Source: a virus
Virus record (IMG/VR): IMGVR_UViG_3300025117_000072
Location: 1-61,194 of that record
DNA: 61,194 nucleotides
Reading direction: 5' to 3' (one strand)
Part shown: positions 1 through 61,194 of the stretch, in pieces
How the letters are laid out: every line of letters begins with the position of its first letter
Position numbering within the stretch: position 1 is the first letter of the stretch
The notes under the pieces: model-generated
What the model was told of the DNA's origin: nothing
What the model saw: the letters and a program-made list of their open reading frames with translations, nothing else
Databases searched by the model: none
Position numbers and translations under genes: made by a program

Positions 1-335
1 CACTGGGTAATGGCGTTGTACTGCCGCTGATTCAGAATTCCCACGGGATGGTCAAGGGAATTACTGTCCCGATAGTAGGCGTTCAGGATTCTCTTCGCCC
101 GTGCGCTCGATGCCGTTCCCCCTGTTCCCATCGTGTAGGATGCCGTTCCCCCGGCAAGCGCAAAACTCTCAGAAGTCGTGTAGGGGATCATGAGGTTTTC
201 GGTAGCCCACGATTTGACCATCCTGTTCAGCGCCCTCAACCCGTGCTGCATGTAATGAGCGGCAGGGGTTTCTTCCGGGTCGAACTTCCCGAGACCAATT
301 ACGGCATCCGTTATCAGTTCCCTTGTGGTGGTCAT
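1..335 (-). CDS. P22 gp4-like head-completion/tail accessory protein, 5' part (gene crosses the circular junction)
   Basis: N-terminal part of a tail accessory factor (P22 gp4 type), which attaches under the portal and starts the neck. The start ATG is at 335-333. About 111 codons can be read before the left end, and the frame continues at 61068-60694. When the 126-bp overlap is collapsed the gene is 708 nt, or 235 aa. It begins MTTTRELITDAVIGLGKFDP and continues with an Ala/Arg-rich helical stretch and a Trp-containing segment, as in gp4-type proteins. It lies between the coat-side genes and the gp10-like gene at 59311-60693, the P22 order. Family assignment rests on pattern and order, so it is moderately sure. 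Confidence 0.7.
   Translation of the reverse strand, partial: MTTTRELITDAVIGLGKFDPEETPAAHYMQHGLRALNRMVKSWATENLMIPYTTSESFALAGGTASYTMGTGGTASSARAKRILNAYYRDSNSLDHPVGILNQRQYNAITQ
3..128. repeat. Left copy of the 126-bp terminal overlap
   Basis: Bases 3-128 are identical to 61069-61194; the two bases outside (ca versus tt) differ. The length is close to a common assembler k-mer, so this is most simply the overlap of a circular or circularly permuted genome rather than a biological terminal repeat. The interrupted gp4-like gene is restored in frame when the copies are merged. Confidence 0.95.
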
Positions 336-338
336 GAT

Positions 339-839
339 TTATCCCTGTGCTTTGAGTTCTTGCCTTTTGGCGCGAATTGCCAGAATCATTTGTTTCCGGG
401 TCCAGTCTTTGGGGAAGTCCAAACCAAGAGGCATTCCGGTCGCCCTGAGTTCGGCAAGGTTCCTGATTTCCAACTGCCGGGTGATCTTCGTGGGATCAAT
501 GGGAGTCTCAGGCTTGCGGAGAGTTTCGGCCAACTCTTCAGCCGTCATCTCCTTTTCCGGTTCCTTCTCGGTTTCCGGTTCACCCTGAAGGGTACAGTTC
601 CCGTCGATCCAGTAGGGGCAGCATTCGTGCTTCTCGGGGTCTTCTTCCTTCGGGGGTTCCACCTTCGGCACTTTTGCAGGAGAGTTGAACCACTCCCCGG
701 ATTTCAGCGCCTCTTCGTATTTTTCCCGATCGGTGAACAGGTCGCTGCCTCCAGCCCTGTAAAGCACGCTGGCAAAGGGTTTCACGTGGAACTCAGCTTC
801 TCCTACGGGACCGTTGATGAGTCTGTTTCTCGATGCCAT
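339..839 (-). CDS. Hypothetical virion-region protein, 166 aa
   Basis: Not recognised. It sits between the SPLEW-motif protein at 861-1133 and the gp4-like gene, so a head or neck role is likely. The N-terminus is compact, followed by a charged Pro/Glu/Lys-rich linker (residues about 57-105) with a small Cys cluster (HECCPYWIDGNC). The C-terminus (about 115-166) is helical and basic, with the pattern LGLDFPKDWTRKQMILAI that recalls small SAP/HeH-type helical domains. The start ATG follows a GGAGGGGAA ribosome site. Function is unknown. Confidence 0.75.
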   Translation of the reverse strand: MASRNRLINGPVGEAEFHVKPFASVLYRAGGSDLFTDREKYEEALKSGEWFNSPAKVPKVEPPKEEDPEKHECCPYWIDGNCTLQGEPETEKEPEKEMTAEELAETLRKPETPIDPTKITRQLEIRNLAELRATGMPLGLDFPKDWTRKQMILAIRAKRQELKAQG

Positions 840-860
840 ATTTTCCCCTCCTTTATTTGG

Positions 861-1133
861 TTATCCTGCATCCGCCGCAGAATGAGCGAAGACTTCCCAG
901 TCTTCCGTTGCGTTGTTGTCGGCCACTTTGGTATAGACTTCCCCGCGCCCGAAGTAGACCGACCCTACCCCCGGCTTTGTGGTTGTTTCGGCCCTCACGG
1001 TGTCCCTGGTGCTTTTGGTGCCGAAGAAGAAGTATACGGGCTTGCCTGTTGCATCGACCTGTCCTGTTTCCAGGGCTTTCAGGCCGACATCCCATTCCAA
1101 AGGACTGAATCTCAAATTCATCATTCCTGCCAT
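861..1133 (-). CDS. Small virion-associated protein with NLRFSPLEWD N-terminal motif, 90 aa
   Basis: One of three proteins in this block that open with N-[LI]-R-x-SP-[LI]-EW (the others are at 1247-1942 and 6878-8395). The body continues with Gly-Lys-Pro-Val, a GVGSVYFGRGEVYTKVADN segment and a short tail ending DWEVFAHS. The 231-aa paralogue contains the same pattern (GIGSKYFSSGGKEYIKTADN, then DWELVSHS) before its extra C-terminal domain. I chose the ATG at 1133 because GGAGG lies 8 nt upstream; an ATG at 1139 is possible. Probably a head or fibre decoration subunit; inferred from location and paralogy. Confidence 0.75.
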   Translation of the reverse strand: MAGMMNLRFSPLEWDVGLKALETGQVDATGKPVYFFFGTKSTRDTVRAETTTKPGVGSVYFGRGEVYTKVADNNATEDWEVFAHSAADAG

Positions 1134-1150
1134 TGTCATTACCTCCAAAT

Positions 1151-1173
1151 AAAAAAGCCGCCTACAGGCAGCT
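1151..1173 (-). terminator. Hairpin with T tract upstream of 861-1133
   Basis: On the minus strand AGC-GCC-loop-GGC-GCT forms a short stem with one mismatch, followed by TTTTTTA. It lies just before the GGAGG ribosome site of the next gene, a position repeated at several late genes. Confidence 0.55.
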
Positions 1174-1246
1174 AAGATTTACGGTGGGAAGGGCCGGGGA
1201 GGGGGTCCAGGCCCGTTTCGGCTTTAGCAGCCTATCCCACGCTTTA

Positions 1247-1942
1247 TCAAGCATCCGTGATGTAGAGGATTTTTATCTGAAAAGATCCAAGATCAGCCAG
1301 TGCGCTTATATCGTAGAATGACAAACCTCCAGTAAAGGTCGGTATCTCTATTGTCAGGTATTTCTCCCCCCCACCACCAGTAGAAATCCCAATGCCGCAT
1401 GAAAGCCCCAGATCACTGGTATCGTTCATTGTTATCCAGCCAATCCCGAAAATGGGATTCCCGCTTAAAATGGTCGGAGATATACTCAAAACTTCCCCTG
1501 GAGCGTTGAGGCTGAATCCACCATAATAAACATTGTCTTTTGCGATGTTATCAACGTTTTCAGTGCTGTCCCCGTTCCAAACGTTATATAAGCGGCATTC
1601 TATTGTATTGGCACCCGTACCGTCATTTACGGCTATGCGAGAACATCTTAGGACCGTACCAAGCGAGCCATCTCCAAGAATCCCATTGGAATGACTGACA
1701 AGCTCCCAATCGCTGGAAATCCCGTTATCGGCTGTCTTGATATATTCCTTTCCTCCAGATGAAAAATACTTTGACCCTATTCCGGGCGTATCGCCTACCT
1801 CATTCAAAACGGTCGCAGATGTGATCTGATTCCCTATCATCCAGCAGAGGGGTTTTCCATTCACATCGGTTGTGCCTTCAAATTCGTACCTTTTTCTAAG
1901 AGGATTCCATTCAATAGGACTGTTTCTTATGTTCATCCCCAT
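1247..1942 (-). CDS. SPLEW-motif protein with C-terminal domain shared with 58650-59306, 231 aa
   Basis: Residues 1-75 are a longer paralogue of the 90-aa protein next to it, starting MGMNIRNSPIEW. Residues about 105-231 resemble the C-terminal half of the 218-aa protein at 58650-59306: both have DGT-x-A-x-T, a VWNG motif, D-N-[IV]-AK and a closing DISALAD / DLTALAD followed by a short beta strand. This suggests a modular surface or fibre protein. The DNA looks more AT-rich than its neighbours, hinting at recent acquisition. ATG at 1942 or 1936 are both possible. Function is unknown; a decoration or receptor-contact role is inferred. Confidence 0.75.
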   Translation of the reverse strand: MGMNIRNSPIEWNPLRKRYEFEGTTDVNGKPLCWMIGNQITSATVLNEVGDTPGIGSKYFSSGGKEYIKTADNGISSDWELVSHSNGILGDGSLGTVLRCSRIAVNDGTGANTIECRLYNVWNGDSTENVDNIAKDNVYYGGFSLNAPGEVLSISPTILSGNPIFGIGWITMNDTSDLGLSCGIGISTGGGGEKYLTIEIPTFTGGLSFYDISALADLGSFQIKILYITDA

Positions 1943-1966
1943 GGCTTGATATATCCTTTTTACTGT

Positions 1967-3520
1967 CTATTGTTCGCTTTGGTTGTGCTTCGTGTCGAAC
2001 TCCCTCAACGCCGCTTCAAGGTCTCCTTCTGCCCCGATCCAATTCCAGAAAGACACGAAGTCTTCCTTCGCATTTTCAAGATCAAAGTCTTTCGCATGGG
2101 CTTTGCCCTTCAGAAAAAGGGCAATGTTGGCATCTACCGTGTCGATATAGTCCCAGCATACCTCCAGGTCGCCCGGCCTCTTCCCGCCCATCAGAATTGT
2201 GTTGCGATATGCGCCGATGATCCCCTGGCCCATCCGTTTGGTGAAACTCTGGGCCGTTGTCTCAGGATCGCGTCTCAGGTGGACGTAAAGGGCATCATCG
2301 CCGTATTTCCTATCCAGCCTCCCCAAGAACCAAGAAAGCCTGTTGTCGGCCTCGATATGGCCCAAGGGGTAATTTAGTCTTTCCGGCCCCACAAGCCCCG
2401 ATCTCGTTTCGTGCCCTGCCGTATAGTTCGTTATGTGCTTGCAGGCTTCGATGAATGTCGTGGACCCGCAGCGGCCGGAATTCAGGATGAAGACGTTCGT
2501 TCTATTCGGAGATATACACCTAGGACGATGAACAATCGTTTTGTTGTCCTTGGTGATCTCTATTACAGGTTTCGGAAATCTCTTCTCCACCTTCCGATAC
2601 ACGAAATCCGCAAACCGCTCTGCCGAATACCTAGCAATGACTTCCAGGCCCCGGTCAGCCATGTCTTGATAGAACGCGGGTTCATTCAGGAAAGCCTTCA
2701 CCTCTGCTTCCAGGTTCGCCTTCCTCACATAGATACAGGCTTCATGGTCCTTGAACCCGGCTTCTTCCCATTCCTTCTGGTATTGCAGAAAGGCCACGCA
2801 CCCGGCAGCATGAATCTCCGAGTATTTCGGGACTGGACACAGGGCACCCGTGAAGGCCCCGGCATAACCCGAAAGCCACTTGATGTATTCCTCTCCGCAT
2901 GGAGCAGCGCCTTTTCCTGCTAAAACATGGGGCACATACTTGATGTAAGGTTGCCTGAATCCCCATCCCCGAAAGTCGTAAGACCCCCTGTAAGAATCGG
3001 GGGCATACGCCCCGTTCCCCACAACTGCCGCTTCCCTTTGGGTAAGAGAGGGAACGGTTTCCGGCATCTTCGGCGCGTGAGGATGATACAAGGTCATCTT
3101 CTCGATGTTGTCAAACCGGTGCTCGAAAAGCTCAAAGAACAGGTACTTCGTCGCGGTAATGATGTAGTCTATTCCGCGCTCTTTTGTGCGGATTGCCCGT
3201 TGTTCCTGGCCGAGCTTGTGAACCTCCACCCCCGTTCGCTCAAACCGCCCGTGGACTTCCTCCTGGTGGACATCGTTCCACAGTTCCATCTTGACGGCCC
3301 GATGCTTCGCCAGCCCGTCTATCGTGACGTGATGGGAAGCGTGCGGGTCGAAAAAGAAAATCAGGTCCGCGTCGATGTCCTCTGCGGAACAGTTCTCGGT
3401 TACGAGTTGGACTTCCTCAAACCGGGCTTTCAGGGCTTCGAATTCATCCTTGAAAATCGAGGTATATGCCTTCGGATGCAACTTGTTGTCATTGAGACTG
3501 TAGACCAGACAGAGTTTCAT
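1967..3520 (-). CDS. Glycosyltransferase-like / sulfotransferase fusion, 517 aa
   Basis: Two domains. Residues 1 to about 330 look like a glycosyltransferase of the spore-maturation or GT-B type: an N-terminal Rossmann-like strand, an FFFDPHASHH segment, and a C-terminal C-x-P-x-P-KYSE-IHAAGC region followed by a helix where nucleotide-sugar binding sites lie in GT-B enzymes. Residues about 340-517 begin with LNSGRCGSTTF, the P-loop (5' phosphosulfate-binding) motif of sulfotransferases, followed by VHLRRDP as a candidate 3'-phosphate motif. The predicted role is sugar transfer plus PAPS-dependent sulfation. It overlaps the WbqC gene by 32 bp and has a GGAGGGGGAGA ribosome site. Substrate is unknown. 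Confidence 0.75.
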   Translation of the reverse strand: MKLCLVYSLNDNKLHPKAYTSIFKDEFEALKARFEEVQLVTENCSAEDIDADLIFFFDPHASHHVTIDGLAKHRAVKMELWNDVHQEEVHGRFERTGVEVHKLGQEQRAIRTKERGIDYIITATKYLFFELFEHRFDNIEKMTLYHPHAPKMPETVPSLTQREAAVVGNGAYAPDSYRGSYDFRGWGFRQPYIKYVPHVLAGKGAAPCGEEYIKWLSGYAGAFTGALCPVPKYSEIHAAGCVAFLQYQKEWEEAGFKDHEACIYVRKANLEAEVKAFLNEPAFYQDMADRGLEVIARYSAERFADFVYRKVEKRFPKPVIEITKDNKTIVHRPRCISPNRTNVFILNSGRCGSTTFIEACKHITNYTAGHETRSGLVGPERLNYPLGHIEADNRLSWFLGRLDRKYGDDALYVHLRRDPETTAQSFTKRMGQGIIGAYRNTILMGGKRPGDLEVCWDYIDTVDANIALFLKGKAHAKDFDLENAKEDFVSFWNWIGAEGDLEAALREFDTKHNQSEQ

Positions 3521-4178
3521 AATCTCCCCCTCCTACGTTGAACAGGTAATCAATGGCCGAAAGGTTCGGCACAAAATCCCCCCATAGCTGCGGATAGACT
3601 GGATGCCTGAAGTCCGAATAGACCACCCTGATTCCGGCCTTTTCGAAAAGGCTCTCATCCATGTAAGCCTTCCCGGTCGGCCCGGACAGGTACTCGTCGG
3701 CCCCTACTTCCTGGCATATCCTGACAAGGCGTTCTGTCGATGTTGCACCCACTTCTAGGCTGGATGCCTCTATGGTAGGCGTTCGGATGTCCATCTCCAT
3801 TGCCAGCCAAGTCAGAAGGGCAATGTTCATCTCGGAAAGCCGCGTCCATTTCCGTTTCATGATCTCAGACAAGAACTGAAAGCATGGGTCGAAGTAGACC
3901 GCCCTGGCGTAGCTTCTTTGGATAGCCCCAAGAATCTTGTCCCGCCAGTTCCCTTCCGCAATCGACACGTCCTCGATGGTCTGCCGCCCCTTGCCCTTCT
4001 GTACTACCGGCACGGTCAGCCATTGCACCCCTTGAGGCGTCTTTATCCGGTTGCGGTTGATGAAGCGGTTCTTGGCAAACTGCGCGTCATCCAAGAAAAC
4101 GAACAGGTCACAGTTTCGCCATTTGTGGAAGAACCCCAAAAACGGCATGAAGTTCGGCTGATGAATGGCTACCCGCAT
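3489..4178 (-). CDS. WbqC-family protein, 229 aa
   Basis: The N-terminus MRVAIHQPNFMPFLGFFHKW and the following FLDDAQFAKNRFINRNRIKT are hallmarks of the WbqC family, which is found in polysaccharide and O-antigen gene clusters. Further family features are WLTVPV near residue 50 and YLSGPTGKAYMDE near residue 165. Length is normal for the family. It lies among a deacetylase, methyltransferase and glycosyltransferases, which fits modification of an amino sugar. The exact reaction is not settled, so I name only the family. Confidence 0.9.
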   Translation of the reverse strand: MRVAIHQPNFMPFLGFFHKWRNCDLFVFLDDAQFAKNRFINRNRIKTPQGVQWLTVPVVQKGKGRQTIEDVSIAEGNWRDKILGAIQRSYARAVYFDPCFQFLSEIMKRKWTRLSEMNIALLTWLAMEMDIRTPTIEASSLEVGATSTERLVRICQEVGADEYLSGPTGKAYMDESLFEKAGIRVVYSDFRHPVYPQLWGDFVPNLSAIDYLFNVGGGDYETLSGLQSQ

Positions 4179-4181
4179 GAC

Positions 4182-4766
4182 TCACCTGTATAGAAAAACC
4201 GTGAAGTCGTTTTCCCGATAGGAACAGTCAACCACCATCTTGCGCGTGATCTGCGAAAGCATACTCATCATGCCGGAAGGATGCACATAGGCCGCTTCGG
4301 GATTCTCGCACTTTCCGAAGATGCTCAGAAAGTTCACCCCTATGCCGATGCCGCACAGGTCGAACATCTTGTTGACAACCCGAAAGACGTTCTCCTGCCA
4401 GTCGTCTCTTTTCAGGGAGAAGATGCCGGAAGCGAAAACATAGTCAAATGTGGTGGACCCGGCATGGTAACAGCTCATGAAGTCGCCCACGCAGAACGAG
4501 GCTTCCGGGTAGCGCATCATGGCCTCTTCGACAAACTCAGGCATCATATCAACGCCTACATATCGGAGAATGCGTACCCTCTGTTTGAGATAGCCGTAGA
4601 AATCCCCGAACCCACAGCCCACATCCAAAACCTTGCGGTCGGTTAGATTCCCGATTTTCGTCAGGGCTTCAAACCGCTGTTCCTGTGACTTTTCATTCCA
4701 CCCCAGGGCTTCAACGCTTACCCTGTGCTTTTCAAAGAGCCCCTTGAAATACTCCTTCGTGTTCAT
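4182..4766 (-). CDS. Class I SAM-dependent methyltransferase, 194 aa
   Basis: Residues about 35-55 carry motif I (VLDVGCGFGDFYGYL), followed by the acidic motif II (YVGVDMMPEFVEEA) and CVGDFMS as motif III. The fold is a small Rossmann methyltransferase of the kind found in polysaccharide and natural-product clusters. It starts at an ATG after GAGGGGGG and ends 3 nt before the WbqC gene. Between the PIG-L deacetylase and WbqC it may methylate a sugar or acyl group; the acceptor cannot be read from sequence. Confidence 0.88.
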   Translation of the reverse strand: MNTKEYFKGLFEKHRVSVEALGWNEKSQEQRFEALTKIGNLTDRKVLDVGCGFGDFYGYLKQRVRILRYVGVDMMPEFVEEAMMRYPEASFCVGDFMSCYHAGSTTFDYVFASGIFSLKRDDWQENVFRVVNKMFDLCGIGIGVNFLSIFGKCENPEAAYVHPSGMMSMLSQITRKMVVDCSYRENDFTVFLYR

Positions 4767-4775
4767 AATCCCCCC

Positions 4776-5375
4776 TCACTTTACGATTTGCCTCACCACG
4801 TTGAACAGTTCCGCATACCTGACTCCAGCCTGTACTCCACGCACCCGCGCAAGGCCCATGACGTATTCGGAATCCATGTAGGGCTTCCCCGCCTGAGACT
4901 CGTAGCACCGCATGGCCTCGATTTTCTTCTCAAGGTGCCTCTCTTCTATCTGCACGAACATTTGAGCGTCGAAATTAAGGTTGTTCCAGGATGCCTCATA
5001 CCCGATCAGGTTTTTACCCTTGAACGCCCGCAGACCTTCCATCGCTATCACCTGATGGTCCTGGTGAATGTCGTCAAGGGAAGGCTGAACCACAAGGTCA
5101 GGATTCAGGCGGTCCCTTGTCTCGATCATCTTGTCAAGGATCTGCTGCCGGAATCTTGGGAAGTCCCTTATGGGAACATCGAAACAGAAGGCTCGTTTTA
5201 CGCCCAGGATTTTCAGGGATGACAGCAATTCCGACTTGCGAACATCGTCCTTCCCGAAGACCAGAAAGTAGACAGAAGCGCCGTTTTCCACCAGCCGCGC
5301 AATCGTGCCGCCGCAACCTATTTCCGCATCGTCAGGGTGTGGCGCAAGGATGAAGACGGTTTTGGAATTCAGCAT
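4776..5375 (-). CDS. PIG-L (LmbE-like) zinc N-deacetylase, 199 aa
   Basis: Residues 11-20, APHPDDAEIG, are the signature of the PIG-L/LmbE family; the H-P-D-D residues bind zinc. The second metal motif is H104-Q-D106-H107 in DDIHQDHQ. These enzymes remove N-acyl (usually N-acetyl) groups from amino sugars such as GlcNAc conjugates. All expected residues and a normal length are present, so the enzyme should be active. The gene overlaps the upstream glycosyltransferase by 7 bp, so the two are translationally coupled. Acting with WbqC and methyltransferases it could expose an amine for further modification. Confidence 0.93.
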   Translation of the reverse strand: MLNSKTVFILAPHPDDAEIGCGGTIARLVENGASVYFLVFGKDDVRKSELLSSLKILGVKRAFCFDVPIRDFPRFRQQILDKMIETRDRLNPDLVVQPSLDDIHQDHQVIAMEGLRAFKGKNLIGYEASWNNLNFDAQMFVQIEERHLEKKIEAMRCYESQAGKPYMDSEYVMGLARVRGVQAGVRYAELFNVVRQIVK

Positions 5376-6844
5376 GGCCGCTCCAGAATCACCGTGTCAG
5401 CGTTTCGGGTAAGTTCCTTCCAACCCCTGAAATACTTGTCAATCCATTGCAAGTCTTCCGGTCGGCCCGCATCGTGGCAAGCCACAATCGGAACCTTGCT
5501 TTCAAAGACCGATCGATATGCCGCTTCCCGATTCTTCCCGCCATGAGGTCCGTCGATGAAAGCCATATCACCCGAAACAGACACCGTTTCGTGTCCTTCC
5601 CACAGCCTGAAAGTTCCCCCTGGAACCTTCCGCTTCATTTGCTCAAGCCATGCCTCATGGGTCTCATAGGAGACAACCCTGCATCCGCATTGACTGAAGA
5701 GTTCCGTCGAAATACCGGCACCGAACTCCGTCACGTTCCGTATTCCGTGCTCTTGGATAAAGTCTTTCAGGAGATCCCAGTCGGCCTTTGTGATGGACAT
5801 GTCGTTCCACTTCGGCTCTTTCGCGCTCCCGAGTACCTTTTCACACAGCGCCTTGATAGCCAAAGCCGCCGTCTTATTATCAAAGAGCTTCAGGGCTCGC
5901 TCTCTCAACTGAGCCTTGCTTTCAGGAGTGATGCTTTCGTAACAACGATTGATCGCAAGGGCAAACGCCTTGTAATCCCTTGGCTCCGCAGTGTAGTCGG
6001 TGTACCTGCATCCTATTGGTGCCACACAGGGCAACCCGGATGCCATGGACTCCCGTATAATCCGAGTGGCAATGACGTTCGGGGTCAGAAGAATATCTGC
6101 GCTCCGGTAAACATCCGCAAGATTGCCGACCACCCCGCTTACCTGACCGACCACCCCTTTCCTCTGAAGGGGAGCGAGAAACTTGAACTGCTTCCCCTTT
6201 TTGACGTTCGACGCCCCAAAGACATGAAGCCTTGCGTCAGGCCGATACCGCTCCTTGAAATACTGAGCGGCGAAGATCAGGTTGAACGGGATGTTGTCTT
6301 CCCGCCACATATCGCAGCAAACGAGATTCAACCCCGCCTTGAATTCCCCGAAGTCGTGTTTCTTTCCTTCAGGGGTGTACTCACCGAAACTCACGGGAGC
6401 GGGCACACAGTAAACTTCCTTCCCGGTAATCCATTTCCAGTAGAAAACGAACTCCGGCCAGAAGGTGAAGAAGGCCGCATGGCTCCCGTTCCGTGCGGCC
6501 TTCATGACGGATGAAATCACAGGGGAGATATCGTACTGCTCCAGCCTGAAGGAATTCTCCGGCCTTCCATGTAGGGCCAGAATGACCGGCTTTGCCTTAT
6601 AGACCGAATCGGGAACGGACGTATGCCGTACAACAACATCCGCATTTTCCAAAGCCCAGGAGAGAGGGGAGGTCTTCAGTTCCCCGTCAACCAACCCCTC
6701 TCTAACGGTCCCCAGGTTGTCCGTTCCGCAATCTATGAATTCCGCCTCTATGCCCTCTGCGCGTTCCGCAAAGATCAAATCCTTCACGGTTTCATACATG
6801 CCCGCCGCATGAGGCGAAAATCTACAGAAGTGAGCAATACGCAC
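5369..6844 (-). CDS. Glycosyltransferase fused to a methyltransferase-like domain, 491 aa
   Basis: Residues 1 to about 335 resemble a GT-B glycosyltransferase (family-4 style): MRIAHFCRFSPHAAGMYE at the N-terminus, VILALHGRPEN, and the C-terminal RESMASGLPCVAP with an acidic stretch typical of the nucleotide-sugar site. Residues about 345-491 form a second Rossmann domain (VTEFGAGISTELFS as a motif-I-like loop, MAFIDGPHGGKNRE near the end), as in FkbM- or class I-like methyltransferases. The fusion suggests that one polypeptide adds and caps a sugar. It is first in a chain with PIG-L, methyltransferase and WbqC. The acceptor is unknown. Confidence 0.8.
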   Translation of the reverse strand: MRIAHFCRFSPHAAGMYETVKDLIFAERAEGIEAEFIDCGTDNLGTVREGLVDGELKTSPLSWALENADVVVRHTSVPDSVYKAKPVILALHGRPENSFRLEQYDISPVISSVMKAARNGSHAAFFTFWPEFVFYWKWITGKEVYCVPAPVSFGEYTPEGKKHDFGEFKAGLNLVCCDMWREDNIPFNLIFAAQYFKERYRPDARLHVFGASNVKKGKQFKFLAPLQRKGVVGQVSGVVGNLADVYRSADILLTPNVIATRIIRESMASGLPCVAPIGCRYTDYTAEPRDYKAFALAINRCYESITPESKAQLRERALKLFDNKTAALAIKALCEKVLGSAKEPKWNDMSITKADWDLLKDFIQEHGIRNVTEFGAGISTELFSQCGCRVVSYETHEAWLEQMKRKVPGGTFRLWEGHETVSVSGDMAFIDGPHGGKNREAAYRSVFESKVPIVACHDAGRPEDLQWIDKYFRGWKELTRNADTVILERPC

Positions 6845-6877
6845 TGCATCCCCCCTCAGCCTGTTAAGCGTTTAAGA

Positions 6878-8395
6878 TCACGGGTTATCTGATGTGTACT
6901 TGACCACGAAATCCGAAAGGCTCGTTTCAAAAGCCGCCCATGTGGTCCCGGTGAAAACCAGAAGATCCGAAGCAAGGGCCACAACCCTGGCGTTCACTGA
7001 CACCAAGTCCGATGCAATCGTGTCGATGATTGCGTTGGTTACGATCAGGTCAGAATTAATGACCTTCACATCTGACATGACCACCACAAGGTCAGAGGCG
7101 ATTGCAATGGTGTCCGTCTCGATTGCGTGAACGTCGCTTCCGATGTCTGAGAGTCTCGTTTCGATGACTGTCAGGTCACTCTCAAGATCGGAAATTGTGG
7201 CAACCATGAGGACCAAATCGCTCTGGATGGTCTTCACGTCCGACTGCGTGACAACGAGATCCGAAGCGATGGTTGTAGCCTTCGTCTCGATCACGGTCAG
7301 GTCGCTCTGAATGTCGGAGGTCAAAAGGGCAAAATCAGATACCGCAGTGGTCAGATCCGATGCCTGAATCGTGAGATCGGAAACCAGAATTGTCAGGTCC
7401 GATACGTGATCGGCAAGATCGGAAATCTGTGTGTCCATGTTGGCAAGGTCTGAGATGACCACCTTCACGTCCGACTGAACCACTACGAGATCAGATGCCA
7501 CTACCGAAAGGTCGTCCTTGGCAACGGTCAGATTGTCCCCGCCGCTGAACCAGCATCCGGCAGAACCGTCAAAACCGTTCACCGCCCACTGGCTCGTTCC
7601 AATCGTGTCAACCACGTTCTTGGTAAGGTTCGTGGTCCCTTCGTTGTAGAAGAAACCCTTCACCCGAATTCCCGTGCAGGCCGTGGTAATGAAATTCACA
7701 ACCGCCGTGCTTGCGATACCAAAAAAGTTCACCTCGATGTCGCCTTCATTGGTCCCGTTCAACTGAATCGGGGCAACGCAGGCATTCCCTGTCGCGGCAT
7801 CGCCCTCGTACTTCAGGCGAATCTTGATCCGGTCGGCCCCGGTCCCGCCCAGGATACACCTTGCCGCTTCCACGTTGGCCGGGTCTCTCCAGGTGATGTC
7901 CAGGGTGCAGTCGGCTCCAGTGACAGAGAAAGCCTTGGTCAGCCCATCATCCCCGCACACTCCGAGGATGTTGAAAATTCCCACGCTGGCCGCACTGACA
8001 AGCACATAAGCCGAATTATCAGCGCTGTTGAAGGTCAGGGTAGGCCGCGCCGCGCCTTCCCCGATGCCGATCAGTTTCACACCGGCAACATCGAAGGTAA
8101 TCGCTGCCGCAGTGGTCACATTCTCCGCGTGTCCCGGCATGACAACGATCAGGTCTCCGTTGTTCGCCGTGCATCTCCCTATGGCCCAATCAATGGACTG
8201 AAGGGGTTTCGACGGAGACCGGCCCCAATCGCCGGAACCGTTGAAAGACTGAGTGTTCCCATTGTCCACGTAGAAAACATTGCCGGTGGTAGTCAGGGCT
8301 TCCAGTAAAAGACCTGTCGCCCCGTATCCGCCGAAGTTATAGACCTTCAGCTTCTCATCCCATTCGAGGGGACTGTATCTCAAATTTTGTCCCAT
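6878..8395 (-). CDS. Beta-helix / SDL-heptad coiled-coil fibre-like protein, 505 aa
   Basis: Three segments. Residues 1-20 carry the shared NLRYSPLEWD motif. Residues about 30-290 are a parallel beta-helix-like stretch resembling pectate-lyase-fold fibres, with GDLIVVMPGHAENVT and repeated short hydrophobic strands. Residues about 295-495 contain more than 20 S-D-[LVIF] triplets spaced mostly 7 (some 3-4 or 10-14) residues apart, with hydrophobic residues between: a long trimeric coiled-coil stalk is expected. I place the start at the ATG at 8395, after AGGAGAAAGG. It follows the coat gene, so a head fibre or decoration is likely, perhaps the glycan acceptor. Confidence 0.8.
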   Translation of the reverse strand: MGQNLRYSPLEWDEKLKVYNFGGYGATGLLLEALTTTGNVFYVDNGNTQSFNGSGDWGRSPSKPLQSIDWAIGRCTANNGDLIVVMPGHAENVTTAAAITFDVAGVKLIGIGEGAARPTLTFNSADNSAYVLVSAASVGIFNILGVCGDDGLTKAFSVTGADCTLDITWRDPANVEAARCILGGTGADRIKIRLKYEGDAATGNACVAPIQLNGTNEGDIEVNFFGIASTAVVNFITTACTGIRVKGFFYNEGTTNLTKNVVDTIGTSQWAVNGFDGSAGCWFSGGDNLTVAKDDLSVVASDLVVVQSDVKVVISDLANMDTQISDLADHVSDLTILVSDLTIQASDLTTAVSDFALLTSDIQSDLTVIETKATTIASDLVVTQSDVKTIQSDLVLMVATISDLESDLTVIETRLSDIGSDVHAIETDTIAIASDLVVVMSDVKVINSDLIVTNAIIDTIASDLVSVNARVVALASDLLVFTGTTWAAFETSLSDFVVKYTSDNP

Positions 8396-8520
8396 TTCCT
8401 TTCTCCTTTTGTTGTCGGCCTTGGCAAAGAGCAATGGCAGCCTTGTGCCGCTTTGAGACTGACATCGCTATGGACATTCCTCCCCCTCATGAGGAATATC
8501 GGAGTGTGGTTAACGGGTTG

Positions 8521-9756
8521 CTACCCCACCATTCTGGCAGCTAGCTCAGGGTACAGACAGGCGACTCCAAAAAGAATATCCATTCTCAGAATTTCCTCGT
8601 CCTGATCGATGTCATACGCTTTGACTACCCTGATCGAAAGCCCCATCTGCTTGTCGGTGACTCTCGCGCCCCAGGTGTTGGCTGGCATGGCGATAGGCAT
8701 CGTTACGAGCGCGAAGGCGTTCGGGTGGAAAATGAGGTTCATCGGGTATTCCGTGGACTCCGTTCCCACCATGTTGATGGACGCGTCGTTCGGGGGAAGC
8801 CGGGTCATGTTCTTGTAAGACCCGGTGCTTCTCATGCCCTCAGAGGTCGAGGACATAACGTCGATGGTGACGTTCCCGGCAGAATCGGCAGTCTCGTCGT
8901 TCAGGCTCACAAACTGCTTGAGCTGCCCGGTGCTGACCCGGCTCTTGGGGTTGACCGCGTAGACGTAGGACGCGGCTCCGCTCCCAACGGTGAACACATC
9001 GCCTGCCTTCAGAACGGCGGCTGAAGCGTTCCATCCATCGGACTGAATCTGATACGAACCCTCCTGGATGTTCGTTCCAGGATCGTCGTCAACGAGCGGG
9101 GTGCAGCTTGTCGTGAATGCCCCGGTCGTATGCCGCCTGATATTCTGATCCATGTGGATATCGAGGTTCGCAATGGTCCCAAGGTATCCCTTGGTCAGAA
9201 TGTCGTTGGCGGGTTTGGAAGCGAAGGTGCCCTTCAGCCCATCGGCAATCGCCCAGTGAGCGGCGGGGTTGATGACTGCCACTCTCGGGGAAGGAGCCGC
9301 AAGCTCATCAAGAACTTGCTGGCAGGCCCCAAGGTCGGAAAAGTTCGACGGTGTGGTTCCGGGGGTTCCCTTCTGGGAGAACACGTCGTCATACAGCCCG
9401 GTCAGGTCGTAATCGACGGTATTCGCCAGTTCCGCAGCGGCAGGCTGGATGTACCTTTGACTGTACTCCTCGATGGTCATGGTGAGTTCGACCGAAGAGA
9501 AAGCCCAAGTGACATGCGCCTGAGTCGCAACGGTCAGGGTTTCTTTGTACTCAGTGACGTTCTCATTGCTTCTGGCTTGCGCCTTGGTCACGGTGAACTT
9601 GTTGGGCTTCCTGATGGACACGGAAGTTCCAACCTTCTTGAATTCGTTCTTGTACTCCTTGTAAACGAGTTTCCCCATCACAAGGCTGTTGGTCAGCATC
9701 ATCAATGCTTCTTTGGCAATGATGGTCGGGGTGAGCAGCGTATTGGTGGATGGCAT
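8521..9756 (-). CDS. Major capsid protein, P22 coat (gp5) type, 411 aa
   Basis: Starts MPSTNTLLTPTIIAKEALMM and continues with VSIRKPNKFTV, features of the P22 gp5/HK97-fold coat family; the length (411 aa) is close to that of P22 coat (430 aa). It lies directly downstream of the scaffold gene, the universal order in this group. The end of the protein (DQDEEILRMDILFGVACLYPE) also matches the family pattern. It assembles the T-number shell around scaffold. Confidence is high from sequence pattern and context. Confidence 0.92.
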   Translation of the reverse strand: MPSTNTLLTPTIIAKEALMMLTNSLVMGKLVYKEYKNEFKKVGTSVSIRKPNKFTVTKAQARSNENVTEYKETLTVATQAHVTWAFSSVELTMTIEEYSQRYIQPAAAELANTVDYDLTGLYDDVFSQKGTPGTTPSNFSDLGACQQVLDELAAPSPRVAVINPAAHWAIADGLKGTFASKPANDILTKGYLGTIANLDIHMDQNIRRHTTGAFTTSCTPLVDDDPGTNIQEGSYQIQSDGWNASAAVLKAGDVFTVGSGAASYVYAVNPKSRVSTGQLKQFVSLNDETADSAGNVTIDVMSSTSEGMRSTGSYKNMTRLPPNDASINMVGTESTEYPMNLIFHPNAFALVTMPIAMPANTWGARVTDKQMGLSIRVVKAYDIDQDEEILRMDILFGVACLYPELAARMVG

Positions 9757-9770
9757 GATCTATCTCCTTC

Positions 9771-10889
9771 TTATGCCACCCTGCTCTTCTTCATCCCGTC
9801 CCGCGTGTAGCCGCGTTGTGCGTAGTATTCTCCGATGCTGGCATCTTCGAGGGTCTTGGAGACCTTGCCAGCACCACCTACAGGCTTGATGGGAGGGGGA
9901 GCGGATGGCGGTTTCGGTTTTTTGCTGTCTTTGGGAAGTTCGGTATCTTCGCCTCCGGTGGAGGCTTTCACTTCCGGCACGTTGTCGATGAATTGGGCTT
10001 CGATGCGCCCAATCTCCCGTGCGATTGCGACAGGCGATTTGAGGGAAGCGAGCTTCTTGGCGGTCTCGGGGTTCTGGCCCAGGTGATAGAAGATTTCAAC
10101 GGCATGGTCGGAGTCACTTGCGGCATTGAAGGTTTCCTCTGTAAGAGGCACCGCACCAACGACTTCCAAAAAGTCGGGGTAGGTCTCCTGACCAAGATCG
10201 ACTATCCTCTTGCGGGGATCTTCGTCCGGTTCCTGTTTCTTCTCTTCTTTGGGCTTTTGCGCTTCCTGAGACTTCGATTCGTATATCTCGGTCTTTGCCG
10301 CCCACTTGCCGAGCGCCACTTGGTAATCGTCCACGTTCTCAAAATCCTCTGCCTTCGGCTTTTCGGATTCGAGCTTGGCTTTCTCGGCTTGCACCTTCTG
10401 AGCGTTCAACTCATCTTCGAGTTTCTTCGCTTTCGCTTCGGCGGCTTCGGCCCTTCGTATCGCCTCGTACTTCTCACGGGTAGCCTTGTTGATCCGTTTT
10501 TGAATGGGATCAGGCGCGGCCGCAGGGGGTTTTTTGTCTTTCTCCCCCTCTTTCTTTTCTTCAGGCTTCTCGCCAGAGGGTTTGTCGGTTTCCGGTTTCT
10601 CTTCTTTCTTCCCGTCAGGCGTTTCGCCAGGCTTTGCTTCTTCCTTCTTTTCTTCAGGAGACTCTTCTTTCTTGTCGTCTCCAGCAGGTTTGTGAAATAC
10701 GGAATCGGGAGACACGAACATTTCGCTGTCTTCGTCAGTTACCGCGATGTCTCCGTCCGCTATCCGCTGCGCGTCGGACTTTTCATCCGGCGTGTCTGCA
10801 TCCTTCTCGGTCGGTGTGTAGGAGACATCCTCCACGATGCCCGTGCTGTCCAATCCGTCATTTTCGCCAATGTTTTTTTGCGTCGGCAT
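9771..10889 (-). CDS. Scaffolding protein, 372 aa
   Basis: Highly charged, Glu/Lys/Pro-rich protein with a long predicted coiled coil (residues about 130-210, repeated A-E-A-K-K-L-E-D-E-L type) and a basic helical C-terminus ending DGMKKSRVA. This is the usual make-up of internal scaffolding proteins, which line the procapsid and leave before packaging. It sits immediately before the coat gene. The start at 10889 follows GGGGGAGAGT. Sequence identity to P22 gp8 is not evident; the call rests on composition, coiled coil and position. Confidence 0.85.
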   Translation of the reverse strand: MPTQKNIGENDGLDSTGIVEDVSYTPTEKDADTPDEKSDAQRIADGDIAVTDEDSEMFVSPDSVFHKPAGDDKKEESPEEKKEEAKPGETPDGKKEEKPETDKPSGEKPEEKKEGEKDKKPPAAAPDPIQKRINKATREKYEAIRRAEAAEAKAKKLEDELNAQKVQAEKAKLESEKPKAEDFENVDDYQVALGKWAAKTEIYESKSQEAQKPKEEKKQEPDEDPRKRIVDLGQETYPDFLEVVGAVPLTEETFNAASDSDHAVEIFYHLGQNPETAKKLASLKSPVAIAREIGRIEAQFIDNVPEVKASTGGEDTELPKDSKKPKPPSAPPPIKPVGGAGKVSKTLEDASIGEYYAQRGYTRDGMKKSRVA

Positions 10890-10921
10890 ACTCTCCCCCT
10901 GAGTAAGTGAAAGCGGTTTAG

Positions 10922-10974
10922 AAACAAAAAAGCCGGGAGCGACCGGCCAATTTCTTGACTGATCGCTCCCGGCT
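10922..10974 (-). terminator. Strong hairpin terminator/attenuator upstream of the scaffold gene
   Basis: A perfect 12-bp inverted repeat (10931-10942 with 10963-10974, AGCCGGGAGCGA) with a 20-nt loop is followed on the minus strand by TTTTTTGTTTC. As a Rho-independent terminator it would stop the late transcript before scaffold and coat unless antiterminated or bypassed. Confidence 0.85.
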
Positions 10975-11136
10975 TCAGGTAACTATTGCTAGTCCTGCAA
11001 GGTACGGAAGACAGGGTTTAGTGGGATGTCCCCGGTGCGCTTTCGCGTCTTATTGGTGTTATCTGCAACACACTCCGGTTGTCGGCTATTGCCGAGCCGT
11101 CAGTTGCGCGATACATCCCGCCCTGCCGTTGCAACG

Positions 11137-11268
11137 CTACTTCACTTGTTCGTGTTTTATGACTTTCCCGATTCCTCCCTCAGTAAAATGGATCTCAAGC
11201 GACCCCGTGAATTTGCGCGTCACGATCTCTTTCAGAATGTCGAATAGACGCTGAAGGCTAAAGGCCAT
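11137..11268 (-). CDS. Small protein with DUF2292-like pattern, 43 aa
   Basis: Reads MAFSLQRLFDILKE, then a Lys-rich beta segment (GSLEIHFTEGGIGKVIKHEQ). The layout of one amphipathic helix plus a short beta hairpin resembles DUF2292-type small proteins. It overlaps the end of the sulfotransferase gene by 11 bp and has a GTGGGGAAT ribosome site. A strong terminator lies about 160 nt downstream. Function is unknown. Confidence 0.55.
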   Translation of the reverse strand: MAFSLQRLFDILKEIVTRKFTGSLEIHFTEGGIGKVIKHEQVK

Positions 11269-11809
11269 ATTCCCCACACGCCCACCATTCCTTTGTCTTG
11301 ACTGCCTTGACCATCCCGCCCCTGAAGTACCCCATCGGGTCTCCGTGGGCAGTCGTGTTCAGTCTTGGTACTTCCACGTCCCTTCCGAAGTGTGACTTTA
11401 CGATGGACGGCCACCACGTTTCCGCCTCTTCTAGTTTGACACAATGGACGTTCTCGGGAATCTTCCCGTTCAGGAACAGGTACTCATGCTGCGGTTTGAA
11501 CTCATCCAACGGTTTCGCAAGCCAGTATTCATAGAAGAACTCGTTGAAACTGACGGTCTTGAATCGCGTCCTCTGCGAGAACTGCCGCCTGTACTCGTAA
11601 ATGCTCACGGTCCGGCTGAACGGGTTGCGGATATTTGCGTAAACCACGTATTCCGAAAACTCCGGGAAATTCTTTCTCGAAAGCGGGACGTGCTTCTTCC
11701 CCACCTGCTCCCACTTGTACGGCAAGGACTCCAGCATTTTGCAGATGGAAGTCCCACCCGCCTTGTTCATGTGGTAGAAGGCGAAGTGTTGGTGGGGAAA
11801 GATCATCAT
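11258..11809 (-). CDS. Sulfotransferase-family protein, 183 aa
   Basis: Residues about 10-25, FYHMNKAGGTSICKML, match the 5'-PAPS-binding loop of the carbohydrate sulfotransferase families (H-x-P-K-x-GGTS), and YANIRNPFSRTVSIYEYRR matches the 3'-phosphate motif (RNP-x-R-x-S-x-Y). The protein is short but both cofactor motifs are present. It would transfer sulfate from PAPS to a sugar hydroxyl. It overlaps a coiled-coil gene by 4 bp, between portal and scaffold, where P22 relatives have no such gene. With the fused sulfotransferase at 1967-3520 this phage has two. Confidence 0.85.
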   Translation of the reverse strand: MMIFPHQHFAFYHMNKAGGTSICKMLESLPYKWEQVGKKHVPLSRKNFPEFSEYVVYANIRNPFSRTVSIYEYRRQFSQRTRFKTVSFNEFFYEYWLAKPLDEFKPQHEYLFLNGKIPENVHCVKLEEAETWWPSIVKSHFGRDVEVPRLNTTAHGDPMGYFRGGMVKAVKTKEWWACGEYGL

Positions 11810-12123
11810 ACGAGAAGACGGCTCCTGTTCTCAAACCGCTGGACCTGCTTGTCCATTTCGTCCAGCTTCTTCTTGAGTTTCCAGGCTTCGCCCTTCCGCT
11901 TGGTCTCTTCGAGCTTGGACATGAACATGTCGAACTCGGCCCGGAGTTTGTGGTACTTCTCAGTCAGCCGCTTGTTTAGTGCGCTAATGGATTCAATCGC
12001 CTGCTTCGCAACGATAATGGCGTTCTCCTGCTCTCGGATATGCTCAACGAGTTTCAGCACTCTCGGTTCGCACGTATCGCAGAAACGGAACTCATCGAGC
12101 ATTGGGTCTTTGTCTTCACTCAT
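11806..12123 (-). CDS. Coiled-coil protein, 105 aa
   Basis: N-terminal Cys pair (FCDTCEP) followed by nearly continuous heptads from residue 20 to 100 (VLKLVEHIREQENAI, then KLEETKRKGEAWKLKKK). It overlaps the portal stop by 4 bp (ATGA), so the two are coupled. A head-assembly or accessory role next to portal is inferred from position; no family recognised. Confidence 0.75.
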   Translation of the reverse strand: MSEDKDPMLDEFRFCDTCEPRVLKLVEHIREQENAIIVAKQAIESISALNKRLTEKYHKLRAEFDMFMSKLEETKRKGEAWKLKKKLDEMDKQVQRFENRSRLLV

Positions 12124-14660
12124 TTCCTGCCCCTCATCTGTTTTTCCATTTCCTGTGTAGCAATATATTTAACTTGGCTATGAAGGTAATCTTTTTCTGG
12201 ATCAGTCAAGCCCATGCTATCTATATCTTTAAGGTGTTCAATTCCTTTGGCTATAGCATTTAGTTTCTGTATATTTATTTGTTCACCTTGTTGTGCAAAT
12301 GGACTTTTACCCTTTGCGATTCTGTACCTTGCGTAATCCATGGCCTTTCGTACAATGACATCGTTTGGCTGGCCGCCAGATAGCAAATGATTGACTTCCT
12401 GCTTTGTCAGTGTGGGGACTAGGGATGGAATTTCGATCTCTCTTCCATCAAGATTAACGCCAATGGATATTTCAGTTGAAACTTTCCCGTCCGGTCGCTT
12501 TAGTTCCCCCAGAAATCCTAATCCCTTTGGAGACCCATCTGATCGCGCCCCGTAGTGGTTAGGTATAACATTTCCGTCTTGTCCTGGAACAATCACTTCT
12601 GGGCCATTCTCTCCAACAATGTACGGCTGTCCAGCATTCACAGGACCACCGTATTGTCTGCCCTCTATAGGACTGCCGCCTTCCCCTCCCATGTCCGCCA
12701 CTTTTCCCTGGAGCGCGGTCGCTTCCTTGGCAAGCCGGACCTGCTCTTCCTTGAGCTTCAATTCTTCCTGCTGCACCTTCAGGTTTTGCTGCTCCACCTT
12801 CAGGGCTTCCTTCTGACCCTCAAGGCTCTGCTTGAACTCCTCCACGGCATCCTGAATCATCCGGGCAACCATCTCCTGTGTAAGCGGAGGCTGTCCGCCC
12901 TCCATCTCCCTGACTTCAGGCGGAAGCAGAGTTTCCAGTCTCTTGACCAACTTCTCACCACGCGGGATGTCCATGTAATCCACAAGCACGTCCGCAATGA
13001 GCGGGGCAATCTGCGGGGCATACTGCATGATGGCCTGAAGCCTGTCCAACGCCTCTTGTCTCTGTGTCGCGTAAGAAGGACCGGTCTGCATGATGATGTC
13101 GTGCTTACCGACTGTCAGGTCAACCTTCGGCTTCTGCTCCCCGTTCTCACCTTCTACAGTACGGTTTACGTCTTGTGTGGTGATGGTCTTCCCATCAATG
13201 CCGAGCATCTTGATTACCCTGGCCGTGTCGTAAATCTCCGGCCTCATGCTCTCGATCACGCGCCCGACTTGACGAATGGCCCTCACAAGGTTGTCATGAT
13301 AGGCGAAGGTAACGGCATCGTCCGCCGCTTTCCTTTCCCGTATGGCAAGCCCGGAGGTCTCGTTCGATTTCCTGCCAAGGGACGCTTCGTGAAGCCCGAT
13401 GATGTCCTTCTTCTCGATCTGCCGTTGCGCTCCCTGCTCTACAAGGCCGGATGGAATCTGAGGGGGAACCTCACGTCTAGGAAACACCCCAGGCATTTTT
13501 TCATCAGGGTTAGCATACAGAACTGGGGAATTGTCTGTGTTTGCTTGTCTCCATTGTGACTCGAATCCTTCAGTCATTCTAGGAGTTGCAATAAATGGGG
13601 CCTTTGGCTGAAGGGCCAGCAGTTCCGTGATGGCGCTCTGCGTGTAGATATACATCCGCTGCGGGTCTTTGGCGTACCGGAAGAGACCGCGATAGAGTTT
13701 CTTCCCGTTGACGTTCGCCTCTTTCCCCCAGACAGGAATGATCGGCCACAATTTCCCTGGTATCCGAATCGGACCTTCCAGAACAGCCGTACCAGAAATC
13801 TTCCGCCACACGATATCGAAGTCCTCGATCTCCCGTTCCTTGAGGATGGTGATTCCTTCAGCCGGTTTCTCTTTCAGGACTTCGTAATCTTCCTTCTCCT
13901 GATTGAAAATCAGGTAAATCTTCTTGGTCCCCTTGCGCTCTTTCCTGAACCACTCCGCAATCCGAACGGTCTTGTCATGAACGGAGTACCAGTCCTTCAG
14001 GTTCTCGGGCAACTTCTCGGCCTCGAAGTCGATCACTTGGGCATCGGGGTAGTCTTCCTTGAACTGATCTACCGGAATGTCGTCCAGCAGGAACATGAAC
14101 TTTCCATCGTTCTTGTGCCAGAGCCTTGCCCGTGGGTCGAACAGGACGTTCAGGGAATTATCGACAGGGGAAATCCTGATCTCCTGATTGAAGGCGTCCA
14201 CCACGTTCCGATACTCGTCCTTGATGTTACCCTCGTTGTCGAACACATCCTCGTTCTCGTACTGCGTCAGCACCCGGATGGCCCCGCAATACCCACGCGC
14301 AGCCGCATCCTCAAGGGCCATGTCATACGCTACATGAGCGTCTGAAACGTGCTCGATGTAGCGGATAAGCCCGCCCACGATTTCCGCCTTCTCGGGGTCC
14401 GTGTTGGAATCGACCGGCATGGCCTTGATACCCGCCCGGTTCATCCTCTGCGCGGCAGTCACTTTGTCGAGAAAGACAGGGAGGTCATTGGCGTTCAGGC
14501 AGGGACGGCCGGCGCGGTCGTTTTTGACAGTTTCGTCCCATTGATCCTCGGAAAACACGAAGGTTGAGTCTTCAACGGCCTTCTCCCGGTTGTCCTTCTC
14601 GAATTCAATGGCCGAGTTCGCCTGCTCTAACGCCGTTTTTATGAGGTCTTTTTCATCCAT
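12120..14660 (-). CDS. Portal protein, P22 gp1-like, with C-terminal extension, 846 aa
   Basis: Residues 1 to about 620 follow the P22-type portal pattern: an N-terminal FSEDQWDETVKNDRAGRPCL, a PVIPVWGKE-like wing, and the helical barrel region with NETSGLAIRERK. The dodecamer forms the DNA channel and binds terminase. P22 portal is 725 aa; this one is longer. After a Gln/Glu/Lys coiled coil (about 600-650), residues about 665-690 contain GQPYIVGENGPEVIVPG, a motif common in tape-measure proteins. Residues about 704-790 form a module nearly repeated at the N-terminus of the protein at 51668-54451. The DNA for the extension (about 12130-12660) is visibly more AT-rich. Confidence 0.9.
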   Translation of the reverse strand: MDEKDLIKTALEQANSAIEFEKDNREKAVEDSTFVFSEDQWDETVKNDRAGRPCLNANDLPVFLDKVTAAQRMNRAGIKAMPVDSNTDPEKAEIVGGLIRYIEHVSDAHVAYDMALEDAAARGYCGAIRVLTQYENEDVFDNEGNIKDEYRNVVDAFNQEIRISPVDNSLNVLFDPRARLWHKNDGKFMFLLDDIPVDQFKEDYPDAQVIDFEAEKLPENLKDWYSVHDKTVRIAEWFRKERKGTKKIYLIFNQEKEDYEVLKEKPAEGITILKEREIEDFDIVWRKISGTAVLEGPIRIPGKLWPIIPVWGKEANVNGKKLYRGLFRYAKDPQRMYIYTQSAITELLALQPKAPFIATPRMTEGFESQWRQANTDNSPVLYANPDEKMPGVFPRREVPPQIPSGLVEQGAQRQIEKKDIIGLHEASLGRKSNETSGLAIRERKAADDAVTFAYHDNLVRAIRQVGRVIESMRPEIYDTARVIKMLGIDGKTITTQDVNRTVEGENGEQKPKVDLTVGKHDIIMQTGPSYATQRQEALDRLQAIMQYAPQIAPLIADVLVDYMDIPRGEKLVKRLETLLPPEVREMEGGQPPLTQEMVARMIQDAVEEFKQSLEGQKEALKVEQQNLKVQQEELKLKEEQVRLAKEATALQGKVADMGGEGGSPIEGRQYGGPVNAGQPYIVGENGPEVIVPGQDGNVIPNHYGARSDGSPKGLGFLGELKRPDGKVSTEISIGVNLDGREIEIPSLVPTLTKQEVNHLLSGGQPNDVIVRKAMDYARYRIAKGKSPFAQQGEQINIQKLNAIAKGIEHLKDIDSMGLTDPEKDYLHSQVKYIATQEMEKQMRGRK

Positions 14661-14661
14661 T

Positions 14662-16437
14662 TCAACTAGCCATCCATGCCGTCTCTACATTGTGGTCTCT
14701 GACATTGTGGTCTTCCGGCCCTCGCTCGATCTTCCTGGGGAGCTTGTCCATCATCTGCCTTGCAATCTGAGCGGTAGTCACCCGGTCGTCATGGCACCCC
14801 GCCTCAGCCCCGAACTTCCCCGATTTCTCGATATAGGTCCGCATCTCAGACACCGTTTCCCTGCACCGAATCGTTATGACACCTTCGCGGCATCCGTCCA
14901 GAAGCCCGTCAGCCATTTCCGGCTTTGTCTTCTTATTCGTGCTCCAGCCGTACTCTCCCGGCTTATGGGAGTACATCGGGTATTCCCTGGCCTTCAGGTC
15001 TCCCACGACCTTATATCCGTGATTGTTCAACTCGGGACACGCGGTCGCCCGTCCGTACATCTCCCCTACTGCTTCAACCACATCGGAAATCAGGTCGTAA
15101 TCCACATGCCCATACCACTGGGCGCATTGGTTCCCGGTCCTCCGGTTCCAAACGTCGATGACCGTCTTGTCCGGTTCCTTGTTCTCCTTCTGGTGGATCT
15201 CCCGCATTCCTCCGGCAGCATCGACGGTCAGGAAGTAAATCTCCCGTGGGTCGTAAGTCTCCCATACGGACAGGTGCCCGTTCGGGTTCGGCTCGATGAC
15301 AGGGACTCCCATCCGCCTTACGACATTCCCTACACCTATCGGCTTCAGGCATCCCCGTTCCACCATGTCGCAGAATTCCTGGTTGTAGTGGTTCGACCCC
15401 TTAGTCCTGAAGGCTTCAAAAATCGTCAGGGGGTTTTCCTGCTTGAAAAGCCCCACATCCCCCCGGCACTCGTTTTTGATCGACCACTCTCTCCAGTACA
15501 GTTGCTCGTTGGTGAGCTTGTACTTCTTCTGAAGCTCCTCCACCCCGTAGTTGATATCTTCCTTCCGGTTCTTTGCCCCAACGACCCTTTGAAGGAAACG
15601 CTCCTTCCTCTCGGGGTTTTCAAACTTCTTCTGGCACGATGGGTCCAGAAACCACGGGATGAAAATCAGAATCCAATCGCTGTCCGGGTTGTGGTAAGCG
15701 AAGGTGAACTCCACATCCGCCAAAGGCATGTGCGGGGCGAACTCGGAAATCAAGGCCGTGAAGTACGGGTACTTCCCTTCGCTGTAGGCGTCGAACACGT
15801 CCCGCTGGAAAGAGTTCCCATACCCTTTACCGGTGGACTCCCTCCATATCTCCGTGTCGGCAGGAGGTCTCGGGACGCACTGGAAAAGGCTTCCAAGGAG
15901 TTCGTCTGCATGTCCGGGCCACATCGCCTCTTCGGACCCATGGAGGAAATGAACCCCCTGGGAACGACCGGCTTCCACGTTTTTGGCCGTCGCAAGGCTG
16001 TATTCCGACTTCAGCCCCTTGCCCTTACTCCTATCGAACCTCAGTTCAATAGCGTTCGAGGTGATCGTGCTGGGAGCAATGGGGTTCTGCTCCTGCATGA
16101 GCTGGACCATGCGGTAGAGAGTCGTGGTCGATTTGTCTTCGTGGGCGATAATGAAAATCGACTGATTGAAATTCAGAGACGCCCTGTGATACCCGCGCCC
16201 CCCGATGTAGGTCGATCCCCCGAAACGTCTGTTCTTGAGAAGCATGATCCTGAGAAAGCCCATCTCGGCTTTCCGCTTCTCCGCTACGGCGTGCATGACC
16301 CTTTGTCCCGGCCGAAACCTCAAGGGCAAAATCTCAGCCGTGTTGTGGTCCCTGACCTTGATGCAGTCCTTGGCGAACTTCTCGTAATTTTGCTGATAAG
16401 ACAGTATGGCTTGTTCGACGGGACGAAGTTCGGTCAT
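14662..16437 (-). CDS. Terminase large subunit, 591 aa
   Basis: The packaging motor ATPase/nuclease. The N-terminal domain has an adenine-binding and Walker A-like region (FRPGQRVMHA, then LKNRRFGGSTYIGG), with IFIIAHEDKSTTTLYRM after it. The C-terminal domain carries the RNase H-like nuclease start YFLTVDAAGG and further acidic residues (DVVEAVGEMYGRA, then HDDRVTTAQ). The stop is 2 nt before the portal start, the usual terL-portal order. The ribosome site (GGGAAGAG) directly abuts the T tract of an upstream hairpin. Confidence 0.9.
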   Translation of the reverse strand: MTELRPVEQAILSYQQNYEKFAKDCIKVRDHNTAEILPLRFRPGQRVMHAVAEKRKAEMGFLRIMLLKNRRFGGSTYIGGRGYHRASLNFNQSIFIIAHEDKSTTTLYRMVQLMQEQNPIAPSTITSNAIELRFDRSKGKGLKSEYSLATAKNVEAGRSQGVHFLHGSEEAMWPGHADELLGSLFQCVPRPPADTEIWRESTGKGYGNSFQRDVFDAYSEGKYPYFTALISEFAPHMPLADVEFTFAYHNPDSDWILIFIPWFLDPSCQKKFENPERKERFLQRVVGAKNRKEDINYGVEELQKKYKLTNEQLYWREWSIKNECRGDVGLFKQENPLTIFEAFRTKGSNHYNQEFCDMVERGCLKPIGVGNVVRRMGVPVIEPNPNGHLSVWETYDPREIYFLTVDAAGGMREIHQKENKEPDKTVIDVWNRRTGNQCAQWYGHVDYDLISDVVEAVGEMYGRATACPELNNHGYKVVGDLKAREYPMYSHKPGEYGWSTNKKTKPEMADGLLDGCREGVITIRCRETVSEMRTYIEKSGKFGAEAGCHDDRVTTAQIARQMMDKLPRKIERGPEDHNVRDHNVETAWMAS

Positions 16438-16450
16438 TCATTCTCTTCCC

Positions 16451-16486
16451 AAAACAAAAACCCGACCGGCCTGAGCCTGATCGGGT
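16451..16486 (-). terminator. Hairpin terminator upstream of terL
   Basis: ACCCGA (16460-16465) pairs with TCGGGT (16481-16486), with an inner GGC/GCC stem, followed on the minus strand by TTTTTGTTTT. It separates the GGYNN cassette from the packaging genes. A small palindrome (GTCGCTAACGAC) lies between it and tract B. Confidence 0.8.
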
Positions 16487-16541
16487 CTGTAGTTGCTGTC
16501 TGTTTTATGGTGAAGTGTTGTCGCTAACGACTATGTAGTGT

Positions 16542-16611
16542 TAGCCCTGCCTCGCCGCGCCTTGCCAAGCCCAGCCCCACCAAGCCGTGCCGTGCCTAGT
16601 CTAGCCACGCC
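16542..16611 (-). repeat. GGYNN pentamer tract B (14 units)
   Basis: Read on the minus strand from 16611 to 16542, the sequence divides without remainder into 14 five-base units; 13 are GGY followed by two variable bases, and the third is GACTA. It starts 5 nt after the stop of the 165-aa gene. The phase and strand match tract A. See the findings. Confidence 0.9.
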
Positions 16612-16616
16612 ATGAT

Positions 16617-17114
16617 TCAAGAAGATGTTGATTCGCTGATCTTGGGTGGCTCAGGAGGAACGTCGAACTTTCTCTTACGGGACGCGTGAAGGATAAAAGC
16701 GCCCTTTTGAGCGTTTCGGATTTGTTGATCCTTAGCCTTGTCGCTCAACATTTGGAAGTTGACATGTATATTCACCTTGCACCCCTTCCTTATCCAAGCT
16801 ACGGCTTTTTCGAAACGCTTGATGACTTCCTTCGTTACTTGGTCATCCGGTACAGATACGGTGTAGCCTTCTCTGTATTTGTTGCTGAGGTGTATGTTGT
16901 GTTCCACCAGTAATTCCTGACTGAGGGAGTGAAGCGCGCTCATGTAATCTAAGTTACCCTTTTCGGATTCCTCGATCGTTGTGGGTTCCGGGATGCCCAG
17001 AAGGGTTCTCAATTCCTGGTGGCTGTAAAACAGTCCATAGCCTTTCTCTTTGACATCCTCAGCGATGTAATCCACCACTTCATGCCAAAGAGGATGCTTC
17101 TTGACTTCCTCCAT
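16617..17114 (-). CDS. Hypothetical protein of the GGYNN cassette, 165 aa
   Basis: Not a family I can name with confidence. Residues 1-65 (starting MEEVKKHPLWHEVVDY) look like a compact alpha-helical domain with SHQELRTLLGIPEP. Residues about 75-125 hold RFEK-type amphipathic helices and YTVSVPDDQVTKEVI. The C-terminus is basic and disordered, with ASRKRKFDVPPEPP. I recall similar LLG-containing, basic-tailed proteins in other temperate phages beside G-rich tracts, but cannot verify this here. A strong AGGAGGGGAAG ribosome site marks the start at 17114. Tract A lies directly upstream and tract B directly downstream, so both gene ends abut repeats. Confidence 0.8.
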   Translation of the reverse strand: MEEVKKHPLWHEVVDYIAEDVKEKGYGLFYSHQELRTLLGIPEPTTIEESEKGNLDYMSALHSLSQELLVEHNIHLSNKYREGYTVSVPDDQVTKEVIKRFEKAVAWIRKGCKVNIHVNFQMLSDKAKDQQIRNAQKGAFILHASRKRKFDVPPEPPKISESTSS

Positions 17115-17136
17115 CTTCCCCTCCTTTCTTGTTTGG

Positions 17137-17266
17137 TTGCCCTGCCAAGCCCTGCCCAACCTAACCTTGCCAAGCCCGACCAAGCCTCACCAAACCGCGC
17201 CCAACCCAGCCGTGCCTAACCATGCCGAACCGCGCCACGCCCTACCCTGCCAAGCCGAGCCCGACC
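17137..17266 (-). repeat. GGYNN pentamer tract A (26 uninterrupted units)
   Basis: Read on the minus strand from 17266 to 17137, 130 nt divide exactly into 26 units, every one beginning GGC or GGT followed by two freely varying bases (examples: GGTCG GGCTC GGCTT GGCAG). Two more in-phase units precede it (GGCGC, then TACTG). The GGY core is invariant while the other positions look random, so this is a periodicity under selection rather than a simple tandem duplication. It fills the 162-nt gap between the 198-aa and 165-aa genes. Confidence 0.95.
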
Positions 17267-17276
17267 CAGTAGCGCC

Positions 17277-17873
17277 TTACAACTTCACAACATTGAACCT
17301 TCCCAGCCTTGGCCGCTGCTCAAGAAGCCCGACGTAGCTCCCGGAATCCTTCGCAATATCCAGGACCGTAGAGAGGTTTATCACTCCGGTATCCACGTAC
17401 AGGGTGCATTCCAACGACCAATCGTGAAATATCGGCCTTGTCCGAACCACTTGCTGATTTCCGACCTTTACGATTGACGTATGGGCATGATCTTCGAAGA
17501 ATTTGTCCAAGTCAGGGTTTGGTATCTCCCTGCTCTCCTTGACGCTGATCTTTGCTCCCTTGTAGTTAAGGGGATGAAAGTCTTCCGCTACCATAACCCC
17601 GCTTCTGTACAGTTTTCCGTTCTTGTTTCTCTTGGCCCCTTCCCAGAAACATTTGTCTGTGCATTTTGCGGGAATAGCAACAATCCCTTCATGCAAGTAC
17701 AGCCCGGATTCCCATTCCAGCCTTGCGATTTCCCGGTGATCGTCATCGCTCTTTTTCCTCTTTGAGGTCAGAGCCTTCAGCGCCTTGGCGTAGGCATTTA
17801 GCGGATTCGCGGCCTTGTTGTCGTGCATGAGCAACGGACAAGCACCAGTAAGTTTAACTTTCAATTCCTCCAT
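17277..17873 (-). CDS. Hypothetical protein of the GGYNN cassette (LLMHD family), 198 aa
   Basis: Begins MEELKVKLTGACPLLMHDN, then YAKALKALTSKRKK and a conserved-looking RLEWESGLYLHEG. Later come RTRPIFHDWSLECTLYVD and the C-terminal YVGLLEQRPRLGRFNVV, a Gly/Arg-rich strand-loop. This strand-helix-strand layout with a terminal Gly-rich loop faintly recalls RAMP/Cas7-type RNA-binding folds; that is speculation. The ATG at 17873 has GGGGGG 9 nt upstream; a GTG at 17903 is an alternative. It is first in the cassette, downstream of a candidate promoter, and its stop is 10 nt from tract A. Confidence 0.82.
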   Translation of the reverse strand: MEELKVKLTGACPLLMHDNKAANPLNAYAKALKALTSKRKKSDDDHREIARLEWESGLYLHEGIVAIPAKCTDKCFWEGAKRNKNGKLYRSGVMVAEDFHPLNYKGAKISVKESREIPNPDLDKFFEDHAHTSIVKVGNQQVVRTRPIFHDWSLECTLYVDTGVINLSTVLDIAKDSGSYVGLLEQRPRLGRFNVVKL

Positions 17874-17905
17874 ACCATGATTCCCCCCTTCAGAATTTTC
17901 CACAT

Positions 17906-17932
17906 GGTATAATAAAGGGAATTAAAAGTCAA
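17906..17932 (-). promoter_or_regulatory. Candidate sigma70 promoter for the GGYNN cassette
   Basis: TTGACT (17932-17927), 15-nt spacer, TATACC (17911-17906) on the minus strand, within an AT-rich stretch (TTTATTATACC). The spacer is short of the ideal 17, so this is only moderately supported. It would start transcripts about 25-30 nt before the 198-aa gene. Confidence 0.45.
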
Positions 17933-17946
17933 TCATAGAATGACGG

Positions 17947-18273
17947 TCACTTCTTTTCCTTCTTGTCGGTAACGGGACGCTCCAACGCATACGGCTCATG
18001 CTTCGGTTGGGGAGGATTCTTTTTGAGTACAAGGCCAAGGTGATCCATTAGGAGCATCACCACTTTTCGTATAGGAACCTCCTCGTAAGAAGGCAACATC
18101 ACGCCTGGCCTTCCACGGGCAAGATTTAGATAGCCCGCTGCATCAGTTGGGAGTGGATTAAAGTCAAAGCAAATGGTCGTTTCGTTACGTAGTTCATTCT
18201 TCAGTTTTTCGTTTTCGTCCCACAGCCGTTCAACCAACTTACTGAGCCTCTGAATCTCTTCTCTCTTATTCAT
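17947..18273 (-). CDS. Hypothetical protein with N-terminal coiled coil, 108 aa
   Basis: Residues 1-30 are heptad-like (EEIQRLSKLVERLWDENEKL). The middle has a Pro/Gly-rich segment (GYLNLARGRPGVMLPSYEEV), then a hydrophobic helix (RKVVMLLMDHLGLVL) and a basic tail ending TDKKEKK. It is the last gene before the GGYNN cassette. No family recognised; a head accessory role is possible from position. Confidence 0.7.
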   Translation of the reverse strand: MNKREEIQRLSKLVERLWDENEKLKNELRNETTICFDFNPLPTDAAGYLNLARGRPGVMLPSYEEVPIRKVVMLLMDHLGLVLKKNPPQPKHEPYALERPVTDKKEKK

Positions 18274-18287
18274 TGCATCCCCCCTCC

Positions 18288-18316
18288 TTGACTTCCATCC
18301 CGTTTGTGTCTACAAT
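18288..18316 (+). promoter_or_regulatory. Consensus sigma70 promoter of the exported-protein moron
   Basis: TTGACT (18288-18293), exactly 17 nt, TACAAT (18311-18316), followed by a GGAAAGGAG ribosome site and the ATG at 18348. It faces against the late operon. Confidence 0.8.
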
Positions 18317-18347
18317 CCCCTCATCCCACTCTGGAAAGGAGACCGAC

Positions 18348-18641
18348 ATGAAAAAGATCCTCTGCGCCGTCGCCCTTGTCCTGCTTCTCGCTTCCGTCGC
18401 TTCAGCCCAATACCTTCAGTTCCACCCCGTAACGCCCAACAACCCACCCCCCTACCAGCCCTTCAATCAGTACGAGCACCAGCAGGCCGTCCGGCCCTAC
18501 ACCCAAGTTCCAGTCAGGCCCCTTCAGAATCCCTACGACCAGCAGAGGCAGAACATCAGCCCTCTGGGGAGCTACGCCAACCCGTATTACATCGCCCCGG
18601 TAAACCCCCGCTATGACCAGACAGGGAGCAGTTACCGCTAG
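18348..18641 (+). CDS. Exported Pro/Gln/Tyr-rich small protein, moron candidate, 97 aa
   Basis: Residues 1-20 form a Sec signal peptide (MKKILCAVALVLLLASVASA, cut before QYLQ). The mature part is rich in Pro, Gln, Tyr and Asn, with PPPYQPFNQYEHQQ and NPYYIAPVNP-like stretches and no clear domain, typical of a secreted or surface-coating peptide. It stands alone on the plus strand among minus-strand late genes with its own consensus promoter, the classic arrangement of a gene expressed from the prophage. Function is unknown; a role in host envelope or biofilm is an inference. Confidence 0.8.
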   Translation: MKKILCAVALVLLLASVASAQYLQFHPVTPNNPPPYQPFNQYEHQQAVRPYTQVPVRPLQNPYDQQRQNISPLGSYANPYYIAPVNPRYDQTGSSYR

Positions 18642-19009
18642 TAGCTCTTGCCCCTCGACTTGGCATACTCCTTCATGTCCATGTCCTGGGGCCTCTTCTT
18701 TCCCTCCACCCCGACAGAGGTAATCTGAATCTCCACCCGATGCCGGGTCTTTTCTTTCCCTTCCCCTGTCCCTGACTCCGAGATGGACACCTCCTTCACG
18801 TACCCCACGCCCTGAATCATCACCTGATCTCCTGCGTTCAACTTCTTCAGGGCCTCCACCTTCTCCACCTCATCCTTCCCGAAAGAAAGGCAAAGCCCGT
18901 AGGGATAGCGGTCCTGATCCTCGTAAGCCGCAATCGGCTTCATCTCCGCTTCCATTTCCTTCTTCGTCTTCTTCGGAATCTTCAGGTCAACGAGGTTCAT
19001 CGGTTTCAC
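18638..19009 (-). CDS. Capsid-staple-like protein, 123 aa
   Basis: Pattern of the small head proteins annotated as capsid staple in podo- and siphoviruses: an N-terminal VDLKIPKKTKKEMEAE segment, a central YPYGLCLSFGKDEVEKV strand-helix, and GDQVMIQGVGYVKEVS leading to HRVEIQITSVGV. Such proteins clamp neighbouring coat subunits. It ends 4 bp inside the moron gene on the other strand. Its position before the packaging genes fits. The family call is from memory of the pattern, so moderate. Confidence 0.6.
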   Translation of the reverse strand: MKPMNLVDLKIPKKTKKEMEAEMKPIAAYEDQDRYPYGLCLSFGKDEVEKVEALKKLNAGDQVMIQGVGYVKEVSISESGTGEGKEKTRHRVEIQITSVGVEGKKRPQDMDMKEYAKSRGKSY

Positions 19010-19084
19010 CTTGCAAAATTGGGTTTGTAATTTTCAGAATCCGGTTTAAGAGAAAATATTCTCAGGGGTTACGGCAGCCCCCCC

Positions 19085-19159
19085 CTAGAGGCAGAACAGA
19101 ATCGCCGTCCATCCCCCCATCCACAGGACCGTTGCCAAGATGTACGGGAGGGTAGACAT
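19085..19159 (-). CDS. Tiny membrane peptide, 24 aa
   Basis: Reads MSTLPYILATVLWMGGWTAI followed by four residues: a single hydrophobic membrane segment. It starts 7 nt after the upstream gene with an AGG-containing leader. Typical of phage micro-membrane proteins; low certainty. Confidence 0.4.
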   Translation of the reverse strand: MSTLPYILATVLWMGGWTAILFCL

Positions 19160-19165
19160 CCATAC

Positions 19166-19474
19166 CTATTCCCCCAGTTTCAGCCATCCGTTATCTACCA
19201 GAACGGCCATGAAGCCTTCTTCCAACTGCTCGACTTGCTTCTCTTCAAGACCGATTGTCCATGTCTCGGAAACGCAATGGATGACCTCGTGAATCAGGGT
19301 GCCCATGATCTTACTGTCAGCACGTTTGTTCTCGCAGGAATCACCTTCACAAATGCGAATTTCCAGTAGAGAATGGTCGGCTTGCCCCGCATAATCAGCC
19401 CTTTCCTTGAACTTGTAGGGGAAGAGAACCTTGTAGGTGTGAGCGCCGACCTTGACCGTTTGTGGTAACTTCAT
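19166..19474 (-). CDS. Small zinc metallopeptidase-like protein (HEVIH), 102 aa
   Basis: Contains TLIHEVIHCVSETW, an HExxH zinc-binding motif in a helix, preceded by a beta sheet (HTYKVLFPYKF, then LLEIRICEG) and followed by EKQVEQLEEGFMAVLVDN, where a third ligand Glu would lie. The layout resembles short SprT/ImmA-like phage proteins. Substrate is unknown. The start at 19474 follows GGAGGGGGG. It is next to a phage tRNA gene. Confidence 0.72.
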   Translation of the reverse strand: MKLPQTVKVGAHTYKVLFPYKFKERADYAGQADHSLLEIRICEGDSCENKRADSKIMGTLIHEVIHCVSETWTIGLEEKQVEQLEEGFMAVLVDNGWLKLGE

Positions 19475-19490
19475 CCCCCCTCCGATTTCT

Positions 19491-19566
19491 TGGAGCCGCA
19501 CGTAGGAATCGAACCCACAACCCGAGGTTTACAAAACCCCCGCTCTGCCAGTTGAGCTAGTGCGAC
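19491..19566 (-). tRNA. tRNA-Thr(UGU)
   Basis: 76 nt on the minus strand fold into a full cloverleaf: 7-bp acceptor (GTCGCAC with GTGCGGC), 4-bp D stem, 5-bp anticodon stem with loop TTTGTAA (anticodon TGT), 5-nt variable loop, T arm GTGGG-TTCGATT-CCTAC, discriminator T and an encoded CCA. It decodes ACA threonine codons. It lies inside the late operon. Confidence 0.97.
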
Positions 19567-19604
19567 TCCGGTGTTTTTCTCCCTGCTAATTGGAACTAAG
19601 TGGG

Positions 19605-19712
19605 TTAGATTGTGTTAAAAAGACCAATACTAAAGGCTATCCCGGCCAGCGAGAAAATCACCCCAACGATGGAAATCGCCAACCCCAGTAAGGCAAAAGA
19701 TTCTTCAGACAT
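19605..19712 (-). CDS. Small membrane protein, 35 aa
   Basis: After MSEES a single long hydrophobic segment (FALLGLAISIVGVIFSLAG) reaches almost to the end. A GAGGA ribosome site precedes the ATG. Orphan membrane peptide next to the tRNA; function unknown. Confidence 0.5.
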   Translation of the reverse strand: MSEESFALLGLAISIVGVIFSLAGIAFSIGLFNTI

Positions 19713-19757
19713 AAGAAATTCCTCACAGAAGAACGGGGAAAGCAAAGCCCGTGACGG

Positions 19758-19925
19758 TCAGCACATCAATTCATTGGGCGGCTGTATCCCCAACTCCACC
19801 ATGTTTTTCTCCATGTCGAACCGGAACACACGATGCGTATCCGTCATCGCGTAGAGGAAACCGCCAGCGCTATGTAGACCCACGATTGCACCAGAACCTT
19901 CTGGCAACGAAGCGAAGTGTTCCAT
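19758..19925 (-). CDS. Hypothetical protein, 55 aa
   Basis: Starts at an ATG with GGAGGGGACC before it. Residues 10-50 (AIVGLHSAGGFLYAMTD, then HRVFRFDMEKN) form alternating strands resembling one blade of a beta-propeller-like or short beta-meander fold. A DUF with this look is common in phages, but I cannot name it. Confidence 0.6.
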   Translation of the reverse strand: MEHFASLPEGSGAIVGLHSAGGFLYAMTDTHRVFRFDMEKNMVELGIQPPNELMC

Positions 19926-20355
19926 GGTCCCCTCCAAAAAGTCAGCCCAGAAAAAGTGTTTCTGTGTAGGAAGAAGGGGGGAAGACAGGGGGGATTTCGT
20001 TACGTCCACCCACCCCCCGGCTTACCCCTCCGATTTTATCCATGCCCCCCGGTCGCCGTCCGGATCGCCTGGCCTGAGTCTGGCCCGGCATTGAGCCTGA
20101 ATCCCCAGGAGGACAGAGACTCAATCCAACCCACTTCAGCACGACGGAATCACAACCCCTGAAATTCCTTGTGTTTTTCCGTTCACAGCTTCCGATAATC
20201 AAGATTATGTAAACCACCCGATTGAGTCATTCCGGGTACTTACCGCTTCCCCGATAATTCCCGAGGCAAAGGAATAAGCAAGAATCAGTCTCAATGTAAA
20301 ACATTAAGCTAGACTCTGTGGGTCTGGAAGGAAAGCCATTTATCATCATTTTGAC
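19926..20355. other. Intergenic stretch between small terminase and 19758-19925
   Basis: About 430 nt without a convincing gene. One weak minus-strand reading frame (about 20088 down to 19942, starting MPGQTQARRSG) has a GGGG leader but basic, low-complexity composition. Packaging (pac/cos) sites often lie in or near the small terminase gene, so this is a reasonable place to look for one; I see no clear signal. Confidence 0.4.
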
Positions 20356-20781
20356 TCAACCATCTGTCCCACCCTTGCCCAGTTTGCCAAGGATGTCCTC
20401 AAGGGTCTCAGCCGTGACTCCAACCTCAGAACGGGTTGTGTATCCGAAATCACTAGACAATACCAGTCCGGCGATCTTGGGTTCGAGGGCTCCGATCATC
20501 GCCACAGACACGGTGGATTCCTTGACTCTGGCCCTCGCACGTGAAATGATGCCGCAAAATTCCGGCCGTTTTCCGTACTCCTCCAGCGTATCTTCACTGA
20601 TCCGTAGGTGCAGACACAGACCGCATAGGGTTGGAGGAGTGGGGACTTCCATCCTGACAATATCACCTTTGGATACCACTTGCTTTATGAGAATCCGGCT
20701 TTCGCATTTTGCAAAATACTCCTCAACTGCCTGCTCCAGTGCTTCCGGGTCGGTCCAGAGTGGGGGTCTTCCTGCTGGCAT
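20356..20781 (-). CDS. Terminase small subunit, 141 aa
   Basis: Starts MPAGRPPLWTDPEALEQAVE and continues with the small-terminase HTH pattern: YFAKCE, VPTPPTLCGLCLHLRISEDTL, then R-x-E-F-CGIISRARARVKESTVSVAM, ending in an acidic/Gly tail. It recognises the packaging site and recruits the large subunit. It is well upstream of terL; the genes between them are an insertion relative to P22. I chose the ATG at 20781 (GAGG leader); longer starts run into the upstream gene. Confidence 0.85.
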   Translation of the reverse strand: MPAGRPPLWTDPEALEQAVEEYFAKCESRILIKQVVSKGDIVRMEVPTPPTLCGLCLHLRISEDTLEEYGKRPEFCGIISRARARVKESTVSVAMIGALEPKIAGLVLSSDFGYTTRSEVGVTAETLEDILGKLGKGGTDG

Positions 20782-20851
20782 TATCGAACCTCTGTTTGCC
20801 TCTTTCCGTGGTCCTCCTGGACGCGTGGGTAAAACAGGAGGAGAGAGCTGG

Positions 20852-21313
20852 TTAGTGTTTGGCCTTGCTTGCCTCATCAAACTCAGCCCGATACATCGGA
20901 TCAGTATCGTATCTGAGCCGGTCCAGAGAGGAGAAATCCTGTGTATTAGTTAAATCAGTATTAGTAGTGTCCAGAAATCCGTATTCAGTTTTCTGGATTG
21001 TGGTCAATGGGTTTTCATGAACTAAGTGTTCATGCTTGATATACTTACCCTTTTCGTTTCTGGACGAAATAAGCTCTATGTATCCGGCAGTCGCCAACTC
21101 TTTCAAAGCCGACCTTGTGGCTGATATTCCATCAGCCTTGCGCCTTGCGAGGTCAACGGCGTATATCTGCCAGTCATCAGGTAGAGACAGGATGTAAGCT
21201 AGTAGACCGGTTGCCTTCCAGGTTAGCCGCTTGTCCTGCACTGCTGTCTTGGCAATCTGCGCGTATGGGTTTTCTTTGTTCTTCGCTTTGCGAATGATCG
21301 TTTTTGGATTCAT
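20852..21313 (-). CDS. Helix-turn-helix (replication-type) protein, 153 aa
   Basis: Residues 20-90 (DKRLTWKATGLLAYILSLPD, later LARRKADGISATRSALKELATAGYIELI) match the winged-helix domain at the N-terminus of phage replication and DnaD-like proteins. The C-terminal 60 residues are polar and disordered. The start at 21313 follows GGGGGAG. As the second gene after the late promoter it could instead be a regulator; I cannot decide. Confidence 0.7.
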   Translation of the reverse strand: MNPKTIIRKAKNKENPYAQIAKTAVQDKRLTWKATGLLAYILSLPDDWQIYAVDLARRKADGISATRSALKELATAGYIELISSRNEKGKYIKHEHLVHENPLTTIQKTEYGFLDTTNTDLTNTQDFSSLDRLRYDTDPMYRAEFDEASKAKH

Positions 21314-21401
21314 TTGCTCCCCCAAATGATAAGGGCCAGCCCGAAGCAGGGGAGTGCCCCGGAACTGGCCCTGGAATCACATCCTGACACTTGGCCTAGC
21401 A

Positions 21402-21584
21402 TCAGGAGTGCTTGACTACTTGGTCCTTATCCTCTCTCTTGCGATACCTCGTCACATATCGCAATATCCCCAGTGCAGGAGGATCATTATTGGAGCGCTG
21501 CCGGTTATTGCTCAGATGATATCGGGCGTACTCCATGTCATCTCGTACTAAGAGGGGATGTTTTGGCTGTTTGATGATCTGCAT
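21402..21584 (-). CDS. First gene of the late transcript, hypothetical, 60 aa
   Basis: Reads MQIIKQPKHPLLVRDDMEYA, then an Arg/Asn-rich helix (RYHLSNNRQRSNNDP) and a basic LRYVTRYRKRED segment. Small basic proteins in this position can act as antiterminators or regulators, but no family is recognised. It follows a promoter and hairpin; the ribosome site is GGAG. Confidence 0.55.
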   Translation of the reverse strand: MQIIKQPKHPLLVRDDMEYARYHLSNNRQRSNNDPPALGILRYVTRYRKREDKDQVVKHS

Positions 21585-21597
21585 AGGCTCCAGACGC

Positions 21598-21628
21598 AAA
21601 AGCCCCGGCTCCTTTGGGAGTCGAGGCT
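21598..21628 (-). terminator. Promoter-proximal hairpin (attenuator) of the late transcript
   Basis: A 12-position stem (21601-21612 with 21617-21628, one mismatch and one wobble, TTTG loop) is followed on the minus strand by TTTTGCG. It lies between the late promoter and the first gene, the layout of a lambda pR'-tR' leader. Confidence 0.65.
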
Positions 21629-21650
21629 GAGATGGAAATTTCTGGAGCTT

Positions 21651-21678
21651 ATACTATCAGACTGATTCCAGATGTCAA
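21651..21678 (-). promoter_or_regulatory. Probable late promoter (sigma70)
   Basis: Perfect -35 TTGACA (21678-21673), 16-nt spacer, -10 TAGTAT (21656-21651) on the minus strand. It lies upstream of the whole packaging, head and tail gene series. Confidence 0.8.
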
Positions 21679-22031
21679 CATTTTTCTTGAATCACCTTTA
21701 TCTGTCTGATTTACCAAAGAATAAAAAATATGAAAATCCGATTCTATCTTCTGCCTATCTTGATATAAGGTATTGTCTCCTGCTTGTTTACACCCTACTG
21801 TAACCTGATTGTTTCACCGCAATTTGTCCTTATCTCACTATTCTTACTTGATATTCCATGATTATATCGTTTTGCATGTCAACTCTCAAGTTACATTGGC
21901 ATACTTTTTGATGCCATTCCTGAAATCACCATTTTTACTTATGTACTTGATGTTATTGAGACAATACGATTCCGTAATTATTGGCATATTGATTGCAATA
22001 TTTACGGGCAAATACGAAGGGGAGGGACAAC
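21679..22031. other. AT-rich control region between divergent operons
   Basis: About 350 nt, clearly AT-richer than the rest, between the minus-strand late promoter and the plus-strand operon beginning at 22032. An inverted repeat TGGCAT-N8-ATGCCA (21897-21916) could be an operator. No plus-strand promoter is convincing. Confidence 0.5.
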
Positions 22032-22250
22032 ATGAAAGCAGAATTCGGGAAGTTCGGTCCGGCACACGATTACAGAGGAGCCTTTGCCAATAAGCCAGAC
22101 GGAACAATAGTACAAATTGCTGATATCTACTACAAAGACCACGGTTGCACCGGCTTTGTTGCTAGACTCCGCCGCAATGATGGTACAGACGCGGGGGAAT
22201 GCTATTTGAGGCAGCTGGAAATAATGAAGATAACCTACAATAACGCCTAA
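22032..22250 (+). CDS. Hypothetical protein, 72 aa
   Basis: Starts after GGGGAGGGACAAC. The protein has short strands (GAFANKPDGTIVQIADIYYK) and a CTGFVARLRRNDGTD segment, suggesting a small beta-rich fold. First gene of the plus-strand operon ending at the terminator at 24005-24030. No family recognised. Confidence 0.65.
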   Translation: MKAEFGKFGPAHDYRGAFANKPDGTIVQIADIYYKDHGCTGFVARLRRNDGTDAGECYLRQLEIMKITYNNA

Positions 22251-22284
22251 CCCACACAACCGCCCGATGGGCATGGAGGGGAAA

Positions 22285-22488
22285 ATGGTAAAGCACAGAA
22301 CGGAAATCCAAGACAGACTTACCGGGGAAATTGTATATCGCTCGCGCTATTACCCTACCTACAACCAAGCTGCCGACGCTGCGGAGCGAGCCTGTAAGAG
22401 GCAATGGCGCGGGGATCGCTATCGGATTAAAGAGGGCGAGAGCATCATCGTTAATGACAAATTGTATACCGAGGCTGACAACGCTTAA
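22285..22488 (+). CDS. Hypothetical protein, 67 aa
   Basis: ATG chosen after GGAGGGGAAA. The sequence has a strand pair (EIQDRLTGEIVYRSRYYPTY) followed by a helix (AADAAERACKRQWRGD) and a final YRIKEGESII strand. This beta-beta-alpha-beta layout is common in small phage proteins; function unknown. Confidence 0.65.
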   Translation: MVKHRTEIQDRLTGEIVYRSRYYPTYNQAADAAERACKRQWRGDRYRIKEGESIIVNDKLYTEADNA

Positions 22489-22571
22489 CCCTATCCCCAC
22501 TCCCGACTCCATGAGCCGGGACACGGGAGCGGAGTTGGAGCAAACCACTAAATCAGGAAAGGGGAATGATT

Positions 22572-22958
22572 ATGAATAAAAAAGACCGCATGAGAGAGCA
22601 GATTTTGCAGCACGGATTCAAGCTCAAGAGAATCTTCATCGTGGGCGACCATATCGGCCCGGTTGAACTCGCAAAGAAAGTGCATCGTCTTGAAGCCAAA
22701 GCGCACAGGATTGCTGAGGATTATTGCAATGGGATTATTGACAACGAATTCGAGAGTGACCGGCAAGAACACAGCGTCATGAAATCCCTTGACAAGATCT
22801 TGAACTACAAGGCTCAAGGAATCCCGGTTTTCTTCAATGGCGATCCCCGTGGATACGCTCTCAAGATCAATGATGCCTATGTGAAAGAGCACAACCTGGA
22901 CATCCATCGGGATTGGGGTGGATACGGAATCCTGTCCCCCGAGTTTAACGGCAACTAG
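22572..22958 (+). CDS. Hypothetical protein, 128 aa
   Basis: Basic helical N-terminus (KKDRMREQILQHGFKLKR), a helical middle with HRLEAKAHRIAEDYCNG, and a C-terminus with GYALKINDAYVKEHNLDIH. The ATG at 22572 has GGGG 7 nt upstream; an ATG 6 nt earlier is possible. No family recognised. Confidence 0.65.
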   Translation: MNKKDRMREQILQHGFKLKRIFIVGDHIGPVELAKKVHRLEAKAHRIAEDYCNGIIDNEFESDRQEHSVMKSLDKILNYKAQGIPVFFNGDPRGYALKINDAYVKEHNLDIHRDWGGYGILSPEFNGN

Positions 22959-23026
22959 GTCGAAACCGGCTCCGGCCGGTCCTGGGGTTTTGCCCCGGCT
23001 GATGAGACCAAAAGGAGGAAAGGAAA

Positions 23027-23203
23027 ATGCCCACCCTAAGAATGGAGCAAATCAAAATGAGCGGAGACCGGAAAACCACAATCCAGTTACCCGAGGAACT
23101 GCGTAGATGGCTCAAAACCCACGCAGCGCAGACCGACACCACAATGGCCGAAATCATCATCCGGGTACTCAGGGAGTACCAGGCGCAGGAAGGGAGGAAG
23201 TAA
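23027..23203 (+). CDS. Ribbon-helix-helix (Arc/CopG-like) DNA-binding protein, 58 aa
   Basis: After a short polar start, residues 15-52 read RKTTIQLPEELRRWLKTHAA then TTMAEIIIRVLREY: the beta strand plus two helices of a ribbon-helix-helix repressor (TI-x-LP-x-[ED]-L, then T-x-[AS]-E-[IL]-I). Such proteins dimerise and bind operators as transcription factors or plasmid-type regulators. An AGGAGGAAAGG ribosome site precedes it. It probably regulates this short operon or a neighbouring promoter. Confidence 0.85.
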   Translation: MPTLRMEQIKMSGDRKTTIQLPEELRRWLKTHAAQTDTTMAEIIIRVLREYQAQEGRK

Positions 23204-23204
23204 T

Positions 23205-23687
23205 ATGTGTTGCTGCATTAAGCCTACAAAGAACGGTGAACCTGGATACCTATGGAGCAGCGTAGGAATGGAAGGGATACACCCTGTAAATCCACCCGCC
23301 ATTGAAGACGGAGATACGGTCCTTTTCGATGAGCCGGGAAGATGCGGCGGCATTGATTCACACTGCCACCATTACCGTGTCATCAAGGGGAAATTTGGAG
23401 GATTGCAGTTGTTGGTACGGCATGGCGGTGGAGATGAGCGAATCCCCTACATCTCGAATGGTAAAGCGTTTACGGCTGCACTCGAAACCCTGGATTCTGA
23501 TGGTAGGTATTGGGTACTCAATGCAATGTATCACGCTCAGTCAAAGGCAAAACGAGAAGGCGTAGAGGCAGAAGGCAATAGATGGCGAAACGCGGCGGCG
23601 GAAAAGAGAATCAAAACGCGTAAGATTCCATCACAGGGAATTGTGAGAGTCTGGATGGAAGCGAAGGAAGGGAGGGAAGGGAGATGA
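23205..23687 (+). CDS. Hypothetical protein, 160 aa
   Basis: Cys-rich N-terminus (MCCCIKP), then a Gly-rich beta segment with VLFDEPGRCGGIDSHCHHYRV, which could bind metal (C-x-n-H-C-HH). The C-terminal 60 residues are helical and basic (AAAEKRIKTRKIPSQGIVRVW). No family recognised. Confidence 0.65.
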   Translation: MCCCIKPTKNGEPGYLWSSVGMEGIHPVNPPAIEDGDTVLFDEPGRCGGIDSHCHHYRVIKGKFGGLQLLVRHGGGDERIPYISNGKAFTAALETLDSDGRYWVLNAMYHAQSKAKREGVEAEGNRWRNAAAEKRIKTRKIPSQGIVRVWMEAKEGREGR

Positions 23688-23983
23688 AGCATACACCGGG
23701 ACCATGGGAAGTATTGGATGGAGCGATTGTTTCTAAACAGGTAAACGCTTACGGTAATTTTATCGTTGTGAACTGCGAGCGCGAACGCACCGAAGAGGAT
23801 GCTGCCAATCTGGACCTGATCGCTGCCGCGCCTGAACTGGCCGAAATGGGTAGCCTCCTGCTCAGAACGGTTTGGGATACACTTCGGCATGGTTTGACGG
23901 ATGGACAAAGGGAATCACTTGAGGCCGTGGGAAAAGAGTTTGCCAGCATCTTAGCCAAGGCAGAAGGGAGGGAAGGCAAATAA
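23684..23983 (+). CDS. HTPGPW-family small protein, 99 aa
   Basis: Begins KHTPGPWEVLDGAIV and contains VNCERERTEEDAANLDLIAAAPELAEM: the common phage family with an N-terminal HTPGPW motif, a strand pair, and a helix including N-[LA]-x-LIAAAPE. A diverged paralogue is at 35332-35631. Length is normal. Its function is not known in the family. It overlaps the preceding gene by 4 bp and is the last of the operon. Confidence 0.8.
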   Translation: MKHTPGPWEVLDGAIVSKQVNAYGNFIVVNCERERTEEDAANLDLIAAAPELAEMGSLLLRTVWDTLRHGLTDGQRESLEAVGKEFASILAKAEGREGK

Positions 23984-24004
23984 CCGCCCTCCACCTAAAC
24001 TATC

Positions 24005-24030
24005 AACCCGGTTTGCGCCGGGTTTTTTAT
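24005..24030 (+). terminator. Rho-independent terminator of the 22032-23983 operon
   Basis: AACCCGG (24005-24011), loop TTTGCG, CCGGGTT (24018-24024), then TTTTAT. Confidence 0.9.
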
Positions 24031-24124
24031 TGCCCAAATACCAAAAAGCCTGTAGCTCGCTGTTTTCAATACCCACCCCTAGACAAAACAGACACTTACG
24101 GTTTTCCCGTTTTCGTGGGGAATA

Positions 24125-24553
24125 CTACGCCTCACGCACACCCCCTATCTGTAGTGTGGCGATACCGTCCCTTGTGTCGGTTGGGCACGTTTCACCACTC
24201 TCCTTTGTGCTTTTTTCCCACTCCCGCGCCATCCTCCATTTCCGGCCCGCCTGCTTGAGATCTTGGCAAACGCTCATCGGCATTCTGGCTATGCCCGCCT
24301 GGAGCCAGTCTAGTACCGCCTCTGGGTCGTGGAACAACTGATTGATATTGGCCGACCGTACCGCCTGCCTCTCGCTGCTTCCGATATCCAGGCTGCCGAG
24401 TATGGCACCGGGGTCCAGGCTGCGGGGAGTGCGGCCACTCAGCGCCCACTCTTCGACTGCTAAAATCCATGCACCCATGTTAAATGGGCACGTCCGCTCG
24501 TTGTGCTCGTAGCATCTCAGCCGTGGATTCCAGGGACATTTAATCCATTTCAA
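24125..24553 (-). CDS. Hypothetical Cys-containing protein, 142 aa
   Basis: N-terminus has a possible Cys/His metal site (CPWNPRLRCYEHNERTCPF). The middle is helical, with AVRSANINQLFHDPEAVLDWL and a Met/Lys/Arg-rich end. It starts at TTG overlapping the RuvC-like stop by 4 nt (TTGA). Last gene of the minus-strand replication run. No family recognised. Confidence 0.6.
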   Translation of the reverse strand: MKWIKCPWNPRLRCYEHNERTCPFNMGAWILAVEEWALSGRTPRSLDPGAILGSLDIGSSERQAVRSANINQLFHDPEAVLDWLQAGIARMPMSVCQDLKQAGRKWRMAREWEKSTKESGETCPTDTRDGIATLQIGGVREA

Positions 24554-25014
24554 TGTTGGCCTCCATTATGTTGGTCGTACCACGTCACAGCGAGAGCAAG
24601 AGCAGCCCAAATGTCTTTTGATACTCCATACAGAATACCCGGATTTGCTTTCTTCCCCGGCTCACCAAACCGGTCGATCAGCGCAGCCCGAATATTGGAA
24701 TCCTTGGCCCTCATGGAATGGCAGAGATACATCTTGACATCCTTGCGGGGCATCCGATCAAAAAAGCCCTGATTCCCCCATGCCTCACAAAACCGACCAG
24801 ACCAGAAAACCGTATCGAATATGGAGTCGGATACAGCCATGCCGTAGGATTTGATCTGCTCAATAATACAGACATTGGCACCAGTGTCTTCCGCATGTCG
24901 GCAGACAGTAAGAACAGCGTCATTGCTCAGTTTTGCCTTACCGATAATCTCTTTCCCGTCCCAAATGACAAACGCCGATTCAACCGGCCCTGGATCTATT
25001 GCGAGTACGTTCAT
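24550..25014 (-). CDS. RuvC-like Holliday-junction nuclease, 154 aa
   Basis: RNase H-fold resolvase pattern: MNVLAIDPGP gives the first metal-binding Asp (D7), IIEQI gives the Glu after the third strand, and SKDIWAALALAVTW ends in the C-terminal helix with a catalytic Asp. Size fits RuvC and phage relatives. It would cleave branched DNA during replication, recombination or packaging. I chose the ATG at 25014 with AGGAGGGGAAA; an ATG at 25050 overlapping the upstream stop is possible. It follows the DUF1376 and helicase genes. Confidence 0.82.
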   Translation of the reverse strand: MNVLAIDPGPVESAFVIWDGKEIIGKAKLSNDAVLTVCRHAEDTGANVCIIEQIKSYGMAVSDSIFDTVFWSGRFCEAWGNQGFFDRMPRKDVKMYLCHSMRAKDSNIRAALIDRFGEPGKKANPGILYGVSKDIWAALALAVTWYDQHNGGQH

Positions 25015-25046
25015 TTTCCCCTCCTGCTTTGTCACGTCGGCTTCGT

Positions 25047-25790
25047 TCATTGCTCAATCCTCTTCTCGAGTAGTGAATAGAATTTCTCCCTCTTCATGAC
25101 CCATGAGATTTGCGCTTTCCATCCCCGGTCGTTCTCCCCTAGATAAAATGGGAGTTGGCCGATCTTTGTGAAAAACTTTCTCCACCATTCCAAGTCCTGC
25201 CGTTTTTCATCCTCATGCCATCGCGCTTTACATTGGACATACCACGCCTCATTCTTCGGATGAGGTCTTGGAAGCATCGGTAGAATCTCAATCCAAAGCT
25301 CACGAATTTTCGAATAGGGAATAGCGCCATTTTTGCTTTCGGCTATTTCAGAACTTTGGGGGGATATAGGGGGTAATAAAGAAGAAGAAGATGAAGAGCT
25401 ACCTTCCGGCTGTAGCGTGGGCTTAGCCGTGGCTATAGCCGTGGCTATAGTTTTTCCCCACCTTTGTTCTGCCCTCCTTTTACCTTTTTGTCTTTGCTTT
25501 TCACGGTATTGCCTCTGTTTTTCCCGTGTCTCTTCAAGCCTCAAATTTATCAATCCTGTGCCGTCTTCCGTATGCACGAATTTGCTGCTCACCTGTTGCC
25601 AGCATTTTGAGAACATACGGTATTCACATCCCCCGATCCTTGCGAGCCTTAATTTATCGGTTGGAAGAGGTCCATTTGCCCACTCAGAATAGAGCAGTCG
25701 GCAGTACAAACCCATCTCGGCAAGTGTCCATGATGCCGTGTCAACCAAGAACTCACCTGCATAAAGTTGGAATGCTGGCGCTTCGCTCAT
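25047..25790 (-). CDS. DUF1376-domain replication protein, 247 aa
   Basis: Residues 1-85 (FQLYAGEFLVDTASWTLAEM, then LYCRLLYSEWANGPLPTD and CWQQVSSKF) are the DUF1376 winged-helix domain found at the N-terminus of phage replication initiators. A charged linker with a Ser run (SSSSSS) follows, and the C-terminal 90 residues contain KARWHEDEKRQDLEWWRKFF and WKAQISWVMKREKF, as in replisome organisers that load the helicase. It sits directly downstream of the DnaB-like gene, so the pair probably opens the origin. Confidence 0.82.
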   Translation of the reverse strand: MSEAPAFQLYAGEFLVDTASWTLAEMGLYCRLLYSEWANGPLPTDKLRLARIGGCEYRMFSKCWQQVSSKFVHTEDGTGLINLRLEETREKQRQYREKQRQKGKRRAEQRWGKTIATAIATAKPTLQPEGSSSSSSSLLPPISPQSSEIAESKNGAIPYSKIRELWIEILPMLPRPHPKNEAWYVQCKARWHEDEKRQDLEWWRKFFTKIGQLPFYLGENDRGWKAQISWVMKREKFYSLLEKRIEQ

Positions 25791-27113
25791 CTATAATTCC
25801 TCATCATCTGTCGGCCTTAACGGTTGCTTTTCGACACTCCTGTCTGTGTCGTAAATCCGCTGCGTGAACCTCTCGAACTCGAGCATGGTCTTCCATCCCG
25901 CTTCGCCGTCTCGAGCCTTCAGACATTCAACTTCCATCCAAGGATCTTCTTTGTCCTTGCGGTAGAGGCTGAGGACCACATCGGCGTTCTGTTCTATGTC
26001 TCCGCTCTCCTTCAGGTCGCTGAGGATCGGGCGCTTATTATTTCTCTCCTCCACTTTTCTCGAGAGTTGGCAGAGGACCACAACCGGGCAGCCGAGATCC
26101 TTTCCGAGATCGCATAGCCGTTCACTTGTAAATGAGAGTTCATGGTGTCGACTCTGCGTCCGCTTCCTAGTTGTGGTCTTCTGGAGGTGGTCGACCATGA
26201 TCATAGATATCGGCCCATTCATGGCCACCGTTTCCGCCTTGGAATAGAGTATTTCGATGGTTTTGTATTTCGGGGAGTCTAATATCATTGGGTTTTTCTT
26301 GGATAGACGATCAAAAGTCTCGAGCAGGTCTGGCCACTGGCTGTTGTCGACAGTGCGGTTTCTGATCTTTGAGAGATAAATCTGTGAGTCCATCGCCACA
26401 CGCCGACGGCTTATTCTCTCGGCTGTCATCTCGAGAGAGAAAAACAGGGCAGTGCCGGGGTAGGATGTCGACACGTTCTCGAGGATGTTTAAGCCAAGGG
26501 CTGTTTTCCCGATAGATGGTCGGGCAGCGAGATATATCGTTGTTCCCGGCTCGAGGTGGTAGAGATACTTGTCCAGGTTTAAAAAGCCGGTCTTTGGTCC
26601 CTGTGGTGCATCCTCTTTCTCGAGGTGCCTTTGGATCTGATCCATGAGATCGTAGTTGCTGAGATGTTCCGGGGCCTGCCCGCTCTCGAGGGTGCGTATT
26701 CCCTCTTTGAGTGTCGACAGCGTATCCTCCAACGGTTCATGCACGGCAAACGCCTTATCCGCCGTCACCTGGCAGGCCGTGATGACCTGCCGCCTCTGCG
26801 AGTGCTCCCGGATGATTTCGGAGTGGGCTTTCCACCCGGCAGACGTGCTTACCGTATCGTGCAGTTCCCCTAGGTAGGGTATCCCTCCGACCGCTTCCAG
26901 TTTGCCGGATGCCCGAAGTGCAGCCTCAAGGGTGATGATGTCCATGCCCCTGCCGAGCGTCTGCATGGACCCCCAAATAATCTGATGCTTCTCAGGGTAA
27001 AAATCAGTCGGTACTAATTGTATTTGGCCTATGATTTCTGGCCGGATGAAGCAACCTGATAACAGTGCCTTTTCCGCTTCTAGGTCGTGGGGCAGCATCC
27101 TTACCTTTTCCAT
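25791..27113 (-). CDS. DnaB-like replicative helicase, 440 aa
   Basis: N-terminal DnaB domain (PHDLEAEKALLSGCFI, later DIITLEAALRASGKL) and a RecA-type ATPase domain with Walker A YLAARPSIGKTALGLN near residue 195. Further motifs are SLEMTAERISRR, IMVDHLQ as Walker B and VVVLCQLSRKVEERNNKRP with the arginine-finger region. Length is normal. The hexamer unwinds DNA at the phage fork and binds the loader, probably the DUF1376 product downstream. The ATG at 27113 has an AGAGGAATTG leader inside the overlapping small gene. Confidence 0.95.
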   Translation of the reverse strand: MEKVRMLPHDLEAEKALLSGCFIRPEIIGQIQLVPTDFYPEKHQIIWGSMQTLGRGMDIITLEAALRASGKLEAVGGIPYLGELHDTVSTSAGWKAHSEIIREHSQRRQVITACQVTADKAFAVHEPLEDTLSTLKEGIRTLESGQAPEHLSNYDLMDQIQRHLEKEDAPQGPKTGFLNLDKYLYHLEPGTTIYLAARPSIGKTALGLNILENVSTSYPGTALFFSLEMTAERISRRRVAMDSQIYLSKIRNRTVDNSQWPDLLETFDRLSKKNPMILDSPKYKTIEILYSKAETVAMNGPISMIMVDHLQKTTTRKRTQSRHHELSFTSERLCDLGKDLGCPVVVLCQLSRKVEERNNKRPILSDLKESGDIEQNADVVLSLYRKDKEDPWMEVECLKARDGEAGWKTMLEFERFTQRIYDTDRSVEKQPLRPTDDEEL

Positions 27114-27198
27114 GCAATTCCTCTTTCAATAGCCGTATGATTTGCTTTTGCAGCGCAATTACCCGTTTCAGTTCCCTGATTTCCTGGTCTGTGTTCAC
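27004..27198 (-). CDS. Small overlapping gene with leucine heptads, 64 aa (uncertain)
   Basis: GTG start one base after the upstream stop. Residues 1-30 form a leucine-heptad helix (EIRELKRVIALQKQIIRLL); the rest is basic and overlaps the helicase start by 110 bp in another frame. The helical start looks real; the overlapping tail may be longer than needed. Low certainty. Confidence 0.42.
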   Translation of the reverse strand: MNTDQEIRELKRVIALQKQIIRLLKEELHGKGKDAAPRPRSGKGTVIRLLHPARNHRPNTISTD

Positions 27199-27411
27199 TT
27201 ACACCCCCTCGGAGGGGCTTTTTGTTTGGGCTGCCTTTCGCAATACCTGCCCATTGGGGCAAATGCAGTAATTGAGCCGACCGACCGGGACGCCTGCCGG
27301 TGTCTTCACGCCCCGAGTGTCAACTACTCCACTGTTACCGCAGAGTGTGCAGTGTGCTGTGGCGTAATATTCAAGCCAGTATTTCGTGACCATGTAATGA
27401 ACTGCCCTCAT
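27199..27411 (-). CDS. Zinc-ribbon-like small protein, 70 aa
   Basis: Contains HCTLCGNSGVVDTRG and YCICPNGQ, two Cys pairs that should form a zinc knuckle around VKTPAGVPVGRLN. The pattern YYATAHCTLCGN-[ST]-G is one I recognise from small phage proteins without assigned role. The start ATG at 27411 overlaps the upstream stop (ATGA). The last codons form a small hairpin with a T tract on the plus strand. Confidence 0.75.
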   Translation of the reverse strand: MRAVHYMVTKYWLEYYATAHCTLCGNSGVVDTRGVKTPAGVPVGRLNYCICPNGQVLRKAAQTKSPSEGV

Positions 27412-27566
27412 TCTCTCATCCTCCCCATCCACCACGCCCAGAACTCCCTGAACCACTGGAGCATGATCCCCCAGGCCATCGCCTCATTGAGCAGGACGAG
27501 CGGGCCGAGGGCTTCAGCCTGGCGAGAGGCTACGGCTTCGGGGGATCTCGGGTAGAAATCGCTCAT
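27408..27566 (-). CDS. Small hypothetical protein, 52 aa
   Basis: Starts MSDFYPRSPEAVASRQAEAL at an ATG overlapping the previous stop by 4 nt, and ends with an aromatic, Trp-rich helix (LQWFREFWAWWMGRMRE) likely to touch the membrane. The gene is coupled at both ends. Confidence 0.6.
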   Translation of the reverse strand: MSDFYPRSPEAVASRQAEALGPLVLLNEAMAWGIMLQWFREFWAWWMGRMRE

Positions 27567-27910
27567 TCCGCCAACCCTCCATGTCTCCCGCGCTTGCAGT
27601 GGATTCCATACTCTGCCGCCCGAGTCGTCACGGTTGACGTTGCCACCTTGATTTGCTTTGCAATAGCCTTGAACGTGCCGAGACTCCCGACCATTACCAG
27701 AAGCCACTCGCGCTCGTCTTTGTATCGGCCAGTCCAGTGCTTAGACAGGTCCAGCCGTTTGGCTCCACACTTCACGGTGTAGTCGTGTTCATGCCTCGGG
27801 TGTATATTTTCGGGTTCCTGCATCTCTTCGGGGTCGGCATACCTGACCCCCATGCGTGGTCGTGGGCAGATGTCGTCGGTTACGTCGGTCCAGGTTTCAG
27901 GAATGGTCAT
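27563..27910 (-). CDS. Small HTH-like hypothetical protein, 115 aa
   Basis: After an acidic start, residues about 60-110 contain EREWLLVMVGSLGTFKAIAK then QIKVATSTVTTRAAEYGIH: a helix-turn-helix pattern (KAIAKQIKVATSTVTTRA). It may bind DNA as a small regulator or replication accessory. It overlaps the methyltransferase gene by 4 bp. Confidence 0.68.
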   Translation of the reverse strand: MTIPETWTDVTDDICPRPRMGVRYADPEEMQEPENIHPRHEHDYTVKCGAKRLDLSKHWTGRYKDEREWLLVMVGSLGTFKAIAKQIKVATSTVTTRAAEYGIHCKRGRHGGLAE

Positions 27911-28596
27911 AAAAAGCTCTCCTGCTTGGGTTGCTCGGGCTTTACCGTGAACAGCTTCGGTTGTCGCAGATACCGCTTGATCCTCTCCACGGCCCCTGAC
28001 AGGTACTCTTCGTCTATCTCGTACCCTGTTAAGTGGAATCCAAGGTCATGGCAGGCGATCGCTATTGAGCCCGAGCCCAGGTGTGTATCAAGAATCGTGT
28101 CGCCCGGCTTGGCGTAGTTGGTCAGGAGCCAGCGGTAGAGGGCTACGGGTTTTTGGGTGGGATGGATACGCGGTTCAGTGAGAATGAATCCAGCGTTTGC
28201 ACAAAAATTGAATTTTTCCGCTCTCCCCACATAGGAAGTCCACGCAAATTCCCACTCACTGGCGTTTTGTTGATTGGGGCGTATCTTATCCCAACATAAG
28301 GGCTTTTGTGTTGGAGGGAGAGAATGGAAATTGCCGCCCCAAATGATTTGATTCTTGCTTACCCTAAAGAGCTGATTGAAATATTCCGGTTGCGGTGGGA
28401 TATCCCACTTGTCAGCACCAGACCCAACCATTCCTGTCCACCCATGTGTTGCCCCACCCGAAACAAGCCTCTTGCCTATCCCATACGGCGGGTCCACGGG
28501 GGCCAAATCAAAAGCCCGGTCCTGCATCTCCCGCATGGCTGGCAGGCAGTCGGCTAAGAACAGGCGGCAATGGTCGGTCTCAAAGTACGGTTTCAA
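27907..28596 (-). CDS. DNA methyltransferase (DPPY type), 229 aa
   Basis: Motif IV VDPPYGIG lies near residue 34 and the SAM-binding motif TILDTHLGSGSIAIA near residue 178, the order of beta-class N6-adenine or N4-cytosine methyltransferases; KPVALYRWLLTNYAKPGD lies between. No partner restriction enzyme is present, so it is an orphan enzyme that could protect phage DNA or mark hemimethylated sites. It begins with TTG after GGGGGAG. The usual target-recognition region is short, so site specificity cannot be predicted. Confidence 0.9.
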   Translation of the reverse strand: MKPYFETDHCRLFLADCLPAMREMQDRAFDLAPVDPPYGIGKRLVSGGATHGWTGMVGSGADKWDIPPQPEYFNQLFRVSKNQIIWGGNFHSLPPTQKPLCWDKIRPNQQNASEWEFAWTSYVGRAEKFNFCANAGFILTEPRIHPTQKPVALYRWLLTNYAKPGDTILDTHLGSGSIAIACHDLGFHLTGYEIDEEYLSGAVERIKRYLRQPKLFTVKPEQPKQESFL

Positions 28597-28662
28597 TACC
28601 CACTCCCCCTACGCCATCCCCCCGATGCCAAATCAGGTCGATACTGTATCCGCGTAGACCAA

Positions 28663-28693
28663 GAAAAAGCCCTCCAGGTGTGCGTCGGAGGGC
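28663..28693 (-). terminator. Hairpin terminator before the methyltransferase gene
   Basis: GCCCTCC (28669-28675) pairs with GGAGGGC (28687-28693); on the minus strand it is followed by TTTTTC. Confidence 0.75.
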
Positions 28694-28696
28694 GGG

Positions 28697-29113
28697 TTAC
28701 TGCTCTAATGCTTGTGTGTACTCATCTACCCCTTCAAGCAGTTCCCTGAAATCAGCGAACCAAATGACCATTCTTCGCATGAGCCCTGCCTGTTCTCCTT
28801 TGGCCCACAATCCGAGAATGGGTCTGCCGACTGCCCAGGCCGCCCCGATCTCTGCCCATGCGTCCGTTCCCGATGGACCGACATAAATAACCAGATCCGA
28901 TTTAGTGGCTCCTGTCGTGTCATATTGGAACTTCTCATAGCCGTCATTGCTATTGATCCACTGTTCAAAGTCGAATTTGATATTGGTCCGGCCCTCATCA
29001 CAGACGGCCTTCTCGACAAAGGAATGGATGTCGTGTCCCTTCGTCCTGAGTAGGTCAGTCAGCATTTCGACTGCATGTTGGTTCTTCCAAGAACTGGCGA
29101 TATAGATTTTCAT
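28697..29113 (-). CDS. Nucleoside 2-deoxyribosyltransferase-like protein, 138 aa
   Basis: MKIYIASSWKNQHAVEMLTD followed by a Rossmann-like strand-helix, and a central DLVIYVGPSGTDAWAEIGAAWAVG, match the nucleoside 2-deoxyribosyltransferase / TIR-like fold: [DS]-GTDAW-x-E-[IL]-G-x-A, in which the Glu is the usual catalytic residue. It may move or hydrolyse nucleosides, or use a nucleotide signal. The start overlaps the preceding stop by 1 nt. This fold is shared by several unrelated activities, so the reaction is not certain. Confidence 0.75.
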   Translation of the reverse strand: MKIYIASSWKNQHAVEMLTDLLRTKGHDIHSFVEKAVCDEGRTNIKFDFEQWINSNDGYEKFQYDTTGATKSDLVIYVGPSGTDAWAEIGAAWAVGRPILGLWAKGEQAGLMRRMVIWFADFRELLEGVDEYTQALEQ

Positions 29114-29313
29114 CACTCCCCTCCTTCCGCGTCTTCCAGTTTCACAATTCCATGTAAACAGACGCGGCACGTCACCTGCGTTCTGTTCTCGGTATGCAGG
29201 ACGTTTTCGGCGTTTCTGCCGCAGACTGTTACCGGCATTCTCTCGCCCTGCTCCGGGTAGTCCTCCAGAAAACAAAAAGGAAATTCCTCGTTGAAATAGT
29301 GCCAGCGTGCCAT
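29113..29313 (-). CDS. Zinc-binding small protein, 66 aa
   Basis: Starts MARWHYFNEEFPFCFLEDYP after GGAGGTGAGGGGG. It contains PVTVCGRN and TQVTCRVCLHG, giving C-x-n-C-xx-C ligands of a knuckle. Its stop overlaps the next start by 1 nt. Function unknown. Confidence 0.7.
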   Translation of the reverse strand: MARWHYFNEEFPFCFLEDYPEQGERMPVTVCGRNAENVLHTENRTQVTCRVCLHGIVKLEDAEGGE

Positions 29314-29325
29314 CCCCCTCACCTC

Positions 29326-29354
29326 CAAAAAATAGGCCACAGCCGGAGGCCGTG
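29326..29354 (-). terminator. Hairpin terminator upstream of 29113-29313
   Basis: CACAGCC (29338-29344), GGA loop, GGCCGTG (29348-29354) with a TATTTTTT tract on the minus strand directly before the GGAGG leader. Confidence 0.72.
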
Positions 29355-29492
29355 ACCCGTGTTCGTTTCTGTTCCGTTGCTGGATTTGGATATGGTAGGT
29401 TTTGCTGTAAGAGTTAAAGTAAGGGTTTAAGATTCTTTTCAGAATCAAATTGTGGAGGGGCAAAGGTCCTCTTTGATTCGGCGTGAGTGATT
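29355..29492. other. Candidate attP region next to the integrase
   Basis: A 138-nt non-coding stretch just beyond the integrase stop. It holds inverted GATTC elements: GATTCT-TTTC-AGAATC at 29431-29446 and GAATCAAA (29442-29449) with TTTGATTC (29472-29479). Crossover cores often lie here, but no host sequence is available to compare. Confidence 0.3.
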
Positions 29493-30605
29493 TCAAGAAC
29501 CTATAGACCCCCCGTTGCTGGTTCGTTTCTGCTTTACCAGTTGCTTCAGGTTATCGACGTTCACTCCCTCGTATCTCCTGGTATGGCGCAATGTGGTGTG
29601 TCCCGCAGCCTTGGAAGCAAGCAAGAGCTGGTCGCTGTGCTGTGTAATGAAGCTGTGTTTCGTGCCCTGGTAGAGAGTCACCTTGACGGGGCACCCTGCC
29701 CTTTCTCGGGCTTCATTCCAGGTGGTAGAAATGTGGCCGGTATAGGGAAGTCCCCCCTTGTCGATGAAAACATACGGGCTCTTGAGCCTGTTCTTTTTGA
29801 CAGCCTGAAGGATCTCGGCAACCGGGTCCGTGATAGGCATGTACCGGACTCGCTTCGTCTTGGTGAACTCCTCCAAGCGGGTCCTTCTTCCCTTCGAGAA
29901 CTTCCTTTTGATGACGATGATTCCCTTGTCTTGGTGGACGCAGTTCCATTGGAGGGCCATGGCTTCTCCCGTCCTGACAGGCCATGCACACAGGAACCGG
30001 AATATCGGGCGGTCATGTTCGGGGATCTCCGAAATGATTTTTTCCTGCCAGTAGGGAGTGAGCCAGGGGACCTCTTTTTCGGGGATCTCTATCGTGGGGA
30101 AATGCGGGACGCTTATAACGTCCTCATAGTCAACGGCTGCATCGGCAAGAATGGTATGGAGAAAGTCGAGATGAACTTTCCGTGTGGCCGGCGCGAGCCG
30201 GGGAAGACTGGACAGGTAATCCTTGATGTGGGCCTGTTTTATGGACCTCATGTCCATAGTTCCAAAGAACTCTATCGCCCTTGCGACATACCGCTCCACG
30301 TCCACAAGGGACCCCTTTGCATACCGGCTGCCCTTGACGACATTCTGCCGCCACTTCTCCGCGTAGGTGCCGAAAAGGAGCTCATTCTGAGCGTAGCCAA
30401 ACCATTTGCGGGGATTGAACCCCTTGCCTAGCTTTTCCAGGTCTCCGTTGATCAGGTTCGTGATCCGGTCGGCCCTTCCCCTGGAATCGATCGGTGTTCC
30501 ATCATCGCACCATGTACGGGTCCACTTCTTCCCCTGGTAGTACAGGTAAACGACAAAGCGCGGCTCCCCTGCATCTTGTCTCTGGTAGTATCTGCACCGT
30601 GACAT
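29493..30605 (-). CDS. int: Tyrosine recombinase (integrase), 370 aa
   Basis: N-terminal AP2-like/arm domain (YYQRQDAGEPRFVVYLYYQG, later KWTRTWCDD), a SAM-like core-binding domain (residues about 90-180), and a catalytic domain with the first Arg in VRTGEAMALQW and the C-terminal KAAGHTTLRHTRRYEG with the nucleophile Tyr. The second box reads GTKHSFITQ, with Lys where HxxR has Arg, a variant worth noting. It is near the phage regulators and the candidate attP. The start at 30605 has AGGGGAGGGGAGCC; longer in-frame starts overlap that site. Confidence 0.88.
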   Translation of the reverse strand: MSRCRYYQRQDAGEPRFVVYLYYQGKKWTRTWCDDGTPIDSRGRADRITNLINGDLEKLGKGFNPRKWFGYAQNELLFGTYAEKWRQNVVKGSRYAKGSLVDVERYVARAIEFFGTMDMRSIKQAHIKDYLSSLPRLAPATRKVHLDFLHTILADAAVDYEDVISVPHFPTIEIPEKEVPWLTPYWQEKIISEIPEHDRPIFRFLCAWPVRTGEAMALQWNCVHQDKGIIVIKRKFSKGRRTRLEEFTKTKRVRYMPITDPVAEILQAVKKNRLKSPYVFIDKGGLPYTGHISTTWNEARERAGCPVKVTLYQGTKHSFITQHSDQLLLASKAAGHTTLRHTRRYEGVNVDNLKQLVKQKRTSNGGSIGS

Positions 30606-30690
30606 AGGCTCCCCTCCCCTTTTTGGTATGAGGGCCATCTTACCACGTCTGCCTGTCAGTGGAAGGGGGGTCAAAGTAGGGTCTCCTGGG

Positions 30691-30879
30691 TCATGGGTTC
30701 GGGGTGGTGATAACGCTCATGTGTAGATGATCTTCCCAGCACTCCTCACAGAAATACTGCTTACAGGCGTTGCAGCGGATAACAGCGGGCTCTCCACAGA
30801 TCCCCCGATCCTTCTTGTCTTGGTCGAGGCCGAGCCACTCTTCACATGTATGAACGCCTGACTTTCGTAATCTGCTCAT
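30691..30879 (-). CDS. Zinc-finger-like small protein, 62 aa
   Basis: CGEPAVIRCNACKQYFCEECW gives five cysteines in a short beta-hairpin layout (B-box or ribbon-like), with HTCEEWLGLDQDKKD before it. The start overlaps the stop of 30876-31028 (ATGA). Role unknown. Confidence 0.7.
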   Translation of the reverse strand: MSRLRKSGVHTCEEWLGLDQDKKDRGICGEPAVIRCNACKQYFCEECWEDHLHMSVITTPNP

Positions 30880-31028
30880 TTACCCACTCTCTCCTTTAAA
30901 GGTGCGGGGCAGGATAACCCCCACTTACCGCCACTGCGCGGGTCCGTCGTCCGGCGAGCCTGTTCCGCACCCAGGTTGTTGATTTCATCCTTCAATATCC
31001 AATGATTTCCGAGCCGTATACGGACCAC
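30876..31028 (-). CDS. Small basic protein, 50 aa
   Basis: GTG start, reads VVRIRLGNHWILKDEINNLG, then an Arg/Ser-rich tail (GGKWGLSCPAPLKERVGK). Its stop overlaps the start of the next gene by 4 nt, which supports it. NHWILKDE recalls the winged-helix start of small excisionase-like proteins; that is only a suggestion, but the location by the integrase fits. Confidence 0.5.
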   Translation of the reverse strand: MVRIRLGNHWILKDEINNLGAEQARRTTDPRSGGKWGLSCPAPLKERVGK

Positions 31029-31072
31029 TGTTTGAAGCTACCCCTGCATACGCCAGTATTCGTGACATGCTT

Positions 31073-31327
31073 TCACCCTCTTGATAGAATCGTTTTCAAC
31101 GAATCAGCGGAGTGAAGGTCAGTCATGGCAATGGTTCCCAAATCACGCATCAGGCACTCAACAACGTACTCAGCAATGAGCTTGGAACGATCCTTGCCGG
31201 TGCGCTTTGTCACGACTTCCAGTAAGGAAATGATGGTTCCGGGTAGCCTGGTAGAAGCGGGAACAAGTGAGTTCCCATCTTCCGCGTGTACCTGTCTCGT
31301 CAGATTGAGCTTCAACTGTGCTTCCAT
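31073..31327 (-). CDS. Ribbon-helix-helix regulator, 84 aa
   Basis: Residues about 25-65 read STRLPGTIISLLEVVTKRTG then RSKLIAEYVVECL, the strand and two helices of an RHH domain (TRLP, T-G-x-[DS]-RS-[KE]-L-I). It is probably a dimeric DNA binder acting in the lysogeny region. A 16-bp motif immediately upstream (31329-31344) is repeated at 46229-46244, and could be its operator. The C-terminal 20 residues are polar. Confidence 0.78.
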   Translation of the reverse strand: MEAQLKLNLTRQVHAEDGNSLVPASTRLPGTIISLLEVVTKRTGKDRSKLIAEYVVECLMRDLGTIAMTDLHSADSLKTILSRG

Positions 31328-31328
31328 A

Positions 31329-31344
31329 GGGGGCCTATCCCTGT
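31329..31344. repeat. 16-bp repeat, copy 1 (upstream of the RHH gene)
   Basis: GGGGGCCTATCCCTGT, identical to 46229-46244; a shorter version (GGGGCCTATCC) is at 44601-44611. All lie in short non-coding gaps upstream of minus-strand genes. Confidence 0.7.
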
Positions 31345-31351
31345 TTGGAGG

Positions 31352-31645
31352 TTATTGCCAAATGTCAACGCCTAGAATCTCCGTGATGCAAGCCCGGACC
31401 CTCTTGGAATTATGGATGCCGTGGATAGTGTTATATACGGACGTTCGGGTAGTCCCGCATTCTCGGGCGACCCGGTACACCGACCATCCTTTAAGTGAAA
31501 GCAGGAGGCTGATCGCTTCGACCGGAGGAAATGACTCAGCGTCCCGAATTGCATCCAGGAGGGTGTTTCTGAGTGTTTCGGTCTGGAATCTTGACTTTTC
31601 CAAGGGGTCCTGTAGAGTGGAAAATGGGTTTGCAGAAGTCCGCAC
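31352..31645 (-). CDS. Ner/Nlp-like HTH regulator, 97 aa
   Basis: C-terminal residues 45-97 contain LLSLKGWSVYRVARECG then TRTSVYNTIHGIHNSKRVRA and ITEILGVDIW, the pattern of the Ner/Nlp helix-turn-helix (KGWS-x-x-x-VA, T-x-[TS]-SV-[YS]-N-x-[IL]-HG). Ner proteins regulate transposable-phage switches; related ones occur in other temperate phages. The start is a GTG with AAGGAG 8 nt upstream (a TTG at 31702 overlaps the previous gene). Probably represses early promoters. Confidence 0.8.
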   Translation of the reverse strand: MRTSANPFSTLQDPLEKSRFQTETLRNTLLDAIRDAESFPPVEAISLLLSLKGWSVYRVARECGTTRTSVYNTIHGIHNSKRVRACITEILGVDIWQ

Positions 31646-31688
31646 AGTAGAACTCTCCTTGTTGACATTATGTCGGCAGGGGAGAGGT

Positions 31689-31907
31689 CTATTTGATGCC
31701 AAAAAACACCAGCTCGGATTCGTCTATGCCAAGGATTTTTCCCCACTTGACGGCATTCTCGGGGGTGATGCTTTGCTCTCCTGTCTCGATACGAGATACC
31801 GTTGGGGTGGAGACCTTGAGCAGTTTTCCGAGTTCGGCCTGGGTCATTCTCGGGCTTCTGCGATGCCTGAATTCCATAAATGGATGCTTTGACTTTTTAC
31901 GTGTCAT
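31689..31907 (-). CDS. Cro-like XRE HTH protein, 72 aa
   Basis: Residues 15-65, RSPRMTQAELGKLLKVSTPT then VSRIETGEQSITPENAVKWG, are a canonical XRE/Cro-CI helix-turn-helix. There is no C-terminal domain, so it resembles Cro. It heads the minus-strand lysogeny/replication series, back to back with the CI-like gene. The -10 TAGAAT ends 5 nt before the ATG at 31907 and there is no Shine-Dalgarno sequence, so the mRNA is probably leaderless. A GTG at 31925 is possible but would lie upstream of transcription start. Confidence 0.85.
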   Translation of the reverse strand: MTRKKSKHPFMEFRHRRSPRMTQAELGKLLKVSTPTVSRIETGEQSITPENAVKWGKILGIDESELVFFGIK

Positions 31908-31912
31908 AACTA

Positions 31913-31942
31913 ATTCTATTTTCACTCAGTGTAAAAAGTCAA
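31913..31942 (-). promoter_or_regulatory. Sigma70 promoter of the Cro-like gene (leaderless)
   Basis: TTGACT (31942-31937), 18-nt spacer, TAGAAT (31918-31913), then the ATG at 31907. The operator at 31920-31934 lies in the spacer, so binding there would block it. Confidence 0.72.
31920..31934. promoter_or_regulatory. Operator O1 (TTTCA-N5-TGTAA)
   Basis: One mismatch from the palindrome TTACA-N5-TGTAA found twice near 32.6 kb. It lies between the divergent cro-like and cI-like genes and inside the leftward promoter. Probably bound by one or both of them. Confidence 0.55.
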
Positions 31943-31984
31943 GCACAAATCCGATTCCACTTGATTACAGAGGATGAAAAAATT

Positions 31985-32551
31985 ATGATCGGCACGAAAT
32001 TGAGGCGGATTCGGGAGGGACTGGGTTACAATCTTCAGAAAGCGGCAAAGATGACTGGGGTTTCAACCGCCACCCTGTCCCGCATGGAAAACGGCAGACA
32101 AGGGTTTACGCAGGACTCGATAACCAAGATCGCACAAGGATACGGTATCGACCCGCAAGAACTCTTCGTAGCCAAACAGCAGCGGGAGGTGCCGATGTTG
32201 AGTTTGCAGGAAGCGAAGCCGGTTTTCGTGAATCTAGGTAAACTCAAAACGTTCCTCAAAACGATGCCAGCAGTTACAGAAGATCCCAACGCCTTTTACA
32301 TAGTTGCGGAGGGTGCCCAGCTCAGGGGCTTACGGGTAGCGGTTGGCGACTTGCTCCTGGTGGAGCCGAATACTCCTGTCACAAACGGCTCAACTGTAAT
32401 CGCCCTGGTGAGAGATGAAGTCCTCCTGGGGCAGTTCTTCCAGACGAACGGAAAAGCCTTTATTCAGCCACAATCACCCCTCCAGGTTCCTGTCGTCCTT
32501 CCAAAGAAGTTCAAGATGTTCCGCGTTACGAAGATCATCATGAACGCCTAG
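31985..32551 (+). CDS. CI-like repressor with inactive S24-type C-terminal domain, 188 aa
   Basis: Residues 1-65 are an XRE HTH (KLRRIREGLGYNLQKAAKM then STATLSRMENGRQGFT). Residues 95-188 have the beta-rich S24/LexA-like fold (EGAQLRGLRVAVGDLLLVEP, then TVIALVRDEVLLGQFF). The usual G-[DN]-S-M serine box is replaced by EGAQL and the V-K-[RL] lysine by LLGQ, so self-cleavage looks lost. I chose the ATG at 31985 (AGAGGA leader); an upstream TTG adds 8 residues. Transcribed alone and followed by a terminator. Predicted to hold lysogeny through the TTACA-N5-TGTAA sites. Confidence 0.85.
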   Translation: MIGTKLRRIREGLGYNLQKAAKMTGVSTATLSRMENGRQGFTQDSITKIAQGYGIDPQELFVAKQQREVPMLSLQEAKPVFVNLGKLKTFLKTMPAVTEDPNAFYIVAEGAQLRGLRVAVGDLLLVEPNTPVTNGSTVIALVRDEVLLGQFFQTNGKAFIQPQSPLQVPVVLPKKFKMFRVTKIIMNA

Positions 32552-32561
32552 CATTCCTTTC

Positions 32562-32584
32562 GGGGGCTTCGGCCCCCATTTCTT
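32562..32584 (+). terminator. Terminator after the CI-like gene
   Basis: GGGGGC-TTCG-GCCCCC (32562-32577) with an ATTTCTT run after it. It separates repressor transcription from the early promoter downstream. Confidence 0.85.
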
Positions 32585-32595
32585 CCTGAAATAAA

Positions 32596-32610
32596 TTACA
32601 CTGAATGTAA
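32596..32610. promoter_or_regulatory. Operator O2 (TTACA-N5-TGTAA)
   Basis: Perfect palindrome arms TTACA/TGTAA around CTGAA, just upstream of the early -35 box. Confidence 0.6.
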
Positions 32611-32618
32611 AATAAAGC

Positions 32619-32647
32619 TTGCAATCTGATTTTTATGGATTTACAAT
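32619..32647 (+). promoter_or_regulatory. Early promoter of the rightward operon
   Basis: TTGCAA (32619-32624), exactly 17 nt, TACAAT (32642-32647). The -10 box lies in operator O3 (32640-32656). Confidence 0.75.
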
Positions 32648-32656
32648 CAATGTAAA
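32640..32656. promoter_or_regulatory. Operator O3 (TTTACA-N5-TGTAAA)
   Basis: The strongest of the three palindromes (6-bp arms), covering the -10 region of the early promoter, which fits direct repression. Confidence 0.65.
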
Positions 32657-32710
32657 TCGAACCTTGATTTGCACATTTTTTGTTGCACACCGTGAGTAGA
32701 AAGGAACCAC

Positions 32711-33130
32711 ATGGCAATCAACGAAGCGTGTCAAGTCTGGATAGAGCAGAGGATTCAGGAAGAGAAAGAGCGTGGAACTTCAGATGCTGAAATTGGTCGG
32801 ATACTTGCCTCAGAAATCCTGAAATATTTTGAAGTCGGCATTAGGCCTAGAACCATAGAACAAAAATCACGCCGTTTTGCTACAAATGTAGCAAGCTCCC
32901 CAACCTCCCCACCTTCCAACGAAATTCAGGAAAATCAAGTTTCAGAGCCTTCCAAAACCGACAGCGTGTCGGATTTGCCTGCCCATGGCGGCAAGCGGGA
33001 AGGGTCAGGTCGGCCAACCAAATACGAGCAGGACACCGACGCTCTGTTTCAACTCAAGCGCTGGTGGAAGCTGGCGTCTAAAAGGGATCAGAAGACTTTT
33101 ATCAACTGGATTGGAACGGAGGAAAGCTAG
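32711..33130 (+). CDS. Hypothetical early protein, 139 aa
   Basis: First gene of the rightward operon. N-terminal helices (EACQVWIEQRIQEEKERGTS, then EIGRILASEILKYF) and a SRR-rich segment, a polar linker with Pro/Ser/Asn, and a basic AHGGKREGSGRPTKYEQD motif typical of DNA-binding tails. It overlaps no gene; the leader is AAAGGAACC. Possibly a regulator or anti-host factor; not recognised. Confidence 0.65.
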   Translation: MAINEACQVWIEQRIQEEKERGTSDAEIGRILASEILKYFEVGIRPRTIEQKSRRFATNVASSPTSPPSNEIQENQVSEPSKTDSVSDLPAHGGKREGSGRPTKYEQDTDALFQLKRWWKLASKRDQKTFINWIGTEES

Positions 33131-33132
33131 AA

Positions 33133-33993
33133 ATGGAACAAAGTTCATGTAGTGCCAAGGTAGTAGAGATTACCCCAATACTGGCCCAAAAATGGCTCAA
33201 TGAGAAGAACACCCACAATCGGCCTATGTACGAGAGCGTCGTAGAAACCTATGCCCGCGATATGAAGCGCGGCAAGTGGGCTTTCAATCATCAAGGCATC
33301 TGCTTCAACGATGAGGATATCCTTGACGATGGACAGCACAGGCTCGCCGGAATTGTACGGTCGGGAAAGACAATCAAGATGTGGGTGTTTCGTGGCATGC
33401 CCAAGGTTCAGGGCTCCAATGGCGATACCATCATCACTCAGAACACAATCGACGACATCAAGAAGCGCACCGTGGGTGATCGTCTCCACCTTTCATACGG
33501 AATGGAAAACGCCAACATCAAGGTAGCGATGTGTGCGGCCATTGTGTTGATAGGGACCGGGAAGTCAACGAAACTATCTACCGGAATGGCAATGGAAATC
33601 TACATGATGTATCAGCATGAGATTGACATGGTAGTCGCCAACAAGGGCACCACTAGGGGGCTCGTTGTTGCTCCAGTCCTCGGAGCATTCGCATTTTCTG
33701 CCGCCTGCTTCAAGGAAAAAGCCATCGAATTCGAGAAGGGATATTTCGGTGGAGAAAACCTGCCAAGGCATTCCCCGATTCTGACCTTTCGGAACTACAT
33801 GCTCAACAGGTCAGTCATGTCCAGCAGGTTCTATGGGCGCTACACAATTTCTTCTCATTCTCTCAATGCCATGATGCACCACGTTCTTGGGAACAAAATT
33901 AAGAAATTGGTGCAGACGCGGCAGGGGATCGACTTCTTCATCAACAAGCAAAAGCGGACATACTCGGACATGATCGAGCTTCTGAAGCTGTAA
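33133..33993 (+). CDS. ParB/DGQHR-like protein, 286 aa
   Basis: Residues 25-70 read NTHNRPMYESVVETYARDMK then NHQGICFNDEDILDDGQHRL and AGIVRSGKTIKMWVFRG: the ParB-nuclease/DGQHR pattern (DGQHR-[LI]) seen in phage proteins related to ParB and DndB. Such proteins bind DNA and nucleotides (CTP in ParB). The C-terminal 150 residues are helical with RHSPILTFRNYMLNR. Its early position suggests a role in host takeover or DNA handling; the exact role is unknown. Confidence 0.75.
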   Translation: MEQSSCSAKVVEITPILAQKWLNEKNTHNRPMYESVVETYARDMKRGKWAFNHQGICFNDEDILDDGQHRLAGIVRSGKTIKMWVFRGMPKVQGSNGDTIITQNTIDDIKKRTVGDRLHLSYGMENANIKVAMCAAIVLIGTGKSTKLSTGMAMEIYMMYQHEIDMVVANKGTTRGLVVAPVLGAFAFSAACFKEKAIEFEKGYFGGENLPRHSPILTFRNYMLNRSVMSSRFYGRYTISSHSLNAMMHHVLGNKIKKLVQTRQGIDFFINKQKRTYSDMIELLKL

Positions 33994-34007
33994 GAAGGAC
34001 GGTTCAC

Positions 34008-34289
34008 ATGCAGCACTCCGCAACATTCCCCATCCCCAGAAAGCCCGCGACTGAATCCTTCATTGGGTCTGGTCTCGGGCTCTCTCCTTCCTTGATGAAT
34101 CGACGAAGGAGCGACCTGGCACTGAAAAAAGATGCGCACCCCCGAGCACCCGGCGAAAACCAGGGACGTGCCGCACAGCCATTAGATGGTGCTACCGGCT
34201 GTTCTCAGGCAGGGGCCAGACTGCTCCTTTGTGGGTTCATCACTTCCACCCCCACCCCCGATGCCGGGGATAGCCTGGAGGCATTATGA
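34008..34289 (+). CDS. Hypothetical protein, 93 aa (uncertain)
   Basis: Has an AAGGA ribosome site and its stop overlaps the next start (TTATGA). Composition is polar, Pro/Arg/Ser/Gly-rich with no clear domain, so it might be non-coding. Without it there is a 292-nt gap here. Confidence 0.4.
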   Translation: MQHSATFPIPRKPATESFIGSGLGLSPSLMNRRRSDLALKKDAHPRAPGENQGRAAQPLDGATGCSQAGARLLLCGFITSTPTPDAGDSLEAL

Positions 34290-34708
34290 AGCAGGAGATG
34301 ACACATCAGGACAAGATCAACTGGATGATTCAGTGGGCACATGACCACAAGGTCCGCCTTGAGCTGAAGGGCGAGTGTGGCTTTGGCCGTGAATGCGTTG
34401 GGATCGTGGCCGATATTGTTGGATACCCTGACTACGAGTGGGATGACAACAACTACAACCGTATAGACAAGAACGGCGATGTATGGACCCCGCCAGATGC
34501 CTATCACAAGCATCCGTGTGTTGCTGTCTTGGGAAGGGGAAAGAAGGCTGAAGAACAACTCTATGAATGGCTGAAGTGGTTCGATGCTAATGGGTTCTCT
34601 GTCGAATTCGGAGACAACCCGCCAGAGAAGTGGAAAGGGTCCGGGTTTATGGGTGTCCTCCTGGGTAAACACAGATTCGCCAGAATGGTAAAGGAGCCGC
34701 GCCCATGA
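34286..34708 (+). CDS. Hypothetical protein, 140 aa
   Basis: Acidic, compact: INWMIQWAHDHKVRLELKGE, then CVGIVADIVGYPDYEWDDNN, PDAYHKHPCVAVLGRGKK, and an alpha-beta end with LYEWLKWFDANGFSVEFGDN. The pattern of alternating strands and helices suggests a small enzyme-like fold. It overlaps the next gene by 4 bp. No family recognised. Confidence 0.68.
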   Translation: MKQEMTHQDKINWMIQWAHDHKVRLELKGECGFGRECVGIVADIVGYPDYEWDDNNYNRIDKNGDVWTPPDAYHKHPCVAVLGRGKKAEEQLYEWLKWFDANGFSVEFGDNPPEKWKGSGFMGVLLGKHRFARMVKEPRP

Positions 34709-34956
34709 AACTCGAATCCCTTCCTAAAGAAGCATTGGCATCCGGGCAGAGAGTGACGCTGCTTGTAAAGCGCAAATCCATGAGTCCGATCATTATCCAC
34801 GGCACGACATGTATCCAGCCTGTTGAACAATATGATTCGGGCGAATGGTATCTCCAGTTCAGATGGAAGAGAAGAAGGCATGTGACCATAACGCGAATAA
34901 GTAGGATTTCAGCTATCCGCCCCGGCTGGCTGACCCTGGAGGAGATGACGAGATGA
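34705..34956 (+). CDS. Hypothetical protein, 83 aa
   Basis: Mostly beta: SLPKEALASGQRVTLLVKRK, then MSPIIIHGTTCIQPVEQYD, and a WYLQFRWKRRRHVTI-type basic strand, ending WLTLEEMTR. Resembles a small OB-like barrel. It overlaps both neighbours by 4 bp. Role unknown. Confidence 0.65.
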   Translation: MKLESLPKEALASGQRVTLLVKRKSMSPIIIHGTTCIQPVEQYDSGEWYLQFRWKRRRHVTITRISRISAIRPGWLTLEEMTR

Positions 34957-35339
34957 CCGACCCCAAGCTCCTAATAGTCGAAGATGACCCCGCCATCCGT
35001 CATCTCATGATGCGGGAACTGGCGGGTATGGCTGGCCTTGAGGTAGTACGTCACGACGACCCCTTTATGGAGATCATGTCAATGGCCCTTGGCCCACGCC
35101 GCGCCCCTAGAGAGCGGAGGATGTGGCCCACGTTCAAGGGTGAGCCTGAATGGAAGTCCAAGGGCAGACATCAAGGCGCGAAAGAGAAAGCGCGGAGACT
35201 GAGGCAGATGAAGAAGCAGACCGAAAAACTGACCGGCCCCGAACTCTTCCACTACCTGGAGACCGCCGTCCGCCGTGGGCAGGGTGAGCCGTCAGGGGAG
35301 GAAGTGAGAAGGATGATTGAGGAGGAAGAGCATGAGTAA
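34953..35339 (+). CDS. Truncated response-regulator-receiver-like protein with basic tail, 128 aa
   Basis: Residues 4-35 read PKLLIVEDDPAIRHLMMREL then AGLEVVRHDD, the start (beta1-alpha1-beta2) of a CheY-like receiver, including the acidic pair E-DD. The phosphoacceptor beta-3 strand and the rest of the fold are missing; instead residues 45-128 are highly basic then acidic (MSMALGPRRAPRERR, ARRLRQMKKQ, RRMIEEEEHE). It cannot be a working receiver, but could mimic one. It overlaps its neighbours. Confidence 0.6.
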   Translation: MTDPKLLIVEDDPAIRHLMMRELAGMAGLEVVRHDDPFMEIMSMALGPRRAPRERRMWPTFKGEPEWKSKGRHQGAKEKARRLRQMKKQTEKLTGPELFHYLETAVRRGQGEPSGEEVRRMIEEEEHE

Positions 35340-35631
35340 GCATGCGCCAGAACCTTGGGTTTTAAGGGGTGACGGACTGACAATTCAGCGCAAGGAAACA
35401 GGGAAACTGATTGCCCGTTTCGCAGTCCCGCCTAAAAGGGTTGACGGTGACCGAATGATTACTTGTGTCAACGCTTTGTCCGGCCTTAACCACGAAGCGG
35501 TCAAGGACGTGCTGGAAGCCCTGCGCCTTTTCCTTGAGTGTGCATCTTACGCAGAACACAAGATGACCTGCTATGAGAAATGCGAGATTGCCCGTGCCGC
35601 ACTCGCCCGACTGGAGGCAAGCCATGAGTGA
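35332..35631 (+). CDS. HTPGPW-family paralogue, 99 aa
   Basis: MSKHAPEPWVLRGDGLTIQR matches the start of the 23684-23983 protein (KHTPGPW), and YEKCEIARAALARLEA matches the C-terminal helix. The middle has CVNALSGLNHEAVKDVLEAL. Same family, diverged. The ATG at 35332 overlaps the previous gene by 8 bp. Confidence 0.65.
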   Translation: MSKHAPEPWVLRGDGLTIQRKETGKLIARFAVPPKRVDGDRMITCVNALSGLNHEAVKDVLEALRLFLECASYAEHKMTCYEKCEIARAALARLEASHE

Positions 35632-35737
35632 GCTGACCCCCACCCTTGACGACACCCCTTTGACCAAAAGGCCAGGGGAGCGCGTGACATGGGTGGAATC
35701 AGATAGCCCGACATCTCCTTACGAGGAAGATGAGTAG
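35624..35737 (+). CDS. Tiny acidic protein, 37 aa
   Basis: Starts MSELTPTLDDTPLTKRPGER at an ATG overlapping the previous stop by 8 nt. Ends acidic (YEEDE). No domain; function unknown. Confidence 0.4.
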   Translation: MSELTPTLDDTPLTKRPGERVTWVESDSPTSPYEEDE

Positions 35738-35819
35738 CGAGGGCAGGTAACAACCGGGAAAGCATGGCCCCGAGGGAGGCTCCCGAAATCCCGATTGGCA
35801 AGCATGAAAGGAGACCACA

Positions 35820-36026
35820 GTGAAGAAGCGAACTTTGTATGCAGTAGGCGCACTCAAAACGGAAATCGAAATTGAATCGTCGTGGGGTCTGAAGGCCCAG
35901 ACGCTGCCCCTGGATTGGGCGGACGGTATGGTTGGAGTCATACCGCTTTTCTCTAACAGGAAAAAGGCCGAGAGATACGCCGACAAAAGGTTCCCCATCA
36001 TTGTGGTGGAGAGCGAGAGACCGTGA
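35820..36026 (+). CDS. Hypothetical protein, 68 aa
   Basis: GTG start with GAAAGGAG upstream. Strand-rich: LYAVGALKTEIEIESSWGLK, then VIPLFSNRKKAERYADKRF and a final IIVVESE strand. The NRKKAERYAD helix between strands is a common layout of small phage proteins. Unknown function. Confidence 0.65.
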   Translation: MKKRTLYAVGALKTEIEIESSWGLKAQTLPLDWADGMVGVIPLFSNRKKAERYADKRFPIIVVESERP

Positions 36027-36029
36027 AGA

Positions 36030-36125
36030 ATGAAATCACCCCGTAACGCATTCCTGAAACTTCTCATCCTCACCCCAAGCCTTTTGTGCATCGGAGTGGC
36101 GTTGTTCATGTGGAGTCAAACTTAA
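36030..36125 (+). CDS. Small membrane protein, 31 aa
   Basis: MKSPRNAFLKLLILTPSLLC followed by a second hydrophobic part: one membrane helix with a positive N-terminus, probably anchored in the inner membrane. Confidence 0.5.
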   Translation: MKSPRNAFLKLLILTPSLLCIGVALFMWSQT

Positions 36126-36135
36126 AGGAGGTCGC

Positions 36136-36444
36136 ATGTTAGTAGGAACAGCTACAAGACCAAGACGAGAAGCGGAAGAAGAGGGAAACGCCAAGCGCGA
36201 ATCCCAAGTCACGTCAGCATTCAACGAAATGGAGGATGTCATTGGGCACCTGCCTGATTTTATCGAACGGCTGGAAGGTCGGCTTGGTGCCGTACTGAGG
36301 CAACCGACCCCACCGGACGAATCAGCCAAGACCGCAGGCCGTCCAATGTGCGTCCCCCTGGTCGAATCGCTGGACCGGTACATCAGCATCGTCCGAATGG
36401 CGAACAATCGCCTGGAGGACATCCTGGAAAGGCTGGAACTGTGA
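36136..36444 (+). CDS. Coiled-coil protein, 102 aa
   Basis: RPRREAEEEGNAKRESQVTS followed by VIGHLPDFIERLEGRLGAVL and a terminal helix (LDRYISIVRMANNRLEDILE) with leucine heptads. Leader is AAAGGAGG. Probably dimeric; function unknown. It overlaps the next gene by 1 bp. Confidence 0.65.
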   Translation: MLVGTATRPRREAEEEGNAKRESQVTSAFNEMEDVIGHLPDFIERLEGRLGAVLRQPTPPDESAKTAGRPMCVPLVESLDRYISIVRMANNRLEDILERLEL

Positions 36445-36578
36445 TGAACTACCGAGCCCTTATCTCCAAGCCCCGTCCCGACCAGCCGCCCCTGTGCATC
36501 ATGCTCCCGTTCGGGATTGCCTACCTGTCGGCCATCTACTTGGGCATGAGGCTGGCTGTGTGGCTGATGAACCTTTAA
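36444..36578 (+). CDS. Small membrane protein, 44 aa
   Basis: MNYRALISKPRPDQPPLCIM followed by a hydrophobic Gly/Ala-rich segment (GIAYLSAIYLGMRLAVWLMN), one membrane span. Confidence 0.5.
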   Translation: MNYRALISKPRPDQPPLCIMLPFGIAYLSAIYLGMRLAVWLMNL

Positions 36579-36589
36579 GGAGGTCTTCT

Positions 36590-36709
36590 GTGAACGAGCG
36601 CGTCCCTGGTCAACCACTTTCTAAACCGCCACTTGGCACTTTAAACATTGCGCCGGGGTCGGGGAGGCCCCGGCGAGGGGGGATGTCAAATGCTGTGCGA
36701 AGCATGTAA
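36590..36709 (+). CDS. Small basic protein, 39 aa
   Basis: GTG after AAGGAGG. VNERVPGQPLSKPPLGTLNI then SGRPRRGG; disordered and basic. Overlaps the next gene by 20 bp. Low certainty. Confidence 0.35.
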   Translation: MNERVPGQPLSKPPLGTLNIAPGSGRPRRGGMSNAVRSM

Positions 36710-36851
36710 GCAAGACAAGCATTTCCTGTGTGGAATGCAGACCTGGTGAGAATGCGACTGTGATGGCCAGTATGGCCTCTACGATGCCGAGCCAAGGGAA
36801 GATTCAAGCTGGATTGATATTGACGATCCAGATGAATGCGCTGAGGTCTGA
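36690..36851 (+). CDS. Small zinc-ribbon gene with an in-frame TGA at a Cys position
   Basis: MLCEACKQDKHFLCGMQTW is followed by TGA at 36747-36749, then in the same frame ECDCDGQYGLYDAEPRED and an acidic tail to a second stop. The C-xx-C ... C ... [stop]-EC-x-C pattern continues across the TGA as in small phage zinc proteins, where I would expect a Cys or similar residue. Read through, it is 53 residues; otherwise a 19-residue peptide. Could be recoding (UGA), a nonsense mutation or a sequence error. TGA ends many other genes here, so a changed genetic code is excluded. Confidence 0.5.
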
Positions 36852-36888
36852 AGCTATCCCCCCCTGCCACCCTTAACCGGAGACCAAC

Positions 36889-37047
36889 ATGCAAATCTAC
36901 ACCATAGACCGAGGCGTCATGAAGCAGCTCCCCGATAATATCACCTTCGCATGGGAGTTACGGTATTGGCTCAGACGTGCGCTTCTGGTTGCCTGTGGGA
37001 TGATAGGCGTGCATGTGATTCGTTTGATTGCGGGGGTTTGGATATGA
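36889..37047 (+). CDS. Small membrane protein, 52 aa
   Basis: MQIYTIDRGVMKQLPDNITF, then WELRYWLRRALLVACGMIGV, a basic turn, and a hydrophobic C-terminus: one membrane helix. Leader CCGGAG. Confidence 0.5.
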   Translation: MQIYTIDRGVMKQLPDNITFAWELRYWLRRALLVACGMIGVHVIRLIAGVWI

Positions 37048-37086
37048 GGGGCGGAGATAACGGGCACTAAGGACTAAGGAGGAAGT

Positions 37087-37353
37087 ATGGACGGCGGAAC
37101 AGAAGGACCAATGGAAAAGGTTGACGATGAACGTGAACGCTTGACCCATGCCGTCGATGAATTTGCGGCAGAAATGAAGGCGCGGCTATTGGAAAAGCAT
37201 GAAGAGGGTTATAGGGGTTGGAACGAAGCATATCCATCAGACGCGATTGCTGTCGAAATCAACAGGGACTCCGTTGCTCTTATCAAGAATCACAAGAACA
37301 GGAAGGCGGCTGTTGATATCGCAAACAGGGCCATGATGCTTTGGATTAGGTAG
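37087..37353 (+). CDS. Hypothetical protein, 88 aa
   Basis: Helical, charged: EKVDDERERLTHAVDEFAAE then MKARLLEKHEEGYRGWNEAY and a C-terminal ALIKNHKNRKAAVDIANRAM. The ribosome site is AAGGAGGAAGT. Resembles small phage helical proteins whose function is unknown. Confidence 0.65.
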   Translation: MDGGTEGPMEKVDDERERLTHAVDEFAAEMKARLLEKHEEGYRGWNEAYPSDAIAVEINRDSVALIKNHKNRKAAVDIANRAMMLWIR

Positions 37354-37384
37354 GTCCGTAATTATCCCCCCCAAAGGAGGCCCC

Positions 37385-37468
37385 ATGCAAGCAGTCAAAA
37401 CCATCCTAGGCGCAACCGTCCTGTTCGGCCTGATGTACTTCCTGGTCGCGGGAGGGATGTGCTTATGA
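37385..37468 (+). CDS. Tiny membrane peptide, 27 aa
   Basis: MQAVKTILGATVLFGLMYFL then a few residues: one hydrophobic segment. Overlaps the next start (ATGA). Confidence 0.45.
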   Translation: MQAVKTILGATVLFGLMYFLVAGGMCL

Positions 37469-37623
37469 AAAAATACCGTGTCTGGATTGAACAGGTAAAT
37501 CAAACCTATGTCGATGTAGAAGCCGAATCAATAGAGGAAGCAAAAGAGAAGGCATATCGGAAATGGCGCAGGGAAGATGGGCATTCGCGCGTTAGTTGGG
37601 CTGAGGAGGTCAAAGAGAATTGA
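37465..37623 (+). CDS. DpnD/PcfM-like small protein, 52 aa
   Basis: KKYRVWIEQVNQTYVDVEAE followed by SIEEAKEKAYRKWRRE: a beta-beta-alpha unit of the DpnD/PcfM type (Y-x-V-x-I-E, V-[ED]-VEAES-x-EEA). Function in the family is unclear. It overlaps the previous gene by 4 bp and its stop overlaps the next TTG. Confidence 0.65.
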   Translation: MKKYRVWIEQVNQTYVDVEAESIEEAKEKAYRKWRREDGHSRVSWAEEVKEN

Positions 37624-37949
37624 CCACCCGTTACGCATTCGAAAACATGGTCCGCGCCCGTGATTGGCGCGAGCCGGGGGAGTATTGGGAGGAGGAGATG
37701 CCTGAAGAGATGAACACCTGTAAGACCTGCAAACACTGGCAAGGAAACCGCGACAAGGCCGAATGGAATACGTTCGGCAAATGTCCGGTCCTCATGGACC
37801 CCACGGATAGCCAGTCAACCTATCTATTTGAACCGCAAATTATCTGCAATGATGATGCTGATGCGGATAGCGTTTCGATGCTGATAGAGACCCACGCCAA
37901 TTTCGGGTGCGTGCTGTGGGTTGACAGAATGGCAATGGAGACAAGGTAA
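37620..37949 (+). CDS. Zinc-binding hypothetical protein, 109 aa
   Basis: TTG start inside the previous stop codon, with GAGGAGG upstream. Contains CKTCKHWQGNRDKAEWN, KCPVLMD and later IICNDDAD and FGCVLW: the CxxC-x-HW layout of a phage zinc family (CxxCxxW, KC). Likely a metal-binding regulatory protein. Internal ATG at MVRARDW is an alternative start. Confidence 0.68.
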   Translation: MTTRYAFENMVRARDWREPGEYWEEEMPEEMNTCKTCKHWQGNRDKAEWNTFGKCPVLMDPTDSQSTYLFEPQIICNDDADADSVSMLIETHANFGCVLWVDRMAMETR

Positions 37950-38260
37950 TGAGCGAGCGCCAATCCCCCTACGGCCCGCCCCTAAACCACCGTTTCACCC
38001 TAGTCCGTGACGCGGTTCAGCCCTCATGGTTCACAGCCGAAACCCTGTCAGGCGAGACGTTCCGGTTTTACTCGCCCGAACTGGGCAGGATTCTGGATGA
38101 CCGGGAAGAGCGGAGGATGGGGATACCGGAGTATGAGGGGGATGGGGATTTCCCGGACCTGGAGGAAATTCTTACTGAGAGACGACTAAACCGACCGCGA
38201 GTGATGGAGGAGGGAAATGGAACTGAAAGAGATCGTTTTGAAACTGACAGGCCCGATTGA
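37949..38260 (+). CDS. Hypothetical protein, 103 aa
   Basis: MSERQSPYGPPLNHRFTLVR then TAETLSGETFRFYSPELGRI and an acidic C-terminal half (EYEGDGDFPDLEEILTERRL). Small beta fold with a disordered tail. Overlaps the next gene by 44 bp. Unknown function. Confidence 0.6.
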   Translation: MSERQSPYGPPLNHRFTLVRDAVQPSWFTAETLSGETFRFYSPELGRILDDREERRMGIPEYEGDGDFPDLEEILTERRLNRPRVMEEGNGTERDRFETDRPD

Positions 38261-38453
38261 CCCGATTGGGGAAACGAGAGCCGATGATGAACGCTTCGAA
38301 AGTCTCAAGGTGCTGTGTGGGCTGGTGGATGCTCTTGTAGTGGAAATTGATTCCGTATCGAACAACAATAAAAATAGGCATGAGTATTCACGGAAACGGG
38401 CCGGTGAGTATGCAGATAAGTTTCTTGGCGAAACATTAGGCATTACCGAATAG
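38217..38453 (+). CDS. Hypothetical protein, 78 aa
   Basis: LKEIVLKLTGPIDPIGETRA, then a helix DDERFESLKVLCGLVDALVV and NNKNRHEYSRKRAGEYAD. This is a small phage family (IxLxGPIxPxGET) that I recognise from several temperate phages; role unknown. The ribosome site GGAGGAGGG sits inside the previous gene. Confidence 0.72.
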   Translation: MELKEIVLKLTGPIDPIGETRADDERFESLKVLCGLVDALVVEIDSVSNNNKNRHEYSRKRAGEYADKFLGETLGITE

Positions 38454-38484
38454 GAGGAAACCGACCGAGTGAAGGAGGAGGGAA

Positions 38485-38646
38485 ATGCCCACCTGTGAAG
38501 GCACATGCTCCTTGAGAGGAGAATGCAAAGGTGAAGTGAAACGGTATAACGTCGGAAACTGGGGATTGTTCTGGTATTGCGAAACAGCAGTTGAAACCGA
38601 CCGCAGTAATGGGCTTGCGGTCTTGGAGGAGGAGGACACCCAATGA
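38485..38646 (+). CDS. Cys-rich small protein, 53 aa
   Basis: MPTCEGTCSLRGECKGEVKR with CEG-T-C, EC and later WYCETAVETD, four cysteines in a knuckle. Leader AAGGAGGAGGG. Possibly zinc-binding. Confidence 0.6.
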   Translation: MPTCEGTCSLRGECKGEVKRYNVGNWGLFWYCETAVETDRSNGLAVLEEEDTQ

Positions 38647-38891
38647 CCCACCTAAAGAACTGGCTCCTACGCCGCCTATGCCCGGACGAGGCGGCCATCA
38701 GGGAGTTGATCGCACAGTTTTTGCCGGGGCACGAACTCTGCAATGGCAGACAACAACAAATCGTGTTGCGCCCGTTTAACCCGGCTGAACTGAAGCAAAA
38801 GTTCAAGGAACAGTCGGTTGCCGATTTCCATATATCGAACAACCCGCCAAGGGGCAGGAAAAGAAAGAAGGAGGGGGAAGAGAAAGAGTGA
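38643..38891 (+). CDS. Hypothetical protein, 82 aa
   Basis: MTHLKNWLLRRLCPDEAAIR, then QQQIVLRPFNPAELKQKFKE, and a lysine-rich end (RGRKRKKEGEEKE). A common phage membrane-adjacent helix with a basic tail. Overlaps the previous gene by 4 bp. Confidence 0.65.
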   Translation: MTHLKNWLLRRLCPDEAAIRELIAQFLPGHELCNGRQQQIVLRPFNPAELKQKFKEQSVADFHISNNPPRGRKRKKEGEEKE

Positions 38892-39148
38892 GAAATTTCC
38901 GAATCATCCACTCTCAGATTACGCCCCTAATCAGGGTATCGACTGCGGCCATTCTTTATTCTGGGTTCGCAGAAAGCCCGGTTCCTTACTATTTATACGA
39001 AACGTGGTGCTTTTCGAAAGACCCAAGACGGAAATCGTTTCAGGTAGTTCATGGCACAAGCCACGACGTAGATTTCTGGATGCTGACACGGGCTATTAAG
39101 ACGCATCGGCATATTGCAAATAATCTCAAGGAAATATTCGCAGCATGA
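38888..39148 (+). CDS. Hypothetical protein, 86 aa
   Basis: GTG start overlapping the previous stop. FRIIHSQITPLIRVSTAAIL, then YYLYETWCFSKDPRRKSF and a C-terminal helix VDFWMLTRAIKTHRHIANN. Small alpha-beta fold; unknown. Confidence 0.6.
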   Translation: MRNFRIIHSQITPLIRVSTAAILYSGFAESPVPYYLYETWCFSKDPRRKSFQVVHGTSHDVDFWMLTRAIKTHRHIANNLKEIFAA

Positions 39149-39297
39149 AAACCAAACCCCTAACCCAACTCCTTACCGAGCAGACGCAGCGCCCGTGCCT
39201 GTGGTGCCCACGAAGGAAAAAGCGGATTTATGTGGACGTCTGTGTGAGGAAGCGGAGTTGTCCGAACGATTGTATGGAGAAGAAGGAGGAAAGGTAA
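39145..39297 (+). CDS. Cys-rich small protein, 50 aa
   Basis: KTKPLTQLLTEQTQRPCLWC, then PRRKKRIYVDVCVRKRSCPN and DC near the end: CxxC-...-C-x4-CPNDC, a zinc-knuckle pattern. Overlaps the previous stop (ATGA) and directly precedes the ERF gene. Confidence 0.6.
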   Translation: MKTKPLTQLLTEQTQRPCLWCPRRKKRIYVDVCVRKRSCPNDCMEKKEER

Positions 39298-39298
39298 G

Positions 39299-40051
39299 AT
39301 GCCCAACGAATGTCAGGTTATCGAGAAGCCCGAAACGGCTCTGCAGGTCCAGGGGGATTCTTTCATGTCCGTGATTGAACGGCTTGCTTCACGGCCCGAT
39401 ATCGACCCTACCAAAATCAAACAGTTCATGGATATGCAGGAGCGCATCCTTGACCGGAATGCAAAACAGGCATTCAACGCGGCCATGATGAGGGCACAAG
39501 CCAAAATCCCCACCATATTAAAGGACAAACCGAATCAGCAGACCAACAGCAAGTATGCTGCACTTGAAAGTATTCTCAAGATCATTAAGCCGCTTTACAC
39601 GGCGGAAGGCTTTTCTCTTATGTTTTACGAAGGCGATACACCAAAGGAAAAGCACATCCGCGTTTGTGTCGATATCATGCACGAACAGGGGCACACAGAA
39701 AAGCGGTTCGTGGATATGGCTATTGATGACGTAGGCATAAAGGGCAGTCCCAACAAAACGATTCCCCATGCCGAGGGGTCATCCTTTCTGTACGGTCGCA
39801 GGTATCTGACTTGCCTGATTTTCAACGTCCCAACCGGAGATGATGACGATGGAAACGGAGCCGGGGGAGTGGAGTACATCACCGAAAAGCAACTGTCTCA
39901 ACTTACCGACATGATAAACGACACTGAGACAAAGGAGGACAAGTTTATGTCCTTCATGAAGGTGGAGTCCCTTGACAAAATCCCCGCAAAACAGTTCGGC
40001 AAAGCTTTTGCGGCACTTCAGGCCAAGATGAAGAAGGGGAGCGCAAAATGA
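39299..40051 (+). CDS. erf: ERF-family single-strand annealing protein, 250 aa
   Basis: The ERF domain covers residues 45-180: DRNAKQAFNAAMMRAQAKIP, then SKYAALESILKIIKPLYTAE, FSLMFYEG, and a conserved GSSFLYGRRYLTCLIFNVPT. It anneals homologous strands during phage recombination and repairs breaks; it pairs with an exonuclease, the next gene. The C-terminal 60 residues are helical with YITEKQLSQLTDMIND. The start has an AGGAGGAAAGG leader. Confidence 0.92.
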   Translation: MPNECQVIEKPETALQVQGDSFMSVIERLASRPDIDPTKIKQFMDMQERILDRNAKQAFNAAMMRAQAKIPTILKDKPNQQTNSKYAALESILKIIKPLYTAEGFSLMFYEGDTPKEKHIRVCVDIMHEQGHTEKRFVDMAIDDVGIKGSPNKTIPHAEGSSFLYGRRYLTCLIFNVPTGDDDDGNGAGGVEYITEKQLSQLTDMINDTETKEDKFMSFMKVESLDKIPAKQFGKAFAALQAKMKKGSAK

Positions 40052-40656
40052 TAATTCTAGATTGCGATCAGCAAAGCCCTGAATGGTTCGCGGCCCGTGC
40101 CGGTAGGCCAACCGCTTCGTGCTTCGATCAGATCATCACCCCGAAGAACATGAAGCCCTCCGCAAGCGCCCAGAGATACCTTTACACCTTGGCAGGGGAG
40201 CGAATCACCGGAGTCAAGGCGGAATCTTTTCAAAGCGCATGGATGGAAAGGGGAACGCAGATCGAGGATGAGGCGAGAACCCTTTTTGAGATAGTACAAG
40301 GCAGAGAAGTAAAGAAGGTCGGCCTTGTCTATCCCGATGAGAAAAAGCTCTATTCATGCTCGCCTGACGGTCTCATGGAGATCGAAGGGTTGGAGGTGAA
40401 ATGCCCCGCCATGTACACCCACGTAGGCTATCTTCTAGGGGGATGCCTGCCGACTGATTACATTGCCCAGGTGCAAGGGTCAATGTTGGTCACAGGATAC
40501 CCGGCATGGTGGTTTCTGTCATACTATCCGGGGCTCCCGCCTTTCATGGTCAAGGTCTATCGGGATGACGCCTTTTGCGCCCGACTTCGCATCGAATTGG
40601 AATCCTTCTGTGAGCGGTTGGATGAGGTCGAGGCAAAACTGAGGAGACTTGCGTGA
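40048..40656 (+). CDS. YqaJ-type recombination exonuclease, 202 aa
   Basis: YqaJ-like PD-(D/E)XK fold: SPEWFAARAGRPTASCFDQI at the start, WMERGTQIEDEARTLFE, then SPDGLMEIEGLEVKCP carrying the catalytic D, E and K. It resects DNA 5' to 3' to make substrate for the ERF annealing protein, a lambda Red-like pair. It overlaps ERF by 4 bp. Length is normal and no key residue is missing. Confidence 0.92.
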   Translation: MIILDCDQQSPEWFAARAGRPTASCFDQIITPKNMKPSASAQRYLYTLAGERITGVKAESFQSAWMERGTQIEDEARTLFEIVQGREVKKVGLVYPDEKKLYSCSPDGLMEIEGLEVKCPAMYTHVGYLLGGCLPTDYIAQVQGSMLVTGYPAWWFLSYYPGLPPFMVKVYRDDAFCARLRIELESFCERLDEVEAKLRRLA

Positions 40657-41096
40657 AACAACCCATCCCCATCTTTGAAGGCGACATAGTTGACGGAAGG
40701 CTTGTCCTGCAAGTCCTTGTCAGACAATCCATTGCCCGATGGTGCCGAACCTTCAAGACGGGAACGCATGTTGACCTTGTTATCCGAAAGCACAAGTCAC
40801 AGCGAAGCACGGAGCAGAACGCATATTACTGGGGTGTTGTTGTGCCTATCCTTGCAGACCATTTCGGGTATGACGCAGAAGAGATGCACGAAGAATTAAA
40901 GCTCATGTTCAACCCGATAGATAGCAAAGTAGTCCCTGGAAGGAAGATAGGCGGAAGCACAACCAAACTCTCAACGGTCGAATTCTATTCCGATGAATCC
41001 AGTTACGTGGAGCGGATTTGCAGATGGGCAGCGAGTGAGCACGGCCTTTACATCCCTCCGCCTACGAAGGCTTGCAATGATTCTGCCCAAGCATAA
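40653..41096 (+). CDS. NinB-like recombination accessory protein, 147 aa
   Basis: Contains VLQVLVRQSIARWCRTFKTG, HKSQRSTEQNAYYWGVVVPI and HFGYDAEEMHEELKLMFNP, the NinB/YdfU-like pattern of phage recombination proteins (RS-x-EQNAYYW, [DE]-E-[LM]-HE-x-L-K). It aids recombination with the exonuclease and ERF. GTG start overlaps the previous stop by 4 bp. Confidence 0.85.
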   Translation: MKQPIPIFEGDIVDGRLVLQVLVRQSIARWCRTFKTGTHVDLVIRKHKSQRSTEQNAYYWGVVVPILADHFGYDAEEMHEELKLMFNPIDSKVVPGRKIGGSTTKLSTVEFYSDESSYVERICRWAASEHGLYIPPPTKACNDSAQA

Positions 41097-41298
41097 ACCG
41101 ACCCGCTTAAAGGGCAAAAAGCTCCATGCCCTGTACGATCAGGTCTACATGGATTGCGACGGTTTTTGTAAATGCGGCCAGTGGATTGAACCCGGAACCC
41201 CACCGCACCATAAGCGGCACAAGAGCCTTGGAGGTGGGGATACATACGATAACCTGGAAATGCTTTGCGGAAAATGCCATGCAAATAAGCACTTTTGA
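41077..41298 (+). CDS. HNH endonuclease-like protein, 73 aa
   Basis: CDGFCKCGQWIEPGTPPHHK then HKSLGGGDTYDNLEMLCGKC and HANKHF: an HNH zinc-binding endonuclease fold (H-H-x4-[GA]-G-[GD]-x-N-L-x-x-LC-x-x-CH-x-x-KH). Phage HNH genes often take part in packaging or recombination; this one sits in the recombination set, overlapping NinB by 20 bp. Confidence 0.85.
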   Translation: MILPKHKPTRLKGKKLHALYDQVYMDCDGFCKCGQWIEPGTPPHHKRHKSLGGGDTYDNLEMLCGKCHANKHF

Positions 41299-41330
41299 TA
41301 CCTGCCCCGTGTGGCAGTAGGAGGGAGAGG

Positions 41331-41543
41331 ATGACCGAGCGCAAATACAAGAGCTACACCCTATGGCTCAAGTGGGCGAATCTGGGATGGATGCCCCGTG
41401 TAACCTGCCTCAATCTCCCGTGGCCTGCCGCAAACCCGAGGGATGTTCTGGAACATCACATGACCATGACGAAATACCAATATTCACACTGGAAGCGCGG
41501 CAAGGACTGGATGATTTTGCCGGAAGACCGGAAGCCCAAATGA
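41331..41543 (+). CDS. Hypothetical protein, 70 aa
   Basis: MTERKYKSYTLWLKWANLGW, then NLPWPAANPRDVLEHHMTMT and a WKRGKDWMILPEDR end. Trp-rich small protein. Leader TAGGAGGGAGAGG. No family recognised. Confidence 0.65.
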   Translation: MTERKYKSYTLWLKWANLGWMPRVTCLNLPWPAANPRDVLEHHMTMTKYQYSHWKRGKDWMILPEDRKPK

Positions 41544-41586
41544 CGCCCCTCTGTGCGGGGGTGGAGCAGGTTTTGAAGGAGGAGAG

Positions 41587-41961
41587 ATGCAAACCGTAAG
41601 TCAGCCAATGGGGAAGAGGCTCCAGGAAGCGGGGTGGAGGAAGGAGACGTATTGGGTCCGCATTGGTGGTTGCTTATATGAACGTAGTCGCCTCTGCTCC
41701 TGTAAGAGTTGTTCGGGGGCTAGGGAAAAATGGTCTGACATGGTTCTTCCCGCGCCCACCCTGGACGAAGTTCTGGAGGAGTTGAGCCTGGAAGATTTCA
41801 TGCTTTATTTTAATATAGACAATCCGAAGTTCTTTGCCTGTGACGCACAATGGCAACAAGAAAGGTTCAAATGGCTCTACACCACCATGCGCTCAGTCGA
41901 TGCAGCCGCAGAGGTGTGGATTAAGGTGAAAGGATCGAACCCATGTGCCAGCAATGCCTGA
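41587..41961 (+). CDS. Hypothetical protein, 124 aa
   Basis: MGKRLQEAGWRKETYWVRIG, then SCKSCSGAREKWSDMVLPAP and LSLEDFMLYFNIDNP. The Cys pair CSCKSC may bind zinc. The C-terminus (WQQERFKWLYTTMRSVDAAA) is helical. Overlaps the next gene by 19 bp. Unknown. Confidence 0.65.
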   Translation: MQTVSQPMGKRLQEAGWRKETYWVRIGGCLYERSRLCSCKSCSGAREKWSDMVLPAPTLDEVLEELSLEDFMLYFNIDNPKFFACDAQWQQERFKWLYTTMRSVDAAAEVWIKVKGSNPCASNA

Positions 41962-42167
41962 ACCATGCACGAAGGATATTCCCAAACCTGCCCGACTCCG
42001 ATATAGGCGAACTCCTGTTCGGGGCCACGGCGTTCCCTTTCGCGCAACCGGAGACCATCGAAAAACAGCTCCTTGAACTGAAGGAGCAGACGGACGGGAC
42101 GCTCAACGGGATGCTGGCTTTTGCGGATCGCGCACTTTGGGAAACAATGCAGGAGGTGGAACCGTGA
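41943..42167 (+). CDS. Hypothetical protein, 74 aa
   Basis: Begins MCQQCLNHARRIFPNLPDSD (Cys pair), then GELLFGATAFPFAQPETIEK and a helix AFADRALWETMQEVEP. Helical bundle pattern. Overlaps neighbours on both sides. Confidence 0.65.
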   Translation: MCQQCLNHARRIFPNLPDSDIGELLFGATAFPFAQPETIEKQLLELKEQTDGTLNGMLAFADRALWETMQEVEP

Positions 42168-42334
42168 ACCAAATCCCGCAGGAGAAAAAGTGCCACGGTT
42201 GCCCGCTCTGGAGGGTTTACGATGGTGACTCGTATTGGTGTAACCTCTATGACCAACTGATTGGATACAGCCTCATGGACAGGCTGGAAATCTGCCTCAA
42301 GAACCGCCCGCGCATCGTGGAGAAAGAAAAATGA
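42164..42334 (+). CDS. Small Cys-containing protein, 56 aa
   Basis: GTG start after AGGAGGTGG. NQIPQEKKCHGCPLWRVYDG, then DSYWCNLYDQ and MDRLEICLKNRPRIV: CxxCP-LW-x-C, the small phage zinc protein pattern (K-C-x-x-C-P). Confidence 0.65.
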   Translation: MNQIPQEKKCHGCPLWRVYDGDSYWCNLYDQLIGYSLMDRLEICLKNRPRIVEKEK

Positions 42335-42684
42335 AATACCTTATCGTCGTAACCATTGTAGTGATTTTCGCTTGGGGGTGGTTCCTGTGGCCGCGTGACC
42401 ATCAGGAAACTCTTGCCGAAACACCTATCGACATGCCCCTTGGAAACACCGCTGATAGCTCGCACCTATTTGTAAGCTCAGACGAAGCCATGAATTTGCA
42501 TATGGGACGCCCTGACTCCCTGTACTTCCAAGTAGGTGGAGAACCCGTTGTCATATTCTCAGTCAAGGACGGGGCACTTGATATTCGCGTGCAGGGCGAT
42601 ATGACCGAGGCAGCACAGACGTTCATCGACTTTCTGGTGAAGGAATTTCTGCCGGGGTATGAGGTTGTGAGGAAGGGGAAATGA
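42331..42684 (+). CDS. Membrane-anchored hypothetical protein, 117 aa
   Basis: Residues 1-20 (MKYLIVVTIVVIFAWGWFLW) are an uncleaved signal anchor. The remaining part (SSDEAMNLHMGRPDSLYFQV, then PVVIFSVKDGALDIRVQGD) is a periplasm-facing beta fold, ending in a helix TFIDFLVKEFLPGYEV. Overlaps neighbours by 4 bp. Possibly an envelope-acting early protein. Confidence 0.65.
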   Translation: MKYLIVVTIVVIFAWGWFLWPRDHQETLAETPIDMPLGNTADSSHLFVSSDEAMNLHMGRPDSLYFQVGGEPVVIFSVKDGALDIRVQGDMTEAAQTFIDFLVKEFLPGYEVVRKGK

Positions 42685-42857
42685 TTGAATCAATAATTGC
42701 GGTCTTCTGGATGTGGGTAAGCCTCATCGGGGTTGTGATAGTCTGTTTGGGGTGGCTGATAAAGTGGATTGGAATAGGCGTATCTATCTTTGGAGGATGG
42801 GTCTATAACGCAGGAGAAAATCTTGCGGGACTTGCCATAGATCAACAAGATAGGTGA
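42681..42857 (+). CDS. Small membrane protein, 58 aa
   Basis: MIESIIAVFWMWVSLIGVVI then CLGWLIKWIGIGVSIFGGW: two hydrophobic stretches, tail polar. Coupled to the preceding membrane protein. Confidence 0.5.
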   Translation: MIESIIAVFWMWVSLIGVVIVCLGWLIKWIGIGVSIFGGWVYNAGENLAGLAIDQQDR

Positions 42858-42926
42858 TAAGCCACACCTTTCGGCAGGGCCACTTCGAGGGTGTTTTCAA
42901 ATCGTGGAGTTACGGAGGTTACGAAC

Positions 42927-43298
42927 GTGAGTGAATGTCGGCATTTCTGGTCTGTTCCAATCAAAGACGGCGAGCAGGAGTGTCTTTTCTGTGGGGCCAA
43001 AAAACCATCTGGCGAATGGGGTGGCTTAGAACCCCTGAAGACGTTACCCGAAGAGGACTTTGTGATTTCCGAAGACGACATGGCAATTTGCCTTGGAAGT
43101 GGAGAGCTTAAGCCATGCCCTTTTTGTGGAGGACATGCCATTTGCTGCGGGACTCGCAACCAGAACACCGAGATCATCGGTTATAGCGTCATGTGTACCA
43201 ACCAAACCAAGTGCATGGCAATGGTCCACGCCAATGATTACGTGGCTGAAAAGGCGCGTGCAAGAGCCGTCGAGCGGTGGAACAGGCGGGTGTCTTAG
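42927..43298 (+). CDS. Lar-like restriction-alleviation zinc protein, 123 aa
   Basis: GTG after GGAGGTTACGAAC. Two zinc ribbons: ECRHFWSVPIKDGEQECLFC in the first half and LKPCPFCGGHAICCGTRNQN in the second, the latter a Lar-like (restriction alleviation) pattern (LKPCPFCGG), with AMVHANDYVAEKARARAVER and a terminal WNRRV helix as in Lar family. Lar-type proteins are linked to alleviation of host type I restriction. Other Lar-like phage proteins lack a known function. Last gene of the early operon. Confidence 0.78.
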   Translation: MSECRHFWSVPIKDGEQECLFCGAKKPSGEWGGLEPLKTLPEEDFVISEDDMAICLGSGELKPCPFCGGHAICCGTRNQNTEIIGYSVMCTNQTKCMAMVHANDYVAEKARARAVERWNRRVS

Positions 43299-43316
43299 TT
43301 ATCCCCACTAAAGCCT

Positions 43317-43346
43317 AAAAGGGCGGGCACTCCTGTACTCCCGCCC
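43317..43346 (-). terminator. Terminator between convergent operons
   Basis: GGGCGGG (43321-43327) pairs with CCCGCCC (43340-43346); on the minus strand TTTT follows. It ends the minus-strand genes at 43353 and may stop rightward transcription too. Confidence 0.75.
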
Positions 43347-43352
43347 CGTGGT

Positions 43353-43526
43353 CTACGTCCTAATCATCCCCCCTTCCCACCCGCATTCCTCATTGGCGCA
43401 CCTGATTTTATCGAGGTGCGCTTCTGCGTCCAGAATCAGGTTGAACTCCGTCCCCTCGCATTCAGGGCAGGCTGCCCACGTTTCAGTTTCATCTTGCGGG
43501 AAATCGTAGATTTTGGCGGGGGTCAT
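43353..43526 (-). CDS. Small zinc-ribbon protein, 57 aa
   Basis: MTPAKIYDFPQDETETWAAC, then PECEGTEFNLILDAEAHLDK and CANEECGWEGG: two CxxC pairs (CPEC, CANEEC) of a zinc ribbon. ATG overlaps the previous stop (ATGA). Last gene before the terminator. Confidence 0.7.
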   Translation of the reverse strand: MTPAKIYDFPQDETETWAACPECEGTEFNLILDAEAHLDKIRCANEECGWEGGMIRT

Positions 43527-43840
43527 AAAAAGTCCCTCTCGTAAACCGACCGCCCACAATACCGACATCGAAACCTTGCACACCCAGACTTGAGCATCCC
43601 GTGTTTTCCGCACTCAGGACAGGGAGGACGATTAAGGGCAGGGTCTTTCGCCGCTCTGCGATGTTTCAAGATCCGCCGCCCACATGAACTACACGCCCAT
43701 GAATCTCCCCGTGAGTGCATAGTTGTTCCGCATTCGGGGCAGGGTGGACGAATGACCGTCTTCAGGAGGGGAGGTGTTACAATTTCAATGAGGTCGCCGC
43801 CTGCTCTTTGATATTGTGCGATTCCCAATGTATGCTCCAT
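43523..43840 (-). CDS. Double zinc-ribbon protein, 105 aa
   Basis: CPECGTTMHSRGDSWACSSC, then CPECGKHGMLKSGCARFRCR and YCGRS: two tandem CxxC-x-n-CxxC ribbons, the InsA/transposase-like or nucleic-acid-binding type. Start is uncertain; the ATG at 43840 gives a 64-nt overlap with the phosphoesterase. Role unknown. Confidence 0.65.
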   Translation of the reverse strand: MEHTLGIAQYQRAGGDLIEIVTPPLLKTVIRPPCPECGTTMHSRGDSWACSSCGRRILKHRRAAKDPALNRPPCPECGKHGMLKSGCARFRCRYCGRSVYERDFL

Positions 43841-44565
43841 TCACCGTTGTCGTAAACGTCACAGTAAGCCAATCCCCACTTCACAATTCCGCTGCATTGT
43901 CTCGCCCCAAACTTGGTTCCCAAACCCTGAAGGGCGGGGAGAGTGCAGGCGTACCATTCCCCAGGCTCACCAATAAAAAAGGGGGTGTGCGTATGCCCCC
44001 TTACGATGATATCGGCTTTGGGCTGCATCTCCCTTTCGGCCCATAAAGCGTTCCAGAGCCAGTCACGGGCAATCGGGGTGCCTCTTCCGTAGGGCACAAC
44101 GGATGATGACACCTTATGCTTACAGTCAAAGGTAACGCCGTTGATCTCCACCCATTCATGACTGCCGATCTTATCAAGGTGCTTCACGCGGTCGGCAACG
44201 TCCCGGTCGAAATCCTCTAAAACGCCAGTGTGGTAAGGAGTCCCATGAACCATTACAACATGCTCGGCATCGCAATAGTTTATCGACCACGCGGCCATGT
44301 CAGCCTGTTCGTGCCGGTCGGCAACTATTTGTTCCGTACCCCCAGAGCGTTCCCCCTTGCCGTCAACGGCATCTCCCATGTCGATCAAACAGTAGATAGG
44401 TTTCAGGCTGTCCACGATAGAGGCGTATTTGTTCCAGAGTAACGCCCTGATCTCTTGCCAGCGCGGGTCAGGGTCATTGTTGAGGGAGTTCCAGGGAGGT
44501 GGGGTAAGTCCTGCTTTGTGGCCTGAATGCCCATCACCTCTGAGCAAGACCCGCTTGAAGTTCAT
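43777..44565 (-). CDS. Metallophosphoesterase, 262 aa
   Basis: Calcineurin-like fold: LRGDGHSGHKAG (first motif GD-x-H), IDMGDAVDGKG (GD-x-x-D-G), VMVHGTPYHTG (GN-H replaced by HGTPYH), and IIVRGHTHTPFF (GHTH) give the two-metal site. It is a full-length phosphodiesterase or phosphatase acting on DNA, nucleotides or lipid-linked substrates. It lies after the lysis genes on the late strand. Confidence 0.88.
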   Translation of the reverse strand: MNFKRVLLRGDGHSGHKAGLTPPPWNSLNNDPDPRWQEIRALLWNKYASIVDSLKPIYCLIDMGDAVDGKGERSGGTEQIVADRHEQADMAAWSINYCDAEHVVMVHGTPYHTGVLEDFDRDVADRVKHLDKIGSHEWVEINGVTFDCKHKVSSSVVPYGRGTPIARDWLWNALWAEREMQPKADIIVRGHTHTPFFIGEPGEWYACTLPALQGLGTKFGARQCSGIVKWGLAYCDVYDNGEWSIHWESHNIKEQAATSLKL

Positions 44566-44621
44566 TCCTTATCCTTTCAACAGGTTTACCGCGCATCAGC
44601 GGGGCCTATCCGCTTACGGGT

Positions 44622-44825
44622 CTATTTGCTAGTCCTTCCCCCGATGTACCCCACAAGCCCCCCTATCGCAACCATGGCAATCTGGATGCTCTCGGGAGTG
44701 CCCAACTGTAGCGCCCACGCCCCGAGGCCGATAACCCCCGCAATGGCTATGTTACGGTCCAGCTTGTAGGGCAGGTATTCAGTGGTGGAAAAGCATTTGC
44801 CGTCCTCTATGATTTCATCTGGCAT
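44622..44825 (-). CDS. Small membrane protein, holin candidate, 67 aa
   Basis: Residues 24-60 (RNIAIAGVIGLGAWALQLG then IQIAMVAIGGLVGYIGG) are two hydrophobic helices with a short polar turn, and a polar N-terminus. This topology fits a class II holin. It is near the endolysin and putative spanin; holin choice between this and 45895-46149 is unclear. Confidence 0.55.
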   Translation of the reverse strand: MPDEIIEDGKCFSTTEYLPYKLDRNIAIAGVIGLGAWALQLGTPESIQIAMVAIGGLVGYIGGRTSK

Positions 44826-44827
44826 GG

Positions 44828-45001
44828 CTACCCCCCCTCATACGTGTCAGGATGAGGCACCCGCAAAGCAAGCGCCCTGATATCATCCACCGTAGGGTTG
44901 TCGGTCTGAAGGGCTTTCAGCATCTCCATGGCCATAGAAAGACCGTATTTGAGAATCAGTTCACCGATTGCCAGAAACACCGCAAGTTCCGTACCGGTCA
45001 T
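44828..45001 (-). CDS. Small hypothetical protein of the lysis region, 57 aa
   Basis: MTGTELAVFLAIGELILKYG, then a helix with MAMEMLKALQTDNPTVDDIR and HPDTYEGG end. The pattern (NPTVDDI-x-AL) is common next to phage lysis genes. One hydrophobic helix. Stop and start overlaps couple it to neighbours. Confidence 0.6.
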   Translation of the reverse strand: MTGTELAVFLAIGELILKYGLSMAMEMLKALQTDNPTVDDIRALALRVPHPDTYEGG

Positions 45002-45002
45002 A

Positions 45003-45374
45003 TCACTTCACCTCCTTTGAGAGAAACGGCTGGATGTAAGACGAGAGGTTTGCTAGGCCCTTCTGTGCTTCAGCAATGGCAACGGCAACCCTTTCCTTAT
45101 TCTCTGTGTTCGCCACTGCGTCATAGGCGATAAGGGCGTCTGCGGCCGCGTGGTAAGCCGCCCAGTACTTTGTTGCCAACTCCTTGCCCTTTGCCTTCTG
45201 GTCTGCGGTTATGATGCCCTTCTGATACAGTTCCAGGAATGCAGGGTAGCCGTTTTCATAGACGGCCGCAGAAGCCGCAAGGGTCTTGTAGGCGTTCGTC
45301 TTGAATGTGCCGGCGCACCCGGCCAAGCCGAGCACCAGCATGAGACACAAAAGCAGAACCGATTTCCTTTTCAT
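45003..45374 (-). CDS. Lipoprotein, possibly o-spanin-like, 123 aa
   Basis: Signal peptide with lipobox LAGC near residue 20 (MKRKSVLLLCLMLVLGLAGC), so acylated and membrane anchored, probably in the outer membrane. The rest is an Ala-rich helical protein (ATKYWAAYHAAADALIAY, then VAVAIAEAQKGLANL). Spanin outer subunits are lipoproteins in this position, but usually shorter and Pro-rich; so it may be another late lipoprotein. Confidence 0.65.
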   Translation of the reverse strand: MKRKSVLLLCLMLVLGLAGCAGTFKTNAYKTLAASAAVYENGYPAFLELYQKGIITADQKAKGKELATKYWAAYHAAADALIAYDAVANTENKERVAVAIAEAQKGLANLSSYIQPFLSKEVK

Positions 45375-45405
45375 AGATGACTCCTTTCAGTTTGAAATGC
45401 CATAA

Positions 45406-45492
45406 TCAACACCCTCCCAATTTCATGATTCCGATAAATAGAAGCCAGCCGAACAGCACGGCCATAAGGAATATCACGTCATCTCGCCACAT
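45406..45492 (-). CDS. Tiny membrane peptide, 28 aa
   Basis: MWRDDVIFLMAVLFGWLLFI then a short tail: one membrane helix, coupled to the lysozyme stop (19-nt overlap). Could modulate holin timing; no proof. Confidence 0.45.
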   Translation of the reverse strand: MWRDDVIFLMAVLFGWLLFIGIMKLGGC

Positions 45493-45893
45493 CGCATGAT
45501 CTCCGCAAGCTCCACCGCCCGCCCCTTGACTTGCCTTGCCCATTTGGAATCGGTCATTTCCCTTGCCGCAGCTTCCCAGTCCTCCCGCTCGATTGCTTCC
45601 CACATCTTCACGAACCGGAGAACCTTGGGAAGACCCATATTGAAGATCATGTTGCAAATGAGCCGTTTACGAGCCGTATTGAGCCGTTTGGTCTTATCAG
45701 GGTGAATCTTCAAAAATTCCGCCGCAGTATCCGCCAAGTCGATGTCAAGGAGGAGTTCGGCAATCTCCCGGCTGATCCGTGAGCCGATATAGAGATGGTG
45801 CCCGTAACCGACCGTAAGGTTGCCTTCAGAGTCCAGGTACACCTTGTCCCGGTATCCCTCCTGCTTTCGGAGCTGTTCGCGGAGAAGGTCCAT
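45474..45893 (-). CDS. GH24 lysozyme endolysin, 139 aa
   Basis: MDLLREQLRKQEGYRDKVYL then DSEGNLTVGYGHHL: the GH24 (T4/P22 lysozyme) catalytic triad Glu12, Asp21, Thr27. C-terminal part has ARKRLICNMIFNMGLPKVLR and W-rich helices of the fold. It cuts the peptidoglycan glycan chain after holin action. GGAGGG precedes the ATG at 45893. No signal peptide, so holin-dependent. Confidence 0.92.
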   Translation of the reverse strand: MDLLREQLRKQEGYRDKVYLDSEGNLTVGYGHHLYIGSRISREIAELLLDIDLADTAAEFLKIHPDKTKRLNTARKRLICNMIFNMGLPKVLRFVKMWEAIEREDWEAAAREMTDSKWARQVKGRAVELAEIMRCGEMT

Positions 45894-45894
45894 G

Positions 45895-46149
45895 TCACCC
45901 TCCAAACAACCATTTGCAAAATACGGCAAGCGCCCCGCCCCCGAGTCCGAAGCCTGCCGATACGCCCGTGTCTAATTTCTTGCGGTCCTCGATCTTTTTG
46001 AACCGCGCATTGCAAACGCTCAATCGTTCCGGGCAGGCAGCCATTTTCTGGTTCATACTCTCAAGGATTTTATAGAGGGAGTAAGATCGTTGTTCTTCGG
46101 TCAGTTGTTCATTCCACTCTTCCCAGCTAGGCATTGATCCGTTCGCCAT
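45895..46149 (-). CDS. Holin/antiholin-like membrane protein, 84 aa
   Basis: N-terminal soluble helices (WEEWNEQLTEEQRSYSLYKI, then MNQKMAACPERLSVCNARFK) and one C-terminal hydrophobic segment (GVSAGFGLGGGALAVFCKWL). Single-span, cytoplasmic N-terminus. It directly precedes the endolysin gene (1-nt gap), where holins often lie. Confidence 0.6.
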   Translation of the reverse strand: MANGSMPSWEEWNEQLTEEQRSYSLYKILESMNQKMAACPERLSVCNARFKKIEDRKKLDTGVSAGFGLGGGALAVFCKWLFGG

Positions 46150-46228
46150 GCTCCGCCCCCTTGACACGAATGGCCCGTTCATTGCATTATCTCTGGTGGG
46201 GCAGGGAGAGCTTTCGCTCGTCCAGATG

Positions 46229-46244
46229 GGGGGCCTATCCCTGT
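46229..46244. repeat. 16-bp repeat, copy 2
   Basis: GGGGGCCTATCCCTGT, same as 31329-31344; lies in the gap upstream of the lysis genes. Confidence 0.7.
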
Positions 46245-46294
46245 CTGGCCCTGCTCCCCTCGTGTTACGCTTCCCTTATAAAACTACAGACCTA

Positions 46295-48184
46295 TCAGGG
46301 TTCATTGTCCCAGGCATCAAACCCTTCGCATAGACAATGCCCCTCGATTGTTCCTTGAGCCGTGAAATCCCCGCCGCCGTTTTTGGTGATTACTATGTCG
46401 GTTTCTGCATCGGTTAATGTTCCCCCATATCCGGCATCGGCATGGGCGAAATGATTGACGTTGGTGTTCTGCGCCACTGCCGCAGCGGATGTGATAGCCT
46501 CTTCAGTCCCTCCGTCGTTTAGCTCCGCGTCCCACGTTTCCCCGGCTGCAAGGGCCGTTTTAACGTGCAACTGACAGGCTTTTACAATCCACCCGGAGGG
46601 GATGTTTAAATCGAGCGTTGCCGTTGCAGCGGCCGTGATGTCTACCGATGCAGGATATATTTTCCGGGAATATCCGCCGTGAGTATAGAGAGGGAACTGC
46701 ATGAACTCTCCGGCCTTGCCGAACCGCCATTTCACTACGTCATAGGTAGCTACATTGATATCGGAATTCGTTTGAGTTCCCAGGAACAGGCCGTTTGTTA
46801 ACTTGCACTCGATGACCGATGACCGCGCCCTTGGCATACCGAAAATATTCGATGAGCCACCCGCACCGAAAGCGACCAAATCCATTGCCTCGGAGTTCCC
46901 CTGCTCCAGCGATAGAACGTTGTTTGCAAGGCTCCCCGATGTTTTAAAGGTGATGTATTGACTGACATCGGAAGCACTGGAGATATACAGTTTTTTACCG
47001 GCAGAGAATGTGTCCCCAAGAGTCAGACTTCCGGGGATCTGTGCGCTGCCGCCAGGAACCGGTACTAAAACATTGGTCCCTGCCGGATCTTGGAGGCCGC
47101 TCCCGAGTTTGAGGTTGCCGTAAACCGTCTGGTCTCCGGTTGCATCTGTGAGCGCCTGCCAGGAGATTACTAGGGTGCCTCTGAAATCGGTGTGGGGGGT
47201 GATGACGACATTCGCAGTTGAAACCGCTGTGATGTACCAAGTATAGGTTGTTGACGCGCTAATGCTCGGAGCCGTAATTCCGCCCATTGTAAACGTAGCG
47301 TAAGAGGCCGTCACCGTGGAGACCACCACGACTTTATAGGTAGTTCCCGAAACAATCTGTGTAGCTGCGGTGGGTGTTGCGGTTCCAACTCCAGCGGCAT
47401 TTTTGTTGAGCACACTACCGGCTATCGGGGTTTCCCATCCTGCCCCGAGGGTCCAGTTGACCCCGGATGCACCAGAATAGGCAGGGGAGAGATCGGCCCC
47501 AAGGGTGGCGTAAACAATCTGGTTTGCGCCTGCGGCCGTAGTGCCCATGGATACGGCACCTGACACCCCGTCCACCTGAAGGGCATCGGCAGGCAGCATT
47601 ATCCGCACAGTCCAGGTCGTGCCGTCACATGAGCAGATTGCCACGTTCTCAGGCCCAATGGTTGCCAGGGTCGTAGGCGTGTCATCTTTGATTACGAGGT
47701 CTTCCCCCGCCCCGTTCGCTTGGTTGAAAATCAGGAATACCAAATCGGTGGAACTGGCCTCTGCCGGAAGGTTGACATCCCGGTCTGCTCCGTTAGGGTC
47801 CAATTTTTGAACGGGCAAATCGGAGATAAGCAGAGTCTTTGTGCCCGATAGGGTTTCGACGTTCTGATCTAGGCCGAAAGAACTGATAGCTTTTAATTTC
47901 GCCTGGATGTTTGCGGGGGTCGTGGCCTTTGTGGTCAAAACTCCGGCAAGAGTTTCAGCGTCACTCGCAAACGATCCTACTGACGGCGTATAGGTCAGCA
48001 CATTGTTCGCAATGGAGGTTGTCCCATTCGGTAAGGAAATCTTGTAGACATAGGAATCTGCCGGATTCCCGTCCGGTTCGGAAATCAATACCCCTAGCCT
48101 GTCCGCCGCGCCTGTACCCCAAAAGAGAAGGGTGAGGAGCAGTGCAGAAAGGTAAATCTTTGCGCTCTTACTGGAAGTAAACAT
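46295..48184 (-). CDS. Fibre-like protein with N-terminal signal peptide, 629 aa
   Basis: Residues 1-27 look like a Sec signal peptide (SAKIYLSALLLTLLFWGTG, then AADRLG), unusual for a tail fibre. The rest is Gly/Ala/Thr/Ser-rich beta fibre with repeated short strands. The last about 110 residues (SVDITAAATATLDLNIPSGW, then LAAGETWDAELNDGGTEEAI) are a paralogue of the C-terminus of the 753-aa fibre at 49325-51586. Either a secondary fibre or an exported adhesin. It overlaps the next gene by 17 bp. Confidence 0.7.
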   Translation of the reverse strand: MFTSSKSAKIYLSALLLTLLFWGTGAADRLGVLISEPDGNPADSYVYKISLPNGTTSIANNVLTYTPSVGSFASDAETLAGVLTTKATTPANIQAKLKAISSFGLDQNVETLSGTKTLLISDLPVQKLDPNGADRDVNLPAEASSTDLVFLIFNQANGAGEDLVIKDDTPTTLATIGPENVAICSCDGTTWTVRIMLPADALQVDGVSGAVSMGTTAAGANQIVYATLGADLSPAYSGASGVNWTLGAGWETPIAGSVLNKNAAGVGTATPTAATQIVSGTTYKVVVVSTVTASYATFTMGGITAPSISASTTYTWYITAVSTANVVITPHTDFRGTLVISWQALTDATGDQTVYGNLKLGSGLQDPAGTNVLVPVPGGSAQIPGSLTLGDTFSAGKKLYISSASDVSQYITFKTSGSLANNVLSLEQGNSEAMDLVAFGAGGSSNIFGMPRARSSVIECKLTNGLFLGTQTNSDINVATYDVVKWRFGKAGEFMQFPLYTHGGYSRKIYPASVDITAAATATLDLNIPSGWIVKACQLHVKTALAAGETWDAELNDGGTEEAITSAAAVAQNTNVNHFAHADAGYGGTLTDAETDIVITKNGGGDFTAQGTIEGHCLCEGFDAWDNEP

Positions 48185-48458
48185 ATGCCGTACCTCCTCC
48201 CAGGGTGTGCATGATGAATCCCTCCACCTCTAAGGGAGGAGAGTAGTCGCGCTCGATATCTCCTGCCGGTGAAGCTGCGAGCGACACATCGGTCTGCCGG
48301 ATATGAGCCGCAGCATCCTTGATCGTCATGGTTTGCCCTGCCGCTCCAGGTTTCCACACCACTTTTGAGATGTAGAGTTTATGAAAGACCCCAAGCAGGA
48401 CAGCCGATGTGCTTGCCGTGTCCAGAATCCAAACCTTGTCATTGAATGTGTTTGCCAT
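48168..48458 (-). CDS. Small beta-rich virion protein, 96 aa
   Basis: NTFNDKVWILDTASTSAVLL then FHKLYISKVVWKPGAAGQTM and HIRQTDVSLAASPAGDI: a beta-sandwich-like small protein. Similar small proteins (see 58305-58640) cap tails or heads. Overlaps the downstream fibre start. Function unknown. Confidence 0.65.
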   Translation of the reverse strand: MANTFNDKVWILDTASTSAVLLGVFHKLYISKVVWKPGAAGQTMTIKDAAAHIRQTDVSLAASPAGDIERDYSPPLEVEGFIMHTLGGGTAYVYFQ

Positions 48459-48499
48459 GTTCGTTTCCTTCCCTCGAATGGGTTGATCTCATGAAACCA

Positions 48500-48528
48500 T
48501 TGACTTTTATTTCTGACCGCAATATGCT
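48500..48528 (+). promoter_or_regulatory. Consensus sigma70 promoter of the esterase moron
   Basis: TTGACT (48500-48505), exactly 17 nt, TATGCT (48523-48528), followed by GGAGGTGCAGCC and the ATG at 48547. Confidence 0.8.
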
Positions 48529-48546
48529 TTTACCGGAGGTGCAGCC

Positions 48547-49314
48547 ATGAAACTGAGACTCGTTCTGGTTTTTGCTCTTCTCCTTTTTGCTTCTCCTGCT
48601 CTTGCTGAAATCAAACTCTTCTCTCTAGACGGCCAATCCAACATGCGCGGCAACGGTGACAGCCAAACCCTCACATACGCGCAGTACACCATCCCGCAGA
48701 ACTGCGAAGTATGGGTCAAAGGCGTCCGGCTCAACACGTTCCTGGACGCTCCCAAGTTCGGGCCGGAAATCAGCCTGGTTCACAGACTTGCAGTCGCCTA
48801 CCCCGATGACACCCTGATTTTCGTCAAATTCGCCATCGGCAGCACGTCCCTCTATGCTTGGGACCCTGACTGGAGCCCCGAAACTGCTGCCATTACCGAT
48901 AACGTCAAACAGGGGGATCTCTACAGCCGCCTGCTCCGCTACATCGTAAAGGCCATGGACGGACGACAGGTAAAATTCGCCGCCTCCTTCTGGATGCAGG
49001 GGGAGCGGGATGCCAAGTATCGAATCGCCGCCCGGAACTACGGACCTAACTTCAAGCGCCTCATCCTTGCCCTTCGGAAAGACCTTGGCGCGTTCATCCC
49101 GGTCATCTACGGGATTATCGACCCTCCTATTCAGGATAACCGCCTCTATGTCCATGAGGTGATCCAGCATCAGCTCATGATGCACAAGCGCACCGTGGGG
49201 GTTTATCCCGTAAGCACACACGGTCTCACCAAGGACGGGACGCTCCACTATGACGGTCCCGGTCTCCTCGAACTCGGCAGGCGCTTTGCCGATGTTTATC
49301 TGGCTATCAAGTAG
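48547..49314 (+). CDS. Secreted SASA/SGNH-type carbohydrate esterase, moron, 255 aa
   Basis: Signal peptide MKLRLVLVFALLLFASPALA (cut before EIK). FSLDGQSNMRGNGD carries the catalytic Ser of the SASA/DUF303 sialate O-acetylesterase-type SGNH family; FWMQGERDA and DGTLHYDGPGLLELG supply the conserved Gly/Asn and Asp-His-like blocks. It would remove acetyl groups from sugars outside the cytoplasm. It is the only plus-strand gene among late fibres with a consensus promoter of its own, so expression from the prophage and lysogenic conversion of the host surface are likely. Confidence 0.85.
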   Translation: MKLRLVLVFALLLFASPALAEIKLFSLDGQSNMRGNGDSQTLTYAQYTIPQNCEVWVKGVRLNTFLDAPKFGPEISLVHRLAVAYPDDTLIFVKFAIGSTSLYAWDPDWSPETAAITDNVKQGDLYSRLLRYIVKAMDGRQVKFAASFWMQGERDAKYRIAARNYGPNFKRLILALRKDLGAFIPVIYGIIDPPIQDNRLYVHEVIQHQLMMHKRTVGVYPVSTHGLTKDGTLHYDGPGLLELGRRFADVYLAIK

Positions 49315-49324
49315 GGTCATCAGC

Positions 49325-51586
49325 TTAAACATTCGTCATTGCCGCATTAATCTCGTAGTAAACAATGGCCCGGATCAGCCCTTGCGCGGTGAAATTTCCC
49401 CCGCCGTTTTTAGTGATAGCGATATCGACCTCACCCGAAGCGATATCGCTATCTGCATTTGCATCAAAGAACGCGCCTACTTCCGTATTCACTGCAACAG
49501 CTTGCGCCGTCGCTATGGCCTGTGTTGCCCCACCCGAATACGCAGCGTCCCAAAGTTCGCCCGCTGCAAGGGCAGACTCCACCTGTAACTGCGTATTTAA
49601 GAGCTTGCTTCCTGTAGGGACATTTGTGTGGATGGTTATGGTAGCCGCCGCTGTGATGCTTGCCGTCGCTTCAGCGACTTTTCTGGTGAGACCGCCCGTA
49701 GTCCCGCCTCTATAGGTAATCGCTTTGTTCCCCAGTATCCTCCAAATCCAGGACATATTGCCGGTTGTGCCCGTGACAATGTAAATGCCCTTCGAGCTTC
49801 CGGCTGCGGCCTCTAAGATGATGTGACCGGTTTCGTCAAAAGGAGCGGTTCCGCCTGCACTGGAGCCGTAGATATCCGCCGTTGTTGAGTCTGTGAAAGC
49901 GGTATGGGTGCCCGTTGCCATGCGGTAGGTTCTAGCCTGGAGGGTTTTCGGTTTCCATTGCGTGCCATTGCTGTAATTTACCGCCCCGCTGTTGACCTCC
50001 ACTGGATCATTGCCCGTGATGTCACCAAAGACATGCAATGTGGCCCTATCAGCGAGATAGGAGTTATCTTGTTCAACACCGCAACCGAATACGAAGTTGA
50101 CAAGCCCCGAGCCGTAGGACGATATTGCGTAAGCATTTGTAGCCCCGTTCTGGGGGTATGCGTTGACGATGGTATTCCGGTTCGCGCCGAACAGGGATAT
50201 GGAGACCGGGATTTTCTGTGATGTGATGGTCCCCGTTGCCGGACTGACGGCAGTGCTGGCAACACCGAACGTGAAATGTGTCGTGTCGGCAGCCGTTCGG
50301 ACAACCGCATCTTGATTGTACTCGGTCTGGTCTGCCCCGGCGATCCTCACAACATCGCCTATCCTCAAGCCGTGTGCGGTTGCAGTTGTAGCCGTCGCAG
50401 TGCCCGCCGCGTGGGTCAGGGTAGAAACACTCACGGCGGAAAATGTCCCGCTGTCGCCTGTAATATTCACGTTCTGGATGTCGTGACGGTGCGGCCCTCC
50501 CAAATCGGCAGAACCCTGATAAATGCGAATAGGTGTATCCCCTGCCGCATGTATTCTGGCACTGCCGATCATATTCCCGTAGGAAGCGGCCAATTCGCCA
50601 TGTAACACAAGTCCATCTCGGATCGAGCTTGTCACCCGGAGCGCATCGGTTTTTATGTCTGTGGCGCTCAGAATGATGCCGTCAACGTTGGAATTCACAT
50701 TCCCGTCATGGTCTACATGCACCCCGCCAAGAATCCTTGACCTGATGCCGGTGTCCACAATGGCCTGACCGGTGCCGGTGTAATGGGCCGCTGTGAGGTT
50801 GTCGCCCGGAAAGATTACGGTCACATTTTTGTCAATCTCTATGCCGGTCGAATAAGACGCGTCCGCCCAATCCTCGGCATTGACCACGAGAGTTCCGCCA
50901 ACGGGAAGAGCGGTTACTATCTCGTTGATCCTGGCCCCGATGTCGGCAGTATCCCACCAGGAGCTATAAGCAACCCCCTCCGGTTCTGCAAAGGCAATGG
51001 TTCCCGCGCCTGTCTTGATGGTCTGTCTTGGACCGGCATCAATGTGGCCGGCGGAAGGGACGGTAAAGGCTTTGCCGGAAGCTGGAGCGAGAAGGGCACC
51101 GTTTTCGATTGCGAAGGTAACATTGGTATAAGTGGAAGCGTCGAACGATGTCCCGAAAACATAAGACGTGGTGTTCGATGCCCCAGTATGCGTGAGGGCA
51201 ATCGTCGCTTTCTTCGATGTCCCAAGGGCAGTGAGGTAATCGTAAATAGATGCGCCGTTTCCCGCCGCCCCGTGGTCGGTCTCGGAAGAGTCAGGATAGA
51301 GGATGTACGACCCTCCTCCACCGGCAAACTCCACATTGTCCAGCGTCCAGACCGTGACATCATCGCTGTCCTTCAGAACGAGCTTGTAGAGCCCAGTGCC
51401 ATAGATGGTGGCCTCTCCTCTATCATCCAGAACAACAGGATTTGCATTTGCCGAAGAGAGGTTCCTGTCGGAATAGGTAGCCTTCTCGGTTGTCGTCCCT
51501 GGAAGGTACGTATAGAGTTTTCCGCCCACCAGAAAGGTCTCGTCATCGTCAAACATCTGGAACTTGGGGTTGAGAATCAAACTCAT
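49325..51586 (-). CDS. Tailspike/fibre protein, 753 aa
   Basis: N-terminal head-binding-like domain (SLILNPKFQMFDDDETFLVG, then GKLYTYLPGTTTEKATYSD and NPVVLDDRGEATIYGTGLY), the common adaptor of P22-like spikes. Residues about 130-600 are beta-helix-like with repeated V-x-I and G-N/D turns. The C-terminal 110 residues are shared with the fibre at 46295-48184. It binds or cleaves the host polysaccharide. The ATG at 51586 follows AAAGGAG; a longer start would lie inside the upstream hairpin. Confidence 0.85.
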   Translation of the reverse strand: MSLILNPKFQMFDDDETFLVGGKLYTYLPGTTTEKATYSDRNLSSANANPVVLDDRGEATIYGTGLYKLVLKDSDDVTVWTLDNVEFAGGGGSYILYPDSSETDHGAAGNGASIYDYLTALGTSKKATIALTHTGASNTTSYVFGTSFDASTYTNVTFAIENGALLAPASGKAFTVPSAGHIDAGPRQTIKTGAGTIAFAEPEGVAYSSWWDTADIGARINEIVTALPVGGTLVVNAEDWADASYSTGIEIDKNVTVIFPGDNLTAAHYTGTGQAIVDTGIRSRILGGVHVDHDGNVNSNVDGIILSATDIKTDALRVTSSIRDGLVLHGELAASYGNMIGSARIHAAGDTPIRIYQGSADLGGPHRHDIQNVNITGDSGTFSAVSVSTLTHAAGTATATTATAHGLRIGDVVRIAGADQTEYNQDAVVRTAADTTHFTFGVASTAVSPATGTITSQKIPVSISLFGANRNTIVNAYPQNGATNAYAISSYGSGLVNFVFGCGVEQDNSYLADRATLHVFGDITGNDPVEVNSGAVNYSNGTQWKPKTLQARTYRMATGTHTAFTDSTTADIYGSSAGGTAPFDETGHIILEAAAGSSKGIYIVTGTTGNMSWIWRILGNKAITYRGGTTGGLTRKVAEATASITAAATITIHTNVPTGSKLLNTQLQVESALAAGELWDAAYSGGATQAIATAQAVAVNTEVGAFFDANADSDIASGEVDIAITKNGGGNFTAQGLIRAIVYYEINAAMTNV

Positions 51587-51605
51587 CGGTTGCGGCTCCT
51601 TTCCC

Positions 51606-51637
51606 AAATAAAAAAGGACGGCCAAAAGACCGTCCTT
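51606..51637 (-). terminator. Hairpin terminator upstream of the tailspike
   Basis: AAGGACGG (51614-51621) pairs with CCGTCCTT (51630-51637); on the minus strand TTTTTATTTGGG follows directly. Confidence 0.8.
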
Positions 51638-51667
51638 CGTGGATGAAACTGATATGTAGGTTAAGGG

Positions 51668-54451
51668 TTAATCGCGGGCAGCCGCCCAAATGCCTAATGC
51701 TGCTATGTGGTCGGAAAGCCTCTTTTCTGCAACCGGCACCCTTTGACCCTTAGCAAGAAACTGAAGGGTCTCGGCATACTCAGGGTTGAAAATGGCCTTA
51801 TTTATAACCTGATCCACCAGTGCGCGTTCGTGCTTTGCGAACATGCCCGCAACGGCCTTAATTGCTGTGGCCGACCTGCTTGTCTGTGCCAATGGGCTAC
51901 CAAGGACCGCCAAGGTCTGCATGATGTTTTCAGCCGTATCAGACCCCCCGCCAAAAGGAGACCTTTGGTTTCGGATCATGATCTCATAGGCTTTTTTCAT
52001 GTTCATGAGGGCATGAATCTTCTGTGGCTCACTCCTGTAAAGTTCCCGCATGGCAGGAGCGTACTTCTGCCAAAGAGCGTTAAACTTCGCTACACTCGCT
52101 GAAGGATTGCCCACTATGTCCATCATGCTCGTCTGAATCTTCGTGACGGCATAATCCCCGAATGCCTGTTTTACCCCTTCGGTTGCAGCCTGATTGCCCC
52201 TTGTAAGTTCAAGGATCTCACGGGCCGTCTGTGCTCCGTTCGTTGCCCCACGGCCTGAAAATAGGGTTGCAATGGCCTTTTCAGGGTCCACCCCTAACGC
52301 TTTTGCCGCCTGTGACCTCTCAAAAACCTTCTGGAGCTTTGCTGCTTCATCTACTGCGGCCTTTGCCTGAACAATGTCGGCATACTCATTCTCAAGCCCG
52401 TATTTGCTCAAGGCTGGCTTGTTTTTGGCAAGCCATGACATGAGCTTTCCCCTGTCGATTTCCCCTGTCATCGGGTTTACCGATTTCCGCATGAGGTCAT
52501 AGGTCGCGTACTCTCTGACTAAAGGAACGGCTTTTTCTCTGCCCACGGCAGCAAGGAGTTGATCGGCTGCGGATACATTCTTTGCGCTGAAGATCGAGGA
52601 AAGCATCTGTTCCGGGTTCAGCTTTGATACTTCGCCCTTTGCCCCACCCTGAAGGATGTTCCCCACTGTTCCGCGCTTAAACGTCTCTGCGTACTGCCTC
52701 CATTGCTTTGACGCCATGCGGTAAAGGTTTACAACGTCCTCCCCGTACTTCCCGGTATCGGCAAGTTGGTCGATAGTCTTTTCAACCACCTCCTGCATTT
52801 GGGCAAGCCTTCTCATCTTGGCAGGATTGTTCTTTGCGGCCTCGGAACGCATTTCGTTCAGGATCTCAGTCCGCATCCCGCGAAGTTCCTGAAACTTCAG
52901 CGTGTCGCCTGTGCCGTACTTTGCAACCTCATCGGCAAGTTGCTTCGGGAGTGGTTGCCCTGTCTTCGTGTAGGCATCCACAATATTCTGGAGTTCGGGA
53001 GGCATCTCCTTTGGTCCGTATTCCTTCAGTGACCGGCGCAAGACATTCGGATAATTGGCCTGCGACTCTACCGCGCTCGTCGGTTTGGCAATGGCCTTCA
53101 GTTCATCAATCATCCCTGTGGTCGGGACATCGACATCGGGGATACGGTCATACAACTTACTGACAGCCTGTGAGGTATGCCGCTTTTCAGTCTTCAGCAA
53201 CTCCAAGAGTCTGCCGCTTGCCTCTGTGGGTTCCTTGGCTTGCGCCATGCGGGATTCGATAGCAGAAGCGGCCCCTTTCGCCCCTTCCACGCCTTTTTCA
53301 AGGGTTTCCCGCTTCCCCTGTAGGGCCGAAAGCATGTCGTCGGCTCCGCTCTGAGAACTGAAATTCGTCTGGTAGTACGCTTTCAGGGCCTCATCATTCG
53401 ATGCTATTTGTTCCGCGCTCATCTGCGCTGCGTCCCCAGGCTTACGGATTTGCGCCCTTTCCATCCTGATTGCCTGTGGGTCATAGGTTTTCTGCCCGTA
53501 GGTGAACTTGATCCCAGGAATGGCCGCTTCGATATCCACGGCTTCCTGTGCGTTCTTGGCATAGATGGGGCCTTGGCTTGTATTCGCAACCCATAGGTCG
53601 CCAGCTTTTGACTTGATCCTTTCGGTAACGTGTTTGGAAAAAAGCCCCTTGCCTTGGGCGAAGGCCCACTTACCGGCCTTCATGACAGGCTGAAAGAGGA
53701 TCTTCCCTGCAATCTGCCCTCCTGCTTCGTATGCCGCCCCTGTCACGATGTCTTTACCAGATTCAACGAATTCCTCTCCCACGGTCCTTGTGGGCTTTTT
53801 CTCCCCGGCGAGATAGTCTATCCCTGATTCAACAAGTTCACCCACCTTCTTGCCTGCGGCATATCCAAGCCCACCGCCCACGACTGCCCCGCCAGGAACA
53901 GGGGATGCAGCACCAGCAATCGCTCCAGCCGTCAGTCCTCCGGCTTCAAGGGTTCCCCTCACGGCAGACTTCAGGTTCTCCCGCTGTGCCTTGCCTTTAT
54001 CCGGTGACTCATAGAGTTCATAGTCTTCAACTCCAAGGTAGGGAGTGGGTTCTTGGGTAGGTTTACCTGCGCCTGCCTTCGGTTCGGCGTCGGGGATCAA
54101 AGACCAAGGATCTTTGGATGGAGATGAATCTACTGCATCAGCAAAGGGAGATTTCCCAAGGGAAATCCTTTGTCTCGCATGTTGGACGGCTTTTTGAACG
54201 ATCTCAGGAGTGGGTTGTCCGCCAGACAGGAGATGGTTGGTTTCCTGCTTTGTAAGGGTAGGAACGAGAGATGGGATTTCGGTTTCTTTTCCGTCTAGAT
54301 TCACTCCTATTGAGAGTTCCGTTGAAACGCTCCCGTCTGGACGCTGAAGGGTTCCCATGAATCCAGGCCCTTTCGGTGAACCATCAGATCGCGTTCCCCA
54401 ATTAGTATTACTTGTCTCCGCCGCATTCGGTATGCTGTCCCACGGGTCCAT
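51668..54451 (-). CDS. Ejection-type internal virion protein with portal-shared N-terminal module, 927 aa
   Basis: Third of three ejection-type proteins. Residues about 17-105 (SDGSPKGPGFMGTLQRPDGS, then EIPSLVPTLTKQETNHLLSG and a KAVQHARQRI helix) are nearly the same as portal residues 704-790. Residues 130-240 are Gly/Ala-rich and may span membranes (AGAIAGAASPVPGGAVVGGG), like P22 gp16/gp20-type proteins. The remainder is long coiled coil with LGVDPEKAIATLF and a C-terminal helix bundle. It probably enters the host envelope during DNA ejection. Confidence 0.8.
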   Translation of the reverse strand: MDPWDSIPNAAETSNTNWGTRSDGSPKGPGFMGTLQRPDGSVSTELSIGVNLDGKETEIPSLVPTLTKQETNHLLSGGQPTPEIVQKAVQHARQRISLGKSPFADAVDSSPSKDPWSLIPDAEPKAGAGKPTQEPTPYLGVEDYELYESPDKGKAQRENLKSAVRGTLEAGGLTAGAIAGAASPVPGGAVVGGGLGYAAGKKVGELVESGIDYLAGEKKPTRTVGEEFVESGKDIVTGAAYEAGGQIAGKILFQPVMKAGKWAFAQGKGLFSKHVTERIKSKAGDLWVANTSQGPIYAKNAQEAVDIEAAIPGIKFTYGQKTYDPQAIRMERAQIRKPGDAAQMSAEQIASNDEALKAYYQTNFSSQSGADDMLSALQGKRETLEKGVEGAKGAASAIESRMAQAKEPTEASGRLLELLKTEKRHTSQAVSKLYDRIPDVDVPTTGMIDELKAIAKPTSAVESQANYPNVLRRSLKEYGPKEMPPELQNIVDAYTKTGQPLPKQLADEVAKYGTGDTLKFQELRGMRTEILNEMRSEAAKNNPAKMRRLAQMQEVVEKTIDQLADTGKYGEDVVNLYRMASKQWRQYAETFKRGTVGNILQGGAKGEVSKLNPEQMLSSIFSAKNVSAADQLLAAVGREKAVPLVREYATYDLMRKSVNPMTGEIDRGKLMSWLAKNKPALSKYGLENEYADIVQAKAAVDEAAKLQKVFERSQAAKALGVDPEKAIATLFSGRGATNGAQTAREILELTRGNQAATEGVKQAFGDYAVTKIQTSMMDIVGNPSASVAKFNALWQKYAPAMRELYRSEPQKIHALMNMKKAYEIMIRNQRSPFGGGSDTAENIMQTLAVLGSPLAQTSRSATAIKAVAGMFAKHERALVDQVINKAIFNPEYAETLQFLAKGQRVPVAEKRLSDHIAALGIWAAARD

Positions 54452-55857
54452 TACTTTTGCCCTCCAAGAATCCCCATGGCCTGTTTGATGGTATCCTCGT
54501 TCACTTCCTTGCCCCTGGATTCCAATTCCTGAATTGCACGGTCACGAAGACTTCCGCCCTTATCGTAAGAGGGAGTCAGATATTTATCGGGGTCGAGACC
54601 GTAGTTGGAAAGATACCCCTTGTACTCATGTAGCCGCTCTTTGTAGATCCTATCGGATGATTTCTTAAATCTCCGGGCAAGGGTCACAAGGGCTTCCCTG
54701 TCTTCTTTCGTAAGTCCCGCGCCGCCCTTCTGCCATGCCTCAATTTTACCCTTGATCCTGTTCTCAAGGCTCAGGTTTTCCGGTGTCCTTGCATACTCGC
54801 TCTCTCGTACAACAGAGTTCGGGTCTGTGATCTTGTTCCATGTCGTGATAATGGCCTGATCGACCGCCACAAAGTTCTTGGTCTTCTCGGCTTCCTTCAA
54901 TGCTTCATCGAGGTTGGAAACCTGCTTTACGATGGTTGAGTATTCCTTGATCTCGGGAAGCGTGTTGAATTCTTTTCTGAGGTCCGTTCCGGCCTTTCGG
55001 TTCTGGACTTCCCGCTGTTTTGCGAGTTCTTCGATGTACGGCGATGTCTCCTTGGTCTCCCGTATCCATTTGAGCCTTGCTGCCTTGTACTCGGGGGTTC
55101 CACGCATTTCAGGAACGAGTTTTCCGTATTCCGCAAGCTCAAAGTCTTTCAGGGTTTGACCGGCAGGATCTTTCGAATCATCCTTCTCCGGCTTTGCCAA
55201 GCTCCACCCCTTCGGCGGAACATACTCCTGTCCCTTCGACATGGGTACGCGCTTCGTCTGGCCTCCAGGACCGTAGAGGGTCGCCATGTCGGTGTCGGCT
55301 TTGAGCCTGTTCAGCGTGATTCCCTTCGTTTTGGCCCATGATGCCAGACTTCCGATCTTGGTAGTAGAAACAGGGCCGTCAGGAGTATTTACCGTTATCT
55401 TCTCGTTAGACAGAAGGGTTGGATCTTTCTGGATAGCTGAGTACATGTCGCTCACGAAAGAGGACGGCCCCTTGATTTCAAACCCCTCCCGCTCATCCTT
55501 GATAGTCACATCGGGGCCTACCCACTCCACATCAAACCCTCCGAACTCCTTGGCGAGTTTCTTGCCAATCTCAGGCGAAGGTGCGGTCATGGCCGTTACA
55601 TACTGCTTAGCCCTTTCTGCCTTATTTTTAAGTTCCGCCGCTTCCTTCTCCAACTCGAACTTCTCAGCGTCCCTTGTCTGCTGCGTGAGATAGTTCTGGA
55701 CCTGCGCTTCCTTCAGTTTCATCTCAGCGGGAAGGTTGGCGAGCTTCGCCTCGTTGAGCTTGCTTTCAAGGAGATAGTTCTTTGCCTGTGCAGCCTTCGT
55801 GAAAGCCGAGGCAGGATCGGGCGCTAGATAATTCGTGTTCAGTGCGGGAACTGGCAT
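54451..55857 (-). CDS. Ejection-type coiled-coil virion protein, 468 aa
   Basis: Second of the set, P22 gp20-like in place. Residues 20-100 are a long coiled coil (LESKLNEAKLANLPAEMKLK, then ELEKEAAELKNKAERAK); the remainder is charged and disordered, ending KGGSLRDRAIQELESRGKEV. Stop overlaps the next start by 1 nt. Family call is from order and composition. Confidence 0.75.
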   Translation of the reverse strand: MPVPALNTNYLAPDPASAFTKAAQAKNYLLESKLNEAKLANLPAEMKLKEAQVQNYLTQQTRDAEKFELEKEAAELKNKAERAKQYVTAMTAPSPEIGKKLAKEFGGFDVEWVGPDVTIKDEREGFEIKGPSSFVSDMYSAIQKDPTLLSNEKITVNTPDGPVSTTKIGSLASWAKTKGITLNRLKADTDMATLYGPGGQTKRVPMSKGQEYVPPKGWSLAKPEKDDSKDPAGQTLKDFELAEYGKLVPEMRGTPEYKAARLKWIRETKETSPYIEELAKQREVQNRKAGTDLRKEFNTLPEIKEYSTIVKQVSNLDEALKEAEKTKNFVAVDQAIITTWNKITDPNSVVRESEYARTPENLSLENRIKGKIEAWQKGGAGLTKEDREALVTLARRFKKSSDRIYKERLHEYKGYLSNYGLDPDKYLTPSYDKGGSLRDRAIQELESRGKEVNEDTIKQAMGILGGQK

Positions 55858-55875
55858 CTGTCAAACCTCCCATCA

Positions 55876-56895
55876 TTAACTGGCCGGATAGTAGCTGTTC
55901 GTATACCCAGGCGATCCATACTGTGTCGCACTAGGCTGATAGATAGCCGCTGGCTGCTGTTGTGGTTGTGTCAGGTAGTTATAGAACATGGCGTTGTTCG
56001 CGCCCTGCATCATTGAATTTATCCCACCCGTGATGGCATTGGCCTGATTGATATATCCAGAAGCCGTAGCGTCTCCAGCCCTCATGATATTTTGCCCGAC
56101 CTGTGATCCTGTCTGTGTGGCCGCATTCGTGGTCGCGCTTGTGGCAACCTGTCCCATTCCTGAAACCGAAAGGAGGGGGTTCACCTTCGTCTGGAGCCAG
56201 TTCTGAATCCAGTTCTGATATTCAGTGGAAGCCAGCCCCTTGCCGTACCTCTGCGCTTCTCTCTGTGCCGCGCCTGAATCCAAAATCCCCCTTGCGCTTT
56301 GCGAGCGAGCGAGTTCCTTGTTGCCCTCTTCCAAGAGGAAGTTGTAGTAGGGGCTTTCGGTAAATTCGCCGGGACCGGTTTCGAGGATTCCGGGTTCACG
56401 GCTAACGAGTTTTCCGGGAACGGCAACATCTTCATACGTTTCCATTCCAGGCAGTTTCATTTGTTTGATGCTTTGCTCGTTGACCGCCCTGTATCCGGGA
56501 GGGATTTGGTTGACCGTCTCCGGCCCCGCTCCACCAAAACTCGTCTGGTAGCCCGGAAAATTCTCCGGGTTTTGTCCGGCCCGGATAAGATCGGCGTCGG
56601 GGACCAAGAAACTTCCCTGCACTGGGCCGTTCACAAGCTTCGTGTAGCCGCCCCCTGAAACAGCACCCCCGCCGCTGACCAACCTCCGCTCGGTAGTTGA
56701 CGGCTCACGTACTTCTTTGCCGAGAATGAGGGTATTGAGAGCCATCTTCCCGGCCTCTCTCCATGGGGCCTGATCCTCACGGCTTTTGTAGTACATCTCA
56801 AGCATGGCATCGGTAGCTTGCTCTGCCGCCGCCATCTGTGCGTCTGCCGCTTTACTTGCTGACTTACTCCCAATAAGTGCAGATATACCGCCCAT
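55876..56895 (-). CDS. P22 gp7-like DNA-transfer (ejection) protein, 339 aa
   Basis: Residues 1-60 (SKSASKAADAQMAAAEQATD, then LEMYYKSREDQAPWREAGKM) match the N-terminal helix of P22 gp7-like ejection proteins, where a helix rich in Ala precedes Q-x-PW-x-x-AG. C-terminal half is Gly/Asn/Gln-rich (TGGINSMMQGANNAMF). It leaves the virion with the DNA. The first gene of the ejection set, after the GNAT. Confidence 0.8.
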   Translation of the reverse strand: MGGISALIGSKSASKAADAQMAAAEQATDAMLEMYYKSREDQAPWREAGKMALNTLILGKEVREPSTTERRLVSGGGAVSGGGYTKLVNGPVQGSFLVPDADLIRAGQNPENFPGYQTSFGGAGPETVNQIPPGYRAVNEQSIKQMKLPGMETYEDVAVPGKLVSREPGILETGPGEFTESPYYNFLLEEGNKELARSQSARGILDSGAAQREAQRYGKGLASTEYQNWIQNWLQTKVNPLLSVSGMGQVATSATTNAATQTGSQVGQNIMRAGDATASGYINQANAITGGINSMMQGANNAMFYNYLTQPQQQPAAIYQPSATQYGSPGYTNSYYPAS

Positions 56896-56896
56896 T

Positions 56897-57352
56897 TCAT
56901 GCCCTCATCATTTCATCAACAGTGTTTTCCCGGATTATGTGCCCTTTTCTGACAAGCCTTGCCATCATCCTTGAATTATTAACAGGGACGTGCCGCCTGA
57001 AAATCTTTGCGCCATGTTTGCGGCACACCTCTGTACTCATCCTGTGCAACAAAACGCCAGCCTTGCCTTTTCTATACAGCGGAGCAACGTACATGTGCCC
57101 GCCTTCAAGGTAAATGTCGCCTTCATTCTCAAGATCCTCCCTGATAAGCCCTGTGGCAAATCCGACTATCATCCCCATTGCTTCAACGACATAGGCGTAA
57201 TACAGGTCGTCCTGCATTAAATCCTTCTGGTATCTGCACCACCCGGCTTTGTCCGGTCGGGCAGGGGGGTTCTCTTCTAAAACAAGATCGGCCCATAGGC
57301 ACGACATAGCCGGGAGGTCTCCGCTATTTGCCCTTCGGATAGTTACGTTCAT
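56897..57352 (-). CDS. GNAT-family acetyltransferase, 151 aa
   Basis: VTIRRANSGDLPAMSCLWAD opens a GNAT fold; YYAYVVEAMGMIVGFATGL is beta-4, and MYVAPLYRKGKAGVLLHRM is the acetyl-CoA pyrophosphate-binding loop (R/Q-x-x-G-x-[GA]). RLVRKGHIIRENTVDEM ends the fold. It could acetylate a sugar amine, a protein or a small molecule. It overlaps the radical SAM gene by 29 bp, an unusual guest in the ejection operon. Confidence 0.85.
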   Translation of the reverse strand: MNVTIRRANSGDLPAMSCLWADLVLEENPPARPDKAGWCRYQKDLMQDDLYYAYVVEAMGMIVGFATGLIREDLENEGDIYLEGGHMYVAPLYRKGKAGVLLHRMSTEVCRKHGAKIFRRHVPVNNSRMMARLVRKGHIIRENTVDEMMRA

Positions 57353-58304
57353 ACCCCTCGCTTATCAGAAGAGACGTGACGAGGTTGTAGATCCCTCCGT
57401 CTTTCGCCTTGTACCAAGGCCCGCAGTTGATATCCTGAAGGTCCACGTTCTGAATCCCGTACCAGCAACAGGGGAACAGCCTCAGCCCTTCCCAAAGCAC
57501 ATTAGCAAACGATACCTTGTTGCCCCATTCCCCTACTGTGATGTCTGTCCGGCCCCGCGCCTTGAGGTAGTTCAGGATGTCGGAAACGTAAATCTTCCCT
57601 TTCACTTTCGTTTCGTTCCCGATGTTTGACGCCCCCTTGAGCCTCATGCTGCCGATCACGTCAGGAAACTTCAGGTAGATCGAAACCGCCTCGTCAATCT
57701 GCCCCAGGTCATCGAGGACAAAGAACGTCTCAGGAATGACCAACTTCATGGACCTGCACAGTTCAAGAAATTCGATGTCCTTGCCATTCGATTCCTTGTG
57801 AAATGAAAGGGCGATATCGAGAAGATTGTCTTTCAACACCCCGACCTTCAGGAACCGCTCAAAGTACGCCTCGTCACAGAACTTCACCCCATTGGTCGCG
57901 ATGGTAGTTTTCCCTATCGCGGAAAGCCGCTGGTAAATCTCCGGTAGTTTGTCGTGAACGGTCGGTTCTCCCCCGATAAGACCGAACGGGGCAAGATGCT
58001 TGTGTTCCTCTGCGTCCTTCACGATCTCTTCAACGTCATGGTCCTGGCCGCCGTTTTTGTGATAGCAGTATTTACACTTCAGGTTGCATCTGTCGGTAAC
58101 GTCAATCAGGTAAGCGTCATAGATATTCTTGGCATTGAGCCTTGAGCACATCCAAAACCAGAACGGGTCGCGTTCCACCATGCCCCTGAACCATCCATGA
58201 ACGGGACATTTCTTCTCCATCCAAATGGAGCCGTTCACTTCTGAAATCGAGGCCGGTATTTCCCTGTAGCACTTAGGGCAAAGTGAAGAGGTAAGTCGAA
58301 TCAT
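57324..58304 (-). CDS. Radical SAM enzyme with N-terminal Cys motif, 326 aa
   Basis: DVTDRCNLKCKYCYHKNGG holds the CxxxCxxC cluster (C73, C77, C80) that binds the 4Fe-4S and SAM. FGLIGGEPTVHDKL follows (GGEP). N-terminal residues 9-37 (CPKCYREIPASI, then CPVHGWF) form an extra Cys/His motif as in Tes/MJ0619-type radical SAM proteins. The C-terminal LRLFPCCWYGIQNV and DINCGPW add cysteines that may hold a second cluster. Product unknown; with the GNAT and sugar enzymes it hints at a lipid, sugar or peptide modification. A radical SAM gene in the tail operon is unusual. Confidence 0.85.
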   Translation of the reverse strand: MIRLTSSLCPKCYREIPASISEVNGSIWMEKKCPVHGWFRGMVERDPFWFWMCSRLNAKNIYDAYLIDVTDRCNLKCKYCYHKNGGQDHDVEEIVKDAEEHKHLAPFGLIGGEPTVHDKLPEIYQRLSAIGKTTIATNGVKFCDEAYFERFLKVGVLKDNLLDIALSFHKESNGKDIEFLELCRSMKLVIPETFFVLDDLGQIDEAVSIYLKFPDVIGSMRLKGASNIGNETKVKGKIYVSDILNYLKARGRTDITVGEWGNKVSFANVLWEGLRLFPCCWYGIQNVDLQDINCGPWYKAKDGGIYNLVTSLLISEGYERNYPKGK

Positions 58305-58640
58305 TTACACAATCTCCACCACATCGAGCGATACGGCCACTTGGTTTGCTACACTCGCAATGGCGCTGATGATGTCCCCTGCATCCAAAACCGTTCCCAC
58401 CACAGTAGGGCAATCGTAAGCCTCCTGGCTGCCCAAAGCCTTCGCGTTCAGTATCAGGTAGGCGTCCCCAACTGAATCACCACTTGGCACCTTATGAAAC
58501 GTGATGGTCACTGCCGTAGTGGTATCGTTCACCGCAGAACAGTGAAGAACCCTGGCTTTGGTATTGGTAGGGCAAGTGTAGAGGGTCGTGTTGGCCGCTG
58601 CGGGTTGACCGGCATAAGCGTTTTTGATAGCTACAGCCAT
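58305..58640 (-). CDS. Small beta-rich virion protein, 111 aa
   Basis: AVAIKNAYAGQPAAANTTLY then CPTNTKARVLHCSAVND, VTITFHKVPSGDSVGDAYLI and GDIISAIASVANQVAVSLDV: an eight-strand beta sandwich as in small fibre or head-decoration proteins. It abuts the radical SAM gene. Related in layout, not closely, to 48168-48458. Confidence 0.7.
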   Translation of the reverse strand: MAVAIKNAYAGQPAAANTTLYTCPTNTKARVLHCSAVNDTTTAVTITFHKVPSGDSVGDAYLILNAKALGSQEAYDCPTVVGTVLDAGDIISAIASVANQVAVSLDVVEIV

Positions 58641-58649
58641 TTTGTTCTC

Positions 58650-59306
58650 CTAGATCGTTGTTTTGTAGTCGAGTTTCAAAAGAAACGTGTTCGCATCCGC
58701 AAGCGCAGTCAGATCGACGCTTGTAACATCCGCTCTCAGGTCAATCGTGATGTCTCCCCCGGTCACTCCTTCCAGGCAGTAGTATCCCGTTGTCCCACCC
58801 TGGATTTTAGCCGTGCAGTCAAGGACGTTGCCGAGTTCAATCGTTAGCCGCGTTCCCCCTGCATTGAGCGTCCAGTAAGTCCCGGTTGTCGCGTTCTTGG
58901 CAACATTGTCCGTTTCGGCTATAATCGCCCCGTTCCATACCGATGTAAGCGTGCATTTCAAGGTATCGGCGTCCGTTCCGTCCGCTATCGTGAGATAACT
59001 TGATCTCGGTTCGGGTTTTACGGCCGGGCGTTCCTTGAAAGCCTCTGACGCAAGCATAGCCTCAAGATTGCGAATATTCCCTCCCCAATCCTTCGGGGTG
59101 GGCAGCGATTCAAGTCTTGCTTCCAGCTCCGCAATTCTCCGTTCAATATCTGCCGAGCGGGAAGGAGTGAAGAGTTCAAGCCCCTGCTCCTCCTCTATTT
59201 CCCCTATCGAGTCCCCCAACTTAGAGAACCATCTCGACCATACCTTAGAGAAAATCCCTTTCTCTAATGGCATATGGCCTATGGGCGCAGAAGGGAATCT
59301 TGCCAT
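58650..59306 (-). CDS. Virion protein with shared C-terminal module, 218 aa
   Basis: N-terminal MARFPSAPIGHMPLEKGIFS then VWSRWFSKLGDSIGEIEEEQ and a coiled coil (DIERRIAELEARLESLP). The C-terminal half, from IADGTDADTLKC through VWNGAIIAETDNVAK and DLTALADANTFLLKL, resembles the C-terminus of 1247-1942. Located right after the gp10-like gene, so a tail or needle-adjacent role is plausible (P22 gp26 sits here). Confidence 0.7.
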   Translation of the reverse strand: MARFPSAPIGHMPLEKGIFSKVWSRWFSKLGDSIGEIEEEQGLELFTPSRSADIERRIAELEARLESLPTPKDWGGNIRNLEAMLASEAFKERPAVKPEPRSSYLTIADGTDADTLKCTLTSVWNGAIIAETDNVAKNATTGTYWTLNAGGTRLTIELGNVLDCTAKIQGGTTGYYCLEGVTGGDITIDLRADVTSVDLTALADANTFLLKLDYKTTI

Positions 59307-59310
59307 CGCA

Positions 59311-60693
59311 TCAACTCAGGCTCTTCGTGATTTCGCCATAGGCGTTCACGATCACGGGTTCAACGGGGTCGGTGATGGAAACCTCATAGTTTCTTATTCT
59401 GGAGCTTCCAAGCATGTGCCATATTGCACGGTCTTTGTGTTTCCCGATCTTGCCGATAGACCGCCACTTCTCGTTGCTCCACGTCTTGCAGTTGTCATCC
59501 GAATACCGAAGCATGGCTTGTGGGTCCGAGCCCTGGCCCGTAGCGAGGCCCACGCCCGGCTTGAACTCGATTTCAACCGAGTGATAAACAATTTGCTTGC
59601 GTCCGTCCGGGTCGAAGAGAGGAGGAGATATTCTTTTCCTCCTGATTGTCTCTCCGTCCTCCGTGTAGGTCGTGCCGGAAATCTCGTAAATCTTCCCGTT
59701 CAGGTAATCCCCAACGAGGTTCTTCCCTGCAAAGAACATGTGGCAGTTCGACCTGTGCCGTCCTTCATACAAACCGGATGACCATTGATGAAAGGCGTTT
59801 GTGGCTGCGTTATAAACCCAAGTCTTGTTTTCTGACGGGGAGGTAAAAACCGCAAAAGCGTTGCCGCGATCCTTGTAGGCATAGGCAAAAATGTCGTCTT
59901 TTCTCTCGTATCCCGAAATGAGCGCGTTCAGGACTTCAGGGGATATGATAACCGGAGTGTCATTACTCATTCTCCTGATTGTGAAATCCTCTGCCATCCA
60001 GAACGCCGTGTTATCCATCTTGCAGACAGCATTGACCGCACCAAGTCCGGTCTCTATGAAAATCCCGTTGATCCTGGCAAACGGGAAATCGGAGGCCCCC
60101 GTATTCTGGAAGGGTTCGGTAGATTCTTCCCCAAAGACAATCATCTCCCTATGGAGCATGAACGCTCTCACGGCTTTGTCGGGAAGTCCCTCTGCGCTTG
60201 TGTAATCCAGCGCGTTCCATGAGGAGGGGTCATTCAGTGCTGAAATGTAAAACCTGCCTGTGTCTGCTGATGTGACGATGAAATAGCCGTCCTGGTAGGT
60301 AAGAGAGGATGGGGTCGGAAAATCAGTGTCCGTGATTTGGGTGACGGTCGTGCCGGATACATAGTAACCTGCATCCCCGTCAATAATCATCATGTAGGTT
60401 CCGTTCGTCGCCATCTGGACGATGCCGCTGGAAGACAGAAGGACTCCGGTGCATTCTTCTTTTGTGGCGCCGATGGTGTGACGGAACACCTTGTTGCCAA
60501 CCACGGAATAGGCAAATGAGGAATTCAGCTTGAACATCCCGCGCACTTCATGGGAATTCCCCGTATCGCACCACAGAAGAAGTCCAGGGGTTCCCAGGAG
60601 CGCAGGTCTCCCGTTGAAGCCCTGTTTCTGGAAGTACCAATTAACGGGAAAGTGTCCCTCAAATACGTCTGTCGAGATGAACGGCAGTTGCAT
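59311..60693 (-). CDS. P22 gp10-like tail-hub (DNA stabilisation) protein, 460 aa
   Basis: LPFISTDVFEGHFPVNWYFQ begins a P22 gp10-like protein; further signs are TPGLLLWCDTGNSHEVRGMF, DYTSAEGLPDKAVRAFMLHR and VFGEESTEPFQNTG, a repeating beta-meander. The hub hexamer closes the tail and holds DNA until ejection. It lies directly after the gp4-like gene (stop and start touching). Length (460) is close to P22 gp10 (472). Confidence 0.88.
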   Translation of the reverse strand: MQLPFISTDVFEGHFPVNWYFQKQGFNGRPALLGTPGLLLWCDTGNSHEVRGMFKLNSSFAYSVVGNKVFRHTIGATKEECTGVLLSSSGIVQMATNGTYMMIIDGDAGYYVSGTTVTQITDTDFPTPSSLTYQDGYFIVTSADTGRFYISALNDPSSWNALDYTSAEGLPDKAVRAFMLHREMIVFGEESTEPFQNTGASDFPFARINGIFIETGLGAVNAVCKMDNTAFWMAEDFTIRRMSNDTPVIISPEVLNALISGYERKDDIFAYAYKDRGNAFAVFTSPSENKTWVYNAATNAFHQWSSGLYEGRHRSNCHMFFAGKNLVGDYLNGKIYEISGTTYTEDGETIRRKRISPPLFDPDGRKQIVYHSVEIEFKPGVGLATGQGSDPQAMLRYSDDNCKTWSNEKWRSIGKIGKHKDRAIWHMLGSSRIRNYEVSITDPVEPVIVNAYGEITKSLS

Positions 60694-61194
60694 CTATGGA
60701 CCTTCGTTGATAGACCATGAACGGGTTGAAGTGATTACACCGGCAGGCATGTCCATTTCCTCCAGCCGGTTTGCCAAGTTCAGATTCTTGATCGTCCGCT
60801 TCAGATCGTCGGCTTCAGAGACCATGTAATTGGTGATCTGCACCCCGTAGGCTCCGGCAAGCATATTCCTGAGATTTGCCACAATCGCCGCTTCGTACTC
60901 ACCGTCGAGACTGATTTCGTCTGCAAGCGCAAGAGTGTCGTGAAGCTCTTTCGTGCTCTCGATATACATCGTGTAGCCTGCCCCATCCGGCACCTTCCAC
61001 ACGTAGATCGTCCCTATGGGGTAGGTCGGATCATAGAAAAGCCTGTCAGGGATTCCCGCAAGGGACTTCTGGGTAATGGCGTTGTACTGCCGCTGATTCA
61101 GAATTCCCACGGGATGGTCAAGGGAATTACTGTCCCGATAGTAGGCGTTCAGGATTCTCTTCGCCCGTGCGCTCGATGCCGTTCCCCCTGTTCC
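60694..61194 (-). CDS. P22 gp4-like protein, 3' part (gene crosses the circular junction)
   Basis: C-terminal part of the tail accessory factor whose start is at 335. The window's right end cuts it; merging the 126-bp overlap restores the frame. Seen here: ILNQRQYNAITQKSLAGIPD, FYDPTYPIGTIYVWKVPDGA and a helical end with LKRTIKNLNLANRLEEMDMP, in the pattern of gp4-type proteins (Y-DP-x-YP-x-G-x-[IL]-Y-x-WP/V). It ends 1 nt before the gp10-like start. Confidence 0.78.
   Translation of the reverse strand, partial: GTGGTASSARAKRILNAYYRDSNSLDHPVGILNQRQYNAITQKSLAGIPDRLFYDPTYPIGTIYVWKVPDGAGYTMYIESTKELHDTLALADEISLDGEYEAAIVANLRNMLAGAYGVQITNYMVSEADDLKRTIKNLNLANRLEEMDMPAGVITSTRSWSINEGP
61069..61194. 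repeat. Right copy of the 126-bp terminal overlap
   Basis: Identical to bases 3-128; marks the circular or permuted end of the assembly. Confidence 0.95.

Follow-up and report, generated by a model that had tools for sequence, protein, structure and literature searches.

What holds a GG dinucleotide at every fifth position over 130 nt, in an intergenic region of an uncultivated temperate phage, while the bases in between vary? The question is raised by one locus in the IMG/VR virus record IMGVR_UViG_3300025117_000072, of which positions 1 to 61,194 were analysed (the whole stretch of 61,194 nt, hereafter the window). The first-pass annotation of this DNA noticed the pentamers and knew no named element with such a rule. 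A name is in fact available, namely the vrRNA tract of a Viral Interference Programmable Repeat (VIPR) system, a newly described RNA-guided DNA-recognition code which has been proposed as an ancestor of CRISPR.

According to the available text of the preprint on VIPR (PMC13142463; bioRxiv 2026.04.26.720920), the system consists of a RAMP protein, accessory vap genes and vrRNAs, and a vrRNA is made of 9-16 YNNGG repeats (alternating GGY and NN) and a structured tail. The NN pairs read double-stranded DNA with one base skipped per unit, usually at the codon wobble position, and the targets are competing phages. For relatives of the present locus the same text gives RNA expression, RNP formation, the 1-nt skip and repression. 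Our literature search on VIPR found no paper beyond this one. We consider it almost certain that the cassette in the window is the VIPR locus of a temperate phage, on the basis of its tracts, their association in strand with the genes, the homology and fold of Vipr, the homology of vap, and the gapped match of a second, shorter tract. The locus thereby offers an independent check, made by sequence only, of the gapped code in a phage distant from the characterised ones.

The cassette and its RAMP protein

The core of the cassette contains the following features.

17277..17873, minus strand: vipr gene, encoding a RAMP-fold protein of 198 aa (phrog_4652), directly 5' of tract A
17137..17266, minus strand: tract A, 26 uninterrupted GGYNN units between vipr and vap, putative vrRNA variable region(s)
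16617..17114, minus strand: vap gene, encoding an accessory protein of 165 aa (phrog_5926), between tracts A and B

Read from 17266 to 17137 on the minus strand, tract A divides exactly into 26 GG[CT]NN units with variable positions 4-5, just as first described, and it lies on the strand of its flanking genes. In 200 sequences simulated with an order-2 Markov model of the window, GGYNN runs reached 5 units at most, and YGGNN, GGRNN, RGGNN and other spacings gave no run of 6 or more units anywhere in the window. The tract is far beyond chance. The earlier proposal that a GG every 5 nt is selected holds, and so does the view that the tract is no copied tandem repeat. It is intergenic, with its first base about 10 nt past the stop codon of the 17277-17873 gene; each of its three forward frames contains stops or is of low complexity.

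The gene 5' of tract A connects the locus with VIPR directly. Its product matched PDB 36pp_D, "SUSP1 Vipr protein", with an E-value of 7.6e-26 as a single sequence (phmmer), and a profile of 41 homologues matched the same entry with an E-value of 2.2e-42. In an AlphaFold model (pLDDT 93.3) it is predicted to have the RAMP (RRM core) fold of Cas7/Csm3, the best structural matches of the model over full length being Csm3/Cas7 (Foldseek; VIA Z 11.2, with a VIA library that ends in April 2026 and excludes the solved Vipr, 36pp having been found by sequence alone). The protein shares 33% identity with the Vipr of felixounavirus VpaE1 and 39% with that of Medea1, and its nearest relatives found (42% identity) belong to two loci, L361 and L362, which have the order vipr, tract, (inserted gene), tract, vap. 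The extra gene between vipr and vap, at 1450-2000 of L361 and in the same region of L362, is flanked by tracts.

Regarding the second gene, a profile search placed its family in 52 loci, among them those of felixounavirus VpaE1, Pseudomonas phage Medea1 and mycobacteriophage LittleE, where it follows vipr directly; as a member of this family, the 16617-17114 gene is a vap. This relationship makes the locus look like a type II VIPR, as known from Escherichia phage SUSP1 and a Pseudomonas fulva prophage (PMC13142463). With these it has in common a RAMP-fold Vipr homologue with a vap-type gene beside it, same-strand GGY/NN tracts, and a target in a competing phage read with a 1-nt skip at wobble positions. 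Unlike type II VIPR as presented in the available text of that source, the window has a tract of 26 units instead of 9-16, situated between vipr and vap and not outside the pair, and no recognisable tail after it. In VpaE1 (NC_027337), too, a member of this vap family comes after vipr; however, its GGYNN tracts are more numerous and shorter, five with 9, 9, 11, 13 and 12 units and similar 3' tails, and they lie outside the vipr-vap pair.

If the window locus resembles its relatives in function, tracts A and B would supply the guides (vrRNAs) of a VIPR system encoded by the phage, and the vipr product, a small Cas7-like RAMP protein, would polymerise along the RNA, probably with one subunit for each 5-nt unit. 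The invariant GGY would remain unpaired and the NN of each unit would pair with the target DNA, of which every third base would be skipped (NN-x-NN-x). Bound in this way to the DNA of a rival phage, the complex would block transcription. A protein assembling along RNA in steps of 5 nt, one of the suggestions of the first-pass annotation, is a good fit to this scheme; the two variable bases, then said to look random, would be guide sequence. By analogy with the relatives, the locus is presumably expressed and active. The class 1 CRISPR backbone subunits Cas7/Csm3 share the fold and, presumably, one subunit per short RNA step, whereas the window has a single small RAMP protein and a gapped two-letter code in place of a continuous spacer. 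No CRISPR array was present at the locus, which carries GGYNN tracts instead of repeat-spacer units, and no cas gene among the neighbours of the cassette, whose matches are to terminase, portal and unknown phage families.

The terminase site decoded from tract B

A second tract is located 540 nt beyond tract A.

16597..16611, minus strand: imperfect 5' extension of tract B (GGCGT GGCTA GACTA)
16542..16596, minus strand: tract B, putative vrRNA, 11 uninterrupted GGYNN units, the first 10 of which decode to a large-terminase target
16520..16545, minus strand: possible 3' tail of the tract B vrRNA, a stem-loop GCTAACACTACATAGTCGTTAGC predicted at -8.9 kcal/mol from a single sequence

The 11 perfect units of tract B are inside the published range of 9-16; extended to 16611, the tract has 13 of 14 units perfect, one GAC unit being counted. 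When one base is skipped after each unit, the first ten perfect units decode to the pattern ACNACNTTNGGNTGNTTNAANGCNGANAG, with 20 fixed bases, which has four exact matches in the viral contigs (viral_contigs) and exact matches in two of 395 genomes from the phylum of a Desulfovibrio genome. It has none in 399 genomes of an unrelated burkholderial order. All six matches lie antisense to one motif of the large terminase, LSAFNHPNVV (the protein was assigned to phrog_2 with an E-value of 9.5e-29), and every skipped base in all of them falls at a third codon (wobble) position. The last unit of tract B mismatches the target, and the NN bases of the 5' extension disagree with the predicted one.

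A control decoding with a 2-nt skip gave no match. The background was estimated from a 16-fixed-base pattern, which had four matches; by our own arithmetic, about 0.02 are therefore expected by chance in the viral contigs at 20 fixed bases, and about 0.002 in the 395 genomes. The six terminase sites are homologous, so they should be counted as one discovery and not as six independent events.

Since the terminase encoded in the window is another protein and lacks the tract B site, the guide is not aimed at the phage itself. Very probably, as judged from the decoded pattern, it is aimed at the terminase of a rival, which would be another lineage of tailed phages or prophages. The phylum of the matches gives a hint of the host range of this rival and, weakly, also of that of the window phage; vipr had no match in the class with the terminase matches. 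What is more, a short tract in an uncultivated temperate phage here spells a conserved terminase motif of a rival with the wobble bases all skipped. A guide chosen at conserved codons in this way would cover many related rivals, and six divergent terminases do match.

Tracts in other phages and other explanations

Viral contigs scanned with ten GGYNN units gave at least 120 stretches, and 307 of the 315 tracts among those listed from these contigs are non-tandem, with GGY fixed and NN varying. The first-pass annotation was right that G-rich pentamer tracts occur in other phages. With the permuted control YGGNN there were 100 stretches, but only 11 of 102 tracts were non-tandem, and several of these resemble GGYNN tracts in another register. 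Tracts of one locus share their strand in 81 of 81 cases. A Vipr homologue was found in 63 of 126 loci selected by tract, on the same strand for 95 of 95 tracts. When 79 loci were selected by the protein alone, a tract of six or more units was present on the vipr strand in 43 and on the other strand in none.

In all collected tracts, "AA" occurs at the second-last unit in 26% against 9% elsewhere, and "AG" at the last unit in 26%; this bias at the tract ends suggests a constant 3' boundary outside the guide, in agreement with the mismatched last unit of tract B.

These data bear on the other ways in which a GG spaced by 5 nt might arise. One is a structural element of RNA or DNA, above all a G-quadruplex, with GG-N3 as its spacing rule. 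Four adjacent units do formally satisfy the two-tier motif, as was pointed out at first, but ViennaRNA with quadruplexes allowed picks ordinary helices, and a quadruplex would account neither for the fixed Y nor for the neighbouring vipr and vap genes, the common strand or the decoded terminase target. We regard it as very improbable. An array of binding sites for some other protein with a 5-nt step, e.g. a RecT-like annealing filament or a small terminase at the packaging site, might be considered since the tracts of the window adjoin terminase and portal genes and the phage encodes an Erf-like annealing protein. Elsewhere, however, the tracts travel with vipr and vap and not with terminase or recombinases, being situated between tail genes in Medea1, beside DNA ligase in VpaE1 and beside tail genes in LittleE, and such an array is hardly to be credited. 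Finally, true tandem GGYNN repeats do exist and make up most of the matches in bacterial genome contigs scanned with 20 units, but a functionless low-complexity repeat kept by slippage is most improbable here, in view of the non-tandem tracts of the viral contigs.

Length and possible targets of tract A

With the VIPR reading preferred, tract A remains the unusual part of the locus, as its 26 units are above the published 9-16 repeats per vrRNA, unless the tract is processed or contains several guides. The 367 non-tandem tracts of at least 8 units from related loci most often have 10 units; 341 have no more than 16, and eight have at least 26. The long tract marks a length class beyond the published range. 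Only 22 nt separate its end from the ATG of vap, the ribosome site included; the 3' end of the tract abuts this ribosome site and hence there is no space for a tail. No recognisable internal repeat was seen in it.

Tract A is presumably a guide too, and we lean towards a functional guide of the published kind. Otherwise its guide could be long or composite, or the tract could be a leader also bound by Vipr. A form of VIPR with long or multiple guides, in which an uninterrupted array of 26 or more units stands in the leader of vap, is put forward tentatively, as the less likely case; it would cover a single long guide, overlapping guides from one array, or a Vipr-bound leader regulating the translation of vap.

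The search for a target of tract A in the contigs and genomes that hold the tract B target found none. With the exact 1-nt-skip pattern, units 18-26 gave three matches, AT-rich and not at wobble positions; units 14-22 gave none, and units 5-12 gave four, none of them extendable. The decoded peptides of 25-26 residues had no match in phages and plasmids (tblastn). Windows of 12 units with up to 3 mismatches, searched in 155 genomes of the class that contains the tract B target, gave two matches only, both with 3 mismatches, which we take as chance, the antisense wobble frames, read by eye, holding stops. Self-targets of tract A or B in the window's own genome did not exceed background, and when 359 tracts were compared all-against-all with 3.5 Mb of loci, no skip length was enriched beyond the loci chosen for that purpose.

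Among other long tracts, the same NN series occurs twice within L095 1188-1342 (nine units) and within L013 6801-7010 (five units), and these repeated blocks suggest concatenated guides.

As for the remainder of the window, the temperate phage encodes an integrase (29493-30674, minus strand), the Erf-like annealing protein with a RecE-like exonuclease (39299-40656, plus strand), a DnaB-like helicase (25791-27113, minus strand) and a DNA methyltransferase (27907-28596, minus strand), together with a P22-like portal (12120-14660) and a Gp10-like protein (18638-19009). The terminase region also contains a tRNA-Thr (TGT) gene (19491-19566, minus strand), situated slightly upstream of the VIPR cassette.
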